A stretch of DNA of 52,133 bases from Candidatus Saccharibacteria bacterium RIFCSPHIGHO2_12_FULL_47_16b (lineage in GTDB: Bacteria > Patescibacteriota > Saccharimonadia > Saccharimonadales > UBA10212), in NCBI GenBank assembly GCA_001790525.1, contig MGCU01000010.1, forward strand, positions 1-52,133, read 5' to 3'. Made by a program: the position numbers and the translations under genes. Numbering within the stretch: position 1 is the first letter of the stretch; each line of letters starts with the position of its first letter. This document shows positions 1-52,133 of this stretch, in pieces. The notes below the pieces were generated by a model. The model was not told where the DNA came from. It searched no databases and saw only the letters and a list, made by a program, of their open reading frames with translations.

Positions 1-193
1 CTGCCTTACGACCTAAGAGGCCGTCAAGTTTGTCGGTCGCTCCGAGAGCTCCCACAATTAGACCATGTTTCCGAGTACGTTGTTCAGGCGGTGTTGTTCT
101 TAGCCAACTGGCAACTAGCGGCGCTCCAACTATCCTGCTCAGCGATAAAACATCAGCAGCTACACCATATAGGTGTCTATTTTCAAAACTCAT
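1..193 (-). CDS. CDP-alcohol phosphatidyltransferase, N-terminal fragment (cut by window edge)
   Basis: An open minus-strand frame starts with ATG at 193, just after an in-frame TAA, and runs off the left edge (64 codons seen). It contains DVLSLSRIVGAPL followed by TDKLDGLLGRK. The D-x2-D-G-x2-G-R pattern is the first half of the CDP-alcohol phosphatidyltransferase signature (D-x2-D-G-x2-A-R-x8-G-x3-D-x3-D), with Gly in place of the usual Ala. Such membrane enzymes join a CDP-activated lipid to an alcohol, for example in phosphatidylglycerol phosphate synthesis. The second half of the signature lies outside the window, so the substrate cannot be named. TTTACA-N16-TATATA upstream, ending about 12 nt before ATG, is a plausible promoter. 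The upstream glycosidase gene reads the same way but a strong hairpin lies between them. Confidence 0.6.
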   Translation of the reverse strand, partial: MSFENRHLYGVAADVLSLSRIVGAPLVASWLRTTPPEQRTRKHGLIVGALGATDKLDGLLGRKA

Positions 194-240
194 ATTCTGG
201 CCAGCAGTATATATGCTTAATAATTAGAATGTAAAGTCAA

Positions 241-310
241 CTGATTTGGCTCCGCCACGTACCGAGTTTCGAGCTTTGCTCGAAGCCTGGTACGTGACTC
301 CCAAAATCAG
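241..310 (-). terminator. Nested hairpin, probable terminator of the glycosidase gene
   Basis: Nested inverted repeats: outer CTGATTT...AAATCAG, middle CACGTACC...GGTACGTG, inner TTCGAGC-TTT-GCTCGAA. It lies between the end of the glycosidase gene (384) and the start of the next minus gene (193), where a terminator or RNA-stabilising hairpin is expected. No long T run follows, so the mechanism is uncertain. Confidence 0.5.
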
Positions 311-383
311 ATTCTAACGACCCCTGTAATATAGCATGCGGCCGAGGAATTTGTAAGGAAGCAGCTTAGCCATACGAGCCTGG

Positions 384-1595
384 CTATTTCTGGCGAGCCA
401 GCATATCCAGAACCAGTCCGCCCCAGGTAAAATTGTAAGCACCCATAGGCTCACCCGTTAGTGGGTTGAACTGTTCCCTCAATCCATGTTTGGTCACCAG
501 CATCAAAGAATCTTCCAAGATTTTAGCTGCTTCGCGCTCGTAACCGTAGTTTAAGAGGCCTAGGTAGATGAACCAGTTGGTCGCCATCCAAATTGGCCCG
601 CGCCAAAAGCCTTTAGGATCAAATGATGGTTCATTGAGAGCAACAGTAGGTACACTGTAGCGCGCAGCGAACTCTTTTTTATTCAGCAGATGTCCGCTAA
701 CCAATCTATGTGCCTCCTCAGGCGTCAAAATATTGCCAAAAAGAGGTGCAAATATAGCCCACGTTTTAACTTCTATGTGATGGTAATTGCGCCCCATGGT
801 TGACCACATTACATTACCTTCAAGCATATATTTGCGCATGGCAGCAGCGACTTCTTCTGACTGCTGACGGGCCCATGTAGCTTGGTTAAACTCGTGCAAT
901 TCCCCGGCAATCAAACTTTCATACAAAAGATTAACGGTTAAAATGGCATTTGTCGGCACATCGCGTACCCAGTGGAATTTTTCCATGTGTTTTTTTATAC
1001 GAAACTGTTGAATGCGGTAGCGATTAACCAATATCAAACGTCTGTGGTAATTGGCATCAATGGTTTGTTTGGGTTTGAGTTGCAAAACAGAGTCAAAACG
1101 CGGCGAATTATCCTCGCCAGATTCATCAGGGTGGACTAGTCCAGCCAAGTGATGCCTGTAAGGATCGCGGATTGTCAGAAAATATTTATGGAGCTTAACA
1201 ATAACTGGTAGCATCTCGCTTAGGAATTTCTTGTCTGGGTCTTTTTGATGAACCGCCCAAGTAGCATAAGCCAGCATTGGCGGTTGAACAATGCTGCTGG
1301 TCCGGTGTTTGCCCCAAGGAATTGAGGGAAATGTATATTTGTGTGGATCTTCCCAGTAGATCATATGAGGAATCATGCCGTTTTTAAACTGTTTAGAGGC
1401 CAGCGATAAGAGTTCCGCTTTAGCGGCAGCAGTATCTAGGTAGCTAAGGATAATGGCATGAAAACAGCTGTCCCAGAACCACTGGAAGGGATAGCTGGTC
1501 GGTGACGGAACAGTGTAGCTATGCTGACCGAAGTGCCGGCGATTTTTTAGCATTAAACGCCGGACCTGATTTCTTAATTTTTGTTCAGATGGCAT
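384..1595 (-). CDS. GH63-like (alpha/alpha)6-barrel glycoside hydrolase
   Basis: A soluble protein of about 403 residues. FQWFWDSCFHA near the N-terminus, PDESGEDNSPRFD in the middle and GFWRGPIWMATNWF near the C-terminus match the mannosylglycerate/glucosylglycerate hydrolase-like members of family GH63, which hydrolyse glycosides of compatible solutes. The Asp/Glu in the ESGEDNSPR segment is where these enzymes hold a catalytic acid. A longer frame begins with TTG at 1619; I prefer ATG at 1595, because a TATACT box lies about 11 nt upstream and the extra residues resemble nothing. It is divergent from the trehalose-phosphate synthase/phosphatase gene, so a role in turnover of trehalose or a related solute is a reasonable inference. 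No signal peptide is visible. Trehalase activity cannot be excluded. Confidence 0.75.
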   Translation of the reverse strand: MPSEQKLRNQVRRLMLKNRRHFGQHSYTVPSPTSYPFQWFWDSCFHAIILSYLDTAAAKAELLSLASKQFKNGMIPHMIYWEDPHKYTFPSIPWGKHRTSSIVQPPMLAYATWAVHQKDPDKKFLSEMLPVIVKLHKYFLTIRDPYRHHLAGLVHPDESGEDNSPRFDSVLQLKPKQTIDANYHRRLILVNRYRIQQFRIKKHMEKFHWVRDVPTNAILTVNLLYESLIAGELHEFNQATWARQQSEEVAAAMRKYMLEGNVMWSTMGRNYHHIEVKTWAIFAPLFGNILTPEEAHRLVSGHLLNKKEFAARYSVPTVALNEPSFDPKGFWRGPIWMATNWFIYLGLLNYGYEREAAKILEDSLMLVTKHGLREQFNPLTGEPMGAYNFTWGGLVLDMLARQK

Positions 1596-1662
1596 CTTAA
1601 AAATAAGTATAGCTAACAAGATGGTAAATCCCCAGCCTGCAGTTAACTCTTGAGCTAACCAT

Positions 1663-1690
1663 CAGATTCACACCATTTACGCCGAATCTG
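1663..1690. promoter_or_regulatory. Inverted repeat between divergent glycosidase and trehalose genes
   Basis: CAGATTC (1663-1669) and GAATCTG (1684-1690) form a perfect 7-bp dyad with centres 21 bp apart, two helical turns. It sits in the 130-bp divergent intergenic region, just before the TATATACT box of the trehalose gene. The geometry suits a dimeric repressor. No regulator gene is adjacent. Confidence 0.3.
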
Positions 1691-1750
1691 TTATATACTT
1701 ACCTTTACCTATAACAGTCACGGAGGTTGCGGCGCATCAAAGCGCAGTCG

Positions 1751-3946
1751 ATGGCCAAGGCTAAACTTATTATTGTTTCTAATCGCTTACCAATAAGCGT
1801 TAGTCAGCAAAACGGCAAACTAGTTTACAAGCCCAGTTCTGGCGGACTAGCTACAGCTATGTCCTCGCTCAAAGATAAAAGGCGGGATCGAACTTGGATT
1901 GGCTGGCCAGGCATTAGCGCCGATGTTCTGACGGCAGCCGATAAATCGGCTATTACCAAAAAGCTTAGATCCTTTGGCTACGTGCCTATCTTTCTGACTA
2001 CCAAACAAATAAAAGATTTTTATGGTGGCTACTGCAACTCAACACTTTGGCCGCTTTTTCACTATTTTCAATATCTGACTCGCTATGACGAGCGCTATTG
2101 GTCAGCCTACCGCCAAGTTAACAGCCTTTTTAGCAAGGCGGTCGTTGCTGAAGCGGATAAAACCTCCCATATTTGGATCCATGACTATCACTTGATGTTA
2201 CTACCGTCTATGGCCAGGGCTGCTATGCCAAAAGCCTCGATCGGCTACTTTATGCACATCCCATTTCCGTCTTATGAGATTTTCCGGCTGCTGCCAGACC
2301 GCAAAGAAATCCTCGAGGGCATGCTTGGCGCTGATTTGGTTGGTTTCCACATTTATGATTATGCCCGCTATTTTTTAAGCAGTACTTACAGAATATTAGG
2401 TATCGAGAATCGTAACAGCTTAATTCAGTTCAACGACCGCGTTATTAAAACCGATGCTTTCCCGATTGGCATTGACTACCAGCTTTTTAAAAAAGCCGTC
2501 GGCACGCGGCGGATCAAAAAAGAAATCGAGTTGATAAAAAAATCATATGGCCAGCAAAAAATTGTCTTATCAATTGATCGACTGGATTACACTAAGGGCA
2601 TTTTGCAGCGGCTTGAAGCTTTCCAGCTGCTTTTGAAAGAACAACCAAAACTACGAGCCAAAATTGCGCTTATTATGATCACTGTCCCCTCAAGAACAAG
2701 TGTGGCTAGTTATCAGAACTTAAAGCGAGCCATCGACCAATCGATCGGCCGGATTAACGGCAAATACGCCACCGCTCATTGGACGCCTATCACTTATCAA
2801 TTTAGCCGGTTGACATTTGAACAAATGGTAGCCCTGTACTCGCAGGCCGACATTGCTATGGTAACACCGTTTCGGGACGGCATGAATTTGGTGGCCAAAG
2901 AATATGTAGCCACCAAGCAAGACAACGAAGGTGTTCTTGTCTTAAGCGAGATGGCTGGTGCCATGGACGAGTTGCAGGAATCAATCCATGTTAATCCTCA
3001 TAGCGTCAGAAGTATAAAAAGAGCCACTATCGAGGCTTTAGAGATGCCAAAAAAAGAGCAACGTCGCAGATTAGATGTTATGCAACAAAGACTGTCAACT
3101 TACACCGTTCAAGATTGGGCGGCTGATTTTATCGAACAACTGGATGAAGTAAAGAAACTGCAAGCTGAGCAACAAAGCAAGCTGCTTGACTCAAAGGCTA
3201 CCAGATTAATCAAAAGTTCATTTAAGAAAGCTGCCAAGCGCTTGATCATACTTGATTACGACGGCACTATCCAGAAATTTTTCAAAAGTCCTGATCCTAA
3301 CTTAGCTAAACCATCAAAAGACCTGGTCAAAATAATTAAAAAGTTGGCAGGGCAACCGGCTACTAAGTTATGCATTGTTAGCGGCCGGACGCGCTATGCT
3401 CTTGAGTCATGGTTTGGTAAGCTGCCAATTGACCTAATAGCTGAACATGGTGCTTGGATGAAAACAGATCGTAGATGGTCACAAAAGCCAAGTTCATTTC
3501 GCAAATATAAGGCCTTGATTATGCCAATCTTAGAGCGCTATGTCCGGCGGACGGTTGGTTCGTCTATTGAAGAGAAAGACCATGCTTTAGTTTGGCATTA
3601 CCGAAATGTGCCGACTGAACTGGCCTATGTCCGTAGTCAAAGTTTAATCAGAGAGCTACGCAAGCTTACGGCTAAGACAGATTTGGAAGCCCATGAGGGA
3701 AGCAAAATTATTGAGGTTAAGCCTAACCAGATTAATAAAGGCGGCTCGGTTGAACAACTGCTAGCGACAGATAATTTTGATTTTATTGTATGCATTGGTG
3801 ACGACTACACCGATGAAGATATGTATAATGCTCTGCCTGAAGATGCCTACACTATAAAAGTTGGATTAGGCCAAACTAATGCACGCTTCCGTCTGCCGGA
3901 CATTGACGCCACCTTAAACTTTCTCAAAAAAATCGCCAGTGGCTAA
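1751..3946 (+). CDS. otsA: Trehalose-6-phosphate synthase / phosphatase fusion
   Basis: 731 residues from ATG 1751; a TTG-initiated extension from 1727 would directly abut GGAGG, so ATG is preferred. Residues 1 to about 470 form a GT20 synthase: SNRLPIS and GGLATAM at the N-terminus, [40 protein letters not shown], then [13 protein letters not shown] and [11 protein letters not shown] for nucleotide-sugar binding. Residues from about 485 form a HAD-type phosphatase with the DYDGT nucleophile motif near residue 500, VSGR, AEHGAW, and [10 protein letters not shown] near residue 683. Both catalytic cores look intact. The protein should make trehalose from a nucleotide-activated glucose and glucose-6-phosphate in one polypeptide. 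The neighbours suggest a compatible-solute locus. Confidence 0.93.
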
Positions 3947-4007
3947 GGCAAAGTCTTATTTGCGATGGCTGAGCACAGTTAGCGAGGTAAGAACTGCTTT
4001 TGTAAAT

Positions 4008-4036
4008 TTGACGGACACATAACAGCGGTTTATAAT
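4008..4036 (+). promoter_or_regulatory. Sigma70 promoter for ATP-grasp/HAD operon
   Basis: TTGACG (4008-4013), exactly 17 bp, TATAAT (4031-4036). Transcription should start near 4043, about 19 nt before the ATG at 4062, which has GAGG six bases upstream. Confidence 0.75.
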
Positions 4037-4061
4037 CTATTTTTAATACGCGAGGTTCGCT

Positions 4062-5330
4062 ATGAGGTCTCGACTTGAGGCCGTTATCGGGGATTACAAC
4101 ATCTATAGCCCCCGACGTCTGCAATTTGACACTCAACAAAAAATACCTTTTAGAGTATCGCCAGAGCCTCTCAATCTCTCGCCGGATCAAAAAAAAGAAA
4201 TTGAGGCCATTGGTTCAGATATCACCAGCTATTATTCAGCTGTTGATCAGCTTTACCGAACAGATCCAAGAGTTCAGCAACTACTAGATAGAGGTAAACC
4301 TGAGATTTTTTGCGGCGACAAGATAAGTCCTTCGCACTACCTTTTTATAAGACCTGATTTAATTATCACTGCCAGCGGATTTTCTATATGCGAAGTTGAG
4401 ACATCGCCTTTTGGGCTAGCTCTGGCCGAGATCTTGAACCGCGCCTACAGGCAAGAAGATTATGAAACCATGATTGATGATGGCACACTCTCAGTCCACA
4501 TGCAGGCTAGCACTCCCATTGAAGGCAGTATTATCTACAGTCAAAAAACCAGCCACTTCGCCGGCCAGATGGCATTTCTGGCTGATGAAGTTTTTTCTGG
4601 CCAATCCAGAGATTGGCAGGCCACACATGCGGACAATTTAAATGGTTCTAGCCCAAAGACCATATATCGCGGTTTTTATCTGGCAGAATTGCAAACCGAC
4701 CCCAGCATAGCCTCTTTGCTTACAGGGCCGACCTCGGATGGCCATGACTTGCTGCCATCACCAACTCCACACATGGAGGAGAAAGCCACCCTAGCCCTCT
4801 TGTGGGATAAGCGGTTTGAGAGCTACTTTGAGACTGAGCTTGGTGAGGGAGGCTTTAATCATTTACGCCATGTAGTTCCTCCGTCGTGGATAGTGGGCGA
4901 GGAGGAGTATTTTGTGCCCGGTATGCCAAACGGTATATCATCTTCGGTTGATCTGGCTAGGTTTTCAAGATCTAAACGGGCATTTGTTCTTAAACCTTCC
5001 GGATTCAGAACAGATGCTTCTTGGGGTGAGGGTGTTAAATTTCTTCAGAAGAAATCAGCTGTGGCTGCGGCTTTAGCCGTCAAAGAAGCCCTTGATGATA
5101 GGTCGTCATTACACATAGTCCAACAGTTTACTAAGGCTGCTGAGATGCCTATGGCCTATGAGGACAACGGAAATGATCCAACGCCAATGTCAGCCCGGGT
5201 GCGGTTGACACCGTACTTTTCTATGGTCCCCGGTAAGGAAGGCCAGCTAATTGCCATTAAGGCGACAGGCTGCGAAGATACCGATTTAGTTCATGCTAGT
5301 TCGGTAAGCATAAATACGGCAGTTAATTAA
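4062..5330 (+). CDS. Predicted ATP-grasp-like protein of unknown substrate
   Basis: 422 residues, cytoplasmic, no membrane segment. The C-terminal half carries FVLKPSGFRTDASWGEGV (near residues 310-328), which resembles the ATP-grasp nucleotide-binding strand and glycine-rich loop, then VQQFTKA, SARVRLTPYF and a terminal HASSVSINTAV segment reminiscent of glutathionylspermidine-synthase-like or circularly permuted ATP-grasp proteins. The N-terminal half is acidic and contains LIITASGFSICEVETSPFG. GAGG lies six bases before ATG and a good promoter precedes it. The gene is followed after 17 nt by a HAD-fold gene with a strong ribosome-binding site, so the two probably act together. The family assignment rests on motif resemblance only; ligase activity is inferred. 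Confidence 0.5.
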   Translation: MRSRLEAVIGDYNIYSPRRLQFDTQQKIPFRVSPEPLNLSPDQKKEIEAIGSDITSYYSAVDQLYRTDPRVQQLLDRGKPEIFCGDKISPSHYLFIRPDLIITASGFSICEVETSPFGLALAEILNRAYRQEDYETMIDDGTLSVHMQASTPIEGSIIYSQKTSHFAGQMAFLADEVFSGQSRDWQATHADNLNGSSPKTIYRGFYLAELQTDPSIASLLTGPTSDGHDLLPSPTPHMEEKATLALLWDKRFESYFETELGEGGFNHLRHVVPPSWIVGEEEYFVPGMPNGISSSVDLARFSRSKRAFVLKPSGFRTDASWGEGVKFLQKKSAVAAALAVKEALDDRSSLHIVQQFTKAAEMPMAYEDNGNDPTPMSARVRLTPYFSMVPGKEGQLIAIKATGCEDTDLVHASSVSINTAVN

Positions 5331-5347
5331 AAAGTAAGGAGGATAAG

Positions 5348-5788
5348 ATGAAAACTGTCATTTTTGATTGGAAGCAAACTTTGTATGATCCGGAGAATAA
5401 GTCACTTATTGATGGAGCATTGGAAGTCTTGAATTTTCTCAAAAACAAAAAGGTGCCCACGGTTTTGGTTGGCAAAGGTGCCCAGGACATGCATAAAGAA
5501 GTTAAGAGACTAGGTGTTAAAGATTACTTCTTACATATCAATTTTCGTGAAGGACCTAAAGACCCTAGCCTTTATTCCTCCTTTGTAAAAAGGCACGCAC
5601 CCCAAAAGTCTATATTTGTCGGTGATCGTGTTAGGTCTGAATTGGCGGTTGGCAACAGCTTAGGCGCAACAACGATTTGGGTCAGACATGGAGAGTTTGC
5701 CAATGAAGAACCCGAGAATCCAATGGAGCAGCCAGACTATAGCGTGAATTCTTTGCAAGAATTAATATCGATTATTGAGAAAGTTTAG
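5348..5788 (+). CDS. HAD-superfamily protein with altered nucleophile motif (DWK)
   Basis: 146 residues, cytoplasmic. The N-terminus reads VIFDWKQTLYD, the HAD motif I position, but the usual DxD is DxK. Motif IV appears as FVGDRVRSELAVGNSLGATTIWVRHGEF, near residues 91-118. In HAD phosphatases the second Asp acts as acid/base; Lys there suggests a changed reaction, lost catalysis, or a regulatory or binding role. There is no large cap domain. The start has GGAGG at the expected spacing. It is downstream of, and probably co-transcribed with, the ATP-grasp-like gene. Confidence 0.7.
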   Translation: MKTVIFDWKQTLYDPENKSLIDGALEVLNFLKNKKVPTVLVGKGAQDMHKEVKRLGVKDYFLHINFREGPKDPSLYSSFVKRHAPQKSIFVGDRVRSELAVGNSLGATTIWVRHGEFANEEPENPMEQPDYSVNSLQELISIIEKV

Positions 5789-5881
5789 TTGGCAAGCCTA
5801 AACGACTTGGCTGGGATGGCCCTACTTCATTCGCTATAGCGAATTTCAAAGGGTAAATAGAATCCGAATTTGTTAATAGAA

Positions 5882-5955
5882 TGGCTTCGGGACTAGGACT
5901 CGAACCTAGATTGACGGGACCAGAACCCGTTGTCCTACCATTAGACGATCCCGAA
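5882..5955 (-). tRNA. tRNA-Gln(CUG)
   Basis: Complete cloverleaf on the minus strand. Acceptor TTCGGGA pairs with TCCCGAA, the anticodon stem is ACGGG/CCCGT around the loop TTCTGGT (anticodon CTG), and the T-arm is CTAGG-TTCGAGT-CCTAG. The discriminator is G, as usual for Gln, and CCA is encoded. A TATAAT box on the minus strand at 6001-6006 is a plausible promoter. Confidence 0.95.
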
Positions 5956-6000
5956 TTATTTAAGTGCTGGGCTTGGACATTCCCCAATAGTTCTAGCCTA

Positions 6001-6016
6001 ATTATAAGGTTATAAT
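6001..6016. promoter_or_regulatory. Closely spaced divergent -10 boxes (tRNA-Gln / VIT transporter)
   Basis: Minus-strand TATAAT (complement of 6001-6006) serves tRNA-Gln. Plus-strand TATAAT (6011-6016) lies six bases before the GTG at 6023, so the transporter mRNA is probably leaderless. No good -35 box is visible for either. Confidence 0.5.
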
Positions 6017-6022
6017 ACTAGC

Positions 6023-6520
6023 GTGAAAACTATCCAGAGGGAATACCTGCGCAGTGTCATTTTTGGCATCGAAGATAGCTTGGTTTCGACCACTGGCTTA
6101 ATCGCCGGCATTGGTATTGGCGCCGATAACCGACGGGTGGTTCTACTCGGCGGTATCGTGGCTATCATCGTCGAGGCCACCTCCATGGGCGCCGGCGAAT
6201 ATCTAAGTGACAGTGCCGTAGCCGAGCTTGATAAAATGAAGCGTCCGCCGGAAAATCCGGCTATTAGCGGACTGTTAATGTGCTTTTCATACCTCTTTGC
6301 CGGCATGATACCACTAGCGCCAGTGCTTTTCATTGAATATCCAGTCTCACTTTGGTTTAGCGTCGCCTTTGCCTTAGCTGGATTATTTATGCTTGGTTTT
6401 CTTAAAGGTCGGTTGCTCAAGACTAGTCCACTTAAGGGCGGCCTGAAAATCTTAATCGTTGGCGGTATCGCTACCATCTTTGGTATAGTAGTCGGCTCAC
6501 TCTTCCAGCTCGAAAACTAA
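6023..6520 (+). CDS. VIT1/CCC1-family membrane metal transporter
   Basis: 165 residues with four or five membrane spans. The N-terminus has REYLRSVIFGIEDSLVSTTGL followed by a Gly-rich span, and then EATSMGAGEYLSDSAVAELDK, the conserved layout of the VIT1/CCC1 family of iron and manganese transporters. Family members move Fe2+ or Mn2+ across the membrane. It is shorter than yeast or plant homologues but typical of small bacterial ones. The start is GTG with TATAAT six bases upstream and no Shine-Dalgarno. It converges on the superoxide dismutase gene, a metal-dependent enzyme, though any functional link is inference. Confidence 0.8.
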   Translation: MKTIQREYLRSVIFGIEDSLVSTTGLIAGIGIGADNRRVVLLGGIVAIIVEATSMGAGEYLSDSAVAELDKMKRPPENPAISGLLMCFSYLFAGMIPLAPVLFIEYPVSLWFSVAFALAGLFMLGFLKGRLLKTSPLKGGLKILIVGGIATIFGIVVGSLFQLEN

Positions 6521-6601
6521 ACTATCTAATCTAACGTTCTTAAGTCCTGAATAATTAAGTTTACAAAGACTTAGCTTATAAATGCATGGCACTATTCAAT
6601 A

Positions 6602-6633
6602 TCCATATTTATAACATATGTTATAAAAATGGA
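6602..6633. terminator. 32-bp near-perfect AT-rich palindrome between convergent genes
   Basis: The central 20 bp (6608-6627) are a perfect palindrome around ACATATGT, extended to 32 bp with one mismatched pair. It lies between the convergent VIT and SOD genes. As RNA it would form a hairpin on either strand, so a bidirectional terminator is the simplest reading; the AT-rich stem is weak for that. An operator is the alternative. Confidence 0.4.
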
Positions 6634-6706
6634 CATGGCGGTATTTTATACATCTTCAGTCTAATGCTTGACTTGTTAAGTATCCGTAGTCAATTTAACA
6701 ACGACT

Positions 6707-7303
6707 CTATTTGAGTCTTGTAGCGACAAAGTCCCAGTTGACCACGTTCCACCAGGTCTCAATGTAGTCGGGGCGGCGGTTTTGATATTTGAGATAGTAA
6801 GCATGCTCCCAAACATCCAGACCAAGAATCGGGACTTTTCCTTCCATCAATGGACTATCTTGATTGGCTGTGGAGTAAACTTCTAACTTATCGCCGTTCT
6901 TGACCAACCAAGCCCAACCCGAACCAAAACGGCCAATCGCGGCTTCGGTAAGTTTGGCTTTAAACTCATCTAAACTGCCAAAGGTCGACTTGAGCGCATC
7001 GGCTAATCCGCCGTGATGGTCTTTAGTGCCGCCGGGCTTCATACTTTCCCAAAACAGGGTGTGGTTGTGATGGCCGCCGCCGTTGTTTTGGACGGCCGTC
7101 CGGATAGCTTCGGGAATATCTTTAATATTTGTCAGGATTTCCTCGATAGATTTGTTTGCCCAGTCTGGATAATTTTCCAATGCTGCGTTCAACTTTTCAA
7201 CATATCCGCCGTGGTGTTTATCATGATGGATTTCCATAGTCTTGGCGTCGATATACGGCTCCAGCGCGTCGTATGCGTAACCTAAATCTGGTAGTTTAAA
7301 CAC
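6707..7303 (-). CDS. sodA: Superoxide dismutase, Mn type
   Basis: 198 residues, normal length. Metal ligands are visible at His26 (MEIHHDKHH), His81 ([11 protein letters not shown]), Asp163 and His167 ([11 protein letters not shown]). Gly77 and the NQD Gln148 are the pattern of Mn rather than Fe enzymes. It converts superoxide to peroxide and oxygen in the cytoplasm. The start is GTG at 7303 with an excellent AGGAGG. A minus-strand TATACT in the 190-bp upstream gap would give a leader of about 130 nt that includes GTTTC-N7-GAAAC; no known riboswitch was recognised. Presence in a host-dependent fermenter suggests regular oxygen exposure. Confidence 0.95.
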
Positions 7304-7493
7304 TTTACCCTCCTAAACTTTTCATTAAATTATGTCACGTTTCGTCGATATATTTGCCGTCTTTTAAAGTTGTTTAGCTCCCTTGCGTGATTGCCGATAC
7401 ATTTCTAAATGAAAAGTTTCGGCGGGTGAAACCTCCGTTACTTCGACAGTATAATATCACCCAAGCCCTGCTAGTCTGTGAAAATTCCTAGCC

Positions 7494-7973
7494 TTAGCGC
7501 TTAGCCAGACGTAAGGCGTAGACTACCCAGAACAGAAAGACACTAGCTTCCAGTATTGTCCACCAACCGGGCTGCTGGGCAAGATATTTGCCAAAGAAAC
7601 CGCTGTTGAATATTTGGCTAACGTTTAGACTTGTCACAATTTGGGCACTGGCGAGAAACCAAAAGCCGGCCGCGAAGACCGCAAAAAAGCCGCTAAAAAA
7701 TCTTATTAAGCCATGCAGTCTTATTTTCAAGAAGCCAAGCGCGGCCCAAACTTCGGCGACAATCAAAATTACTGCCATGGTTTCAGGACTGCTGGTGATG
7801 CCTAGTCCACCTAAAGCAAATTTAAAATCGTTAAAGCTGGCTAGTTGCAAGACTGCCATTACCAGAAAAATAACGGATAGTAGACCAACATTAATTGTTG
7901 CTTGTTGATTTAGTTTAGGCGGATTGGCAAAAGTTTGTGACCAGTCTTTTATTTGTTGTTCAGCTGTTTTCAT
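7494..7973 (-). CDS. Four-span integral membrane protein, unknown function
   Basis: 159 residues. A hydrophilic N-terminus of about 27 residues precedes four hydrophobic segments, near 28-46, 64-82, 88-112 and 136-155. The overall layout resembles DoxX/MauE-type small membrane proteins but no diagnostic motif was recognised. GGAGG lies seven bases before the ATG. It follows trmD by 20 bases and reads in the same direction, so it is probably co-transcribed with it. Confidence 0.65.
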   Translation of the reverse strand: MKTAEQQIKDWSQTFANPPKLNQQATINVGLLSVIFLVMAVLQLASFNDFKFALGGLGITSSPETMAVILIVAEVWAALGFLKIRLHGLIRFFSGFFAVFAAGFWFLASAQIVTSLNVSQIFNSGFFGKYLAQQPGWWTILEASVFLFWVVYALRLAKR

Positions 7974-7993
7974 ACGACCTCCTTACTTGTTTT

Positions 7994-8650
7994 TTATAAT
8001 ACTCTTTTTTGCCTAGACTTGCGCCATTTGGCGATTTTGGCGTGATCGCCGGAAAGTAAGACTTTTGGGACTTTCATACCTCGAAAATCTTCTGGTCGCG
8101 TATAGTGCGGATATTCAATTACGCCTGGCTGATTAAAACTTTCGACTTCAGCGCTGGTTTCACCGCCAAGTACACCGGGAATCAATCGAGTCACGGCGTC
8201 AATCACCACCATGGCCGGCAATTCCCCGCCGGTTAGGACATAATCGCCAATGGATATTTGCTCATCTATAAACTTGGTAATCCGTTCGTCATAGCCTTCG
8301 TAATGACCGCAAACTAAAATCAAATTATCAAGCTTGGCTAACTGTCTTGCCTTAGCTTGATTAAATTTTTGACCTCGCGGTGTCATCAAAATTGTTTTTT
8401 GTTTTTTGTTTTTTGTTTTTTGTTTAGCGGCCTCGATTGCTTCTACTAATGGCTCTGGCCGCAAAACCATGCCATCACCGCCGCCATAAGGTGTATCATC
8501 GACGGTTTTACGCCGACCAAGCCCGAAGTCCCGTAAATTAATCAGCTGATAGTCAACCAGTTTTTTCTGCTGGGCCTTACGGAGCATGCTGGTATTGAGC
8601 ACCCCTTCAAACATTTCCGGAAATAGTGTAATGATTTGAATTTTCATCAT
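7994..8650 (-). CDS. trmD: tRNA (guanine-37-N1)-methyltransferase
   Basis: 218 residues, shorter than the usual 240-250 because the C-terminal domain is trimmed. ITLFPEMFEG at the start, the TPYGGGDGMVLRP segment, CGHYEGYDERI (near residue 117), SIGDYVLTGGELPAMVVIDAV and the HYTRPEDFRG segment are the TrmD hallmarks of a trefoil-knot SPOUT methyltransferase. It uses S-adenosylmethionine to methylate G37 and prevent +1 frameshifting. A stretch of four TTTTTTG repeats (8392-8426) encodes a lysine/glutamine-rich insertion in a loop. TATAAT lies nine bases before the ATG, so the mRNA is probably leaderless. Unlike the common rpsP-khpA-rimM-trmD order, no rimM is present. Confidence 0.95.
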   Translation of the reverse strand: MMKIQIITLFPEMFEGVLNTSMLRKAQQKKLVDYQLINLRDFGLGRRKTVDDTPYGGGDGMVLRPEPLVEAIEAAKQKTKNKKQKTILMTPRGQKFNQAKARQLAKLDNLILVCGHYEGYDERITKFIDEQISIGDYVLTGGELPAMVVIDAVTRLIPGVLGGETSAEVESFNQPGVIEYPHYTRPEDFRGMKVPKVLLSGDHAKIAKWRKSRQKRVL

Positions 8651-8659
8651 GATAATGGT

Positions 8660-8667
8660 ATTATACT
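8660..8667. promoter_or_regulatory. Overlapping divergent -10 boxes (trmD / 8677 gene)
   Basis: ATTATACT contains TATAAT on the minus strand (8660-8665) and TATACT on the plus strand (8662-8667). Each sits nine bases from its ATG (8650 and 8677). Two polymerases cannot occupy it together, so the genes should compete. Confidence 0.55.
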
Positions 8668-8676
8668 CGATTCTTT

Positions 8677-9033
8677 ATGGATTACGACCCTATAACCGGA
8701 CGGGCCATAATTCGGGACAACGAGATTAAAGTTGGCTTTGAGGCTCTTGGTATTGAGGATGCTTGGAACAGAAAATCAGACCTCGACCACGAGATTAGAT
8801 ATCTGGGAGCTGCAGCGACCGAAGGTTTGATGGTTAATCTGACAGAAATTGCTCTTCGACGACGACCGGCTTCTGAAGAGACAGTTGTGATAGCTCGACA
8901 AATGGTTATGCAATATAGATTAGAAAACATGCGTTATCGTCATCTACTTCAGCAATCGATAGGAGATGAGAAAAAGCTATCTACACGTCGAGGTCGTCTA
9001 GGTCGGCGAGCTCTTTTCGGGTCCGAGAAATAA
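8677..9033 (+). CDS. Small hypothetical protein, 118 residues
   Basis: A soluble basic protein with no recognised family. The first half is acidic and helical in character; the C-terminus is Arg-rich (TRRGRLGRRALFG). It has its own TATACT box nine bases before the ATG. Its last 53 bases overlap the 3' end of khpA on the other strand, which lowers confidence, although both frames look coding. It resembles several short lineage-restricted genes in this window that sit beside core genes. Confidence 0.5.
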   Translation: MDYDPITGRAIIRDNEIKVGFEALGIEDAWNRKSDLDHEIRYLGAAATEGLMVNLTEIALRRRPASEETVVIARQMVMQYRLENMRYRHLLQQSIGDEKKLSTRRGRLGRRALFGSEK

Positions 9034-9532
9034 CATCATCGTGAGACTCTTTTGGTTTTTCTGGTAACTCTTCCTCTTCAGTCATATCAACATCAGCCGT
9101 TTTGGCCGGTTCGTCAGTTGGAGCAACCGCAGGTTCTGCTGGAGCTGTTGTATCATCGGCTGGAGTTGTCGGCTCGGCTGCGGCGGCTGTATCATCGGCT
9201 GCTGTATCATCAGTGGCAACTGCCGTAGCGGCTAGAACTGGTTCTCTGTCCTCTGTATTCTCTACTCTTTTTTCAGGCGGTGGGCCGGTATCAATTATTT
9301 TAAGGTTATAGCGAGCGTCGTTTTTAGTGCCAAGGGCGCGCAACAAAGTCCGAATGCTCTGAGCGGTTGAACCGCGTTTGCCAATCACCCGGCCGAGGTC
9401 TTCTGGATTGACCGATAGTTCCAAAAGCACGCCTTTTTCGTCTATGCGGCGTTCGATCTTGACGTCGTCTGGATGGCCGACTAAGGACTTTATGATATAT
9501 TCAATGAATTGCTGGTCTATACTTACTGCCAC
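8981..9532 (-). CDS. khpA: KH-domain RNA-binding protein with long acidic tail
   Basis: About 183 residues. I place the start at GTG 9532, seven bases after AGGAG; the longer frame from 9547 starts inside that ribosome-binding site. Residues 1-75 form the KhpA-type KH domain with the GxxG loop in RVIGKRGSTAQSIRTLL. The remaining hundred residues are low-complexity Ala/Asp/Glu/Pro/Thr, ending in a short charged helix. KhpA binds many RNAs, and in Firmicutes influences cell division and elongation with KhpB. It lies downstream of rpsP, its usual partner. The tail is far longer than in model KhpA (about 80 residues). Confidence 0.88.
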   Translation of the reverse strand: MAVSIDQQFIEYIIKSLVGHPDDVKIERRIDEKGVLLELSVNPEDLGRVIGKRGSTAQSIRTLLRALGTKNDARYNLKIIDTGPPPEKRVENTEDREPVLAATAVATDDTAADDTAAAAEPTTPADDTTAPAEPAVAPTDEPAKTADVDMTEEEELPEKPKESHDDVISRTRKELADLDDLDV

Positions 9533-9577
9533 GGTAATACTCCTCACTCAATTGTTAATGATTTGATTATATCAAAA

Positions 9578-10159
9578 TTACTCAGCGGGCTTGGACTTGT
9601 CTTCGGTGGTGGGTTCTTCGGGCTGGCTAGCTTGATCTGGGGTTTCGGTTGATTCGGCTGCTGGTTTGTCTTTTGGCTCTTCTTTGGCTTGGGTCTCCGG
9701 TTTTTGTTCGACCGGCGCTGCTTTTGCCTCCGCCGGCTGTTCTTCGACAGTTTTAGCTTCTGCCTCGGCAGGCATATCGGTTTTTGGCTTGCCCGCCGAA
9801 ACTTTGTCAGGCAAAGTTTGTGCGGGTGAAGGCGCCGGAGCGCCGGCTGGCCGAGTGCTACGGCGTTTATCAGGATTACGGATCGAACCCTTTTTTGGTA
9901 AAGGCTTGGCTACCCAAGCCGGCAGTTTAATGCCCTCTTTTTTTAAGAGCTTGACTACGCGAGGTGAGGGTTGGGCACCATTTTTTAGATAAGCATTAAT
10001 CTTTTCGACATCAAGTTCGACCTTTTTGGTATGGGGATTGTAACTGCCAAGATAAGCTGTTATCCGGCCGGATTTAGGACTAAACCGCCGATCTTGAGCG
10101 ATTAATCTAAATTGGGCATGGCCAGTCCGGCCGATCCGCTTTAACCTTAAACTCAACAT
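9578..10159 (-). CDS. rpsP: 30S ribosomal protein S16 with long C-terminal extension
   Basis: 193 residues against about 80-90 in model bacteria. The first 80 are a good S16: LRLKRIGRTGHAQFRLI, FSPKSGRITAYLGSYNP and GAQPSPRVVKLLKKEG. The remaining 110 begin basic (KRRSTRPAGAPAPSP) and become Glu/Ala/Pro/Lys-rich and probably disordered. The core assembles into the 30S body. The ribosome-binding site is weak. The upstream 137 bases hold a low-complexity repeat shared with another locus. Confidence 0.93.
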   Translation of the reverse strand: MLSLRLKRIGRTGHAQFRLIAQDRRFSPKSGRITAYLGSYNPHTKKVELDVEKINAYLKNGAQPSPRVVKLLKKEGIKLPAWVAKPLPKKGSIRNPDKRRSTRPAGAPAPSPAQTLPDKVSAGKPKTDMPAEAEAKTVEEQPAEAKAAPVEQKPETQAKEEPKDKPAAESTETPDQASQPEEPTTEDKSKPAE

Positions 10160-10211
10160 ATCCCAGCCATTTTACAGATAAGCGGCGCGGAAAACAAGTG
10201 CTTTCCGCGCC

Positions 10212-10290
10212 AAGCTCTAAACTCGAAACTCTAAACCCTAAAGTTTGTAATTTGGAACTTGTAATTTAGGGTTTGTTTAGAAATTAGGAT
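10212..10290. repeat. Low-complexity intergenic repeat, copy 1
   Basis: Begins AAGCTCTAAACTCGAAACTC and continues with related TTTAGG/TTTGTAATT units. It aligns over about 80 bases with the sequence at 28640-28737. Both lie between minus-strand genes of one operon (here rnc and rpsP). Confidence 0.7.
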
Positions 10291-10296
10291 TTGACG

Positions 10297-10989
10297 TTAG
10301 TCGAGGTAGTGCCTTAGGGCATTAACGGCGGCCGTGACTTGAGCCGCTTGTTTACTCGGACCGCTGCCCCGACCTTTTTCCGCCTCATCAATAAATACCC
10401 CGACCACAAAGGTTTTATCGTGGTCGGGCCCGCTTTCTTCGATTACCTTATAGACCGGTGTAGCGTTATCGCGGCTCTGGGCCATTTCTTGCAGACGCGA
10501 CTTTGGATCCAACCATAAACCATTTTCCAGGACTGCTTTGAGCGACGGTATAAGCGTGCGAACCACAAAAGTCTTGGCTGCCTCATAGCCCTGATCAAGA
10601 TAAACCGCACCAATCACTGCCTCATAGCAGTTGGCCAAAATCTGCTGACGGGCTCGTTCGCTGCCGCGCTTTTCGCCGCGAGATAGGCGCAACAGCGGCT
10701 CGAAGCCTTCGCTAGCTGCCGCCGCGCTAATGCTCTCGGTGCGAACTAAGGCGCTGCGCCAGTTGGTTAGAATGCCTTCTGCCTCTTGAAAATGGCAAAA
10801 CAAATGTTCGGTTACAATCAGTTCCAAAACGGCATCGCCCAAAAATTCTAACCGCTCGTTATGCTCAAAGACAGTCTTACGGTGTTCGTTCAAGTACGAG
10901 CGGTGAGTAAAAGCCGTCACTAGTAGCTGTATGTCTTTAAAGCCGCCTAATTTATCTTTAGCAAAATCCTGGTATGGTTTTAGGTTCAC
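10297..10989 (-). CDS. rnc: Ribonuclease III
   Basis: 230 residues, normal length. The nuclease domain has the family signature HNERLEFLGDAVLEL near residues 43-57 and a second acidic site NCYEAVIGAVYLDQG. After DPKSRLQEMAQ comes a C-terminal double-stranded-RNA-binding domain ending GPSKQAAQVTAAVNAL. It cleaves double-stranded RNA, including rRNA precursors. Start GTG with AAGGAG upstream. It belongs to a long minus-strand run of translation and RNA genes. Confidence 0.95.
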   Translation of the reverse strand: MNLKPYQDFAKDKLGGFKDIQLLVTAFTHRSYLNEHRKTVFEHNERLEFLGDAVLELIVTEHLFCHFQEAEGILTNWRSALVRTESISAAAASEGFEPLLRLSRGEKRGSERARQQILANCYEAVIGAVYLDQGYEAAKTFVVRTLIPSLKAVLENGLWLDPKSRLQEMAQSRDNATPVYKVIEESGPDHDKTFVVGVFIDEAEKGRGSGPSKQAAQVTAAVNALRHYLD

Positions 10990-11088
10990 TCGGACTCCTT
11001 TCAGTCGCAGAAACTAGAAAATAGGAATTAGGAACTAGCTTTAATACTAATTTCTGATTGCTAATTACTAATTGCTTAATGCGCAGCA

Positions 11089-11598
11089 TTATACTCCTGT
11101 TTTTCTGATTTTTTTCAAGGCTAGCAAGATTAACTTACCAATATCTTCATATTCTATTTTATCGAGGGCTTCGGCGGTCGATAGCCAAGCCAGCGAAGTC
11201 ATCCATTTTTCTTTTCTAACTGAATCGGTATTGCCGATGGCTTGAACCAGAAAAATTTCGGTCGTCATTAGAACTAAGCTGTTGTCGCGACGATAGCGGA
11301 AATTAATTTTACCAAGCCAATCGAGTACCTGCATTTTTTTTAGGCCAGTTTCCTCGGCTATCTCGCGTTCGGCCGCAACTCTAGCTGTTTCGCCCTCGTC
11401 AATATGGCCCTTAGGAATCGTCCAACGGCCTTTAGAGTCAGCAATCAGCAGAATTTCAATCAGGTCTTTTTTAGCCGGATTGCGCCGAAAAATTATACCG
11501 CCGGCGGTTGGTTCGCGTACCACTTCAGAAATAGCTGGTCGGTGGCGGCGGACAAACTTTTTGAAGCTTTGAATGGGTTTTGGCCGACGCATCTTCAT
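11089..11598 (-). CDS. Nudix hydrolase
   Basis: 169 residues. The Nudix box is complete, from GHIDEGE to REIAEETGL, near residues 62-84 (G-x5-E-x7-R-E-x2-E-E-x-G). Family members hydrolyse nucleoside diphosphates linked to another moiety; the substrate cannot be told from sequence. An N-terminal basic extension ([17 protein letters not shown]) precedes the domain. Its ATG overlaps the nusB stop in ATGA, implying translational coupling. Confidence 0.88.
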
Positions 11599-12071
11599 TT
11601 TTTAGCCGCCTTTTTTGCTGCTTTCTTGGGCTTGACTGATTTCTTCTCTTCTTTGTTGCGCAAGATCGTACCCAGTACACCATTAACAAACTTACTGGAA
11701 TTATCGCCGCCAAAGGCCTTAGCTAGCTCGACTGCCTCATTGATAGCCACTTTGGGCGGTACATCGCTGGCATATAAAAGCTCATAGCTGCCGATTCGCA
11801 GGACGACGCGGTCCATCCGGGCGATCTGTTCAATCGGCCACTCCGGAGCAACTGGCGCAATAATGGCGTCAATTTTCTTCTGCAGCTTGGCCACGCCTTC
11901 GACGAGGTTAATAATGAACTGTTTATCATCGACTGTCTCTTTATAGCGGTTGACGTTACGGTTTAAGGCCTTGGTCAAATTAAAGCCTTTATCGCCGCAT
12001 TCAACGCGGAAATCCTGCTCATAAAGTGTTTGCAGAGCAATTATTCTTCCAAGGTGTCGGTTAGCGCTCAT
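11595..12071 (-). CDS. nusB: Transcription antitermination protein NusB
   Basis: 158 residues, all-helical. [18 protein letters not shown] at the start, [17 protein letters not shown] near residue 95, [17 protein letters not shown] and [14 protein letters not shown] are typical. It binds boxA RNA with S10 and helps rRNA transcription. The C-terminus is a Lys/Ala-rich tail. GGGAG lies upstream of the ATG. Confidence 0.95.
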
Positions 12072-12100
12072 TAAACGCTCCCTGCGGGTCGCTTAAAAAT

Positions 12101-12126
12101 CAAAAAACAAAAAACAAAAAACAAAC
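12101..12126. repeat. CAAAAAA microsatellite in the rpmF-nusB gap
   Basis: Tandem CAAAAAA units followed by AT-rich TTTGAA/GAAGTTTGA repeats up to about 12185. The same heptamer (opposite strand) occurs inside trmD. No gene is visible in the gap from 12072 to 12209. Confidence 0.6.
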
Positions 12127-12209
12127 CTTTATAATTTGAATTTTGAAATTTATCTGAAGTTTGAAGTTTGAACTTTGAAGTTTTCATTGCTAAATTTTTA
12201 AGGATTAAT

Positions 12210-12353
12210 TTAGTCTTTTTTGACCGTCGGCTGCTTGCCGATAATTACTTTGACTGGGCTTTTGGCATTAACCCGGTGGGCCAGTTTGGTTAACTGGTGG
12301 GAGCGACGCATACCAGTGCGCCGGGAGCTGGTCCGCTTCTTGGGTTTGCCCAT
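12210..12353 (-). CDS. rpmF: 50S ribosomal protein L32 (short form)
   Basis: 47 residues. The N-terminus GKPKKRTSSRRTGMRRSH is the highly conserved bL32 start (K-R-T-S-x-x-R-x-x-M-R-R-S-H). Most bL32 proteins have about 56-60 residues; the second half here is shortened and has no zinc-ribbon cysteines. AAGGAG lies five bases before the ATG. It sits between leuS and nusB on the same strand and completes the translation cluster. Confidence 0.92.
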   Translation of the reverse strand: MGKPKKRTSSRRTGMRRSHQLTKLAHRVNAKSPVKVIIGKQPTVKKD

Positions 12354-12402
12354 AGGTTCTCCTTATTTCTTTTGAACTTAATTTTATTATAACAGTCCAA
12401 TT

Positions 12403-14898
12403 TTAGTCTGTAACCAAACTGACGAGTCGGCTCGGCACGTAAAAAGTTTTTTTGATAGCTTTGCCAGCTAAAGCCGTTTTGACTCGGGCGTCATTTTTGG
12501 CGGCTTCGACCACAGCTTCTTCGGCTGTATCGGCACTAACCTCTATTTCGGCCCGGATTTTGCCATTGATTTGAACGGCAATAGTTATCAGCTCTTCTTT
12601 AACTAGCGCCTTATCCCAAGCTGGCCATTTACTAACATGAACCGAACCGGATTGGCCTAAATCGGCCCATAGTTCTTCGGCAATGTGCGGCGCGAACGGT
12701 GCCAGCAGCTGGCTTAGGGCAATAAAGCCTTCCTCCCATGCTGATTGTGCCAGCTCAAAATTACGGTCTGATTTAAGTTTATAAAGTTCGTTAACACACT
12801 CCATTAAAGCGGCGATGGCGGTATTAAAGCCAAGCTCATCCAGATCTTGGCTGACTCGCTTGATAGTTCTATGGACAGTTCGTTTAATCTGGACAGCAAG
12901 CTCATCGTTATGTGCCTTGGCCTTAGCATCAGTCTCTAAAAAGTCCTCAACTAATGCCCAAACCCTTTGTAGAAAACGAAATGTTCCACCCAAGCCTTCT
13001 ACGCTCCAGTTAGCCGACTGATTCCAGGGACCGATAAACAGTTCCATTAAACGGATTGAGTCGGCGCCGTAGCCTTGCTCTATCAGTTCGTCTGGCTCAA
13101 TTGTATTATCGTAACTTTTGCTCATTTTCCGACCATCTGGTGCTAATATCATGCCTTGATTGCGCAATGTACTAAACGGTTCATCGAAACCGATCAGACC
13201 TTCGTCGAACATTACCTTAGTCCAAAAACGGGCATAAAGTAGGTGCATGACGGCATGTTCAGCGCCGCCGATATAATCGTCAACCGGCAGCCAGAATTCG
13301 GCTTTATCTTTATCAAAAGCCTTGGTTTGATTATGAGGATCAGCAAAACGTAAGAAATACCAGCTCGAACAAGCGAAGCCGTCCATGGTGTCGGTCTCCC
13401 GCTCGGCCAAACCACCACATTTTGGACATTTTGTGTTCACAAACTTAGCCACTCTGGCTAGCGGACTATGACCATCACCGCTCGGCTCATAGCTTTTCAT
13501 TTCGGGCAGAACCACCGGTAAATCGGCTTCGGGAACTGCGACTGCTCCGTCCTTTGGGCAATGAATAATTGGGATTGGCGCACCCCAGTAGCGTTGGCGT
13601 GATATCAGCCAGTCTCGGATTTTGTACGAAATTTGCGGCTTGGCTAGTTTTTGCTCGACAAGGTACTTAACTATTTTCTGGCGCACATCGCCGGCCCGTT
13701 TGCCGGCAAATTCTTCTGGTTCAGCTAGAATTCCATTGACCATATCGGAGTAGCAATATTTTTGATCTCTTACCTTCTTGGCTTCTTTTTGATCAGCCGG
13801 TAGCAAAACTGGTTTAAGCCTTAGGTTGTATTTTTTGGCAAATCTGAAATCACGTTCATCATGGGCTGAACACTTGACTATCCCGGTGCCATAATGAGCT
13901 AAAGCATAACTGGCTACCCAGATCGGTAAATCGCCATTGCCAACTGGGTCTTCAATATAACGTCCAGTAAAAATACCCTCAACGTGTTCTTCGTCGGTAA
14001 AGCCTTGCTTAACACGTTTCTTGAGAATTTCTTCGGCGAAATTCAAAACCTTCTTTTCATCTTTTGTTCCCTTAACCAATTCCGGCAGGCTCGGGTGATC
14101 CGGCGCTATTACCACAAAGGTGTCGGCTCGAAAGGCTTCAAAATGAGCAGAGAATGTCTTTAGTTTTATTTTGGTACCTTTAACCGGGGCTTCAAACAGC
14201 ATGCCGTCGGAACGGCCAATCCAATTACGCTGCATGGCCTTAATGGCTGGCGACCAATTGACTTTATCTAGATCTTTGTCTAGCCGGTCTGCATAATCAC
14301 GGATCTTGAAGAACCATTGCTTTAAGTTTTTGCGTTCGACTTCATTACCACAGCGCCAACAGCGACCGTTTTCCACTTGCTCATCGGCTAGAACGGTTTT
14401 ATCAAATGGACACCACCACTGAGGACTAACCTGCTGATAGGCTAGACTGCGCTTAAATAACAGTAAGAAAAACCACTGCGTCCATTTGTAATAGTTTGGA
14501 TCAGTACTGTTAATTTCGCGCGACCAATCATAAGAAAAGCCCATCTGCATTAGCTGTTCTTTAAAATGGGCGATGTTTCTAGCTACAGCTTCCTGTGGAC
14601 TGATAGCACTTTTGATAGCATAATTTTCAGCCGGCAGACCAAAAGCATCCCAACCCATTGGGTGCAAGACATTCATACCCCTCATCCGGCCATAGCGAGC
14701 AACTGCATCGCCAATCGTATAATTACGGACGTGCCCAACATGCATGGCTGCACCACTTGGATATGGAAAATACTCCAGCACGTAGCGCTTAGGTTTAGAT
14801 TTTCCGCTGGACAGCGGATCAGTCGCCTGATAGATCTTGGTCTCGTCCCAAACCTTCTGCCATTTGGGCTCAATTACCTTCGGGTTATACCGCTTCAT
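12403..14898 (-). CDS. leuS: Leucyl-tRNA synthetase
   Basis: 831 residues, class I synthetase. The HIGH motif is HVGH (residues 53-56) within PYPSGAAMHVGHVRNY, and WDAFGLPAEN follows. The editing domain occupies roughly 220-410 and includes HYGTGIVKCSAHDERDF. The KMSKS motif is intact near residue 588 (GRKMSKSYDNTI). Zinc-type Cys pairs appear near 165 (CPF...CWRCG) and 450-500 (CPKDG, CPKCG). It charges tRNA-Leu, of which this window holds three isoacceptors. The ribosome-binding site is poor. It starts 22 bases after the ddl stop. Confidence 0.97.
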   Translation of the reverse strand: MKRYNPKVIEPKWQKVWDETKIYQATDPLSSGKSKPKRYVLEYFPYPSGAAMHVGHVRNYTIGDAVARYGRMRGMNVLHPMGWDAFGLPAENYAIKSAISPQEAVARNIAHFKEQLMQMGFSYDWSREINSTDPNYYKWTQWFFLLLFKRSLAYQQVSPQWWCPFDKTVLADEQVENGRCWRCGNEVERKNLKQWFFKIRDYADRLDKDLDKVNWSPAIKAMQRNWIGRSDGMLFEAPVKGTKIKLKTFSAHFEAFRADTFVVIAPDHPSLPELVKGTKDEKKVLNFAEEILKKRVKQGFTDEEHVEGIFTGRYIEDPVGNGDLPIWVASYALAHYGTGIVKCSAHDERDFRFAKKYNLRLKPVLLPADQKEAKKVRDQKYCYSDMVNGILAEPEEFAGKRAGDVRQKIVKYLVEQKLAKPQISYKIRDWLISRQRYWGAPIPIIHCPKDGAVAVPEADLPVVLPEMKSYEPSGDGHSPLARVAKFVNTKCPKCGGLAERETDTMDGFACSSWYFLRFADPHNQTKAFDKDKAEFWLPVDDYIGGAEHAVMHLLYARFWTKVMFDEGLIGFDEPFSTLRNQGMILAPDGRKMSKSYDNTIEPDELIEQGYGADSIRLMELFIGPWNQSANWSVEGLGGTFRFLQRVWALVEDFLETDAKAKAHNDELAVQIKRTVHRTIKRVSQDLDELGFNTAIAALMECVNELYKLKSDRNFELAQSAWEEGFIALSQLLAPFAPHIAEELWADLGQSGSVHVSKWPAWDKALVKEELITIAVQINGKIRAEIEVSADTAEEAVVEAAKNDARVKTALAGKAIKKTFYVPSRLVSLVTD

Positions 14899-14920
14899 CT
14901 TGTTTCTAATTCTACCAGCA

Positions 14921-16078
14921 CTAGAACTGTTTGAGGTAGCTGGTGCTGAATGAGGTTGTCAATTTTTGTTTGGCTTGCCATTTCTGTTCGGCCAGACCGA
15001 TAAGTTTGGTTACAAGATCGACGTTAGAGATTCCAGCCTTGCGCCAGTTGTGAGCATACAGGCCGCCGGGCAGCGGATTAACTTCGTTAAAGTAAACTTC
15101 ACCAGTTTTAGAATCAATTAAAAGGTCGACGCGGGCGATGCCGCTACAGCCCAAGGCTCGATAAACGGCCGACGCAGTCTTTTCGGCCTTATCATAAAGT
15201 TCTTTTGGTAATTTGGCCGGAATTTCGCTGTAGCCTTGAGCGCCAGCTTTACCCGAGCCTTTACCCTTTTTGCCGCCCTGCATGTACTTGGTATCAAAAT
15301 CAAAGAAATCTTCCGGTTTAGTCATCGGCCGCTCCAGCAAAGCCGGTATCAGTTCCTCATTGCCAATGATTGGCAGGGTCACCTCGATAACGTTAGGTAC
15401 CTCCTGTTCCACGATTATCTTATCGTCGTAATGGGCCGCCACTTCTAACGCATTCATCAACTCGGCTTCGGTCTGCACCCTCGAGATACCGATACTTGAG
15501 CCGAGATGGGCAGGTTTAACGAATAGTGGATATTTAAGATCTGCTATTTTGGTCATGGCTTGCTTAGGCTGGCTTAGCTGGCTGGAGTAAAACCAGGTCC
15601 ATGGGGTACTTAGGATGTCCGAACTGGCGCAAATCTTCTTGGCCAAAACTTTGTCCATGGCCACGGCGCTGACTCGAAAATTACAGCCAACGTAGGGCAC
15701 ATTAGCCATTTCTAAAAGTCCCATCAACTCGCCGTCTTCGCCGTGGGTGCCGTGCATGGCCGGGAAGACAATGTCTATCTTGCGGTACATTTTACGGCCG
15801 GCAAACTGGCTCGATTTTACGAGGGTTAGACCATTATCAAATAGCAGGTGGACTTTCGGTGCTCGGCGCATAAAATCATCAATTTCGCCACTTTGATAGA
15901 GCTTGATATCTTTGAGCTTATCATCCCAATACCACGATCCGTCTTTGGCAATGTAAACGGCTTCGACTTTGTACTGTTTAGTCAGTTCCAGGGGCTTGAT
16001 AACAGAGGCAATGGCGGTAATTATAGAGACGTCATGTTCAGTTGACCGGCCGCCGAAAATAACTGCAATAGTCTTCAT
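14921..16078 (-). CDS. ddl: D-alanine--D-alanine ligase
   Basis: 385 residues, ATP-grasp fold. IAVIFGGRSTEHDVSI at the N-terminus, AMHGTHGEDG near residue 108, KPAHLGSSIGISRV (ATP loop) and ARVDLLIDSKTGEVYFNEVNPLPG (Mg ligands) are diagnostic. It makes the D-Ala-D-Ala dipeptide for peptidoglycan, the substrate of MurF encoded just upstream. A short insertion rich in Gly/Lys (GGKKGKGSGKAG) precedes YSEIPAKLP. It has its own strong promoter and starts nine bases after TATAAT. Confidence 0.95.
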   Translation of the reverse strand: MKTIAVIFGGRSTEHDVSIITAIASVIKPLELTKQYKVEAVYIAKDGSWYWDDKLKDIKLYQSGEIDDFMRRAPKVHLLFDNGLTLVKSSQFAGRKMYRKIDIVFPAMHGTHGEDGELMGLLEMANVPYVGCNFRVSAVAMDKVLAKKICASSDILSTPWTWFYSSQLSQPKQAMTKIADLKYPLFVKPAHLGSSIGISRVQTEAELMNALEVAAHYDDKIIVEQEVPNVIEVTLPIIGNEELIPALLERPMTKPEDFFDFDTKYMQGGKKGKGSGKAGAQGYSEIPAKLPKELYDKAEKTASAVYRALGCSGIARVDLLIDSKTGEVYFNEVNPLPGGLYAHNWRKAGISNVDLVTKLIGLAEQKWQAKQKLTTSFSTSYLKQF

Positions 16079-16087
16079 GTAAATTTA

Positions 16088-16115
16088 ATTATAGAGACGA
16101 CTTACAATTAGTCAA
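16088..16115 (-). promoter_or_regulatory. Sigma70 promoter of ddl
   Basis: TTGACT (complement of 16110-16115), 16 bp, TATAAT (complement of 16088-16093), nine bases before the ddl ATG. The predicted transcript start is within about three bases of ATG, so ddl mRNA is probably leaderless. Confidence 0.7.
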
Positions 16116-16130
16116 TGCAATTATCCACAA

Positions 16131-17570
16131 TTAATTGTAATTATCCGGCCAGTCGTTTTGCATCAGTACTAAATCGCCGGCCGCCACAAATTGGTCTAAG
16201 TTGGTATAAAAATTAAGCGGGTCTTTTTCGATTTTTAGCTCACCTTTGAATTTTCCTTGCTTGATGCCAGCAACTATATCATCTGTAACCGAATGCTTCA
16301 TCAGTACTATCAGATCGGCGTCAGAGCCGGCAATTGCCTTGCCCAGGCGTTGATGAATCGCCGGACTTTCACTGCCCTGATCGACTAGACCCGGCGTGAC
16401 GTAGATTTTGCGTTTAGCTGGCAGGCTTTTGAGAAGTTTTAAGCCGGCCAACATACCATCGATATTGCCGTTGTATGTATCATCAATAATGTAGGCGCCG
16501 TCCACTTGTCGAGGCTGCATGCGGTGTTCAAATGATTCGACTCTGGAAATACCTTTTTCAATCTGTTCTTTAGTTAGACCAAGTTTATCGGCCAGGGCAG
16601 CTGCTAGAGCCAGCGGTCCAATCTGGTGTTCACCAATCAGCTGGCTTTTGATTTTTAGGCTTTTACCGGCTTTGGTCATCTCAAAACTAAGACCGTTAAT
16701 TGATGATTTGGCAGCTTTTATAGCCCAGCCGGCAGCCTGACGTCCGTCATACAATTGATGTCCGGGCTTGAGAAAAGATTTAAGCGCCTCGCTTTCGCCG
16801 TTAACATAAATATTTTTATGACCAAGATAGTCGGCCAGTGAAAATATATCCTCGCCGGCCGCTTGCAAAGTTTTATATTTATCAAGATGAGCCGGCGCCA
16901 GACCGCAAATTATACCGATGCTTGGCTTAACGGTTCTGCAAAAGGCGGCCACGTCGCCCGGTGCGCCTTCGCCGAATTCAATAATCAAAATATCTTCGTC
17001 GCCCTCTAGTTGCTTGGCAAATTGGGCATGGCTGATGGCCACGTTTTTATTGGCTGGCGTAGCTGCCACTTTTTTGGAGTCACTTGAAAGCACGGTGTAT
17101 AAAATTTCTTTCATGGTAGTCTTGCCGTAACTGCCGGCCACGGCGATTTTTATGGCCTGATGTTTTTCGAAGCTTTTTTTTGAACGTCCCACATCAACCC
17201 GGTTGAGTGGTTGCACCCAGAACCATCGGGCTAGGACTAAAGGTAGGACCACCAAATGGGACCACACTAAGGGGGTACTTAGGAACAAATCAACCGCGAA
17301 TATTCCATTGGGCTCTTTATTTTTGATCGCCAGGGTAGCCCAGGCTATGGCTACAACGAATTGCACCAACATGCCCAGCTTAATCGCCAAAAGTAGCATC
17401 GATGAACGGCGAGTTTTAATCAGCGATCGTCTATAGCTGACCTTTTCAAAATCCTTTACCCGCCATAGCCACCCTAGGTATGTTTTAACATCGTATTCAG
17501 TTGCTTGCAGCATATAAATAATTGTTTGGGCAAAACGCAGCCGATACATATAAACCAGCGATTTAAGCAC
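16131..17570 (-). CDS. murF: MurF-like Mur ligase with N-terminal membrane region
   Basis: 479 residues. The first 125 contain two hydrophobic spans (near 58-82 and 93-115) with basic flanks, not found in model MurF. The Mur ligase core follows: AVAGSYGKTTMKEIL (P-loop), TPANKNVA, IIEFGEGAPGD, then DDTYNGNIDGMLAGL and VTPGLVDQG. MurF adds D-Ala-D-Ala to UDP-MurNAc-tripeptide, consistent with ddl next door. The GTG start overlaps the hydrolase stop by eight bases, with GGAGG upstream; an ATG at 17549 is the alternative. MurT-like or cyanophycin-synthetase-like activity is less likely given the context. Confidence 0.8.
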   Translation of the reverse strand: MLKSLVYMYRLRFAQTIIYMLQATEYDVKTYLGWLWRVKDFEKVSYRRSLIKTRRSSMLLLAIKLGMLVQFVVAIAWATLAIKNKEPNGIFAVDLFLSTPLVWSHLVVLPLVLARWFWVQPLNRVDVGRSKKSFEKHQAIKIAVAGSYGKTTMKEILYTVLSSDSKKVAATPANKNVAISHAQFAKQLEGDEDILIIEFGEGAPGDVAAFCRTVKPSIGIICGLAPAHLDKYKTLQAAGEDIFSLADYLGHKNIYVNGESEALKSFLKPGHQLYDGRQAAGWAIKAAKSSINGLSFEMTKAGKSLKIKSQLIGEHQIGPLALAAALADKLGLTKEQIEKGISRVESFEHRMQPRQVDGAYIIDDTYNGNIDGMLAGLKLLKSLPAKRKIYVTPGLVDQGSESPAIHQRLGKAIAGSDADLIVLMKHSVTDDIVAGIKQGKFKGELKIEKDPLNFYTNLDQFVAAGDLVLMQNDWPDNYN

Positions 17571-18321
17571 CCAGAAATTCCTCCAGCATGGCGGCTACCT
17601 TTTCGGCTTGTTCTTGATGAATGAAATGACCAGCCTGGGGTATGATTTCTAATCGTGAACCCTTGATGGCGTCATTAAACAGCTGGCCATATTTGACCGG
17701 TGTGGTCCTATCGCCACTACCATAAATTATCAATGTCGGCTGCCTGATTTTAGTGGCGATGGACTGCAGATCTTGGCTGATTATTTTTCTATAGCTAGGT
17801 TCTAGCTCCGGTAAAAGCATCAGATCTGAACCGATAGTCTTATATACTCTGCCCCTAACTTTATCCCGGGTTCGTCTCGGTAGCAGCTGGATTGGGAGTT
17901 TGGCAATTTTGGCTCCGCTTTTTAGAAATAGTCGTCGCATTTTATAAATGTCGCGGATGCCACCAGAAGCCAGCAAAACTAATTTAGAAGATTTAAGCCA
18001 ACCATTGCCTAAAAGCGCGATGGCAATCGCACCGCCATTGGAATGTCCAATGAGAGCATAAATTTCTTTCTGTCCGATTTTCTTTAACCAGGCGTTCACA
18101 AAACTGGCATAGTTTTCGACTCCCCAAGCTCCGGGCGGTTCTTGGCTGCCGCCAAAACCAGGTAAATCGAGTGCTAAAATAGTATACTTTGCCTGCAGTT
18201 TTTCAATCAGTCGAGCGAAATTAGTAGAATCGACGCCCCAGCCATGCAGACAGACTACGACTTTGCGGCCGCTGCCGGCTTTTAGATAATTCGTCATCAG
18301 GCCATTGACCACGATGTTCAT
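17563..18321 (-). CDS. Alpha/beta-hydrolase
   Basis: 252 residues. CLHGWGVDS forms the oxyanion region, GHSNGG (near residue 94) is the nucleophile elbow with catalytic Ser, IYGSGDRTTP holds the acid and GHFIHQE the His. The triad is complete; the substrate is unknown (ester or lipid hydrolysis is common). No signal peptide. TATACT lies six bases before the ATG, indicating a leaderless message. It is coupled to murF. Confidence 0.85.
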   Translation of the reverse strand: MNIVVNGLMTNYLKAGSGRKVVVCLHGWGVDSTNFARLIEKLQAKYTILALDLPGFGGSQEPPGAWGVENYASFVNAWLKKIGQKEIYALIGHSNGGAIAIALLGNGWLKSSKLVLLASGGIRDIYKMRRLFLKSGAKIAKLPIQLLPRRTRDKVRGRVYKTIGSDLMLLPELEPSYRKIISQDLQSIATKIRQPTLIIYGSGDRTTPVKYGQLFNDAIKGSRLEIIPQAGHFIHQEQAEKVAAMLEEFLGA

Positions 18322-18362
18322 AACTCAAGTATAGCAAGCTATCTGTTAGCACTTTGACTTAT

Positions 18363-18398
18363 TGAAGATGCAGGGAGTCGAATCCTGGACCTTCCCGT
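18363..18398 (-). pseudogene. Degenerate 3' fragment of a tRNA gene
   Basis: Reads GGGAAGGTCCAGGATTCGACTC then CCTGCATCTTCA split over the arm: a T-loop TTCGACT, a T-stem with one mismatch (CAGGA/CCCTG) and a plausible acceptor 3' strand CATCTTC-A without CCA. No matching 5' half was found nearby. It lies directly after a CCA-ending tRNA 3' half. Confidence 0.4.
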
Positions 18399-18405
18399 CC
18401 TATTT

Positions 18406-18438
18406 TGGTGGAGCATAAGGGATTCGAACCCTTGACCC
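18406..18438 (-). pseudogene. 3' half of a split tRNA-Ala-like gene
   Basis: Contains GGGTC variable region, T-arm AAGGG-TTCGAAT-CCCTT, acceptor ATGCTCC, discriminator A and CCA. Its acceptor strand pairs perfectly (with G3-U70) with GGGGCAT at 18600-18606, beyond the intact tRNA-Ala. Upstream of it is an 11-bp hairpin CATAAACAGCC-ACC-GGCTGTTTATG (18438-18462) in place of a normal anticodon arm. Confidence 0.6.
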
Positions 18439-18478
18439 ATAAACAGCCGGTGGCTGTTTATGTTTTCCTTATTTGTGC

Positions 18479-18555
<77 letters not shown>

Positions 18556-18574
18556 GTATCGAGCCAGATTATTA

Positions 18575-18606
18575 ATGGTTGCGCTAGCCAGCTGCGCCAA
18601 TGCCCC
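18575..18606 (-). pseudogene. 5' half of a split tRNA-Ala-like gene
   Basis: Reads GGGGCAT (acceptor), TG, then the D-arm GCGC-AGCTGGCTA-GCGC with G18G19 intact, A26 and ACCAT. After this the tRNA pattern stops and 19 bases later the intact tRNA-Ala(GGC) begins. The matching 3' half is at 18406-18438. Confidence 0.6.
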
Positions 18607-18738
18607 TCGTCGCGACTTACGCGCCTGCCTCGTTTCGACTGAAAGTCAAAAGCTTCGGCTTAGCGCTATGTTGCTCCTCTCAATTTTGCAAAGCTCTGCT
18701 AAAGCACGATTTTGCAAAATTGTAGAGCTACAATAAGC
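18607..18738 (-). repeat. Structured leader upstream of tRNA operon, copy A
   Basis: About 132 bases between a TATAAT box (18745-18750, minus) and the first tRNA-like sequence. It contains the hairpin CAATTTTGCAAA...TTTGCAAAATTG, then GAGAGGAG, then a second hairpin TTTGACT-TTC-AGTCGAAA. It aligns over its whole length with the leader of the second tRNA operon (34656-34784). Confidence 0.7.
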
Positions 18739-18744
18739 CAATAG

Positions 18745-18750
18745 ATTATA
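18745..18750 (-). promoter_or_regulatory. -10 box of the tRNA-Ala operon
   Basis: TATAAT on the minus strand, preceded by a T-rich tract; no convincing -35 hexamer. The predicted start is near 18738, 132 bases before the first tRNA-like base. Confidence 0.5.
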
Positions 18751-18770
18751 CAAAAATATCTCTGTTATGA

Positions 18771-20906
18771 CTAGTTAAGCTGGAGGCGGCGAAGGAGTTG
18801 GGCGTTGAGGGCGACGATGATGGTTGAAAGCGACATAAAGACGGCGGCCAGGGCTGGCGCTAGGACGATACCAGCTTTATACAATACGCCGGCAGCCAAC
18901 GGAATTGCTACAACATTGTAGCCGGTAGCCCAGGCCAAATTCTGCTTCATTTTGCCATAAGTCGCTTTGGATAACTTGATGACTTTAACCACATCACGTG
19001 GATCGTTTTTGACCAAAATGATATCAGCCGATTTGATAGCCACGTCGGTACCGCCGCCAATCGCTAGGCCAATGTCGGCTTGGGTTAGGGCTGGCGCGTC
19101 ATTGATGCCATCGCCAACCATAGCTACCTTTTGGCCGCCAGCTTGGAGCTGCTTGACTTTGGCAGACTTATCTTCCGGCTTAACTTCGGCAAAGTACTGA
19201 TCAAGGTTAAGTTGCCTGGCGACGTAACCAGCCACATCTTTCGAATCACCGGTTATCATGGCCGTCTTGTAGCCCATTTTCTTCAAGGCAGATATGGCGG
19301 CTTTGGATTCATTACGAATAATATCGGCCAGGGCAATCGCCCCAATTACTTCCTTACCGTCTTTGATTAGATAAACTTCGGTTTTGCCTTCGGCAGCCGC
19401 TTGCTGGCTGTATTTGGCAATTTCGGCTGGCAAGGTCAGCTTATGTTCATCGATGTACCGGTGGCTGGCGGCGACAAAGTTATCTTTGCCATGAAGCTTG
19501 CCTTTGACGCCAACTCCGGGCAGCGCGGCAAAATCTTCAACTTTATCAAGCTGAACATTTCTACCGTGCGCCTCGTTGACAATACCCTTACCAACAATAT
19601 GCTCGCTGTTTTGTTCAAGGCTGGCTGTGAGATGTAAGATATCTTCTTTGGTGTAACCTTTGGCCGGCCAAATGTCGGTTACACCATGTTCGCCGCGGGT
19701 TAAGGTACCGGTTTTATCAAACAGCACCCAGTCCAATTGACGGGCTGACTCCAGTGCTAAACGCTTACGCACCAGCAGACCATTACTGGCCGATAGCGAA
19801 GTCGAAATCGACACCACCAACGGGATGGCTAAACCCAGAGCGTGTGGACAGGCGATGATCAGCACGGTGACGCTGCGCTCCAAGGCAAAGCCGGAATCGC
19901 GGGTTAGCAGCCAAACCAAGAAAGTTATCAAGCCCACGCCAATAGCCACTATAGTTAGTACAAAAGCTGCCTTGTCAGCCAACATCTGAACATTCGATTT
20001 GGAGGCCGCTGCCTCGGCTACTAAGCGCATGATACCGGCCAGAGCCGTGTCCTCGCCGAGCTTAGTAACTTTAACTGTCAGTGAACCATCCTGATTGATA
20101 GTGCCGGCAATAACCTCGTCGTCCTTATTTTTGGCGACTGGCTTAGATTCGCCAGTAATAGCTGCTTCATTAACCGATGAGCTACCTTCCATCACCACGC
20201 CGTCTACTGGCACGGCCGCCCCCGGCCGGACCAAAACTAAGTCACCCACTTTTAACTCACTAACTAGGACTGTCTTTGGCTGGCCGTTTACCAGCTTTTC
20301 GGCTTTGTCCGGCAGCAGTTTGGCAATGGCATCTAGCGCGCTTTGGGCTTTTTTAATCGAGGCCATCTCTAGCCAATGGCCGAGTAGCATGATGGTTACT
20401 AAAGTAGCCAGTTCCCAAAAGAAGGCTTGGCCTGATAAGCCGAATTGGACAGCCACGCTATAAACAAAAGCGGTCGTAATGGCAAGGCTGATTAAAGTCA
20501 TCATCCCCGGCCGTCGGCCTTTCAATTCGCCGAACGCGCTCTTGATAAAAACCAGGCCGCCGTAAAGAAAAATAGCTGTGCTTAAGACGAACGGAATATA
20601 GCGTGAGCCGCTAAAGGCCGGCGGACTAAAATTCAACCATTGTTGGATAGTCTCCGAATATGCCAAAACCGGAAGCGTTAAAAACAGACTTAACCAAAAG
20701 CGGTCGCGGAACATGGCAACGGAGTGGCCGGCATGTTTATCATGCTCCATATGTTTATCCTGCTTCACCTCTCCAGATGGATGTTTAGCGTGAGACTTTT
20801 TTGTCTCGGCAATCAACGACATACCACACTTAGGACATAATCCGGGCTGGTCTTGCCTCACATCCGGATCCATCGGACAAGTGTAAATTTTTCGTCGATC
20901 GTTCAT
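18771..20906 (-). CDS. copB: CopB-type heavy-metal P1B ATPase (CPH motif)
   Basis: 711 residues. A short N-terminal metal-binding segment (YTCPMDPDV...[10 protein letters not shown]) and a His-rich stretch precede eight membrane spans. Core motifs are intact: TGES actuator loop, transmembrane CPH (ACPHALGLA), DKTGTLT phosphorylation site, SEH nucleotide-site motif and [10 protein letters not shown] hinge. CPH rather than CPC assigns it to the P1B-3 (CopB) group, which exports copper or silver. Its ATG shares one base with the stop of the 44-residue gene upstream (TAATG). It is the last gene of an operon led by an ArsR-YHS regulator, so metal induction is likely. Confidence 0.93.
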
Positions 20907-21040
20907 TATCGCTTCTGGATTTGTTTGATTAGCCAGACGCCTAGTAAAACTAGGTCAACTGCAATGACAATCCACAAAATGGCGCCGACTAGGCCGTAAC
21001 CGCCCATCATATCGTGCCCCCAGTTTGATCCGCCCATCAT
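20906..21040 (-). CDS. 44-residue Met/Gly-rich single-span membrane protein
   Basis: MMGGSNWGHDMMGGYG at the N-terminus is followed by one hydrophobic span and a basic end (LIKQIQKR). The Met/His/Gly-rich head could bind copper, which is inference. The Shine-Dalgarno AAAGGAGG is one of the strongest in the window. Its stop overlaps the copB start, so the two are translationally coupled. Comparable tiny proteins accompany heavy-metal ATPases in many bacteria. Confidence 0.8.
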   Translation of the reverse strand: MMGGSNWGHDMMGGYGLVGAILWIVIAVDLVLLGVWLIKQIQKR

Positions 21041-21058
21041 GATCGCTATCCTCCTTTA

Positions 21059-21331
21059 CTACTTGCTTGACTTGCTAAAAAGCTCCAGGCTCCAGCCTAG
21101 AACATAGCCTATAACCCAAAGTGAAATCACCAGCGTCAGGCCGCCCGTTAGATAGTTATCCCAGCTTAGGCTAAACTCGCCAAGACTATCAATGTTCATG
21201 CCGTGCAGCCACCATTTGGTGACTTTGTAGGCAAAATCTGGCCAAATTGCTACCAACGCCGAGCACAAAGTCCAAACTACCGCCGTTGATAGGGCAAAAG
21301 CCCCTGCCAGTTTATTTTTTGTAAGTTTCAT
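21059..21331 (-). CDS. DUF5676-like two-span membrane protein
   Basis: 90 residues with two hydrophobic segments (about 9-30 and 62-82) separated by WPDFAYKVTKWWLHGMNID. The spacing and the WxxHG segment resemble DUF5676 proteins found next to copper ATPases. Function unknown. GGAG lies upstream, and the gene is 18 bases before the 44-residue gene in the same operon. Confidence 0.75.
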   Translation of the reverse strand: MKLTKNKLAGAFALSTAVVWTLCSALVAIWPDFAYKVTKWWLHGMNIDSLGEFSLSWDNYLTGGLTLVISLWVIGYVLGWSLELFSKSSK

Positions 21332-21348
21332 GGTTGATGTTCTCCTTT

Positions 21349-21519
21349 CTAATGTTTATGATTATCGTCCATCCTAACCATCATTACTATCATCATGATG
21401 GGGCATAGTAATAGCAGTAACAGCAGTGCATCAATCTCAAATAGCTTAGCCAACACCAGTGCTACCAAAACTGCAATCAAACTCATAACTATTAGTCTCT
21501 TGCTATGCCCGTGATCCAC
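21349..21519 (-). CDS. 56-residue His-rich single-span membrane protein (DUF2933-like)
   Basis: MDHGHSKR head, about 35 hydrophobic residues including a Leu run and CPIMMIVMM, then MDDNHKH. The His-flanked, Met-rich layout resembles DUF2933 proteins of metal-resistance operons. The GTG start lies inside the 3' end of the ArsR gene (17-base overlap, other frame) with AAAGGAAG six bases upstream, so translation is probably coupled. Metal binding is inferred from His and Met content. Confidence 0.75.
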   Translation of the reverse strand: MDHGHSKRLIVMSLIAVLVALVLAKLFEIDALLLLLLLCPIMMIVMMVRMDDNHKH

Positions 21520-22000
21520 TGACTACTTCCTTTCGCCTCACATATTGGCTAGGACTTTTTATAAATTTTTGCTGGCAGCCGCTGGCACAGAAATAGTAAG
21601 TGTGGCCGTGATGTTGGACCTTATCAAAAGCTTCGGAAGCAGAAAGTCGCATGCCGCAGACAATATCTTTGACAATCGGAAACAGAACTTTGGCCGGTAA
21701 TTCGGAGCTTATGCCGTATTGGTTTTGCAAAAATTGATAGATCATTTCTACCGCTTTGGTGATCTTGTTATCAGCCAGTGAATAGAAAGCCTTCTGCCCC
21801 TGACGGTTAACTTTTACCAATTTGTATTGGCGCAGCAGCGTCAGATGCTGCGATAAGTTCGGCTGGCGCATGCCGAGCATAACTACCATTTCATTAACAC
21901 TCAAATCTCGGTTTCTCAAAAGCCGTAAAATCTCCAACCGCTTCCGATTGGCTAAGACTTTAAAGGTTTCTTCCTCTAGGCCAATAATCTGCTGATACAT
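21503..22000 (-). CDS. ArsR/SmtB-type repressor fused to a YHS metal-binding domain
   Basis: 165 residues from ATG 22000, preferred over ATG 22024 because TATTAT (with TTCGCA 17 bp upstream) places transcription start at 22000. Residues 1-85 are a winged helix: ANRKRLEILRLL, DLSVNEMVVMLGMRQPNLSQHLTLLR and a QGQKAFYSL wing. Residues 108-150 form a YHS/TRASH domain, DIVCGMRL...YYFCASGCQQKF...PSQY, with three Cys able to bind metal. It probably represses the copper operon it heads and releases DNA on metal binding. The 67-base divergent gap contains AT-rich half-sites (ATATGCGAATA and TTGAATAT) that could be its operator. Confidence 0.85.
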   Translation of the reverse strand: MYQQIIGLEEETFKVLANRKRLEILRLLRNRDLSVNEMVVMLGMRQPNLSQHLTLLRQYKLVKVNRQGQKAFYSLADNKITKAVEMIYQFLQNQYGISSELPAKVLFPIVKDIVCGMRLSASEAFDKVQHHGHTYYFCASGCQQKFIKSPSQYVRRKEVVSGSRA

Positions 22001-22067
22001 ATAAAAAAATAATAGCACAATCATCTTTATATGCGAATACTTGAATATATCTATTTGTTAATGTAGC

Positions 22068-22508
22068 ATGAAGTTAATGTTTTACATTTTTCTGGCAATC
22101 TCTCTGGTTTTCATCGCTAGTTTGACTCTAAAAAGCATAACCAAAAAGCCCTTGTGTTCACTCTGCGTGGCAGTTGCCTCGGTCTGGTTGGTCTTGCTGT
22201 TTTTATATAAAACTGATCAGTTCAGTAACACCCTTATTCTCGGCTTATTAATCGGCCAAAGCATAACCGGCATCTTTTATTTCGCCTACCGCAAACTGCC
22301 GAAGGCTCTACGTATTTTCAGTCTGCCCTTCTTTTTAAGCATGACGGCGGTTGGCTATATATTGATTACTAACGACATTGAACTATCAGTCTTTGGCCTA
22401 TTAACCGTCTTATGGTTGCTGGCTTGGACCGGTTTTATTTACGCTAGCGATCCAGGCAAGGCCAAAATTGCCAAAGCCATTACTAATTGCTGCGATGAGG
22501 ATTTATAG
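22068..22508 (+). CDS. Membrane protein with CxxC, probable thiol-redox partner of CcdA
   Basis: 146 residues, four or five membrane spans. KKPLCSLCVAVAS after the first span is a CxxC at a membrane boundary, a layout shared by DsbB-like and VKOR-like proteins, although overall family membership was not recognised. The C-terminus ends NCCDEDL. Its TAG is immediately followed by the ATG of the ccdA-like gene. Context (CcdA-like, redoxin, divergent copper operon) suggests moving reducing or oxidising power or metal across the membrane. Confidence 0.65.
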   Translation: MKLMFYIFLAISLVFIASLTLKSITKKPLCSLCVAVASVWLVLLFLYKTDQFSNTLILGLLIGQSITGIFYFAYRKLPKALRIFSLPFFLSMTAVGYILITNDIELSVFGLLTVLWLLAWTGFIYASDPGKAKIAKAITNCCDEDL

Positions 22509-23378
22509 ATGGAGCTAATTGCCGCTGCCTCATTCTTAACAGCCTTTATTGCCGGCATGGCAGCCCTGTTCGCTCCCTGCTGCATCGGCGTTTTGCTGCC
22601 GGCTTATTTGGCTTCGGTTTTTCGCACCAAAACCAAGATCTTTTTGATGACCTTTGTTTATTTCCTCGGTATGCTGACCATTTTTCTGCCGCTCGGTTTA
22701 GGTATTGCCGCAGTTGGTACTTTCTTTACCGACAACCATAGTCTGTTCTTCACTATCGGCGGTGCCTTTATGTTAGCCATGGGTGTAGCCCTACTGCTAG
22801 GCAAGTCTTTTATGCTGCCGGTGCATGTTCATCCTCGCTTGCAAAAATATGATTTTGGTTCGATTTACGTACTGGGTCTGTTTTCTGGTGTGGCTACCAC
22901 TTGCTGCGCGCCGGTCTTAGCCGGTGTTTTGGCGTTATCCGCACTGCCCGGCTCAGTCTGGCTAGGCGGTCTGTATGCTCTAACCTTTGTGATTGGCATG
23001 GTCGTACCGCTATTTATTATGGCTTTGTTAATTGACAAAAAAGCTCTGATTAAAAAATTTGAGTCACTCAAGCGGCGGGTTAACTACTCCCTATTTGGCC
23101 GGCAGATTTCCATCAGCCTGTCACATTTAGTTTCCGGTATTGTCTTTAGCGCTTTTGGTCTTTTCATCTTAATTTACGAACGGGTTAATCCAGATGTTTT
23201 TGGCACCGGTTATCAACTGCAAATTAACCTGCTTGCCGCCCGCCTGACTCGATTTTTTGACCGATTGACTGGTTCAATACCAGAACTGGTCTGGGCGATT
23301 TTGTTTATCATTCTATTTTTAATAATCGGCCGCCTGGCTTATAAGCAAGCTACTAATGGGGAGAAATCACATGAGTAA
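22509..23378 (+). CDS. ccdA: CcdA/DsbD-family thiol-disulfide transmembrane protein
   Basis: 289 residues, about seven membrane spans. Two membrane-embedded Cys motifs, APCCIGVLLPAY (near 23) and TTCCAPVLAGV (near 136), are in the positions used by CcdA/DsbD to carry electrons across the membrane; each is a CC pair rather than a single Cys. The family passes cytoplasmic thiol reducing power to extracytoplasmic thioredoxin-like proteins, and one such gene follows directly with an eight-base overlap. A roughly 90-residue C-terminal extension has a further span. Confidence 0.85.
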   Translation: MELIAAASFLTAFIAGMAALFAPCCIGVLLPAYLASVFRTKTKIFLMTFVYFLGMLTIFLPLGLGIAAVGTFFTDNHSLFFTIGGAFMLAMGVALLLGKSFMLPVHVHPRLQKYDFGSIYVLGLFSGVATTCCAPVLAGVLALSALPGSVWLGGLYALTFVIGMVVPLFIMALLIDKKALIKKFESLKRRVNYSLFGRQISISLSHLVSGIVFSAFGLFILIYERVNPDVFGTGYQLQINLLAARLTRFFDRLTGSIPELVWAILFIILFLIIGRLAYKQATNGEKSHE

Positions 23379-23940
23379 AAAATTAATTATCATCCTAATT
23401 CTAATAGCCGCTCTTATGATCGGCGGCGCCAGCTTGTTTGGCGAAAGCAATCAAAAAGAAACCAAAACACCGGAGCCGCTAGCCGCTATGGTCGGTCAGC
23501 CAGCGCCGGAATTTAGCCTAATGTCCTATGACGGTAATCTATTTAATTTGAGTCAGCAAAAAGGCAAAAAAGTAGTGCTCTTCTTCAATGAAGGCATTAT
23601 GTGCTATCCGGCCTGCTGGAACCAAATGGCGGCCCTACCGGAACTCAATTCAGATATGGTTGTAACGGCTTCGATTGTCACCGACACGGCTGACGAATGG
23701 AAACAAGCGGTAGCCAAAATGCCGGAACTGGGCAAAGGTATGATCTTGCTGGATACAGACAAGCAAGTTTCCAGACAATACGACATGTTAACGTTGCCAT
23801 CATCGATGCACCGCGGCAGTCAGCCAGGACACACCTATCTCATACTCGATAAAGACGGCATTGTCCGCTATACATTTGACGATGCCAAGATGGGCATTCA
23901 AAATGATGTGCTGAAAAACGAACTAGCCAAGCTACAATAG
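23371..23940 (+). CDS. Membrane-anchored peroxiredoxin/thioredoxin-like protein
   Basis: 189 residues from ATG 23371 (GGGGAG seven bases upstream). A single N-terminal hydrophobic anchor (IIIILILIAALMI) is followed by an extracytoplasmic AhpC/TSA domain: GQPAPEFSLMSYDG, KVVLFFNEGIMCYPACWNQ and HTYLILDKDGIVRYTF. The reactive-site region reads MCYPACW, two Cys four residues apart, unlike the TxxC of classical peroxiredoxins and CxxC of thioredoxins. It is the probable electron acceptor of the CcdA-like protein. Confidence 0.82.
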   Translation: MSKKLIIILILIAALMIGGASLFGESNQKETKTPEPLAAMVGQPAPEFSLMSYDGNLFNLSQQKGKKVVLFFNEGIMCYPACWNQMAALPELNSDMVVTASIVTDTADEWKQAVAKMPELGKGMILLDTDKQVSRQYDMLTLPSSMHRGSQPGHTYLILDKDGIVRYTFDDAKMGIQNDVLKNELAKLQ

Positions 23941-23944
23941 ACTA

Positions 23945-24568
23945 ATGTTGAAAAAACTAAATCGGAAACAAGTTATGGCCGGCGGTATCGGTCTGTTAGT
24001 TGGCACTTTGATAATTCTCGGTATTAGGTTCGTGACCTACCAGCCTGAAAAGGGTGTGCACTATCATGCCAATTTTGCCGTTTACTTAAATGGTCAAAGA
24101 GAAGAATTTAAGGATATTTTTTACTATATTGGCGGCGAAAGCTGCACTGGCGAGAATGATCATGAAATGACTCCATATGCCCGAGCCCACATGCACGATA
24201 GAGTTAATGATGTCGTGCACGTTGAAGACGAGGCCGTCACCTGGGGGCAATTCTTCCAGAACGTGGGCTGGGTAGTCGATCCCAAAGTTATCCGTACACC
24301 GGATAAGGTTCTATTAGCGGACTCTTCTAATAAGGTGAGTTTCATGCTAAATGGCGAAAAAGTTGATAATATCGTTAGCCGCGTAATTGGCGATAAAGAC
24401 CGACTGTTGGTTGATTTTGGCCCGACCAGTAATGCGGATTTAGAAAAAGAATTCGTAACGATGGCCTCAAACGCCGAGCAGTATAACAACTCGCCAGACA
24501 GCGGTACTTGCGGCGGGGCAATGCAAGATAAGAACAGTTGGCGCGACCGCCTCAAGCAGATGCTCTAA
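23945..24568 (+). CDS. Anchored extracytoplasmic His-rich protein, unknown function
   Basis: 207 residues. One N-terminal anchor (residues 12-30) then a hydrophilic domain. GVHYHANFAVYLNGQREEF and ARAHMHDRVNDVVHVEDE place seven His in two clusters, a likely metal site. Two Cys, in GESCTG and SGTCGG, could form a disulfide that the upstream thiol genes maintain. It is four bases after the redoxin stop and ends the plus operon. No known family was recognised; a copper- or iron-binding surface protein is inference. Confidence 0.7.
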   Translation: MLKKLNRKQVMAGGIGLLVGTLIILGIRFVTYQPEKGVHYHANFAVYLNGQREEFKDIFYYIGGESCTGENDHEMTPYARAHMHDRVNDVVHVEDEAVTWGQFFQNVGWVVDPKVIRTPDKVLLADSSNKVSFMLNGEKVDNIVSRVIGDKDRLLVDFGPTSNADLEKEFVTMASNAEQYNNSPDSGTCGGAMQDKNSWRDRLKQML

Positions 24569-24604
24569 GTTCTGGTTTGCCATGAGCGAGCGGAGCGAGT
24601 CGAA

Positions 24605-24678
24605 TGGTGGAGTCGCGGAGAATTGAACTCCGAACTGGTCAATGCGAATGACCTGTTATGCCGTTTAACTACGACCCC
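24605..24678 (-). tRNA. tRNA-Ala(CGC)
   Basis: Acceptor GGGGTCG/CGACTCC with G3-U70, anticodon stem GGTCA/TGACC around TTCGCAT (anticodon CGC), T-arm CGGAG-TTCAATT-CTCCG, discriminator A and encoded CCA. TAAAAT lies about nine bases upstream as a possible -10 box. Confidence 0.92.
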
Positions 24679-24700
24679 TTCTAGGCAATTTTAGCATTTA

Positions 24701-25006
24701 TTAATTTCTGGTTTGTCTTTTAATTAATCGTCTGTTTAATCCGCTCACAAGCCAACCGATTGCTAATGCTCCAATTAATCCTATGATGACTGCCCCTTCC
24801 CAGTTATGTGTCATGGACTCTACTCCAACAGCTATTCCAGCAGCGGCAACTGATGTCAAAGCAGCGTATCCAATTCTTTTCTTCAATACTCGTCTTTTGG
24901 CTGTCTCGGCCTCAAGCATGCCGCTCGTTGGAAACCTTTCGCGATACATGGTTGGATCTCGCTGAAAGCGCTCAAGATTAAATTCTTCTCGATCGTCTCT
25001 ATTCAT
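24701..25006 (-). CDS. Small two-span membrane protein, unknown
   Basis: 101 residues from ATG 25006. The longer frame up to 25147 would run through a probable structured RNA and its terminator, so it is rejected. TAGACA-N17-TATACA ends three bases before ATG, indicating a leaderless message. The N-terminus is charged (NRDDREEFNLERFQRDP); two hydrophobic segments and a basic end (NRRLIKRQTRN) follow. No family recognised. Confidence 0.6.
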   Translation of the reverse strand: MNRDDREEFNLERFQRDPTMYRERFPTSGMLEAETAKRRVLKKRIGYAALTSVAAAGIAVGVESMTHNWEGAVIIGLIGALAIGWLVSGLNRRLIKRQTRN

Positions 25007-25037
25007 TGTTGTATATATTTTAACATAAATTATGTCT

Positions 25038-25067
25038 AAAAGCAAAACTCCGCGTGTATAGCGGAGC
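25038..25067 (-). terminator. Intrinsic terminator of putative ncRNA
   Basis: On the minus strand: CTCCGC-TATACAC-GCGGAG followed by TTTTGCTTTT. The plus strand also has a short T run (CTTTTTGG), so it may act both ways. Confidence 0.75.
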
Positions 25068-25213
25068 TTTTTGGCTTCGCGCAGCCCACCCTTGCCCCGC
25101 TCAAAAACCTGAATGGAATAGTCGGTAATCGGATTATGGAATTTCAAGTTTTAGTGCGGGGCGTGGCCTGAAACGTTTGTTTTTGTTTCCGTAGCCCTTG
25201 GTGCGCGAAGCCT
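25038..25213 (-). ncRNA. Putative structured non-coding RNA, about 175 nt
   Basis: Bounded by a consensus promoter (TTGACA-N17-TGTAAT) and an intrinsic terminator, with no convincing ORF on the minus strand. A perfect 11-bp closing stem pairs GGCTTCGCGCA (25202-25212) with TGCGCGAAGCC (25073-25083). Inside are a small hairpin GAAAC-N10-GTTTC, a GCCCCGC/GCGGGGC stem (25156-25162 with 25094-25100), and above it AAAACTTGAA facing TTCAGGTTTT with one mismatch. The rod with a large asymmetric internal region recalls 6S RNA in general plan, but no family signature was recognised: not RNase P, tmRNA or SRP RNA. The inner stem-loop has a related copy at 49013-49085. Confidence 0.7.
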
Positions 25214-25219
25214 GCCAAT

Positions 25220-25248
25220 ATTACACGCTTACGCTTATTTTTTGTCAA
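25220..25248 (-). promoter_or_regulatory. Consensus sigma70 promoter of putative ncRNA
   Basis: TTGACA (complement of 25243-25248), exactly 17 bp, TGTAAT (complement of 25220-25225). Start expected near 25213. It is one of the best-matching promoters in the window. Confidence 0.8.
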
Positions 25249-25289
25249 TTAAATTCGAAATTATTTATTTAAAGTAATAAAATCTTAGT

Positions 25290-25976
25290 ATGGGCGAAGA
25301 AATTGACTTCCCTGAATCAAGCGCATTACCATCAGGAAACACAGATCCCGGTTACCTAGAAAACTATATCAAAACGATATTAAGTGGGATTATTAGAGCT
25401 AGGCACTCAGTGTTTCAAAGCCATGACTTTGCCTCTGAAAAACATGGTGACGCCTTTTCAGTCACGAAAATGGGCGACCCGGTAATGGACGCCGAAGCTG
25501 ATGACCTTCAAAATCCGGCAGTATATGACTTTAACTACTCTAATGCGGTTTTACATGCCTTTGAAGATAAATTTAGCATCCCTAAAAAGAGACCTAATGA
25601 GCATCGAAGCGCTCCCGGAACGTTTTATGTTCTTGGAGCTGAGGAAAACGGTAGATTCGTAATCCAAGGCGCCGGTTATTTATCTAGAGATATAACTACT
25701 AAACCCTCTGCTAATGCTTTTAAAGTCGTATTTAGCGACCGTACTCCGTATGAGCTTTTTCGCAAATGGTTAGTGGCCGATCCTCCACTAGCGCTAAAAT
25801 CAATTTTTGCTAGAGTTTTGACCAATCTCGATGGCAAAACTGTTGACGCAAATGATCCCAATGGAGTAAGCATTGGAAAAATGGCCCAGGCTGTTCCTCC
25901 CAAGGAGGGTCACTTCGCATTTTTTGATGGACCAGTGACAGCTCAACCGGTCGCGCATTTCGTCAGAAATTATTAG
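25290..25976 (+). CDS. Hypothetical soluble protein, 228 residues
   Basis: No family recognised and no membrane segment or signal peptide. Acidic N-terminus, a central PGTFYVLGAEENGRFVIQGAG segment with beta-strand character, and HFAFFDGPVTAQPVAHFV near the end. TAAAAT lies six bases before the ATG, so it is probably leaderless. It is convergent with the HAM1 gene, with five bases between the stops. Confidence 0.6.
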   Translation: MGEEIDFPESSALPSGNTDPGYLENYIKTILSGIIRARHSVFQSHDFASEKHGDAFSVTKMGDPVMDAEADDLQNPAVYDFNYSNAVLHAFEDKFSIPKKRPNEHRSAPGTFYVLGAEENGRFVIQGAGYLSRDITTKPSANAFKVVFSDRTPYELFRKWLVADPPLALKSIFARVLTNLDGKTVDANDPNGVSIGKMAQAVPPKEGHFAFFDGPVTAQPVAHFVRNY

Positions 25977-25981
25977 CTACT

Positions 25982-26530
25982 CTAGAGATTTTTTAAAAAC
26001 ATCTTGAGCTTTGGATAGACCGTAGCCGTGCGCAGTGAATAACGCAGCATTTCTTCCTCGATCATTTCTGAATTAGCCTTGGTTTGTCCGGCCGGAATAA
26101 AAATTCGGTTCCAGCCAAAACCGTCATCAGTACGAGGTTTGTCTGCTACACTGCCCTCCAGCCTACCTTCAAAAAACTTTATCTTTTGACCATCAAAGTA
26201 GGCATAACAAACTTCAGCAACTGCTCGTCTGTCCCCATAAAGATCAGCCAGTCGACATAAACCCTCAACGTCCAGTTCATCTAAAAACCATCTAATTAGT
26301 GGTCCTGGCAAGCGCCCCATTGGCTTTAGGATAAAAGAAATGTCTTCGACCAAAACTGGGCTCTTCATTATTTTGTAAGCTTGGCGGACTTTATGTTCAG
26401 TAATCTGCCTAAGGTTGAGTGATTGAATTTCATCTAAATCCAGCTTTTTGTGTGGTAGCTCGACGCCCAAGTATTTTGCCAGAAACTCGACCTTTTTGTC
26501 GTTGCCAGTAATAAATGTGACGCTAATCAT
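25982..26530 (-). CDS. HAM1/ITPase-like NTP pyrophosphatase
   Basis: 182 residues. FITGNDKKVEFLAKYLG at the N-terminus is the TGNxxK substrate loop; LDEIQSLNLRQI, VEDISF, LPGPLIRWFL and GRLEGSVADKPRTDDGFGWNRIFIP follow the HAM1/RdgB pattern. These enzymes hydrolyse non-canonical purine triphosphates (ITP, XTP) to monophosphates and protect DNA. A few motif residues differ from RdgB (GFGWNRIF for GFGYDPIF), as in archaeal-like members. No ribosome-binding site is visible. Confidence 0.85.
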   Translation of the reverse strand: MISVTFITGNDKKVEFLAKYLGVELPHKKLDLDEIQSLNLRQITEHKVRQAYKIMKSPVLVEDISFILKPMGRLPGPLIRWFLDELDVEGLCRLADLYGDRRAVAEVCYAYFDGQKIKFFEGRLEGSVADKPRTDDGFGWNRIFIPAGQTKANSEMIEEEMLRYSLRTATVYPKLKMFLKNL

Positions 26531-26598
26531 TTACTTAACCCAGCGCTAAATCTTGATATTTCGAAATATAATTATTCATTCTCTTCTCCATTCAGGAT

Positions 26599-28623
26599 TT
26601 AATGCTGGGCAAGCAAGTCAAGTAATTTCTGCTCGTCAATCTGCTTGGTGCCGAGCTTTCTGGCTTTGACTAATTTTGCCTCACCAACGTTAGCCCCCAC
26701 CACTAAATAGTCAGTCTCATTGCTGACCGAACTTTGGAAAGTCCCACCTTTGGCCCGGATGCGTTCGGCCGCCTCTTCCCGACTCATCGATTCCAATGTA
26801 CCGGTAACCACAAAGCTCTTGCCGCTTAATGGGCCGGTAGTTTTGCGAACGGCTTGAAGTTCAACTTCCAGTCTTTTGAATTTAGCTAGTAATTTTTTGT
26901 GAACCGGTTGCTCAAACCATTCCACTATTGCTTCGGCCACCACCTCGCCTATACCTTCAACAGCACTTAGTTCGTCAATCGTGGCATCTCTTAAATTTTC
27001 CATTGAATGAAAATGATTAGCTAAATCAATAGCCGTCTGTTCGCCGACGTGCCGAATGCCAAGTCCAAATAAAAAGCGCGGTAAAGGCGGATTTTTCTTA
27101 GCGGCGATTGCCAAAACCAATTTGTCGGCTGAAATATTAGCAAAGCGTTCCAATTTCAGTAAATCTTCTTTCTTAATAGAATAAATGTCAGCTTGATCGC
27201 GAATTAAGCCGGCTTGGATTAGGGCCATGACATTTTTCTCTCCCAGGCCTTCGATGTCTAAGGCGCCTTTGGATGCAAAGTGGCCAATTAATTTCCACGA
27301 CCGTGATGGACAAGCTGTGTTCGGGCATCGCCAAATAGCCTCTGTAGCTTTGGCTTTGACCAGTTTAGTGCCGCAATCCGGGCAATGGGTTGGCATGACG
27401 AATTTCTTCTCGCTGCCATCGCGTAGTTTTTTAAGCGGCTCAACCACTTCTGGAATAACGTCGCCGGCTTTATGAACAATTACCGTATCGCCGATTCGGA
27501 TGTCTTTGCGATGAACCTCGCCTTCGTTATGCAAAGTAGCCATTTGAACGGTACTGCCGGCCACCACTACCGGTTCGAGCATAGCCACAGGTGTGGCAGC
27601 GCCGGTCCGGCCAATGCTGACAAAAATATCTTTAACTTTGGTTGTGGCCTGCTCGGCTGGATACTTAAAGGCAACTGAACCGCGGGGCGCCTTACCAACC
27701 ACACCCAGCCGTTCATGCAGCCGGCGGTCATTAATTTTAATTACCAGACCATCTGTATTAAACCGCAACTTCTGCCGCTGCTGCTCCCATTTTTTATGGA
27801 ATTTGATTATTTCATCTGCCGAGTTGGCGACAGTGGCCATCGGATTGGCAATTACGCCAAGTGAACACAAGGTTTTATAGGCAAAGTCGTTGGTTAGGAC
27901 CTCGGCTTTGTTTTCATGGATTAAATCATAAGCATGGAAATGTAATGGTCTGGCAGCGACTAGCTTTGGATCAAGCTGACGGATAGTGCCGGCAGCTGTG
28001 TTGCGCGGATTGGCAAAAGCCGGTTTGCCGGCCTTGGTTTGTTGCTCGTTCAATTTTTTAAAGTCGTCTTTATACATGACGATCTCGCCGCGGATTTCGG
28101 TTCGGCCACCTAGGAATTTGACGCTGTCTTTAGTTTGCCTCAACCGTAGCGGCACAGATTCGATGGTGCGAACATTGGCAGTTACGTCCTCGCCAACAAA
28201 TCCATCGCCACGGGTTATAGCTTGCTTATAAACGCTGTCCTCGTAAACAATCGCGCAAGCCAAGCCATCCATCTTGATATCCATAAAATATTCCAGCTTA
28301 GCACCGGCCGGTAGTAATTTTTTAATCCGCTCAATCCAGGCATTGAGTTCGGTTTCGTCAAAAACGTCATTCAGGCTCAACATCCGCGAGCTATGCTGAA
28401 CCTGCTTAAAGCCGGGTAAGGGCTCGCCGGCTACTCGTTGGGATGGCGAATCGGGTGTTATCAGCTCCGGATACCTTTCTTCGATCTGTGACAGTTCATG
28501 CTTGAGACTATCGGCCGCTGCCTCGCTCATTATCGACTTATTGAGCACATGATAATGATAACGGTAATCATTTATCAGTTCGCATAATTTGGCCGCCCTC
28601 GCGGCTGGATCATATTTAGCCAT
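26599..28623 (-). CDS. ligA: NAD-dependent DNA ligase
   Basis: 674 residues from ATG 28623 (GGAG upstream); the TTG extension to 28644 is rejected because it includes that ribosome-binding site. Order: Ia domain, adenylation domain with the active-site KMDG in DIKMDGLACAIVYE, GRTEIRGEIV, TDGLVIKIND, OB fold, four-Cys zinc finger (CPDCG ... CPNTACPSR), helix-hairpin-helix region and C-terminal BRCT domain (SGKSFVVTGTLESMSREEA). It seals nicks during replication and repair. Complete and of usual length. Confidence 0.97.
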   Translation of the reverse strand: MAKYDPAARAAKLCELINDYRYHYHVLNKSIMSEAAADSLKHELSQIEERYPELITPDSPSQRVAGEPLPGFKQVQHSSRMLSLNDVFDETELNAWIERIKKLLPAGAKLEYFMDIKMDGLACAIVYEDSVYKQAITRGDGFVGEDVTANVRTIESVPLRLRQTKDSVKFLGGRTEIRGEIVMYKDDFKKLNEQQTKAGKPAFANPRNTAAGTIRQLDPKLVAARPLHFHAYDLIHENKAEVLTNDFAYKTLCSLGVIANPMATVANSADEIIKFHKKWEQQRQKLRFNTDGLVIKINDRRLHERLGVVGKAPRGSVAFKYPAEQATTKVKDIFVSIGRTGAATPVAMLEPVVVAGSTVQMATLHNEGEVHRKDIRIGDTVIVHKAGDVIPEVVEPLKKLRDGSEKKFVMPTHCPDCGTKLVKAKATEAIWRCPNTACPSRSWKLIGHFASKGALDIEGLGEKNVMALIQAGLIRDQADIYSIKKEDLLKLERFANISADKLVLAIAAKKNPPLPRFLFGLGIRHVGEQTAIDLANHFHSMENLRDATIDELSAVEGIGEVVAEAIVEWFEQPVHKKLLAKFKRLEVELQAVRKTTGPLSGKSFVVTGTLESMSREEAAERIRAKGGTFQSSVSNETDYLVVGANVGEAKLVKARKLGTKQIDEQKLLDLLAQH

Positions 28624-28639
28624 AATGGACTTCTCCAGC

Positions 28640-28737
28640 CGCAAACTCTAAACTCGAAACTCTAAACTCTAAGGTTTGGAATTTAGAACTTAGTATTTGG
28701 GATTTGTTGAGGATTTCGGGTTTAGGAATTAGGGTTT
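28640..28737. repeat. Low-complexity intergenic repeat, copy 2
   Basis: Begins AAACTCTAAACTCGAAACTC and matches the repeat at 10212-10290 over about 80 bases. It lies between the membrane-protein gene and ligA, both minus strand. Confidence 0.7.
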
Positions 28738-29691
28738 TCACTCTAACAATCCTCGATACAAGCTATATAAATAGATGTGGGCAAAAAATACGGTTAATAT
28801 ACTCAATCCGAAGAAAACGGCCGTCACCAGAACATCAGCGTAAAGAATGAGTGGGATGATAATAATCCCCATCACTAGCACGATGAAGACTGGTAAAAAA
28901 ACTACTTTCCGAATTACCGACCAGCGCCTGAACCTGACTAAGTTCTTGGCCGAGCGCAGTGCCTTGAGCGGCTCCATTTCTGGCAAAGTCACGATATAAA
29001 GCGCAAAAATTGAGCTGCTTAACATGTAAATTGACCAGATAGCTAAGCTGACAATCAGTATGGTCATGACTGCTACTGCGGTCACAGTGCTGCTGAAAAT
29101 ACTGGAGGTTATAGCTGCGACGATGAAGGACCCGAGTGTAATTGGTAGCAACTGCAAAATGATAACAAAAACGATTAGGACAAACTGGATTAGCGGTGAC
29201 ATGGCACTGTAAAAGGCTTGTTTAATTTTGATAGCCTGCCCGGCTAAAAGATGCCTAAGCGCCCAGATAATAACTAGGCTAACGATAATAAACAAAGCAA
29301 TTTGCATAACCGAATCTGCTTCTGAAGAAGTTAAGCCGGCATTGCTTAGCAGCGAGCCAAATCCGCCAACCGCCTCCGGCAAGTGCCAGCGGCCTTCGCT
29401 CTGCAGGTCAAGCTTAATATCTTCAAAAGAACTGCCAATATTACTAAAGCCGCTAGCGAAAAAAATGCTTAAGATAATGTAGACCAGAGCGATGCCGCCA
29501 AGCGGCTTCCAGAATTTTTTGAATACAGCAAAGGTTTGGCCAACTAATTGGAAACCTGTAGGAATTGGCGAGTAGGTTTTGGTTGTCCGCTTATCATATT
29601 TACGTTTCTGTAAACGCGTAGCCTTACGTCGCCGTAGAAAATTTCCCGCCGCATGGGCGGCAATGGACTTCTTACTCCCCTTCTTTGCCAT
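28738..29691 (-). CDS. Multi-span membrane protein, unknown
   Basis: 317 residues. A 40-residue Lys/Arg-rich N-terminus precedes about six hydrophobic segments. A short KALRSAKNLVRFRRW segment between spans resembles the amphipathic linker of glycerophosphodiesterase-membrane-domain/YciC-like proteins. TATAAT lies six bases before the ATG, indicating a leaderless message. Function unknown; the cationic N-terminus may contact nucleic acid or lipid. Confidence 0.65.
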   Translation of the reverse strand: MAKKGSKKSIAAHAAGNFLRRRKATRLQKRKYDKRTTKTYSPIPTGFQLVGQTFAVFKKFWKPLGGIALVYIILSIFFASGFSNIGSSFEDIKLDLQSEGRWHLPEAVGGFGSLLSNAGLTSSEADSVMQIALFIIVSLVIIWALRHLLAGQAIKIKQAFYSAMSPLIQFVLIVFVIILQLLPITLGSFIVAAITSSIFSSTVTAVAVMTILIVSLAIWSIYMLSSSIFALYIVTLPEMEPLKALRSAKNLVRFRRWSVIRKVVFLPVFIVLVMGIIIIPLILYADVLVTAVFFGLSILTVFFAHIYLYSLYRGLLE

Positions 29692-29727
29692 GATTTAATT
29701 ATACCTTAACAGGGGTAAAGTAGTCCG

Positions 29728-30591
29728 CTATAGTTTCATTTCGCGCAGAGCTTTGATGCGAGCTTCAACCGGCGGGTGGGTGCTAAAAAGTCCGGCCAAA
29801 GTTTTGCCGGAAAGCGGACTGGCAAAAAACATGTGAGCTGTGGCCGTATTCTGAATTTTGGTGGCGCTGCCTTGGGCCGCGATTTTTTCCAAAGCTTGAG
29901 CCAAACCTTCCGGAAAGCGAGTGGTAAGCGCACCAGTAGCATCAGCCAAATATTCGCGGCGGCGGCTGATGGCCAGTTGAATCAACATGGCCGCAATTGG
30001 CGCCAGAATTACCGCCACAATTGCCAGCATATACATCAGCTGATTACGATTATCGCGACCACCCCAGATAGTGATATGCCAGAAGAAATCGGCAATCATC
30101 GAGATGATACCGGCTAAAGCAAAGGCGATGGTATTAACTCGCATATCTAGATTTTTAACGTGGCCTAATTCGTGGGCCATGACGCCTTCTAGTTCCTGAT
30201 CATCCATTTTTTCGAGTAAACCGGTAGTGACACAAACGGCGGCATGCTTTGGATCGCGACCGGTAGCAAAGGCATTCAGAGTCGGATCATCCATGATGTA
30301 GACCTTTGGCATCGGCATCCCCTCGGTAATCGCCAGATTTTCAACTGTCCGCCACAGCCGGGGATTATCTTTCTTTTGAATTTCCTTAGCTCGATTGATA
30401 GCCAAAGCCATTTTGGCTCCGGCAAAGTAGCTAAAAATGGCATAGCTTATCGAAAACAGGCCAATAAAGAATAGCAGTCCGCGCTGGCCAGTGGCTTCGC
30501 TGATAACATAAGCCATCGCCCATAATAGAGCCAAGAAAGCGGTCAGCAGAATAACCGTTCGTCGTTTGTTAGAGGTTATTTGGTTATACAT
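29728..30591 (-). CDS. htpX: HtpX-type membrane zinc metalloprotease
   Basis: 287 residues. Two N-terminal membrane spans, MPKVYIMDDPTLNAFATG, the zinc motif HELGH in VMAHELGHVKNLDMR (near residue 140), two further spans, then SRRREYLADATGA supplying the third zinc ligand Glu. HtpX degrades damaged membrane proteins with its active site in the cytoplasm. It follows lemA, a common pairing. Confidence 0.95.
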   Translation of the reverse strand: MYNQITSNKRRTVILLTAFLALLWAMAYVISEATGQRGLLFFIGLFSISYAIFSYFAGAKMALAINRAKEIQKKDNPRLWRTVENLAITEGMPMPKVYIMDDPTLNAFATGRDPKHAAVCVTTGLLEKMDDQELEGVMAHELGHVKNLDMRVNTIAFALAGIISMIADFFWHITIWGGRDNRNQLMYMLAIVAVILAPIAAMLIQLAISRRREYLADATGALTTRFPEGLAQALEKIAAQGSATKIQNTATAHMFFASPLSGKTLAGLFSTHPPVEARIKALREMKL

Positions 30592-30606
30592 TTTGGCTCC
30601 TTGTTA

Positions 30607-30686
30607 GAGGTCCGACCTTGCATAAAGGTAGGTAAAATCTGGTGATTTTGCAAAAAATCTCTTTGCTTTATGCAAGGTCGGACCTC
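30607..30686. repeat. Large hairpin element between lemA and htpX (family H, copy 1)
   Basis: Perfect 21-bp arms, GAGGTCCGACC... (30607-30627) and its complement (30666-30686), around a 38-base AT-rich loop. Read on the minus strand it aligns along its length with 44920-44998, including AAGCAAAGAG and TTTTAC loop segments. It lies in the lemA-htpX gap and would form a strong RNA hairpin. Confidence 0.75.
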
Positions 30687-30696
30687 ACGTTATTTT

Positions 30697-31257
30697 CTAT
30701 TTTTCGAAGTCGACTTTGACCGGTTCACTGACAGTAGCTAATTCTTCGCCAGGCAAGACAAAGAATTCGCGCAGTTTGAAGCGGAACATAGCGGCAAAAA
30801 TATTGTTGGGGAATACCTGTATTTTGGTGTTGAGGTCACGGGCCGCGCCGTTATAAAAACGACGGGCGGCTTGGATTTTATCTTCAGTGTCCGTCAGCTC
30901 ATCTTGCAGTTTTTGGAAGTTTTCGGAAGCTCTTAGTTGCGGATAGGCTTCGGCTACCGCAAACAGGCTTTTCAGGGCTTTTTGGAACATACCTTCGGCC
31001 TCGGCTACCTCGCCGACTGATCCGGCACTTAGGGTCTTGGCTCTGGCTTCCGTAACTTTCTGGAAAACTTCTCTTTCATGCTTGGCGTAGCCTTTGACGC
31101 TGTTAACCAAGTTAGGTATAAGGTCGGCCCGACGTTTCATTTGGACTGTTATGTCACTCCAGGCCTCATCAACCCGGACTTTGGCCGTCACCAGACTGTT
31201 ATAGATATATACAATCAGTAGCAGAACAACGCCTGCGATTATCAAAATCCAAATCAT
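30697..31257 (-). CDS. lemA: LemA family protein
   Basis: 186 residues. One N-terminal membrane span (residues 3-22) then a long helical domain: YNSLVTAKVRVDEAWSDI, RRADLIPNLVNSVKGYAKHE and AARRFYNGAARDLNT, the last close to the RRFYN motif that defines LemA. The exact role is unknown; it is often paired with HtpX or TPM-domain proteins in envelope stress. GGAGG five bases before ATG; TATAAT further upstream overlaps the divergent promoter of the carboxypeptidase gene. Confidence 0.93.
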   Translation of the reverse strand: MIWILIIAGVVLLLIVYIYNSLVTAKVRVDEAWSDITVQMKRRADLIPNLVNSVKGYAKHEREVFQKVTEARAKTLSAGSVGEVAEAEGMFQKALKSLFAVAEAYPQLRASENFQKLQDELTDTEDKIQAARRFYNGAARDLNTKIQVFPNNIFAAMFRFKLREFFVLPGEELATVSEPVKVDFEK

Positions 31258-31289
31258 ATTTCCTCCAATTAACCCTTTTACTAACCTAA

Positions 31290-31297
31290 ATTATACA
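31290..31297. promoter_or_regulatory. Overlapping divergent -10 boxes (lemA / carboxypeptidase)
   Basis: ATTATACA gives TATAAT on the minus strand (31290-31295) for lemA and TATACA on the plus strand (31292-31297), with TTAACC 17 bp upstream of the latter. A dyad ATACAC-CAA-GTGTAT covers the same bases and could be an operator. Confidence 0.55.
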
Positions 31298-31305
31298 CCA
31301 AGTGT

Positions 31306-32499
31306 ATGATGAGAATGTTTATGCATTTTAGACTGAAAGTTTGGCTAGGTTTATTTATTGCCTGCCTCCTGCTTCTAGGAATCTATCTTTATAGCAGGCC
31401 GATACCGGAACTAAAGGTTTCGACTATCACGCTCACCAGCCCAGCCGAGACGGTTAGTTTACCTTGGCCGGTTTACGGCCAAGATGCTTTAGCAGAAGAA
31501 GATTTTGGTTTGCTGGCTAGCTACGGCGAGCAAAAAGCCGTGCCCATGGCCAGTACCGCCAAAATCATTACGGCTCTGGCTGTTATTAAACAAAAACCTC
31601 TGAAAACTGGTGAGCAAGGCCCGATTATAACTATTAGCCAAACCGACGTTGATTCATTCAACAGCTATTACAATCAAGGTGGTTCGGTTGCTAAAGTCGC
31701 AGTTGGTGAACAAATCAGCCAATATCAGGCTTTGCAAGCCATGCTGATTCCTTCGGCTAATAATTTTGCTGATACACTGGCCCGCTGGGCTTTTGGCTCA
31801 ATCGAGGCTTACGTTCAATACGCCAACCAAATGCTTGAGGCAATGAAGCTGACAAAAACTAAGGTTGTTGATGCCAGTGGTTTTTCGGCCGGTTCGGTCA
31901 GTACGGCCGAGGAACTCATCAAAATGGGTGAAGCTTTGATGGCTACTCCGGTGCTGGCCGAAATTGTTGGTCAACAGAGCGCCGAAATTCCGGTAGCCGG
32001 CAAGGTCAATAATATAAATTGGATGCTTGGCAGTGACGGCGTAGTTGGCATAAAAACCGGCAATACCGACGAGGCTGGAGGCGTTTTTGTATTTGCCGCC
32101 AAGCGGCAAATACTTAGTCAGGACATGACTTTTATCGGTGCAATTATGAGCGCGCCGACTCGCAATCAGGCCATTACTGATTCGCGGACTATCATAAGGT
32201 CACTAGATAGTGCATTCGAGGAAAGAATCATTGCCAAAAAGGATCAAATAGTCGGCAGTTTATCAGCGCCGTGGGGCGCATCGGCTAATGCTGTTTTGGC
32301 CGATGACTTTAAGGCTGTAGTTTGGAAAGGTCAAAACATTGAAGCTAAAACGCGATTGGACAAAATAGCTGCTCCGCTGAAGGCCGGCGCGCAAGTTGGC
32401 ACTATCAGATTTACATTGGGTGAGCGAAGCTTTAGTGAGGCTGTGGTTCTAAAAGATTCGCTGGAGGCCCCGCCCTGGCACTGGCGCATCTTTCGATAA
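31306..32499 (+). CDS. dacA: D-alanyl-D-alanine carboxypeptidase (peptidase S11)
   Basis: 397 residues. An N-terminal membrane anchor (about 11-30) exports the rest. All three penicillin-binding motifs are present: S83-T-A-K86 in PMASTAKIITAL, SAN near 148 and KTG near 249 (GIKTGNTDEAGG). A C-terminal beta-rich domain follows, as in PBP5-type enzymes. It trims D-Ala from peptidoglycan stem peptides, complementing ddl and murF in this window. The ATG lies eight bases after TATACA, so the message is probably leaderless; a second in-frame ATG follows immediately. Confidence 0.92.
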   Translation: MMRMFMHFRLKVWLGLFIACLLLLGIYLYSRPIPELKVSTITLTSPAETVSLPWPVYGQDALAEEDFGLLASYGEQKAVPMASTAKIITALAVIKQKPLKTGEQGPIITISQTDVDSFNSYYNQGGSVAKVAVGEQISQYQALQAMLIPSANNFADTLARWAFGSIEAYVQYANQMLEAMKLTKTKVVDASGFSAGSVSTAEELIKMGEALMATPVLAEIVGQQSAEIPVAGKVNNINWMLGSDGVVGIKTGNTDEAGGVFVFAAKRQILSQDMTFIGAIMSAPTRNQAITDSRTIIRSLDSAFEERIIAKKDQIVGSLSAPWGASANAVLADDFKAVVWKGQNIEAKTRLDKIAAPLKAGAQVGTIRFTLGERSFSEAVVLKDSLEAPPWHWRIFR

Positions 32500-32526
32500 T
32501 TCTGTAGAATAACAGAGGTAGAATTA

Positions 32527-32613
32527 GGCGCAGTGGTGAAATTGGTATACACGCTACGTTCAGGACGTAGTGGGGGCAACCCCGTGAAGGTTCAAGTCCT
32601 TTCTGCGCCACCA
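32527..32613 (+). tRNA. tRNA-Leu(CAG)
   Basis: Class II tRNA with a long variable arm. Acceptor GGCGCAG/CTGCGCC, anticodon stem CTACG/CGTAG around TTCAGGA (anticodon CAG), variable arm GGGGGCAACCCC, T-loop TTCAAGT, discriminator A, CCA encoded. It begins 28 bases after the carboxypeptidase stop. Confidence 0.95.
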
Positions 32614-32638
32614 AATCAAGCGAGTGGAGATTAGCCCT

Positions 32639-32662
32639 GCTCCGCCAGTCGGCGGACGGAGC
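32639..32662 (+). terminator. GC-rich hairpin after tRNA-Leu
   Basis: TCCGCC-AGTC-GGCGGA nested inside GCTCC...GGAGC. No T run follows, so it may be a processing or insulation hairpin rather than a classical terminator. Confidence 0.4.
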
Positions 32663-32699
32663 GCTGTCCTCTTTCGCCCACCACTAGAGGGAGTAATTA

Positions 32700-34325
32700 T
32701 TGAATAAGGTAGCTCATTATTTGCAGGAACATTTGCTGGGCGAGGTGACGACAAATTCTGAAGTCCGACGCTACTTTGCTTTCGATAAAAGCATTTTGCA
32801 TTTGGCACCGGCGATTGTTGCCTACCCACGCACTGAAGAAGACATCCGAAAAACCGCCAACTTTTGTTGGCAGTTAGCTAAACGCGGTCAGATTATTCCA
32901 ATTACGCCGCGCGGTGCCGGCACCGATACCTCTGGCGCTGCCATTGGCCCAGGCATCATGCTGGTCTTTCCGGCACATCTAAACAAAATTCTTAATCTTG
33001 ACGTTAAAAAGAAAACTATAGCCGTTGAGCCGGGTGTAACTTATGACGTGCTTACGCAAACTCTTTTTAGCCATCAGCTTTTCTTACCGCCCCAGCCAAA
33101 CCAGACATATGCCACCATCGGCGGCGGCGTAGCCAACAATAGCTTTGGCGAAAAATCGGTTAAATACGGCCCGACTAAAAAGTACGTCCGTTCGCTAAGA
33201 GTGGTACTGGCTAATGGCGAAGTCATTGAAACCGGCCCGCTTAATAAACGCGAACTATCTCGCAAGATGGGCTTAACTACTTTCGAAGGCGAGATTTACC
33301 GCGCCCTCGATAAGCTATTGGAAGAAAATCAGCAGATAATACAAGAATCACGAGACCGCTTCACTCATATTGCCAATAGCGCCGGCTACAACATCTTCGG
33401 CGTCAAGTCCAACGATAATTTCGATCTGACACCTTTAATCGTCGGCTCGCAAGGCACGCTCGCCGTAATTTCTGAAGCAACATTAGCAGTTGAAAATCAT
33501 AATCCACAAACCACCCTATGTTTGGCCAGCCTGCCGAAACTGGACAGTTTGGCCGAGCTGTTGCCGCAAATCAAACAACTCAAGCCGAGTGTTTTAGATT
33601 TTATCAATCAGCCGGCCTTGCAGCTTATCGCCAGTCTTAATCCCAACGAACTAACCGATTTCCCGACCGACCTAAACAGTGCTATTCACTTGATTATCGA
33701 ATTCGATCATCAAAAAAGCGGTCAGCAAAAGGACGCCCTCAAAAAATTAGATAGGCTAATAACCAGCGCCGATGGTACTTTGGCGGCCTCGACTAATCCA
33801 AGCGAGCAAGCCGAGATCTTAAAAATTAAGCAGAGCCCAGCTACCATTGTCAACTTTACCAAAGGTCCAGCCAAGGCCGTACCGGTAGCCGAGGCCGTAG
33901 CTGTTCCGGATAATCAAGTTTATGAATATCTGCGGCGGGCTTACGACACCTATCACAAGGTCGGTCTGCCGCCGGCGGCCTGGGGTCAGATTGGCAGTGG
34001 AATTGTCCGTTTTCAGCCGCTGCTCGATTTAGCCAAAGTCAGCGACCGACAGAAACTATTTAAAATATCAGATAGTTTATACAGCTTGGCTGTTAAGTTT
34101 GGTGGTTCGATTACAGCTGGAGCTGGCGACGGCCGCCTGCGCGCACCGTACCTCAAACTGCAATATGGTGAGAGCCTGCTATCTATCATGCAAGCCGTTA
34201 AAAAGATTTTTGATCCTTACGGTCTGCTAAACCCAGGGGTAAAGACTGCCACGCCAGCTGAAGTTAAAGGCTTGATGCGCACCGATTACAGCCCCGGACG
34301 CCATTTCGAACATTTATATAGATAG
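32700..34325 (+). CDS. FAD-linked oxidase / D-lactate dehydrogenase-like
   Basis: 541 residues from TTG 32700, with GGGAG six bases upstream. The FAD-binding (PCMH-type) domain shows TPRGAGTDTSGAA, VEPGVTYDVL and IGGGVANNSFGEKSVKYG. The C-terminal cap domain ends with GGSITAGAGDGRLRAPYL and FDPYGLLNPG, as in glycolate oxidase GlcD and D-lactate dehydrogenases. No membrane span or iron-sulfur segment. It probably oxidises a 2-hydroxy acid such as D-lactate; the electron acceptor is unknown. Two motif changes from GlcD (AGAGDGR for EHGDG) suggest a divergent subgroup. Confidence 0.85.
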   Translation: MNKVAHYLQEHLLGEVTTNSEVRRYFAFDKSILHLAPAIVAYPRTEEDIRKTANFCWQLAKRGQIIPITPRGAGTDTSGAAIGPGIMLVFPAHLNKILNLDVKKKTIAVEPGVTYDVLTQTLFSHQLFLPPQPNQTYATIGGGVANNSFGEKSVKYGPTKKYVRSLRVVLANGEVIETGPLNKRELSRKMGLTTFEGEIYRALDKLLEENQQIIQESRDRFTHIANSAGYNIFGVKSNDNFDLTPLIVGSQGTLAVISEATLAVENHNPQTTLCLASLPKLDSLAELLPQIKQLKPSVLDFINQPALQLIASLNPNELTDFPTDLNSAIHLIIEFDHQKSGQQKDALKKLDRLITSADGTLAASTNPSEQAEILKIKQSPATIVNFTKGPAKAVPVAEAVAVPDNQVYEYLRRAYDTYHKVGLPPAAWGQIGSGIVRFQPLLDLAKVSDRQKLFKISDSLYSLAVKFGGSITAGAGDGRLRAPYLKLQYGESLLSIMQAVKKIFDPYGLLNPGVKTATPAEVKGLMRTDYSPGRHFEHLYR

Positions 34326-34330
34326 CTTGG

Positions 34331-34406
34331 TGGTGGGGCCGGAAGGATTCGAACCTACGACTTTCTGCGTGTAAAGCAGACGCTCTAGCCGCTGAGCTAC
34401 GACCCC
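34331..34406 (-). tRNA. tRNA-Val(TAC)
   Basis: Acceptor GGGGTCG/CGGCCCC with one wobble, anticodon stem TCTGC/GCAGA around TTTACAC (anticodon TAC), T-loop TTCGAAT, CCA encoded. Last gene of a four-tRNA minus-strand cluster. Confidence 0.95.
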
Positions 34407-34416
34407 GCGTTTTTAA

Positions 34417-34501
34417 TGGTGGGTGAGAGAGGACTTGAACCTCCACGCCTTGCGGCACAGCCACCTCAAGGCTGCGTGTATACCAATTTCACCACTCACC
34501 C
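34417..34501 (-). tRNA. tRNA-Leu(GAG)
   Basis: Class II tRNA. Acceptor GGGTGAG/CTCACCC, anticodon stem CAGCC/GGCTG around TTGAGGT (anticodon GAG), variable arm with TGCCGCAAGGCG, T-loop TTCAAGT, CCA encoded. Its first base directly follows the CCA of tRNA-Phe. Confidence 0.95.
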
Positions 34502-34577
34502 TGGTGGCGCCTCTCGGACTCGAACCGAGGACACAAGGCTCTTCAAGCCTCTGCTCTACCAACTGAGCTAAAGCGCC
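34502..34577 (-). tRNA. tRNA-Phe(GAA)
   Basis: Acceptor GGCGCTT/AGGCGCC, anticodon stem GAGGC/GCCTT around TTGAAGA (anticodon GAA), T-loop TTCGAGT, CCA encoded. It abuts tRNA-Leu(GAG) with no spacer and is one base after tRNA-Gly. Confidence 0.95.
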
Positions 34578-34578
34578 A

Positions 34579-34655
34579 TGGTGCGGGTGAGGGGATTCTA
34601 ACCCCTGGCCTCTTCCTTGGCAAGGAAGCGCTCTAAACAACTGAGCCACACCCGC
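34579..34655 (-). tRNA. tRNA-Gly(GCC) with U19-A56 instead of G19-C56
   Basis: Acceptor GCGGGTG/CACCCGC, anticodon stem CTTCC/GGAAG around TTGCCAA (anticodon GCC), CCA encoded. The D-loop reads AGTTGTTTA (G18 kept, G19 replaced by T) and the T-loop reads TTAGAAT (C56 replaced by A). The two changes restore a Watson-Crick pair at the almost invariant 19-56 tertiary contact. First tRNA of the cluster. Confidence 0.9.
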
Positions 34656-34784
34656 GCGTCAAAGCCTGCACCGCTGTCTCGTTTTGAGCAGGCTCAAAAG
34701 CTTCGACTTAAGGCTATGCTTCTCCTTTCAATTTTGCAAAAATCTGCAATGCGTATTTTTACAAAAATTGTAGGGCTTCAACAG
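34656..34784 (-). repeat. Structured leader upstream of tRNA operon, copy B
   Basis: About 129 bases between promoter and tRNA-Gly. On the minus strand it has CAATTTTTGTAAA...TTTGCAAAATTG, then GAAAGGAGAAGCATAGC, then a hairpin TTTTGAGC-CTGCTCAAAA. It matches copy A (18607-18738) in order, spacing and much of its sequence. No protein gene is visible in it. Confidence 0.7.
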
Positions 34785-34790
34785 TAGTCA

Positions 34791-34819
34791 AGTATAGCAA
34801 AACCGAGGATAGCTCTCAA
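34791..34819 (-). promoter_or_regulatory. Promoter of the Gly-Phe-Leu-Val tRNA operon
   Basis: TTGAGA (complement of 34814-34819), 17 bp, TATACT (complement of 34791-34796). The start is expected near 34784. Confidence 0.65.
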
Positions 34820-34834
34820 TTACAGTCCTTGAGC

Positions 34835-36094
34835 TTATGTTATCGGCGCGAGTAGGCGCTTGGCCAAAATTGTCCAGGAGTAATGGGTCTCAACGACTCT
34901 GCGCCCGGCGGATTGGATTAGTTCGCGATCTTTGGCCGACAGGGCGAGCAGTTCGGCAAGTTTCTCTCGAAGGTCGGTGCTGTCGCCGGACTTAAACGAC
35001 GTCAGGTGGCGTAAGTGCTTGGGATAAGCTTTTTCGAGAGTAGTAGCTATCTCGGCCAGCCCTGAATGCCGGGCGACAAGCGGCGGACAGCCGCTGGCAG
35101 CAGCTTCTACAGCCACCATGCCGAAAGCTTCCGGAAAGATTGATGGCACGACCGCCGCATCGCAAAGCGGCAGCAGATGAACGAGGTGCCGGTGTTCGAG
35201 ATGACCGGTAAACAGTATTTGCTGGTGCGGGAGTCTTGATGCTAATCGTTCGAGGTCGGCCCGATAGTCACCGAAGCCGACGATGACCGCCCGGGCATCA
35301 AGCGAAGAGAGCGCTTCGAGAAGTAGCTGTACCCCCTTGTTCCTAATCAATTTACCAAAGTAAATAATCATCGGCTTATCAGTTTTAAAAAATGTGGCAA
35401 ACCGCTTAGCGTTACCTTCATCAGGCAACCACTCGTTAGCATTTTTCGGATTCGGTGGATCTAGTTTCGCTTCTTTTATTAGGTTGTGTAGGGCTCGTCC
35501 GCGGTCCTGTCTAACAAATTGGTCGATGTTGACTCCCGGGGGCCCCTCGACCACTTGATTAATATAACCCACCACCTCTTCTAGTACTTTACGAACGTGC
35601 TGCGAACCGACAAAGACCACCTCGGCGGAGCGAAGCGACTCGTGACTCCAGTTTTCAAGCCACGACCGTCCGCGCATCGAGTACTCAAGTTCAGAACCGT
35701 GGACCTTTATGCGGAAGCGGCAACCGGTCGCGGCGGCAACCGGCCCGCCCATCAGCACGTGATTTGCGAACACTAAATCGGCAGGCAGAAGTGCACGTAA
35801 GGCATCGGCGTTGGCATCGACATACCGTCGGAGCTGTTCCTGGCTGAAGTCCTGAAGCAGCCGGGCCTTGAGCCCGGGATAGTTATCGAGGACGAACACC
35901 GGCAGCAAGTCGTTAGGCAGCTCGGGTCGAATGACGGTCGCGCGGCCGAGGTCGTACAACTTTGGCGTTGGCTCTTGGCAGACAACTGTCACATCGTGCC
36001 CGGCCAGACTCCATTCCCGCGCCAGCGCGCGCGTATAGACATTTGACCCGCTGCCACCGAGTAAATAGCCATGCCATAGAAGGATCCTCGTCAT
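34835..36094 (-). CDS. GT4-family glycosyltransferase, possibly acquired
   Basis: 419 residues, GT-B fold. HGYLLGGSGSNVYTRALAREW at the N-terminus binds acceptor; IYFGKLIRNKGVQLLLEAL begins the donor domain; PSIFPEAFGMVAVEAAASGCPPLVARHSGLAE contains the E-x7-E retaining-transferase motif. It moves a sugar from a nucleotide donor to an unknown acceptor, perhaps a lipid or surface glycan. Codon choice is visibly GC-richer than its neighbours (many third-position C/G), and the C-terminal motif resembles actinobacterial enzymes. The ATG overlaps the apt stop by one base (TAATG). Confidence 0.88.
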   Translation of the reverse strand: MTRILLWHGYLLGGSGSNVYTRALAREWSLAGHDVTVVCQEPTPKLYDLGRATVIRPELPNDLLPVFVLDNYPGLKARLLQDFSQEQLRRYVDANADALRALLPADLVFANHVLMGGPVAAATGCRFRIKVHGSELEYSMRGRSWLENWSHESLRSAEVVFVGSQHVRKVLEEVVGYINQVVEGPPGVNIDQFVRQDRGRALHNLIKEAKLDPPNPKNANEWLPDEGNAKRFATFFKTDKPMIIYFGKLIRNKGVQLLLEALSSLDARAVIVGFGDYRADLERLASRLPHQQILFTGHLEHRHLVHLLPLCDAAVVPSIFPEAFGMVAVEAAASGCPPLVARHSGLAEIATTLEKAYPKHLRHLTSFKSGDSTDLREKLAELLALSAKDRELIQSAGRRVVETHYSWTILAKRLLAPIT

Positions 36095-36630
36095 TAGTTA
36101 TCCAGACTTAGAACGGTCGTAACAACGGCGTCTTTAATATTTTCTTGTAAAAATTGGCGGCCGTGCAGGTATTCAAGCTCCAGTAAACAAAGAATGCCAG
36201 CTACTTTGCCGCCGAGTCGATTAATCAACTTATAGGCGGCTAAAATAGTGTTGCCACTGGCTAGGACATCATCAACTATTAGGAATTTCTCGCTCGTCTT
36301 AATAGCCTGCTTCTGGATAGTCATGGCATCGCGGCTGTATTCGTAGCCATATTTTTCAATCGACAAATCGCCTGGTAATTTGGCCGGCTTTCGACTCATT
36401 ATTAAGCCTTTATGTAAGCGGTCGGCCAAGGCCCCGCCAAGAATAAAACCGCGGGCATCGATGGCCACAATTTTATCGAAGCGTGGCATAGTTTTTGCGT
36501 GAGTGGCCAAGGCATCAATAGCACTCGCGAAAGCTTCCGGGTCAGCCAGTAGCGGCGAAATGTCACGAAAAATTATGCCCTTTTTAGGAAAATCTGGGTA
36601 ACTTTTAATGTATTTAAGCAGGTTTGGCAT
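36094..36630 (-). CDS. apt: Adenine phosphoribosyltransferase
   Basis: 178 residues, normal length. SYPDFPKKGIIFRDISPLL at the start is the typical APRT opening, DARGFILGGALAD follows, and FLIVDDVLASGNTILAA (near 119-135) is the PRPP-binding motif. It salvages adenine to AMP using PRPP. This suits an organism that depends on host nucleobases. Translationally coupled to the glycosyltransferase. Confidence 0.92.
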   Translation of the reverse strand: MPNLLKYIKSYPDFPKKGIIFRDISPLLADPEAFASAIDALATHAKTMPRFDKIVAIDARGFILGGALADRLHKGLIMSRKPAKLPGDLSIEKYGYEYSRDAMTIQKQAIKTSEKFLIVDDVLASGNTILAAYKLINRLGGKVAGILCLLELEYLHGRQFLQENIKDAVVTTVLSLDN

Positions 36631-36648
36631 CTATCACTACTCTACACC

Positions 36649-36680
36649 AATAAAAATCCTCGCTCTTAGGCACGAGAATT
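36649..36680 (-). terminator. Intrinsic terminator upstream of apt
   Basis: Minus strand AATTCTCG-TGCCTAAGAG-CGAGGATT followed by TTTATT; flanking A and T runs would let it work in both directions. It ends the transcript of the 50-residue gene. The stem has one mismatch. Confidence 0.45.
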
Positions 36681-36723
36681 TTTTATCCTAATATCAGTTT
36701 TCCAATACTAGTTTTTGGTTGAT

Positions 36724-36876
36724 TCAGCCGCGGCCGAAAAGTCGCAGTACTGGTATATCGGAAACCTTGGCCTTACCGGTAACGATTGCAACTGCGGTGG
36801 CAAGCATGACCAGACCGATACCAACCATAACTAAAAAGAGGCCGAGTGCAATGGGTGAGTTCCAATCCCAAGTCAT
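36724..36876 (-). CDS. 50-residue single-span membrane protein
   Basis: MTWDWNSPIALG, one hydrophobic span (about 9-33), then a short cytoplasmic-type tail ending LRLFGRG. GAGGGG lies seven bases before the ATG. It is flanked by a terminator downstream, so it is probably monocistronic. No family recognised; the ribosome-binding site and clean span support a real gene. Confidence 0.6.
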   Translation of the reverse strand: MTWDWNSPIALGLFLVMVGIGLVMLATAVAIVTGKAKVSDIPVLRLFGRG

Positions 36877-36984
36877 GTATTTTCCCCTCTACCCACCACT
36901 TTATTAATGCAATTTTAGAATAAACACTTTTTGTAACTTTCGCAAGTATTTATCACCTGTCGACGCTGTTATAATTGATATGCT

Positions 36985-37058
36985 GGCGCGTTGGCCGAGA
37001 AGTTAGGCATGGGTCTGCAAAACCCATTAGACGGGAGCATTACCCGTACGCGCCTCCA
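36985..37058 (+). tRNA. tRNA-Cys(GCA) with non-canonical T-loop
   Basis: Acceptor GGCGCGT/ACGCGCC and discriminator T with encoded CCA are those of tRNA-Cys; the anticodon stem TGGGT/ACCCA surrounds CTGCAAA (anticodon GCA). The T-stem ACGGG/CCCGT is perfect but its loop is AGCATTA instead of TTCRANY, and the D-loop is GAGAAGTTA rather than containing GG. TATAAT lies nine bases upstream, so the gene looks expressed. Confidence 0.82.
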
Positions 37059-37093
37059 GTTTATATATTTAATAATATATTTGACAAATTGTC

Positions 37094-37179
37094 GGGCGAG
37101 TGCTGGAACGGTTTACAGAGCGGACTTAAAATCCGTGCCTCGAAAGAGGTTGTGGGTTCGAATCCCACCTCGCCCACCA
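37094..37179 (+). tRNA. tRNA-Leu(TAA)
   Basis: Class II tRNA. Acceptor GGGCGAG/CTCGCCC, anticodon stem GCGGA/TCCGT around CTTAAAA (anticodon TAA), variable arm CCTCGAAAGAGG, T-loop TTCGAAT, CCA encoded. It follows tRNA-Cys after a 35-base AT-rich spacer containing the dyad GACAA-A-TTGTC. Confidence 0.95.
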
Positions 37180-37196
37180 GCTTTTTGGTTTAAACA

Positions 37197-38984
37197 CTAC
37201 AAGTTCTGGCGGCTTTGGCGGATCATCCACTCATTAACATTAAAATATCTATCCGATGGGGTATTTAGAGATTTGCGCTCGTAGCCAAAAATCTGACCGC
37301 GACTGATATATATAAAGTTGGGCTGATAAAGGGCCAAGGCTGGCGCGTCAGCCACCCAGGCCGCCAAAAAAGGCTTGTATTTAATCACCCGAAGGTTTGG
37401 ATCGCTTCTGGAACGGCCGCCTTCTAAGGCTTGGTCGGCGGCGGCGGACTTGTATTCACTTAGGTTAAGATGGCTGGCCGAAGTGATGGAAGCCTGTGAA
37501 CTATGCCAATAAGCAAATACATCTGGGTCAACCCCGATATTGATGCCGTATAGCAGAATGTCATAATCATGACTGGCAATAACCGAGCCCTGCAGCTCGT
37601 CACCGTCGTGGTATTGAATATCGACCTTCACGCCAAGTTTGGTCCAGGCTTGTTGTAAGATTTGAGCAGCAGTCGTGTATTGATGAGTGTTTTGCGAGCG
37701 GAGTTTAAATTGCAGGGCCTGACCGCCTTTAGCTCTATAACCGCCGGCGCCGCGAACCCAGCCAGCGTCGTCAAGCAGCTGGTTGGCTTTGGCTTGGTCG
37801 TAAGGAAGTTGAACGACAGTCCCGTCGTGACCCAATTGACCTCGCAGCAAAGGACTGTCTACTAATTTGGAGGCGTGGTTGTTGTTGGTTATAAACTGGG
37901 AGCGCTGCACGCCGGCAACTAGGGCTTTACGAACGTTAACATCGTTTAGGGGCGGCGATGAGGTTTTAAAGAAAGCCATGACTGCCGTGGTCAACGGTGT
38001 AGCATAAAGCTGAACCGATTTATCTTTAGCTAGCTCCGGCGGTACAACTTCGACACCGGATAGCCCGTTAATTTGTTTTTTCTTAAAGGCCGACACCGCC
38101 TGTTGTTCATCAAAAAAGGCAATCACAGACAGGCCATCCAATTTTGGTTTGCCGCTATGATAATCGCCGTAGGCGACCAGCGAAATGCGTTGTTCCAGAT
38201 TCTTGCCCGGCGTGCCCAAAGCCTCAAAGAATTTCCACTTAAATGGACCGCTGCCAACCGGCTCAATATTAAATAAAGCGCTCCTTAGTTCAGCCGCTGG
38301 AATTTGTTTGAGTAAATGCTGTGGTAATATGCCGTTGGTCATGGTATACGGAAAAGAACTCAAAGCACTCGGCAGATCAAAACTAACTGTGGTCTCATCC
38401 ACCTTAGAAACATTGATGTCTTTCCAGCTGTTATAAAGCGGCGATTGGGCCTGGATGTTTTTGATAGTTTGATAGGTAAAAACAACGTCGTCGGCCGACA
38501 GCGGCTGACCGTCGTGCCATTTGACAGCCTTTTTTAGCTTAACGCTGTAGTGGGTTTGAGCCGGGCCTTGTGACCATTCGGCAGCCAAGTCGCCGGTTAG
38601 ATTATTATTATTGTCATATTTAAGCAAGCTGGAAAAAACCAAGCGGCTAATGGCCCGATCAACTGCGCTAGCGGCGTAGATGGGGTTGGCGTTAGTGAAT
38701 TTACCGACAACTCCTTCGCTATAGGCGCCACCGGCTATTGGTTGAAGCGATTGGTAATATGGTAACAAAGCTCTGGTCTGGATAACAGTCACTACTATCA
38801 ATAGGACGAATAACAGCACCCAGAACAGCACAAAGCGCTTAACGGTTAACAGCCTATCGAAGCGCCTTAATAGCAGCCGCTCGATTTGTTGGTCGGCCTG
38901 TTGACCAAGTTCTACCACATCGCGACGCCGGCGTCGAAAAAGCCTTTTCCAGCGCTGCGACTTACTGCCCTCTGTTTCTGCCAT
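37197..38984 (-). CDS. Peptide/nickel-type ABC solute-binding protein, membrane anchored
   Basis: 595 residues. The N-terminal 48 are strongly basic (RWKRLFRRRRRD), then one membrane span (about 50-68) anchors an extracytoplasmic SBP_bac_5 domain: VKLKKAVKWHDGQPLSADDVVFTY, VGSGPFKWKF, NDVNVRKALVAGV and ILLYGINIGVDPDVFAYWHSS. There is no lipobox, so it is held by the span rather than a lipid. Peptide uptake would suit an auxotroph, but no permease gene is adjacent. It starts one base after the secG stop. Confidence 0.87.
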   Translation of the reverse strand: MAETEGSKSQRWKRLFRRRRRDVVELGQQADQQIERLLLRRFDRLLTVKRFVLFWVLLFVLLIVVTVIQTRALLPYYQSLQPIAGGAYSEGVVGKFTNANPIYAASAVDRAISRLVFSSLLKYDNNNNLTGDLAAEWSQGPAQTHYSVKLKKAVKWHDGQPLSADDVVFTYQTIKNIQAQSPLYNSWKDINVSKVDETTVSFDLPSALSSFPYTMTNGILPQHLLKQIPAAELRSALFNIEPVGSGPFKWKFFEALGTPGKNLEQRISLVAYGDYHSGKPKLDGLSVIAFFDEQQAVSAFKKKQINGLSGVEVVPPELAKDKSVQLYATPLTTAVMAFFKTSSPPLNDVNVRKALVAGVQRSQFITNNNHASKLVDSPLLRGQLGHDGTVVQLPYDQAKANQLLDDAGWVRGAGGYRAKGGQALQFKLRSQNTHQYTTAAQILQQAWTKLGVKVDIQYHDGDELQGSVIASHDYDILLYGINIGVDPDVFAYWHSSQASITSASHLNLSEYKSAAADQALEGGRSRSDPNLRVIKYKPFLAAWVADAPALALYQPNFIYISRGQIFGYERKSLNTPSDRYFNVNEWMIRQSRQNL

Positions 38985-38985
38985 A

Positions 38986-39204
38986 TTATTTAAGTAGCAA
39001 CAATGTCATAAGTATGCTGGCGGCAAAAACAAAGACTAAAATTATGGTTAGCTGGTGCAGGGTTTTGTCTGAACCACGACGAACAGTATTAACCTCACCC
39101 GAACCACCAAGGCCAGCACCCAATGAAGCGCCTCGAGTCTGAATTAATATCAAAATAATCAGCAATACAACACTAATGATGGTAATCCAGCTCCAAATAG
39201 TCAT
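38986..39204 (-). CDS. secG: Preprotein translocase subunit SecG
   Basis: 72 residues, two membrane spans separated by the conserved RGASLGAGLGGSGE loop. It assists SecYEG protein export. AGGAGG lies six bases before the ATG. It is coupled to the solute-binding protein gene, an exported protein. Confidence 0.92.
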   Translation of the reverse strand: MTIWSWITIISVVLLIILILIQTRGASLGAGLGGSGEVNTVRRGSDKTLHQLTIILVFVFAASILMTLLLLK

Positions 39205-39361
39205 GACACGCCTCCTAAAGTCGGCTCAATTTTCAATTTACAATTCTCAATTTTCAATAAATTATCAATTAGCAATTTACAATTAAGGGACGTGGGCTGT
39301 TTGAAAAATGACGAATGAGAAATTAATGGTAAATGGTAAATGGTAAATGGTAAATGTCTAG
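39205..39361. repeat. Low-complexity intergenic repeats incl. four ATGGTAA units
   Basis: 39228-39290 is built from imperfect CAATTTACAATT/TTTTCAA units; 39326-39356 is ATGGTAA repeated four times. No gene is visible. Confidence 0.7.
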
Positions 39362-39727
39362 TCATGCTTCCTCCAAAATCTTAGTTACCAAAAAATTGAC
39401 TAAACCGACAATCAGGCCGGCGCCAATGGCTACACCAAAGTCCCTCACATAAAGTGGACTATATAGCCAGCTGGCTAGCATTATCAAAAACCCGTTTAGA
39501 ATCAGCATAAATAGACCGAGACTCAAGATGACGGCCGGAAATGACAAAAAAACTAGTATTGGTTTGAGGGCCATATTAACCAGTGCCAGAAAGAAACCGG
39601 CCGCCACTACGGTTGTCCAACGGTTGCCAACGCTAAGCCGGGCTGGCCCGAGCAAGCCAGCCGCAATCCACAGACCAAGCGCTGAAACTCCCCATCGGAC
39701 GCTAAAGTGTAATAAAAAATGCTGCAT
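39362..39727 (-). CDS. Phage-holin-4-superfamily membrane protein (PF04020-like)
   Basis: 121 residues, four spans. The order of RWGVSALGLWIA, then FFLALVNMALKPILVFLSFPAVILSLGLFMLILNGF read across spans two and three matches the PF04020 (mycobacterial 4TMS holin-like) family. Despite the name these are ordinary chromosomal membrane proteins of unknown role. It starts five bases after the uvrC stop. Confidence 0.8.
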   Translation of the reverse strand: MQHFLLHFSVRWGVSALGLWIAAGLLGPARLSVGNRWTTVVAAGFFLALVNMALKPILVFLSFPAVILSLGLFMLILNGFLIMLASWLYSPLYVRDFGVAIGAGLIVGLVNFLVTKILEEA

Positions 39728-39732
39728 AGCTC

Positions 39733-41193
39733 TTATTCTCTATTATAACTTGGCCGTTTAAAATGTTGGGTTATTTTTATAGCCATTTTCCGGCTTATGA
39801 CCTTTGATAGTTCTTTAGTCGATGCACTCATGACTGCTTTGGCTGAGCCAAAATGGCGAATTAATTTTTTACGGGTAATTGGGCCGATGCCTGGAATCTG
39901 ATCCAAAATACTTACAGTCTGACGACGAGTCCGCAACAACTCGTGATAGCTGACGGCAAAGCGATGCGACTCATCGCGAATCCGCTGCAGCAGCTTTACC
40001 AAATGCGAATTTTGCGGTAGATTAATAATTTCAAATTCTGGTTTATTGTTTTTTGTTTCTTGTTGATTGATAATAATTTCCTCAAAACGTTTAGCCAGAC
40101 CAATGGTCGGAATTGCTTGACCAACCTCATCCAAAGCTTTCAGACCGGCCGCCAGTTGACCCTTACCACCGTCAATTAAGATTAAATCCGGCAAGCCCCA
40201 TTTTTTTATATTATCAACTTTAAAGCGCCGCTTAATGGCTTCGTACAAATGGGCAAAGTCGTCATTACCAAGTCCTTTGATTTTGAATTTGCGGTAAGCA
40301 GTTTTATAAGGCAGGCCATCAACAAAAACCACCAGGCTGGCAGTTGTATCGGTGCCGCCAATATGGCTGATGTCAAAACCTTCAATTCGCCGCGGCGGCT
40401 GCTTAAGACTAACCAGATTGGCTAGTTCGACCAAGGCTTGGTCTTTTGCGGCATCTTGAATTTCGCGGTCCGAAAAAATGATTTGCTGGCTAAGCGCCTG
40501 CAAATGCTGCAGCTGGTTGCGTAACTTGGCGGCTTGCTCAAACTGCTTGGCTTTAGCCGCCCGCTTCATCTCTTTTTCAATTTCACGCATCAAGGTTTGG
40601 CGATGGCCACGTAGATATTGTGTGAGCTTGCGTAAATTTTGGCGGTAATCGACTAAAGTTGTTTTGCTTTCCTCCAAGCCCGGATCCAAGCCTAAGTGAT
40701 AATACAGGCTGGCCCGCTTTTGAGCCTGCGGCCTAGAAATGGCGTAGGGAAAAGCCCGGCGAAGATAACGCAGTGCCTTTTTCAAAGAAAATCCGCTCAA
40801 GTATGGGCCAAAATATTCGGCGCCGTCATCTAGCGGCCGACGAACCAACTTAACAGTTGGATAATCGCTTTTAATATCTATTCGAACGTATAGTAGACTT
40901 TTATCGTCGCGCAGCATGATGTTATAGCGCGGCAGGTAACGGCGAACCAATTCAGCTTCCAAAAACAGGGCGTCAACTTCGGTCTCCACCGCGCTCCAGT
41001 CTAAGTCGGTAATCTCCGCCACCAGCTGATCGGTCTTGGCATCGCGGTAGCGGCTAGCTTGAAAATATTGCCGCACGCGGTTACCTAAATTAGCGGCTTT
41101 ACCAATATAAATAATCTCGCCGGTTTTATCCTTAAAAAAATAAACGCCGGGCGTTTTTGGCAATTTGCTTAATTTTTTCTCCAACTTGGACAT
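39733..41193 (-). CDS. uvrC: UvrABC system protein C
   Basis: 486 residues, shorter than the usual 600. GIY-YIG nuclease domain (KTPGVYFFKDKTGEIIYIGKA), UVR segment (FEQAAKLRNQLQHLQ), C-terminal RNase-H-like nuclease (FDISHIGGTDTTASLVVFVDG, LILIDGGKGQL) and one helix-hairpin-helix region (IPGIGPITRKKLIRHFG). It makes both incisions in nucleotide excision repair; uvrA is also here, 5 kb away, while uvrB is not in the window. A (CAAAAAA)-like tract at 40041-40064 encodes a loop of Gln/Asn/Lys. TACAAT precedes ATG by six bases. Confidence 0.94.
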   Translation of the reverse strand: MSKLEKKLSKLPKTPGVYFFKDKTGEIIYIGKAANLGNRVRQYFQASRYRDAKTDQLVAEITDLDWSAVETEVDALFLEAELVRRYLPRYNIMLRDDKSLLYVRIDIKSDYPTVKLVRRPLDDGAEYFGPYLSGFSLKKALRYLRRAFPYAISRPQAQKRASLYYHLGLDPGLEESKTTLVDYRQNLRKLTQYLRGHRQTLMREIEKEMKRAAKAKQFEQAAKLRNQLQHLQALSQQIIFSDREIQDAAKDQALVELANLVSLKQPPRRIEGFDISHIGGTDTTASLVVFVDGLPYKTAYRKFKIKGLGNDDFAHLYEAIKRRFKVDNIKKWGLPDLILIDGGKGQLAAGLKALDEVGQAIPTIGLAKRFEEIIINQQETKNNKPEFEIINLPQNSHLVKLLQRIRDESHRFAVSYHELLRTRRQTVSILDQIPGIGPITRKKLIRHFGSAKAVMSASTKELSKVISRKMAIKITQHFKRPSYNRE

Positions 41194-41214
41194 CACCCTA
41201 TTGTAACTCTTTGT

Positions 41215-41243
41215 TTGACAACCTTAAGATTAAGGTGTTAAAT
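41215..41243 (+). promoter_or_regulatory. Promoter of ABC exporter leader
   Basis: TTGACA (41215-41220), 17 bp, TTAAAT (41238-41243). The start would fall near 41250, giving a leader of about 150 bases. Confidence 0.5.
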
Positions 41244-41274
41244 TGTTGCTAATATTAGATAAATAGGTAGGAAG

Positions 41275-41337
41275 GAACGGCCAAAAATGAAAATGTTAGT
41301 GTTCGTATTACCTAAACGGGCCGTTCTGCCTGTTTAG
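41275..41337 (+). promoter_or_regulatory. Candidate leader peptide with overlapping hairpin (attenuator-like)
   Basis: A 16-codon ORF, 41287-41337, encodes MKMLVFVLPKRAVLPV. GAACGGCC (41275-41282), just before its start, pairs perfectly with GGCCGTTC (41319-41326), which is part of the coding sequence (Arg-Ala-Val codons). Translation of the peptide would open the hairpin, the logic of ribosome-mediated attenuators. It is 63 bases before the ABC exporter start. Confidence 0.35.
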
Positions 41338-41399
41338 TTCTCTCGAATAAATACCCCAAAAATTAATGTAACTTAAAGGCGTGGCAGGAGGCCGCGCAT

Positions 41400-43181
41400 A
41401 TGAATCAACAACGCAATATCGCCGCGACCAAGCTGGCTGCCAAGCATTATTGGCAGCAGATTAAGCGTGAGTGGAAGACCTCGGCGCTGGCCTTTCTATT
41501 GCCGGCCATCGGCACCGTTTTGGTGTTTTATGTGCCGGCTTTAATTGTTGCTAAAATTCTGACCCGTTTTAACGAAGGCTCGGCGCTTGAGCTAAGCCAA
41601 ATTATTCCCTATGTCCTTTTGTTCATAGTGTTATGGGGCTTGGGCGAGATTCTTTGGCGGGCCGGCATTTACTTCCTGATCAAAGCCGAAATTCGCGGCA
41701 CTCAACGCTTATACAATCAAGCGATGGATATGTTGCTAGCCAAAGATCTGGCCTTTTTCCACGACAACTTTGCCGGTTCACTGACCAAGCGTGTCACAAG
41801 CTATAGCTGGAAGTTCATCGAATTAATGGATACCTTGGCCTTTAATGTCTTTGCTTCATACCTGCCGATAATCTTTGCGGCGGCAGTCCTTTGGCAATTT
41901 TCGCCTTGGCTGGTCGTCGGCCTGCTTGGTTTGATGACGCTTGTTGCCTTCTTAATTTCACCTTTAATCAAGCGCCGTCAGCGACTGGTGGCTGTGCGTG
42001 AAGCTGCCAGCACCCGTACAGCTGGCCTTATCGCCGATATCTTTAGCAACGTTGACACCGTCAAGGCCTTTGCCGGTGAGCAACACGAGCAAGCAAACTA
42101 TCGCCACAGGGTTAATGATCTTATGACCAAGGCTGCCCACTCATGGCATTACCAAAATTTCCGCATTGATGCCACCTTGTCGCCATTTTTTGTACTGATC
42201 AACGCTGTCGGTTTGGTGTTGGCCGTATACATCGCTGGTCGCAGCTCAATCAGTTTGGAAGTGGTCTTTGTTAGCTTCAACTACTTCGCCAACGTGACCC
42301 GTACCATGTGGGAGTTTAACCATGTTTACCGCAATATCGAGTGGGCCATTACCGAAGCCGCTCAGTTTACCGAACTATTGCTTGATGAGCCTAAAGTCAA
42401 AGATACCCCGCGACCCAAGACCTTCAAAGTTAGCAAAGGCGGGATTGAGATGCGCAATGTAACATTCCGCTACCAGGAAGACGGCGGCGAGCACTTGTTC
42501 AAGGAATTTAACCTCAAGATCAGACCTGGCGAGAAGGTGGCGCTAGTTGGCCATTCCGGCGGCGGCAAGACAACCATTACAAGGCTGCTCTTGCGCTTTA
42601 TGGATATTGAAAACGGCCAGATTTTGATCGACGACCAAAACATCGCCAAAGTCCGCCAAAAAGACCTGCGCGACTCAATTGCTTACGTGCCGCAGGAGCC
42701 GGCTATGTTCCATCGCTCCCTGCGAGATAACATTCGCTACGGCCGACTGGACGCCACCGATAAAGAAATCGAGTTGGCGGCGCATGATGCTCATGCTACC
42801 GAATTCATCGATCAATTGCCCGATGGCTACAACACGCTGGTTGGCGAACGCGGCATTAAGCTATCCGGTGGTCAACGCCAGCGTATCGCTATTGCTCGGG
42901 CCATGGTTAAGAATGCGCCGATTTTAGTTTTGGATGAGGCTACCAGCGCTCTGGACTCGGAGAGTGAAAAGTTCATTCAGGCAGCTCTATGGCAACTAAT
43001 GAAAGGCCGGACGGTAATTGTAATTGCTCACCGTCTAAGCACCATTCAGCGCATGGATCGGATCGTTGTTTTGGAGGAAGGCGAGATTGTTGAGGAAGGT
43101 TCGCACAAAGAACTTCTCGAGCAAGACGGCATTTACGCTACGCTGTGGGCCCACCAATCCGGCGGCTTCCTAGAAGAGTAG
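41400..43181 (+). CDS. ABC multidrug/lipid exporter (half-transporter, ABCB type)
   Basis: 593 residues. Six membrane spans (residues 1-330), including the GEILWRAGIYFLIKAEIRG coupling region, are fused to a nucleotide-binding domain: Walker A GHSGGGKTT (near 383), Q-loop PQEPAMF, signature LSGGQRQRIAIARA, Walker B ILVLDEATSALD and H-loop IVIAHRLST. It works as a homodimer exporting lipids, peptides or drugs. AGGAGG lies nine bases before ATG. The long leader with a candidate attenuator suggests induction by a translation inhibitor, which is inference. Confidence 0.92.
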   Translation: MNQQRNIAATKLAAKHYWQQIKREWKTSALAFLLPAIGTVLVFYVPALIVAKILTRFNEGSALELSQIIPYVLLFIVLWGLGEILWRAGIYFLIKAEIRGTQRLYNQAMDMLLAKDLAFFHDNFAGSLTKRVTSYSWKFIELMDTLAFNVFASYLPIIFAAAVLWQFSPWLVVGLLGLMTLVAFLISPLIKRRQRLVAVREAASTRTAGLIADIFSNVDTVKAFAGEQHEQANYRHRVNDLMTKAAHSWHYQNFRIDATLSPFFVLINAVGLVLAVYIAGRSSISLEVVFVSFNYFANVTRTMWEFNHVYRNIEWAITEAAQFTELLLDEPKVKDTPRPKTFKVSKGGIEMRNVTFRYQEDGGEHLFKEFNLKIRPGEKVALVGHSGGGKTTITRLLLRFMDIENGQILIDDQNIAKVRQKDLRDSIAYVPQEPAMFHRSLRDNIRYGRLDATDKEIELAAHDAHATEFIDQLPDGYNTLVGERGIKLSGGQRQRIAIARAMVKNAPILVLDEATSALDSESEKFIQAALWQLMKGRTVIVIAHRLSTIQRMDRIVVLEEGEIVEEGSHKELLEQDGIYATLWAHQSGGFLEE

Positions 43182-43598
43182 CGCTCGCCTCCGTTATTTT
43201 CGGACGCTCCGTCCACTTGATGCAGCCACTTGTCAAAGTACACAACAGCCTGCGGAACTTCCTTCGGTCGGTCTCGCTCACATTTTTCTTCAGGGAGTCG
43301 CTCGACTAAGTCCTCGGCTTATTAGTTGATGCTTTTGACGTGTCTGCTCAGGTGAACCTCGCATGTCCGTAAATAGCAGATGCTCGCTTAATAAAAGTAC
43401 TTAACAAGTCAAGTATTCCCTTTTACAGGGTCGCGCCCTGTAATGGTGCTGTGGCCTTTTAGCCCGCCTGCCCTGTGGAATTAATAAATATTCCTATAGG
43501 GTGGAATTCTGCAAGGCAGGCTACTCCACTGGCCCCTCCCCGCGTTTAGGGGTTGATGTTATCTGATGAGGAATTATCGAAGCTAGTAAGCCAGGCGG
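43182..43598. other. 417-base intergenic region, structured, no clear gene
   Basis: No start-to-stop ORF of note. Hairpins seen: GGACG-CTC-CGTCC near 43202-43214; TTACAGGG-TCGCG-CCCTGTAA near 43433-43453; GCCTGCC...GGCAGGC with inner GGAAT/ATTCC near 43466-43522; CCCC-GCGTTTA-GGGG near 43537-43551. A minus-strand frame without a start codon runs from about 43323 into the exporter gene with protein-like content (ERLPEEKCERDRPKEVPQ). It lies between convergent genes. Confidence 0.45.
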
Positions 43599-44063
43599 CT
43601 ACATACCAGACGCTAACGATAGGGCGGTTGTGTCTTTTATAGTTACTTGATGATAAGTACTCAAGCGATCAATATGGGGCTTAGCCTCCTGGTATAAACC
43701 GTCAGTGCCGACTGCACTCCTTAGTGCCACACGAGGATAACCACGATCATCTGTGTAAACAGCATATGAATCCACTACCATAGGGTCATCACTAATTACA
43801 GCAGGAACTTCGCCACCAGTCAGCTCGGCTACCACAAGAGGGATAGAGCTTTTGACCTCGCGGCGGACCGGCCCGGTCGGAAAAAATGTAATTTGGCTAC
43901 CTTCATTAACTTTGTACCAGTCTATCGGCTTCAGCTTTATGGCATGGTGCGTCATTGCAAGCTCGGCCTGAGCTTTAGTCATAAGGCCACTAACCCACAA
44001 ATCGCCTCTCTCTAAATCTTCAACCCTTCTTTCTCCCGGCTCAAACTCTTCTATCCCAGTCAT
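43599..44063 (-). CDS. Hypothetical soluble protein, 154 residues
   Basis: Acidic, no membrane segment, no family recognised. GDLWVSGLMTKAQAELA and YAVYTDDRGYPRVALRSAVG are its most protein-like segments. GGAGG lies ten bases before the ATG. It follows the L25 gene on the same strand after about 100 bases. Confidence 0.6.
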   Translation of the reverse strand: MTGIEEFEPGERRVEDLERGDLWVSGLMTKAQAELAMTHHAIKLKPIDWYKVNEGSQITFFPTGPVRREVKSSIPLVVAELTGGEVPAVISDDPMVVDSYAVYTDDRGYPRVALRSAVGTDGLYQEAKPHIDRLSTYHQVTIKDTTALSLASGM

Positions 44064-44168
44064 TTAATTGTTTCCTCCGAAACTAATTATTATCCTCCCG
44101 AAGAAAAATGCAAGCGCTAGCAATTATTCCACTTGTTCAGCAATCCGCCGGCTGCCTGAAAAAATAAA

Positions 44169-44894
44169 TTATTCTTTAGAGGTTTCCTTGCCGGACGTTT
44201 CTTGTTTGGCTTCGCCGCCTTCGGTTTCGGCGGCAGTTTCGCCTTCTGCACCCTCGGCGGCTTCAGCACCTTCTTCGCCTTCAGCGGCCGCTGCAGCCGC
44301 CGCCGCTTCAGCCTCAAGTTCTTCCTCAGAAATTTGAGCTTTGGTTTCCACAACTGTGGCAATCGGGTGTTCGGCTTCTTCCAAAACTGTTACGCCCGAT
44401 GGAACTTGCAAATCAGCTACCGTAACTTTATCGCCTAACTCAGCAAGTACAGTGGCATCAACCTTGAGTTCGTCCGGCAGGTCGCTGGGCAGGGCCTCGA
44501 CGTTAATATGGTCCAGCTGGTGCAGAATCATCAAGCCCACTTTCTCGGCCGGAATCTCGCCTTCCAGGTGGATTGGTACTTCGGCTTCAACTTTTTCATC
44601 TCGCTTAATGGCCTGAAAAACAATATGTTCAATCTGGCGCTTGACCGGATGGTAATGGACGTCTTTAATCAAGGCCAGAAAATCTTGCGAACCAACTTTC
44701 AGGTTAAGGGGATGATGTTTGCCAGCCTCGTGGTAGATTGCTGTTAGTTGCCGTTCATGTCCGGTCACCAAGACCGAAGGCTGGCCGTGATTATGAATAA
44801 CAGCCGGCACTAGCCCTTCCTGGCGAAGGTTAGCCAGTTTCTTGCGCACTACTTTGCGTTCTTGCAATTCTAATACCGCGTCTAAATTCACCAT
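44169..44894 (-). CDS. rplY: 50S ribosomal protein L25 (CTC form) with acidic tail
   Basis: 241 residues from ATG 44894; the upstream extension to 44942 is rejected because TATAAT (44905-44910) lies ten bases before this ATG. The N-terminal L25 domain (KLANLRQEGLVPAVIHNHGQPSVLV, FLALIKDVHYHPVKRQIEHIVF) binds 5S rRNA. The second TL5/CTC domain (VPIHLEGEIPAEKVGLMILHQLDHINVEALPSDLP) follows. About 55 C-terminal residues are Ala/Glu/Gly only, longer than usual. It is one of three RNA-binding proteins here with such tails. Confidence 0.93.
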   Translation of the reverse strand: MVNLDAVLELQERKVVRKKLANLRQEGLVPAVIHNHGQPSVLVTGHERQLTAIYHEAGKHHPLNLKVGSQDFLALIKDVHYHPVKRQIEHIVFQAIKRDEKVEAEVPIHLEGEIPAEKVGLMILHQLDHINVEALPSDLPDELKVDATVLAELGDKVTVADLQVPSGVTVLEEAEHPIATVVETKAQISEEELEAEAAAAAAAAEGEEGAEAAEGAEGETAAETEGGEAKQETSGKETSKE

Positions 44895-44904
44895 GTAGAA
44901 CGCT

Positions 44905-44910
44905 ATTATA
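44905..44910 (-). promoter_or_regulatory. -10 box of rplY
   Basis: TATAAT on the minus strand, ten bases before ATG 44894; no strong -35. It fixes the start choice for L25. Confidence 0.55.
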
Positions 44911-44919
44911 ACAGATGTA

Positions 44920-44998
44920 GGGTACGACCCTGTGAAAAGCAAAGAGTTTTTTGATAAAAACTATAAAGTTTTACTTATCTTTTCACAGGGTCGTACTC
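44920..44998. repeat. Large hairpin element upstream of rplY (family H, copy 2)
   Basis: GGGTACGACCCTGTGAAAAG (44920-44939) pairs with CTTTTCACAGGGTCGTACTC (44979-44998), 20 positions with one wobble, around a 39-base AT-rich loop. It aligns with the reverse complement of 30607-30686. It lies between divergent rplY and the DedA gene. Confidence 0.75.
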
Positions 44999-45047
44999 TC
45001 AATAAGTAGAACGGTAAACGGACTGAGGCTGTTAAAATGAGTGCGTT

Positions 45048-45701
45048 ATGTTCTTCGATCCGGAAACAATTATCCAAGCCGGCGGACTGCTACTGATTGC
45101 CTTCATAGTTTTTGCTGAAAGCGGTTTGTTGTTTGGCTTCATCTTTCCGGGCGACACCTTGCTGTTGACAGCCGGTTTTTTCTCGGCCCAAGGCAAACTA
45201 CCAATCATACCGCTTTTAATCATCATTGGCGTATCGGCTATCTTAGGTGATAACGTTGGTTATCAAACTGGCAGAAAATTTGGACCGGCGGTATTTAAAC
45301 GCCAAGACGGACTTTTTTTTAGACAAGATTATATTCAAAGAGCCCAGCGGTTTTATAATCGCTATGGTGGCATAACGATCGTGGCTGCTCGGTTTTTCCC
45401 ATGGATTAGAACTTTTGCGCCGATTGTCGCCGGCGTTGGCAAAATGCCTTGGTATCGATTTGCTTTTTTTAATATTTTTGGCGCTGTACTTTGGACACTT
45501 TCAGTTACCCTGCTTGGCTATTTAATCGGTAGCGCCGCGCCGGATATTGATCAGTATTTCTTTTGGGGAATTATTATCACAGCTCACATTTTCATGATAA
45601 TTATGCTTTACAACTTTTTAAAAAATCCACTGGTGCGACAGCGCTTAAAACAATCGTTAAGAGAAGAGTGGCACCACTTTTTCGGCAAACGTAACCGATA
45701 A
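45048..45701 (+). CDS. DedA-family membrane protein
   Basis: 217 residues, about five spans. ESGLLFGFIFPGDTLLLTAGF, GDNVGYQTGRKFG and the motif ARFFPWIRTFAPIVAGVGKMPWYRF are classic DedA. Members recycle or scramble lipid carriers such as undecaprenyl phosphate, or phospholipids. That fits the peptidoglycan genes elsewhere in the window. TAAAAT lies about ten bases before the ATG. Confidence 0.92.
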   Translation: MFFDPETIIQAGGLLLIAFIVFAESGLLFGFIFPGDTLLLTAGFFSAQGKLPIIPLLIIIGVSAILGDNVGYQTGRKFGPAVFKRQDGLFFRQDYIQRAQRFYNRYGGITIVAARFFPWIRTFAPIVAGVGKMPWYRFAFFNIFGAVLWTLSVTLLGYLIGSAAPDIDQYFFWGIIITAHIFMIIMLYNFLKNPLVRQRLKQSLREEWHHFFGKRNR

Positions 45702-45812
45702 AGCATTTTGGCGTGGGGACTCGGTTTGCTGCTTTTGACACTCCGACTCAGGCTAGCCGCGATGGCCGAAAAATATCGGGTTGACTCCTTAGACCTAGAC
45801 CCAGAAAGGTGA

Positions 45813-46145
45813 TTAAGCAGCTCTTAGCTCTTGAGCTGGGGGTAAACCACGACCAGTCAGTTCTGGAATACGAACATTACCCACAGCGGCACGTCCGATA
45901 CAAAGATTTACTACCTCGTCCAACGCCACAACTTCGTCTTCTGCATACTGCAAGTCAGGCACCAACGCCTGAGCAAAATTTCTGATATAGCGTGGCCTCA
46001 CGGTTGTGTAGTATTGCGCTCGGACTACACCGGTCATCGCGGCGTCCATAGCATCATATTCCTTAATCGCATTGTTTAGAGCATAAGCAGCGGTTAAGCC
46101 AATTTCTATTCTCTCTGCACTAGGTCCCCAAAACTTTTTAGACAT
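45813..46145 (-). CDS. Hypothetical soluble protein, 110 residues
   Basis: Helical, no family recognised. KFWGPSAERIEIGLTAAYALNNAIKEYDAMDAAM and YYTTVRPRYIRNFAQAL are its main segments; one Cys. AAGGAG lies six bases before the ATG. It starts 27 bases after the uvrA stop and is probably co-transcribed with it. Confidence 0.6.
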   Translation of the reverse strand: MSKKFWGPSAERIEIGLTAAYALNNAIKEYDAMDAAMTGVVRAQYYTTVRPRYIRNFAQALVPDLQYAEDEVVALDEVVNLCIGRAAVGNVRIPELTGRGLPPAQELRAA

Positions 46146-46172
46146 TAAAGTCTCCTTAATATTTACGAATAT

Positions 46173-48983
46173 CTATAGCATTTTCTTTAAGAACTGTCCA
46201 GTGTAACTGGCTTTAACCTTGGCAACGTACTCTGGTGTGCCCTCGGCTACGACTAGTCCTCCGGCCTCGCCGCCTTCGGGTCCAAGGTCAATGATATGAT
46301 CGGCCGATTTGATAACGTCTAAATTATGCTCGATGACGATCATGCTATTGCCTCCATCCACCAGAGCGTGTAGGACATCCAGTAGTTTGGCCACATCGGC
46401 CATATGCAAGCCGGTGGTGGGTTCGTCCAGTATATATAGGGTGCGGCCGGTTGGCCGGCGTGACAGCTCGGTGGCTAGTTTAACGCGCTGAGCTTCGCCG
46501 CCGGAAAGCGTTGTGGCCGGTTGGCCAAGCGTGATGTAGCCAAGACCAACATCAACCAACGTTTGCAGTTTGCGGGCAATGGCTGGGATGTTAGTAAAAA
46601 ATTCCAAGGCCTGTTCGCAGGTCATCTCTAGCACATCAGCAATGGTTTTGCCTTTGTAATGAATTTCCAGCGCCTCGCGGTTATAGCGCTTGCCATGACA
46701 GACTTCGCAAGCCACATAAACGTCCGGCAAAAAGTGCATCTCGATTTTAATAACGCCGTCGCCAGAACAGTTTTCGCAGCGGCCACCCTTAACATTAAAA
46801 CTGAAGCGACCCGGCTGATAGCCTCGTAGTCTAGCCTCCGGCGTCTGAGCAAATAGTTCGCGGATTGGCGTAAACACACCGGTATAAGTGGCTGGGTTAG
46901 AACGTGGTGTCCGGCCGATTGGCGATTGATCAATCACAATCGCCTTATCAAGCTGCTTGATGCCTTCAATGTCATCGTGGCGACCGGGCACAGTTTGGGC
47001 CCGCATCAACCGAGCCGAAAGTTCACGCGCCAAAATGTCGTTTATCAGGCTGGATTTGCCCGAGCCGGACACACCGCTAACCACCACTAGTTGGCCAAGC
47101 GGGATTGTCACATCGATGTTTTGCAAATTATTTTCACGAGCCCCACGGATTATTAACTTGCGGCCATCGCCTGGACGGCGGCTCTTGGGTGTTGGGATGA
47201 GTTGTTCGCCCCGCAAAAATTGGGCGGTGATGCTGGTTTTATTTTTAGCTACTTGGTCTGGCGTACCAGTGGCCACAATCTCGCCGCCATGAATACCGGC
47301 ACCCGGGCCAATATCAACCAAATGGTCGGCACTGCGGATAGTTTCCTCATCATGCTCGACAACCAAAACCGTATTACCTAAATCGCGCAGCCGCTCGAGT
47401 GTATTAAGTAACCGCCGGTTATCACGCTGATGCAGGCCGATGCTCGGCTCATCCAGCACATAAAGCACGCCTTGCAGACCGGAACCGATTTGAGTGGCCA
47501 GTCGAATTCGTTGGGCTTCGCCGCCGGCCAGCGAAACCGCACTGCGGGCCAGTGTCAAATAATTAAGGCCAACATCCTGCAAAAACTTCAGCCGGGCTTT
47601 GAGCTCTTTTAAGATTTGCTTGGCAATCTCGGCGCTGGTGGCATCAAGCTTAAGAATAGCAAAGAACTCCGCAGCTTTATCGATGTCCAGTTCACAAATA
47701 TCCGTAATGGAGAAGCTATCGACCGTGATGGCCAGGACTTCTGGCTTCAGACGCTTGCCTTGGCAGGCGTGGCACGGCCGCTCTTGCATAAAACGCTCAA
47801 TGTCGCGGCGGATAAAATCACTCTCGGTTTCGCGGTGGCGTCGTTCAAGGTTAGGAATTACCCCCTCGTAAGTCGTAGAAAAAGCCCGGCCCATGCCAAG
47901 TCCAATCCGGTAGGTCTCATCATTAGTGCCGTAAAGAATAACCTCTAATTGTTTTTTAGTCAGTTCGCCAGTCGGCTGATGGATAGAAAAGCCGTAACGG
48001 TCACCAACAGCCTGCAATTTTTTCATATACCAAGCATCGGTGTTAATACGGTTGTACGGTCGTATGGCGCCTTCGGCAATGGTCAGTCGGCCATTGGGAA
48101 TAACCAGCTCGGGATCGACTTCTAGCCGGCTACCCAGACCAGTGCAAACCGGACAAGCCCCATGTGGGCTGTTAAAGCTGAAGGTGCGTGGTTCCAACTC
48201 GGGGATAGCCACATCCGGATGATTAACACAGGCGTAACGGAGACTGTAGTTACTGTCGCTATTTTTATCAGCATCATGAACCGTCAACAAACCATCAGCC
48301 ATATCAAAAGCCTGCTCCACGCTTTGGGCCAATCGCCCTTCACTATCTTTGTCATTGACCAGCCGATCAATTATCAGCTCGATGGTATGTTTGTATTTTT
48401 TATCAAGTTCAGGAAATTCGTCGAGCGCGTAAACTACGCCATCCACTCGAACCCGGGCAAAGCCGGCCTTTTGATATTGGGCTGGAATGTGCTCAAAAGC
48501 GCCTTTTTTATCTATGACAATCGGCGCAAGAATGATTAAGCGAACACCGTCTAAATCTTGCTTTATTTTATCGACTACGGCTGTTGAAGTCTGCCGGGCG
48601 ACTGATTTATTACAAACTGGGCAATGCGGAATACCAATTCGAGCAAACAATAACCGCAAATAATCGTAAATTTCGGTGACTGTCGCGACTGTGCTGCGCG
48701 GATTGCGGCTAGTTGATTTTTGGTCAATCGAAATAGCTGGTGAAAGGCCATCAATTTGGTCAACGTCCGGCTTTTCCATCAAACCCAGAAACTGACGGGC
48801 ATAAGCACTTAAAGATTCCACGTAACGCCTCTGGCCCTCGGCGTAGATGGTATCAAAGGCTAGCGACGACTTACCGGAGCCGGAAATACCGGTAATCACC
48901 ACAAACTTATCACGCGGAATCTCGACGTTTACGTCTTTTAAATTATGCTCTCTGGCGCCTATAACTTTTATAAAATCAGCCAC
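46173..48983 (-). CDS. uvrA: UvrABC system protein A
   Basis: 936 residues from GTG 48983, four bases after GGAGG; the TTG extension to 48995 begins before that site. Two ABC modules are complete: Walker [10 protein letters not shown] (near 32) and GVSGSGKSS (near 640), signatures [12 protein letters not shown] and [12 protein letters not shown], Walker [11 protein letters not shown] and [10 protein letters not shown]. Zinc pairs are CPVC, CPVC...CHAC and CENC...CEVC. It scans DNA for damage and loads UvrB. No LexA-type box was recognised. Its upstream region contains a hairpin related to the putative ncRNA. Confidence 0.97.
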
Positions 48984-49012
48984 TAATCCTCCCAAATTTT
49001 AGGCGAGTGTTT

Positions 49013-49085
49013 GCCCCGCCCTAAATCATGAGTGAAGAAGAGGGAGAATATCCCTATTTCGGAACATCAAGATTTAGTGCGGGGA
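49013..49085. repeat. Stem-loop at uvrA 5' end related to the ncRNA core
   Basis: CCCCGCCCTAAATC (49014 onward) pairs with GATTTAGTGCGGGG (49071-49084), one mismatch in 14, enclosing GGGA-GAATA-TCCC. It matches 25094-25162 in both arms (TCAAG-x-TTTAGTGCGGGG and TTGCCCCGC). A minus-strand TATAAT (49085-49090) overlaps its edge. Confidence 0.65.
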
Positions 49086-49114
49086 TTATACCGAAAAATC
49101 GGATTTTTTTCTAG
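49028..49114 (+). CDS. Possible 28-residue peptide antisense to uvrA leader
   Basis: MSEEEGEYPYFGTSRFSAG followed by IIPKNRIFF. No ribosome-binding site or promoter is evident; it fills the stem-loop and ends in a T-rich hairpin. It may be chance. Confidence 0.2.
   Translation: MSEEEGEYPYFGTSRFSAGIIPKNRIFF
49091..49111 (+). terminator. Intrinsic terminator, plus strand
   Basis: CCGA-AAAA-TCGG followed by A and seven T. Oriented to stop a plus-strand transcript through the stem-loop at 49013-49085. The stem is only four bp. Confidence 0.4.
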
Positions 49115-49210
49115 TCTCTAACTGCCAAACCATAAGCAAGATAAACTTCTTGCAATTATCGCAAGATTATAGTAATATTATATATCGAACCAATCCTTTG
49201 GGATCAAAAA

Positions 49211-49438
49211 ATGCTGGACTTTTTACTTGTACTCGGCCAGATTCCTGGCACTAGCATTCAGCTGAATTTTTATCAGTTGTGCCTTTTAGTGATACTTGTC
49301 GTTTGGCTGCTCTACCGTCAACATTATCGTCTGGTTTTAGCTAAAACTCATGAGCTGTCTAAAAAATACCGTCTGATCGACCATTTGCGGGCCATTATTA
49401 TTTGGACTTTTATTAAATTCCAAAAATTTAGTTCTTAG
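49211..49438 (+). CDS. Small single-span membrane protein, 75 residues
   Basis: MLDFLLVLGQIPGTSIQLN, one hydrophobic span (about 21-36), then a basic cytoplasmic tail (YRQHYRLVLAKTHELSKKYR) and a second mildly hydrophobic stretch (IIIWTFIKFQKF). No family recognised. A TATATA box and GGGA precede it, both weak. Confidence 0.5.
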   Translation: MLDFLLVLGQIPGTSIQLNFYQLCLLVILVVWLLYRQHYRLVLAKTHELSKKYRLIDHLRAIIIWTFIKFQKFSS

Positions 49439-49445
49439 AATTCAT

Positions 49446-49498
49446 CAATTTTGCAAATTTCCGCATTGTGAGCAGTAATTTGCAAAATTGAGAGGAGG
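49446..49498 (+). repeat. tRNA-leader hairpin, isolated copy C
   Basis: CAATTTTGCAAA (49446-49457) pairs with TTTGCAAAATTG (49479-49490), followed by AGAGGAGG. It shares hairpin, inner CGCATTG and the GAGAGGAG tail with copies A and B but no tRNA follows. It lies between convergent genes, in the 97-base gap before sbcB. Confidence 0.6.
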
Positions 49499-49535
49499 AA
49501 GCGAGCCGATGTCTCGATTCCGACGATATCAGACG

Positions 49536-50972
49536 CTAGGCCGGCTGGGGCAAAATCGACTCGCCGTAGATTTTTAATTCTTTAAGTAGATGCTGCTGTT
49601 GACGGGTAGTTTGCGGTTTTTGGGCCAGTTCCTCTATTCGCTTGAAATGCTTGGCAGCCATGCTATCATCCCCACCGCCCAGCAACTTCCGGGCTTTAAA
49701 CTTTTCCCAGTTAAGCTGCTCTTGCCTGGTTAAACTTTGCGGGAAATTACGGGCTTTATATAAAGGTAAAAGGACTTTTAGGCGTTCATCGTCAAAATCG
49801 ACAGTCAACTTAGTTATCTCGCTCGAATCAGCCGCCCGTACCACACTCATTCGAGTTTTATCTGGTTTACTGACAAAGCTGTCATATAACAAGCCGTCGA
49901 CCTCGTCCTCACTGACGACCAGTTTCGATTGCCGCGGCGGATGGATCATTGCCCAGGCTTTGTTTAGTCGGTCAGTAAAGTCGTCGGCGGCCTTCAGTTT
50001 AACCAAATGCTTGTCTATTTTTTTCAAATCCAGCTCTAGACGTTTAAGGCTTTTCTTATCAAGTACTTTGATCGGCGCCACGGCCGGGCAACGGTTGTAA
50101 GCTAGTATTTTGACCGGAAAGTACTCTGCCTCTCTAGACCGGTCAGACCACAATTTTGCTAATTGCGGCGGCTCCATATCAAGAAACGGTTTAGGATCTA
50201 TTCGCAGATCATACATCAAAGCGCCGGGTTGGTCGGCTCTTGGTCCGACCATCACCGCCACGGTAGTTTTTTCGTATTCACTGGGGTAATGACCGCTGGA
50301 ATAGACTACCGGTGCCCGAGCGTTAACCAGCACTTCAACCTTGGTTTTTTTGCGCAGGTTCAAAAGATAATCAAATAGTTTGGGTTGTTTTAATCTTAGC
50401 AATCTGGACAGCGCCATCTCTGCCTTAACGTCGCTAAGCGCATCATGGACACTAGGGTGGCCTAATTTATTGATGGCCGCCATCAGCTCCAGTCGGACCG
50501 TCGGTTTGCCATCCGGCGCAAATGGCCAGTTGATGCCATCTGGCCGCAAGGCTCTAGTCATTCTGGCGACATCAAGTAAATCGAAGCGGCTGCAACCTTC
50601 TTGCCACTGCCATTCATAGGCATCAAAAAAATTACGCCACAAGGCAAAGCGAATAAATTCATCGTCGAAGCGGATATTGTTATAACCGACAAAAATCGTT
50701 TCTTTGGCGACTATTTTATCGATGAAAAAATGCAGAAATTGCCGTTCGCTGATGCCATCAGCTCGAGTTTTTTGCGGCGTGATGGAGTGTGTCAAAATGG
50801 CGTCCGGCTGGGGCAGAACGTCGTCGTCCAGTTTGATGATGAAATTATCAGGCTTACCAATCGGTTTTAAGCTCAAATCGGTCCGCTGGCCGCCAAACTG
50901 CATAATCCGATCCCAGCGCGGACTTATACCGCTAGTCTCCAAATCGTAAAAATAAAAACTTAATCCCGCCAT
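49536..50972 (-). CDS. sbcB: Exodeoxyribonuclease I
   Basis: 478 residues, usual length. DEDDh exonuclease motifs: FYDLETSGISP (Exo I), GYNNIRFDDEFIRFALWRNFFDAYEW (Exo II) and HDALSDVKAEMALSRLL (Exo III). The SH3-like and C-terminal helical regions follow. It degrades single-stranded DNA 3' to 5' in repair and recombination. TATTAT (minus) lies 12 bases before the ATG and overlaps the promoter of the divergent EEP gene. Confidence 0.94.
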   Translation of the reverse strand: MAGLSFYFYDLETSGISPRWDRIMQFGGQRTDLSLKPIGKPDNFIIKLDDDVLPQPDAILTHSITPQKTRADGISERQFLHFFIDKIVAKETIFVGYNNIRFDDEFIRFALWRNFFDAYEWQWQEGCSRFDLLDVARMTRALRPDGINWPFAPDGKPTVRLELMAAINKLGHPSVHDALSDVKAEMALSRLLRLKQPKLFDYLLNLRKKTKVEVLVNARAPVVYSSGHYPSEYEKTTVAVMVGPRADQPGALMYDLRIDPKPFLDMEPPQLAKLWSDRSREAEYFPVKILAYNRCPAVAPIKVLDKKSLKRLELDLKKIDKHLVKLKAADDFTDRLNKAWAMIHPPRQSKLVVSEDEVDGLLYDSFVSKPDKTRMSVVRAADSSEITKLTVDFDDERLKVLLPLYKARNFPQSLTRQEQLNWEKFKARKLLGGGDDSMAAKHFKRIEELAQKPQTTRQQQHLLKELKIYGESILPQPA

Positions 50973-50983
50973 AGTTCAGGGCA

Positions 50984-50990
50984 TATAATA
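50984..50990. promoter_or_regulatory. Overlapping divergent -10 boxes (sbcB / EEP gene)
   Basis: TATAATA gives TATAAT on the plus strand (50984-50989), six bases before ATG 50996, and TATTAT on the minus strand (50985-50990), 12 bases before the sbcB ATG. Confidence 0.55.
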
Positions 50991-50995
50991 CACCT

Positions 50996-51736
50996 ATGCG
51001 AACTTTAACAATAATGACTTGGAACGTGCTTTATAAAGAAAAGGCTGACAATATTCTGGAGTTAACTGGAAAGATTAATCCTGATATCTTGTGCTGCCAA
51101 GAAATAACTAAAAATTCATTCGTTAATCCCAAACGCGATATTCCTGAAGAGATAAGTCGAGTCCTGGGCGGCGAATACCGTTATCAATCTGTGGCAAACA
51201 CTTTGGAAGGTCAGCCCAGTGATATGGGCAATGCAATTTTTTCAAAGTTGCCAATCGTTACTGACACTAACCTACTGGTGCAAACCACCACCTCAGATAT
51301 AGATTGGAGTTATCAAAACCGCGGTTACGTTCAGGCCGAGATCAGAATCGGCCAGAAAATTTTAACAGTCGGCACCACTCATCTGTCATACGTTGATTAT
51401 TTTGTTGAAACTGATGCCAGAAATCGAGAGGCTGATAAACTCATAGAAGCTATCAAAAAGAAAAAGGAGCACTACATTTTAACAGGCGACTTTAACTCTG
51501 CGCCAGATTCAAAAACCATTAAGAGAATCGAAAAGATACTTAGATCCGCCGGTCCACCGCACACTCAAAATACTTTCTCAACTAAATTTTTTAAACATAA
51601 TGATTTCGTAGTGGATTCGCTCGACTGGCGCCTGGACTACATATTTACATCACCCGATATAAAAGTCTTATCTAGCAAAATTATTAAAACTGATTATTCC
51701 GACCACTTACCGGTTTTGGCCGAATTACAGCTATAA
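50996..51736 (+). CDS. Endonuclease/exonuclease/phosphatase-family hydrolase
   Basis: 246 residues. TIMTWNVLYKEKADNI (catalytic Asn), ILCCQEI (metal Glu), THLSYV, LTGDFNSAPDS (Asp/Asn) and SDHLPVLAEL (Asp-His) give a complete EEP active site. Family members cut DNA (Xth), RNA or phosphoinositides; the substrate is not predictable. No export signal. Sharing a promoter region with sbcB suggests nucleic-acid metabolism. Probably leaderless. Confidence 0.87.
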   Translation: MRTLTIMTWNVLYKEKADNILELTGKINPDILCCQEITKNSFVNPKRDIPEEISRVLGGEYRYQSVANTLEGQPSDMGNAIFSKLPIVTDTNLLVQTTTSDIDWSYQNRGYVQAEIRIGQKILTVGTTHLSYVDYFVETDARNREADKLIEAIKKKKEHYILTGDFNSAPDSKTIKRIEKILRSAGPPHTQNTFSTKFFKHNDFVVDSLDWRLDYIFTSPDIKVLSSKIIKTDYSDHLPVLAELQL

Positions 51737-51754
51737 ATAGCCTCGTGTCCAATA

Positions 51755-51760
51755 TATAAT
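51755..51760 (+). promoter_or_regulatory. -10 box of the right-edge structured leader
   Basis: TATAAT; start expected near 51767, about 180 bases before the downstream ATG. No strong -35. Confidence 0.5.
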
Positions 51761-51796
51761 GCTTATGTTGAACAAATAGGGTGGAGTTAAACTAAA

Positions 51797-51952
51797 ATGA
51801 CCCCGATTAAAAGTAATTTGCTAAAGCAAATTTCTGATTCGTTAAAGAATCAGACTTTTAACGGAGTCTATCCCGTTAGCCGGCCAGTTCGCGGACGTGT
51901 CATAGTTACACTTAACCATCCGACTTCGGCAGCTAGGAGGCTAACGGGATGA
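51797..51952 (+). CDS. Possible 51-residue upstream peptide overlapping structured leader
   Basis: An ORF open from ATG 51797 to TGA 51950-51952; the stop overlaps the downstream ATGATG. Sequence MTPIKSNLLKQISDSLKNQ at the start, RRLTG at the end, no family. GGAG lies ten bases upstream. The DNA is dominated by hairpins, so it may be an upstream ORF used for coupling or no gene at all. Confidence 0.35.
   Translation: MTPIKSNLLKQISDSLKNQTFNGVYPVSRPVRGRVIVTLNHPTSAARRLTG
51815..51950 (+). promoter_or_regulatory. Structured leader with start-codon-sequestering stem
   Basis: Hairpins AATTTGC-TAAA-GCAAATT (51815-51832) and CTGATTC-GTTAAA-GAATCAG (51834-51853); a competing AGACT/AGTCT (51852-51856 with 51865-51869). 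Then a perfect 12-bp stem, ATCCCGTTAGCC (51870-51881) with GGCTAACGGGAT (51939-51950), includes the last two bases of AGGAGG and two bases of the ATG at 51949. The 57-base interior can fold further (GTGT/ACAC, CCGA/TCGG). This is a translational-switch layout. Confidence 0.6.
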
Positions 51953-52133
51953 TGCCCAAACTTTATGCCGCCATTGAGGCAGCCATCGCCAGCGGCACAC
52001 CGCCGCAGTATCTGGCGTCGACGCTGACTTCTCAAGGCTGGCCGCCAGCTATGGTCAACCAGGCCATCAACGCTTACCTAGCCAGCCATGGCAGATTGCA
52101 GCAAAAAACTGGCTTCCGCGATTGGGTCAAAAA
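51949..52133 (+). CDS. N-terminal fragment of unknown protein (cut by window edge)
   Basis: MMPKLYAAIEAAIASGTPPQ then YLASTLTSQGWPPAMVNQAINAYL and a basic LQQKTGFRDWVK. This short helical N-terminal module (a G-x-P...L...GW...V..AI..YL pattern) resembles that found ahead of membrane domains in CPR proteins. AGGAGG is eight bases upstream but partly in the sequestering stem. The rest lies beyond the window. Confidence 0.6.
   Translation, partial: MMPKLYAAIEAAIASGTPPQYLASTLTSQGWPPAMVNQAINAYLASHGRLQQKTGFRDWVK

Follow-up and report, generated by a model that had tools for sequence, protein, structure and literature searches.

The minus strand of the window (the whole analysed stretch of DNA, 52,133 nt from Candidatus Saccharibacteria bacterium RIFCSPHIGHO2_12_FULL_47_16b) carries at 25038-25213 what we read, with a probability of about 0.6, as a stand-alone gene for a non-coding RNA that belongs, as the long, repeat-carrying form, to an undescribed family of Saccharimonadales RNAs and whose action in trans as a ribonucleoprotein is inferred. 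The existence of a novel structured RNA family as such is almost certain. The observed elements are a sigma-70-type promoter, a closing stem P1, a stem P2 capped by an A-rich loop, the 3′-side element GGGUGGGC between P2 and P1, and a terminator. The large central hairpin of the RNA is a copy of a dispersed palindromic repeat and does not belong to the conserved core.

Organization of the RNA gene

The coordinates of all elements are collected in Table 1. The 5′ end of the RNA was inferred and is located about 6-7 nt past the −10 box.

Table 1. Elements of the RNA gene and its conserved upstream neighbour (positions in the window)
Element	Position	Strand	Basis
−35 box TTGACA	25243..25248	(-)	sequence; kept in 11 relatives
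Spacer between −35 and −10 boxes, 17 nt	between 25243 and 25225	(-)	sequence
−10 box TGTAAT, with the conserved spacer motif TAAGCGTAAGCG just before it	25220..25225	(-)	sequence and family alignment
Predicted ncRNA transcript	25038..25213	(-)	promoter and terminator positions; no RNA data
P1, 5′ strand GGCUUCGCGCA	25202..25212	(-)	fold; compensatory replacement of nearly all pairs in other families of the order
P2-equivalent, 5′ strand GGCU	25193..25196	(-)	fold; P2 covaries across the order
A-rich loop AAACAAAAACAAAC	25175..25188	(-)	A-rich loop in every homologue
P2-equivalent, 3′ strand GGCC	25165..25168	(-)	fold
Copy of the ~70-nt palindromic dispersed repeat, in the interval between P2′ and GGGUGGGC, outside the conserved core	25094..25162	(-)	DNA search and alignments
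GGGUGGGC, near-invariant, immediately 5′ of the P1 3′ strand	25084..25091	(-)	identical in 12 family members; kept across the order (see text)
P1, 3′ strand UGCGCGAAGCC	25073..25083	(-)	fold; 11/11 pairs with GGCUUCGCGCA; covariation
Intrinsic terminator hairpin, 10 bp, then GCUUUU to 25038	25044..25070	(-)	fold and sequence
Terminator stem strands	25070-25061 / 25053-25044	(-)	U-rich tail to 25038
ligA (NAD-dependent DNA ligase), conserved upstream neighbour	26599..28644	(-)	synteny

A sequence-only reading of this DNA had described a novel structured RNA of the lineage, with the promoter TTGACA-N17-TGTAAT, a perfect 11-bp closing stem, an intrinsic terminator and no convincing ORF on the minus strand. 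These elements are present as described: the promoter is exact at 25248-25220, all 11 pairs join 25212-25202 to 25083-25073, the terminator ends at 25038, and the minus-strand ORF at 24701-25147 is only the downstream gene (ATG at 25005) extended backwards into the ncRNA. Novelty and structure were judged correctly; the range of the RNA was missed, that is, its presence across the order, where the window holds a repeat-carrying long form, and the near-invariance of GGGUGGGC. Our scan for consensus promoters overlooked the promoter of the RNA because the tool demands A at the second position of the −10 box.

Folding of 25030-25215 gives a minimum free energy of −72.5 kcal/mol, compared with −46.4 ± 3.9 kcal/mol for dinucleotide shuffles (z −6.7), and none of 200 shuffles was as good. 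Part of this unusual stability is contributed by the 70-nt palindromic repeat at 25094-25162.

Comparison with Rfam 15 identified only tRNAs in the window at curated or gathering score, and no family matched the RNA. The best sub-threshold results of a permissive cmscan of the locus were two chance matches (E ~2) to terminator look-alikes on the opposite strand. RNase P RNA, tmRNA and SRP RNA, whose signatures the sequence-only reading had found absent, and 6S RNA, whose motifs it had not recognised, were each tested and rejected. For tmRNA, ARAGORN reports only tRNAs in the window, and for RNase P RNA (RF00010) there is no match at the locus.

Conservation and covariation across the order

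In the window's family (f1) the RNA lies 3′ of ligA in 12 of the 16 genomes. This gene order holds with or without an intervening XTP-pyrophosphatase gene, save where a contig end hides the locus. The 17-mer GGGTGGGCTGCGCGAAG was likewise found in 12/16 genomes, either exactly or, in G006, as a one-base variant. Each copy in the family has TTGAC, a spacer of the TAAGC/AAGCG type, a −10 box near TGTAAT, GCUUCGCGCACC, GGGUGGGCUGCGCGAAG and usually a terminator. All carriers with names in the 17-mer scan are 'Candidatus Saccharibacteria' or 'Saccharimonadales' assemblies; the remaining exact matches are scattered across unrelated bacteria and were regarded as chance. Three genomes of the same family (G005, G008 and G009) have no recognisable copy of the RNA downstream of ligA. 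At that place G005 has a GAAGCUUA/UAAGCUUC stem.

In other families, the sequence that follows ligA holds shorter RNAs of the same plan. They consist of a closing stem CGUGCGC/GCGCACG, an inner stem such as GCGGCG/CGCCGC, a loop of A-rich AAAYAAAMA repeats, GGGUGGGC, the closing strand and a terminator. Of 393 genomes of the order, 110 gave a match to the RNA in a gapped pattern search, against one match in the reversed-pattern control columns. The covariance model R2 raised this to 188/393 genomes, one match per genome, in 25 families besides f1, and the RNA is present in 26 of the 37 sampled Saccharimonadales families, whose genomes measure 0.5-1.6 Mb. One carrier genome contains a single copy in 800 kb. 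In many families the RNA and ligA share a strand, and no more than 150 bp separate the ligA end from the start of the RNA. R2 gave no match in any genome outside Saccharimonadales in a phylum-wide sample. Roughly half of the order, with the large genus g61, is also without a match, although weak matches are lost in the search filters.

Among 58 aligned members from the order, GGGUGGGC is kept in 56, the promoter has an exact TTGAC in 40, and the terminator has a T4 run in 47; the f36 type has TTGYG-like boxes. The structure of the aligned members comprises a P1 of 8-11 bp, a P2 of 5-7 bp and an internal loop with about 3-6 nt on one side and 8-10 nt on the other.

How is the long form of the window's family related to these short RNAs? 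The model R1, trained on f1 only, and R2, whose training set had no f1 member, do not cross-match at strict thresholds, and R1 did not reach beyond f1, owing to the variable middle part of the RNA. When run without filters, R2 ranks the RNA first at each of seven f1 loci (E from 0.0016 to 0.36). The two forms agree in place, promoter, GGGUGGGC and plan. MAFFT misaligns the 5′ strand when f1 and short forms are combined, and therefore no joint alignment was counted.

P1 is UUCGCGCA/UGCGCGAA in the window versus UCGUGCGC/GCGCACGA elsewhere, so that nearly every pair differs, and the differences are compensatory. In alignment A5 (56 distinct rows) 97.7% of cells are paired, and 11 of the 14 P1/P2 pairs show two-sided changes. 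The covariation score is 0.377 versus 0.125 ± 0.010 for shuffled alignments, none of which (0/500) reached it, and structures slid along A5 scored at most 0.052. It should be noted that R2 was trained on a structure named by the analyst and that A5 was fitted to R2; A5 was used instead of A4, into which the palindromic structure had drawn weak matches on the antisense strand. The control, a structure-blind MAFFT alignment of close relatives (A3), gave a small signal in the same direction, with only two pairs varying on both sides. The RNA is a structured ncRNA whose conserved structure covaries beyond controls, more weakly but consistently on A3. Both conservation in relatives and covariation, which had been named as checks on the sequence-only reading, have come out in its favour.

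Possible action and competing explanations

We tentatively propose, at somewhat less than even odds, an RNA with a housekeeping or regulatory role that acts in trans and is bound by protein; its function has not been shown, and neither a partner nor a phenotype is known. Transcription and abundance are inferences from promoter and terminator conservation, without RNA-seq data. The RNA would be produced as an abundant, exonuclease-resistant transcript of about 110-180 nt and would act in trans, binding a protein or RNP via GGGUGGGC and the A-rich tracts.

In the structure of the RNA GGGUGGGC is single-stranded or alternately paired. The 5′ strand of P1 may alternatively pair with the segment just past the 5′ strand of P2, and GGGUGGGC has a possible alternative partner in the C-rich P2′ region. 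Two local hairpins could thus form first during transcription and later give way to the full P1-closed fold, which is predicted to be about 8 kcal/mol more stable. The alternative 5′ hairpin is strongest in f36 (GCGCAAAGG/CCUUUGCGC), where its pairs are mostly invariant; taken alone, it has z values between −2 and −4 in several members of that family. A folding switch is plausible and remains unproven, with a weak signal overall (mean z of the local hairpins about −1, and about −1.2 in f36). We regard as unlikely the wider proposal of an order-wide bistable core regulator, in which refolding would decide whether a dedicated partner can reach GGGUGGGC and the A-rich tracts, in bacteria that no longer have SRP.

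The near fixation of an 8-nt element between varying stems is seed-like, and the RNA could be a trans-acting antisense sRNA in which GGGUGGGC recognises GCCCACCC-like sites in mRNAs. However, a search of 800 kb from the carrier G108 showed no enrichment at starts: two copies of GCCCACCC are located close to gene starts (0.9 expected), neither of them plausible as a real start, and GCCCACC occurs twice where 3.2 were expected. In addition, GGGUGGGC can pair internally in many members. This explanation is doubtful, though we keep it in consideration.

With 6S RNA (RF00013) our RNA has in common its stand-alone, single-copy nature, its own promoter and terminator, and a closed, rod-like shape interrupted by an asymmetric internal loop. 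RF00013 is also unmatched in the genome of the window (G000). One reading would make our RNA a 6S RNA that has diverged strongly and imitates an open promoter. This is very unlikely. The RNA has no sequence or covariance match to RF00013 at the gathering score or even at E 10, its internal loop (about 3-6 by 8-10 nt) is far smaller than the large central bubble of 6S RNA, and 6S scores are given by a different RNA adjacent to rpmB, also in the carriers G039, G045, G066 and G194. Weak matches to the 6S model (25-44 bits, cut-off 46.4) were detected in 14 of 276 genomes of the order, away from the locus of our RNA, and in 10 of the 12 loci examined they adjoin rpmB. The rpmB-linked RNA (L041, L278-L288) has a common GGGAGC...GCACCCACCUGG and is probably the 6S RNA of the order, missed by the Rfam cut-off. 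Its CCCACCU (L041, L278-L284) is complementary to GGGUGGG in 25084-25091 (seven pairs, one of them G-U), which may be either a contact or a coincidence.

A gene on the same strand (24701-25005) follows the RNA in the window, an arrangement suitable for a cis-regulatory leader or attenuator of that gene. Among the relatives, however, the downstream gene varies (genes of a small membrane protein, an opposite-strand tRNA, S4-domain proteins and others), and the RNA with its terminator persists despite these changes. The chance that it is a leader appears slight.

The central repeat and comparison with known systems

A DNA search in 61 relatives gave 46 BLAST matches in 13 genomes, of two kinds: most cover only 25091-25161, the palindromic repeat, and occur at many sites per genome, while the rest represent the outer parts of the RNA. 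The repeat is about 70 nt long and palindromic, CCCCGCACTAAAACTTG...CAGGTTTTAGTGCGGGG, and changes in its arms compensate each other between copies. It is dispersed in the window's family and was examined at 25094-25162 of the window and at L004-L030. The copies are located mostly at gene ends, and four lie inside predicted ORFs. The repeat is RPE/MITE-like, with dispersed palindromic copies, some of them within genes. An integron attC site was also considered for it and dropped, since the outermost arms are GC-rich and have no RYYYAAC/GTTRRRY.

The repeat occupies the interval between P2′ and GGGUGGGC in the RNA of the window and of genomes G012 and G006. It is inverted in the RNA of G010 and reduced to a short remnant in that of G015; it is absent from the RNAs of G001, G002, G003, G004, G007, G011 and G014. 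The sequence-only reading, correct in proposing a novel structured RNA, had overlooked that the central hairpin is a dispersed repeat. If this hairpin is a repeat with further copies elsewhere in the genome, then one can ask: Is the whole RNA only an artefact of a palindromic mobile repeat that lies next to a terminator? This is already refuted by the repeat-free homologues, which retain the promoter, the closing stem P1, GGGUGGGC and the terminator; aligned members from across the order are also without the repeat. We give such an artefact hardly any credence.

The weakest candidate, the missing SRP RNA of these bacteria, needed considering because RF00169 is unmatched in 31/31 Saccharimonadales genomes, and small SRP RNA does share with our RNA a size of about 100 nt and a stable hairpin, but the RNA has no GNRA-type domain IV hairpin or other domain IV features and no covariance match to Rfam SRP families at the locus, and the Ffh M domain (PF02978) was found in 0/31 of these genomes versus 14/14 controls, so this identity is practically ruled out. 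The Saccharimonadales seem to have lost the signal recognition particle altogether.

A search of open-access text found no paper on ncRNA, 6S RNA or SRP RNA of Saccharibacteria. The novelty claimed here is at the level of the RNA family, as no known family fits; the mode of action may prove to be of a known kind. Kept in 26/37 families of small genomes with conserved promoter, structure and terminator, the RNA is probably important there. No other group of the Candidate Phyla Radiation is as well cultivated as the Saccharibacteria. The RNA provides a concrete gene for deletion, probing and use as bait in cultured members that are naturally transformable. It also shows that major RNAs of this radiation escape annotation based on Rfam.

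RNase P RNA and tmRNA are, like our RNA, encoded by stand-alone genes, with housekeeping roles that our RNA may share. They differ from it in that true RNase P RNAs are encoded separately in most relatives, elsewhere in 13/16 genomes of the family, and in that the tRNA-like ends and tag reading frame of tmRNA are missing from our RNA. In the genus of the window (G000 and G001) no RNase P RNA match was detected, and almost all relatives score 218-261 bits; either a contig is absent from these assemblies or their RNase P RNA has diverged.

As for the insert at 25094-25162, a comparable case is known from Rickettsia, whose palindromic elements (RPEs) have been reported inside tmRNA and M1 RNA (PMC2229807). 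The RPEs are longer (105-146 bp versus about 70 nt), the two lineages are unrelated, and copies of the insert lie mostly at gene ends. In both cases, however, a dispersed palindromic repeat is located within an RNA gene.
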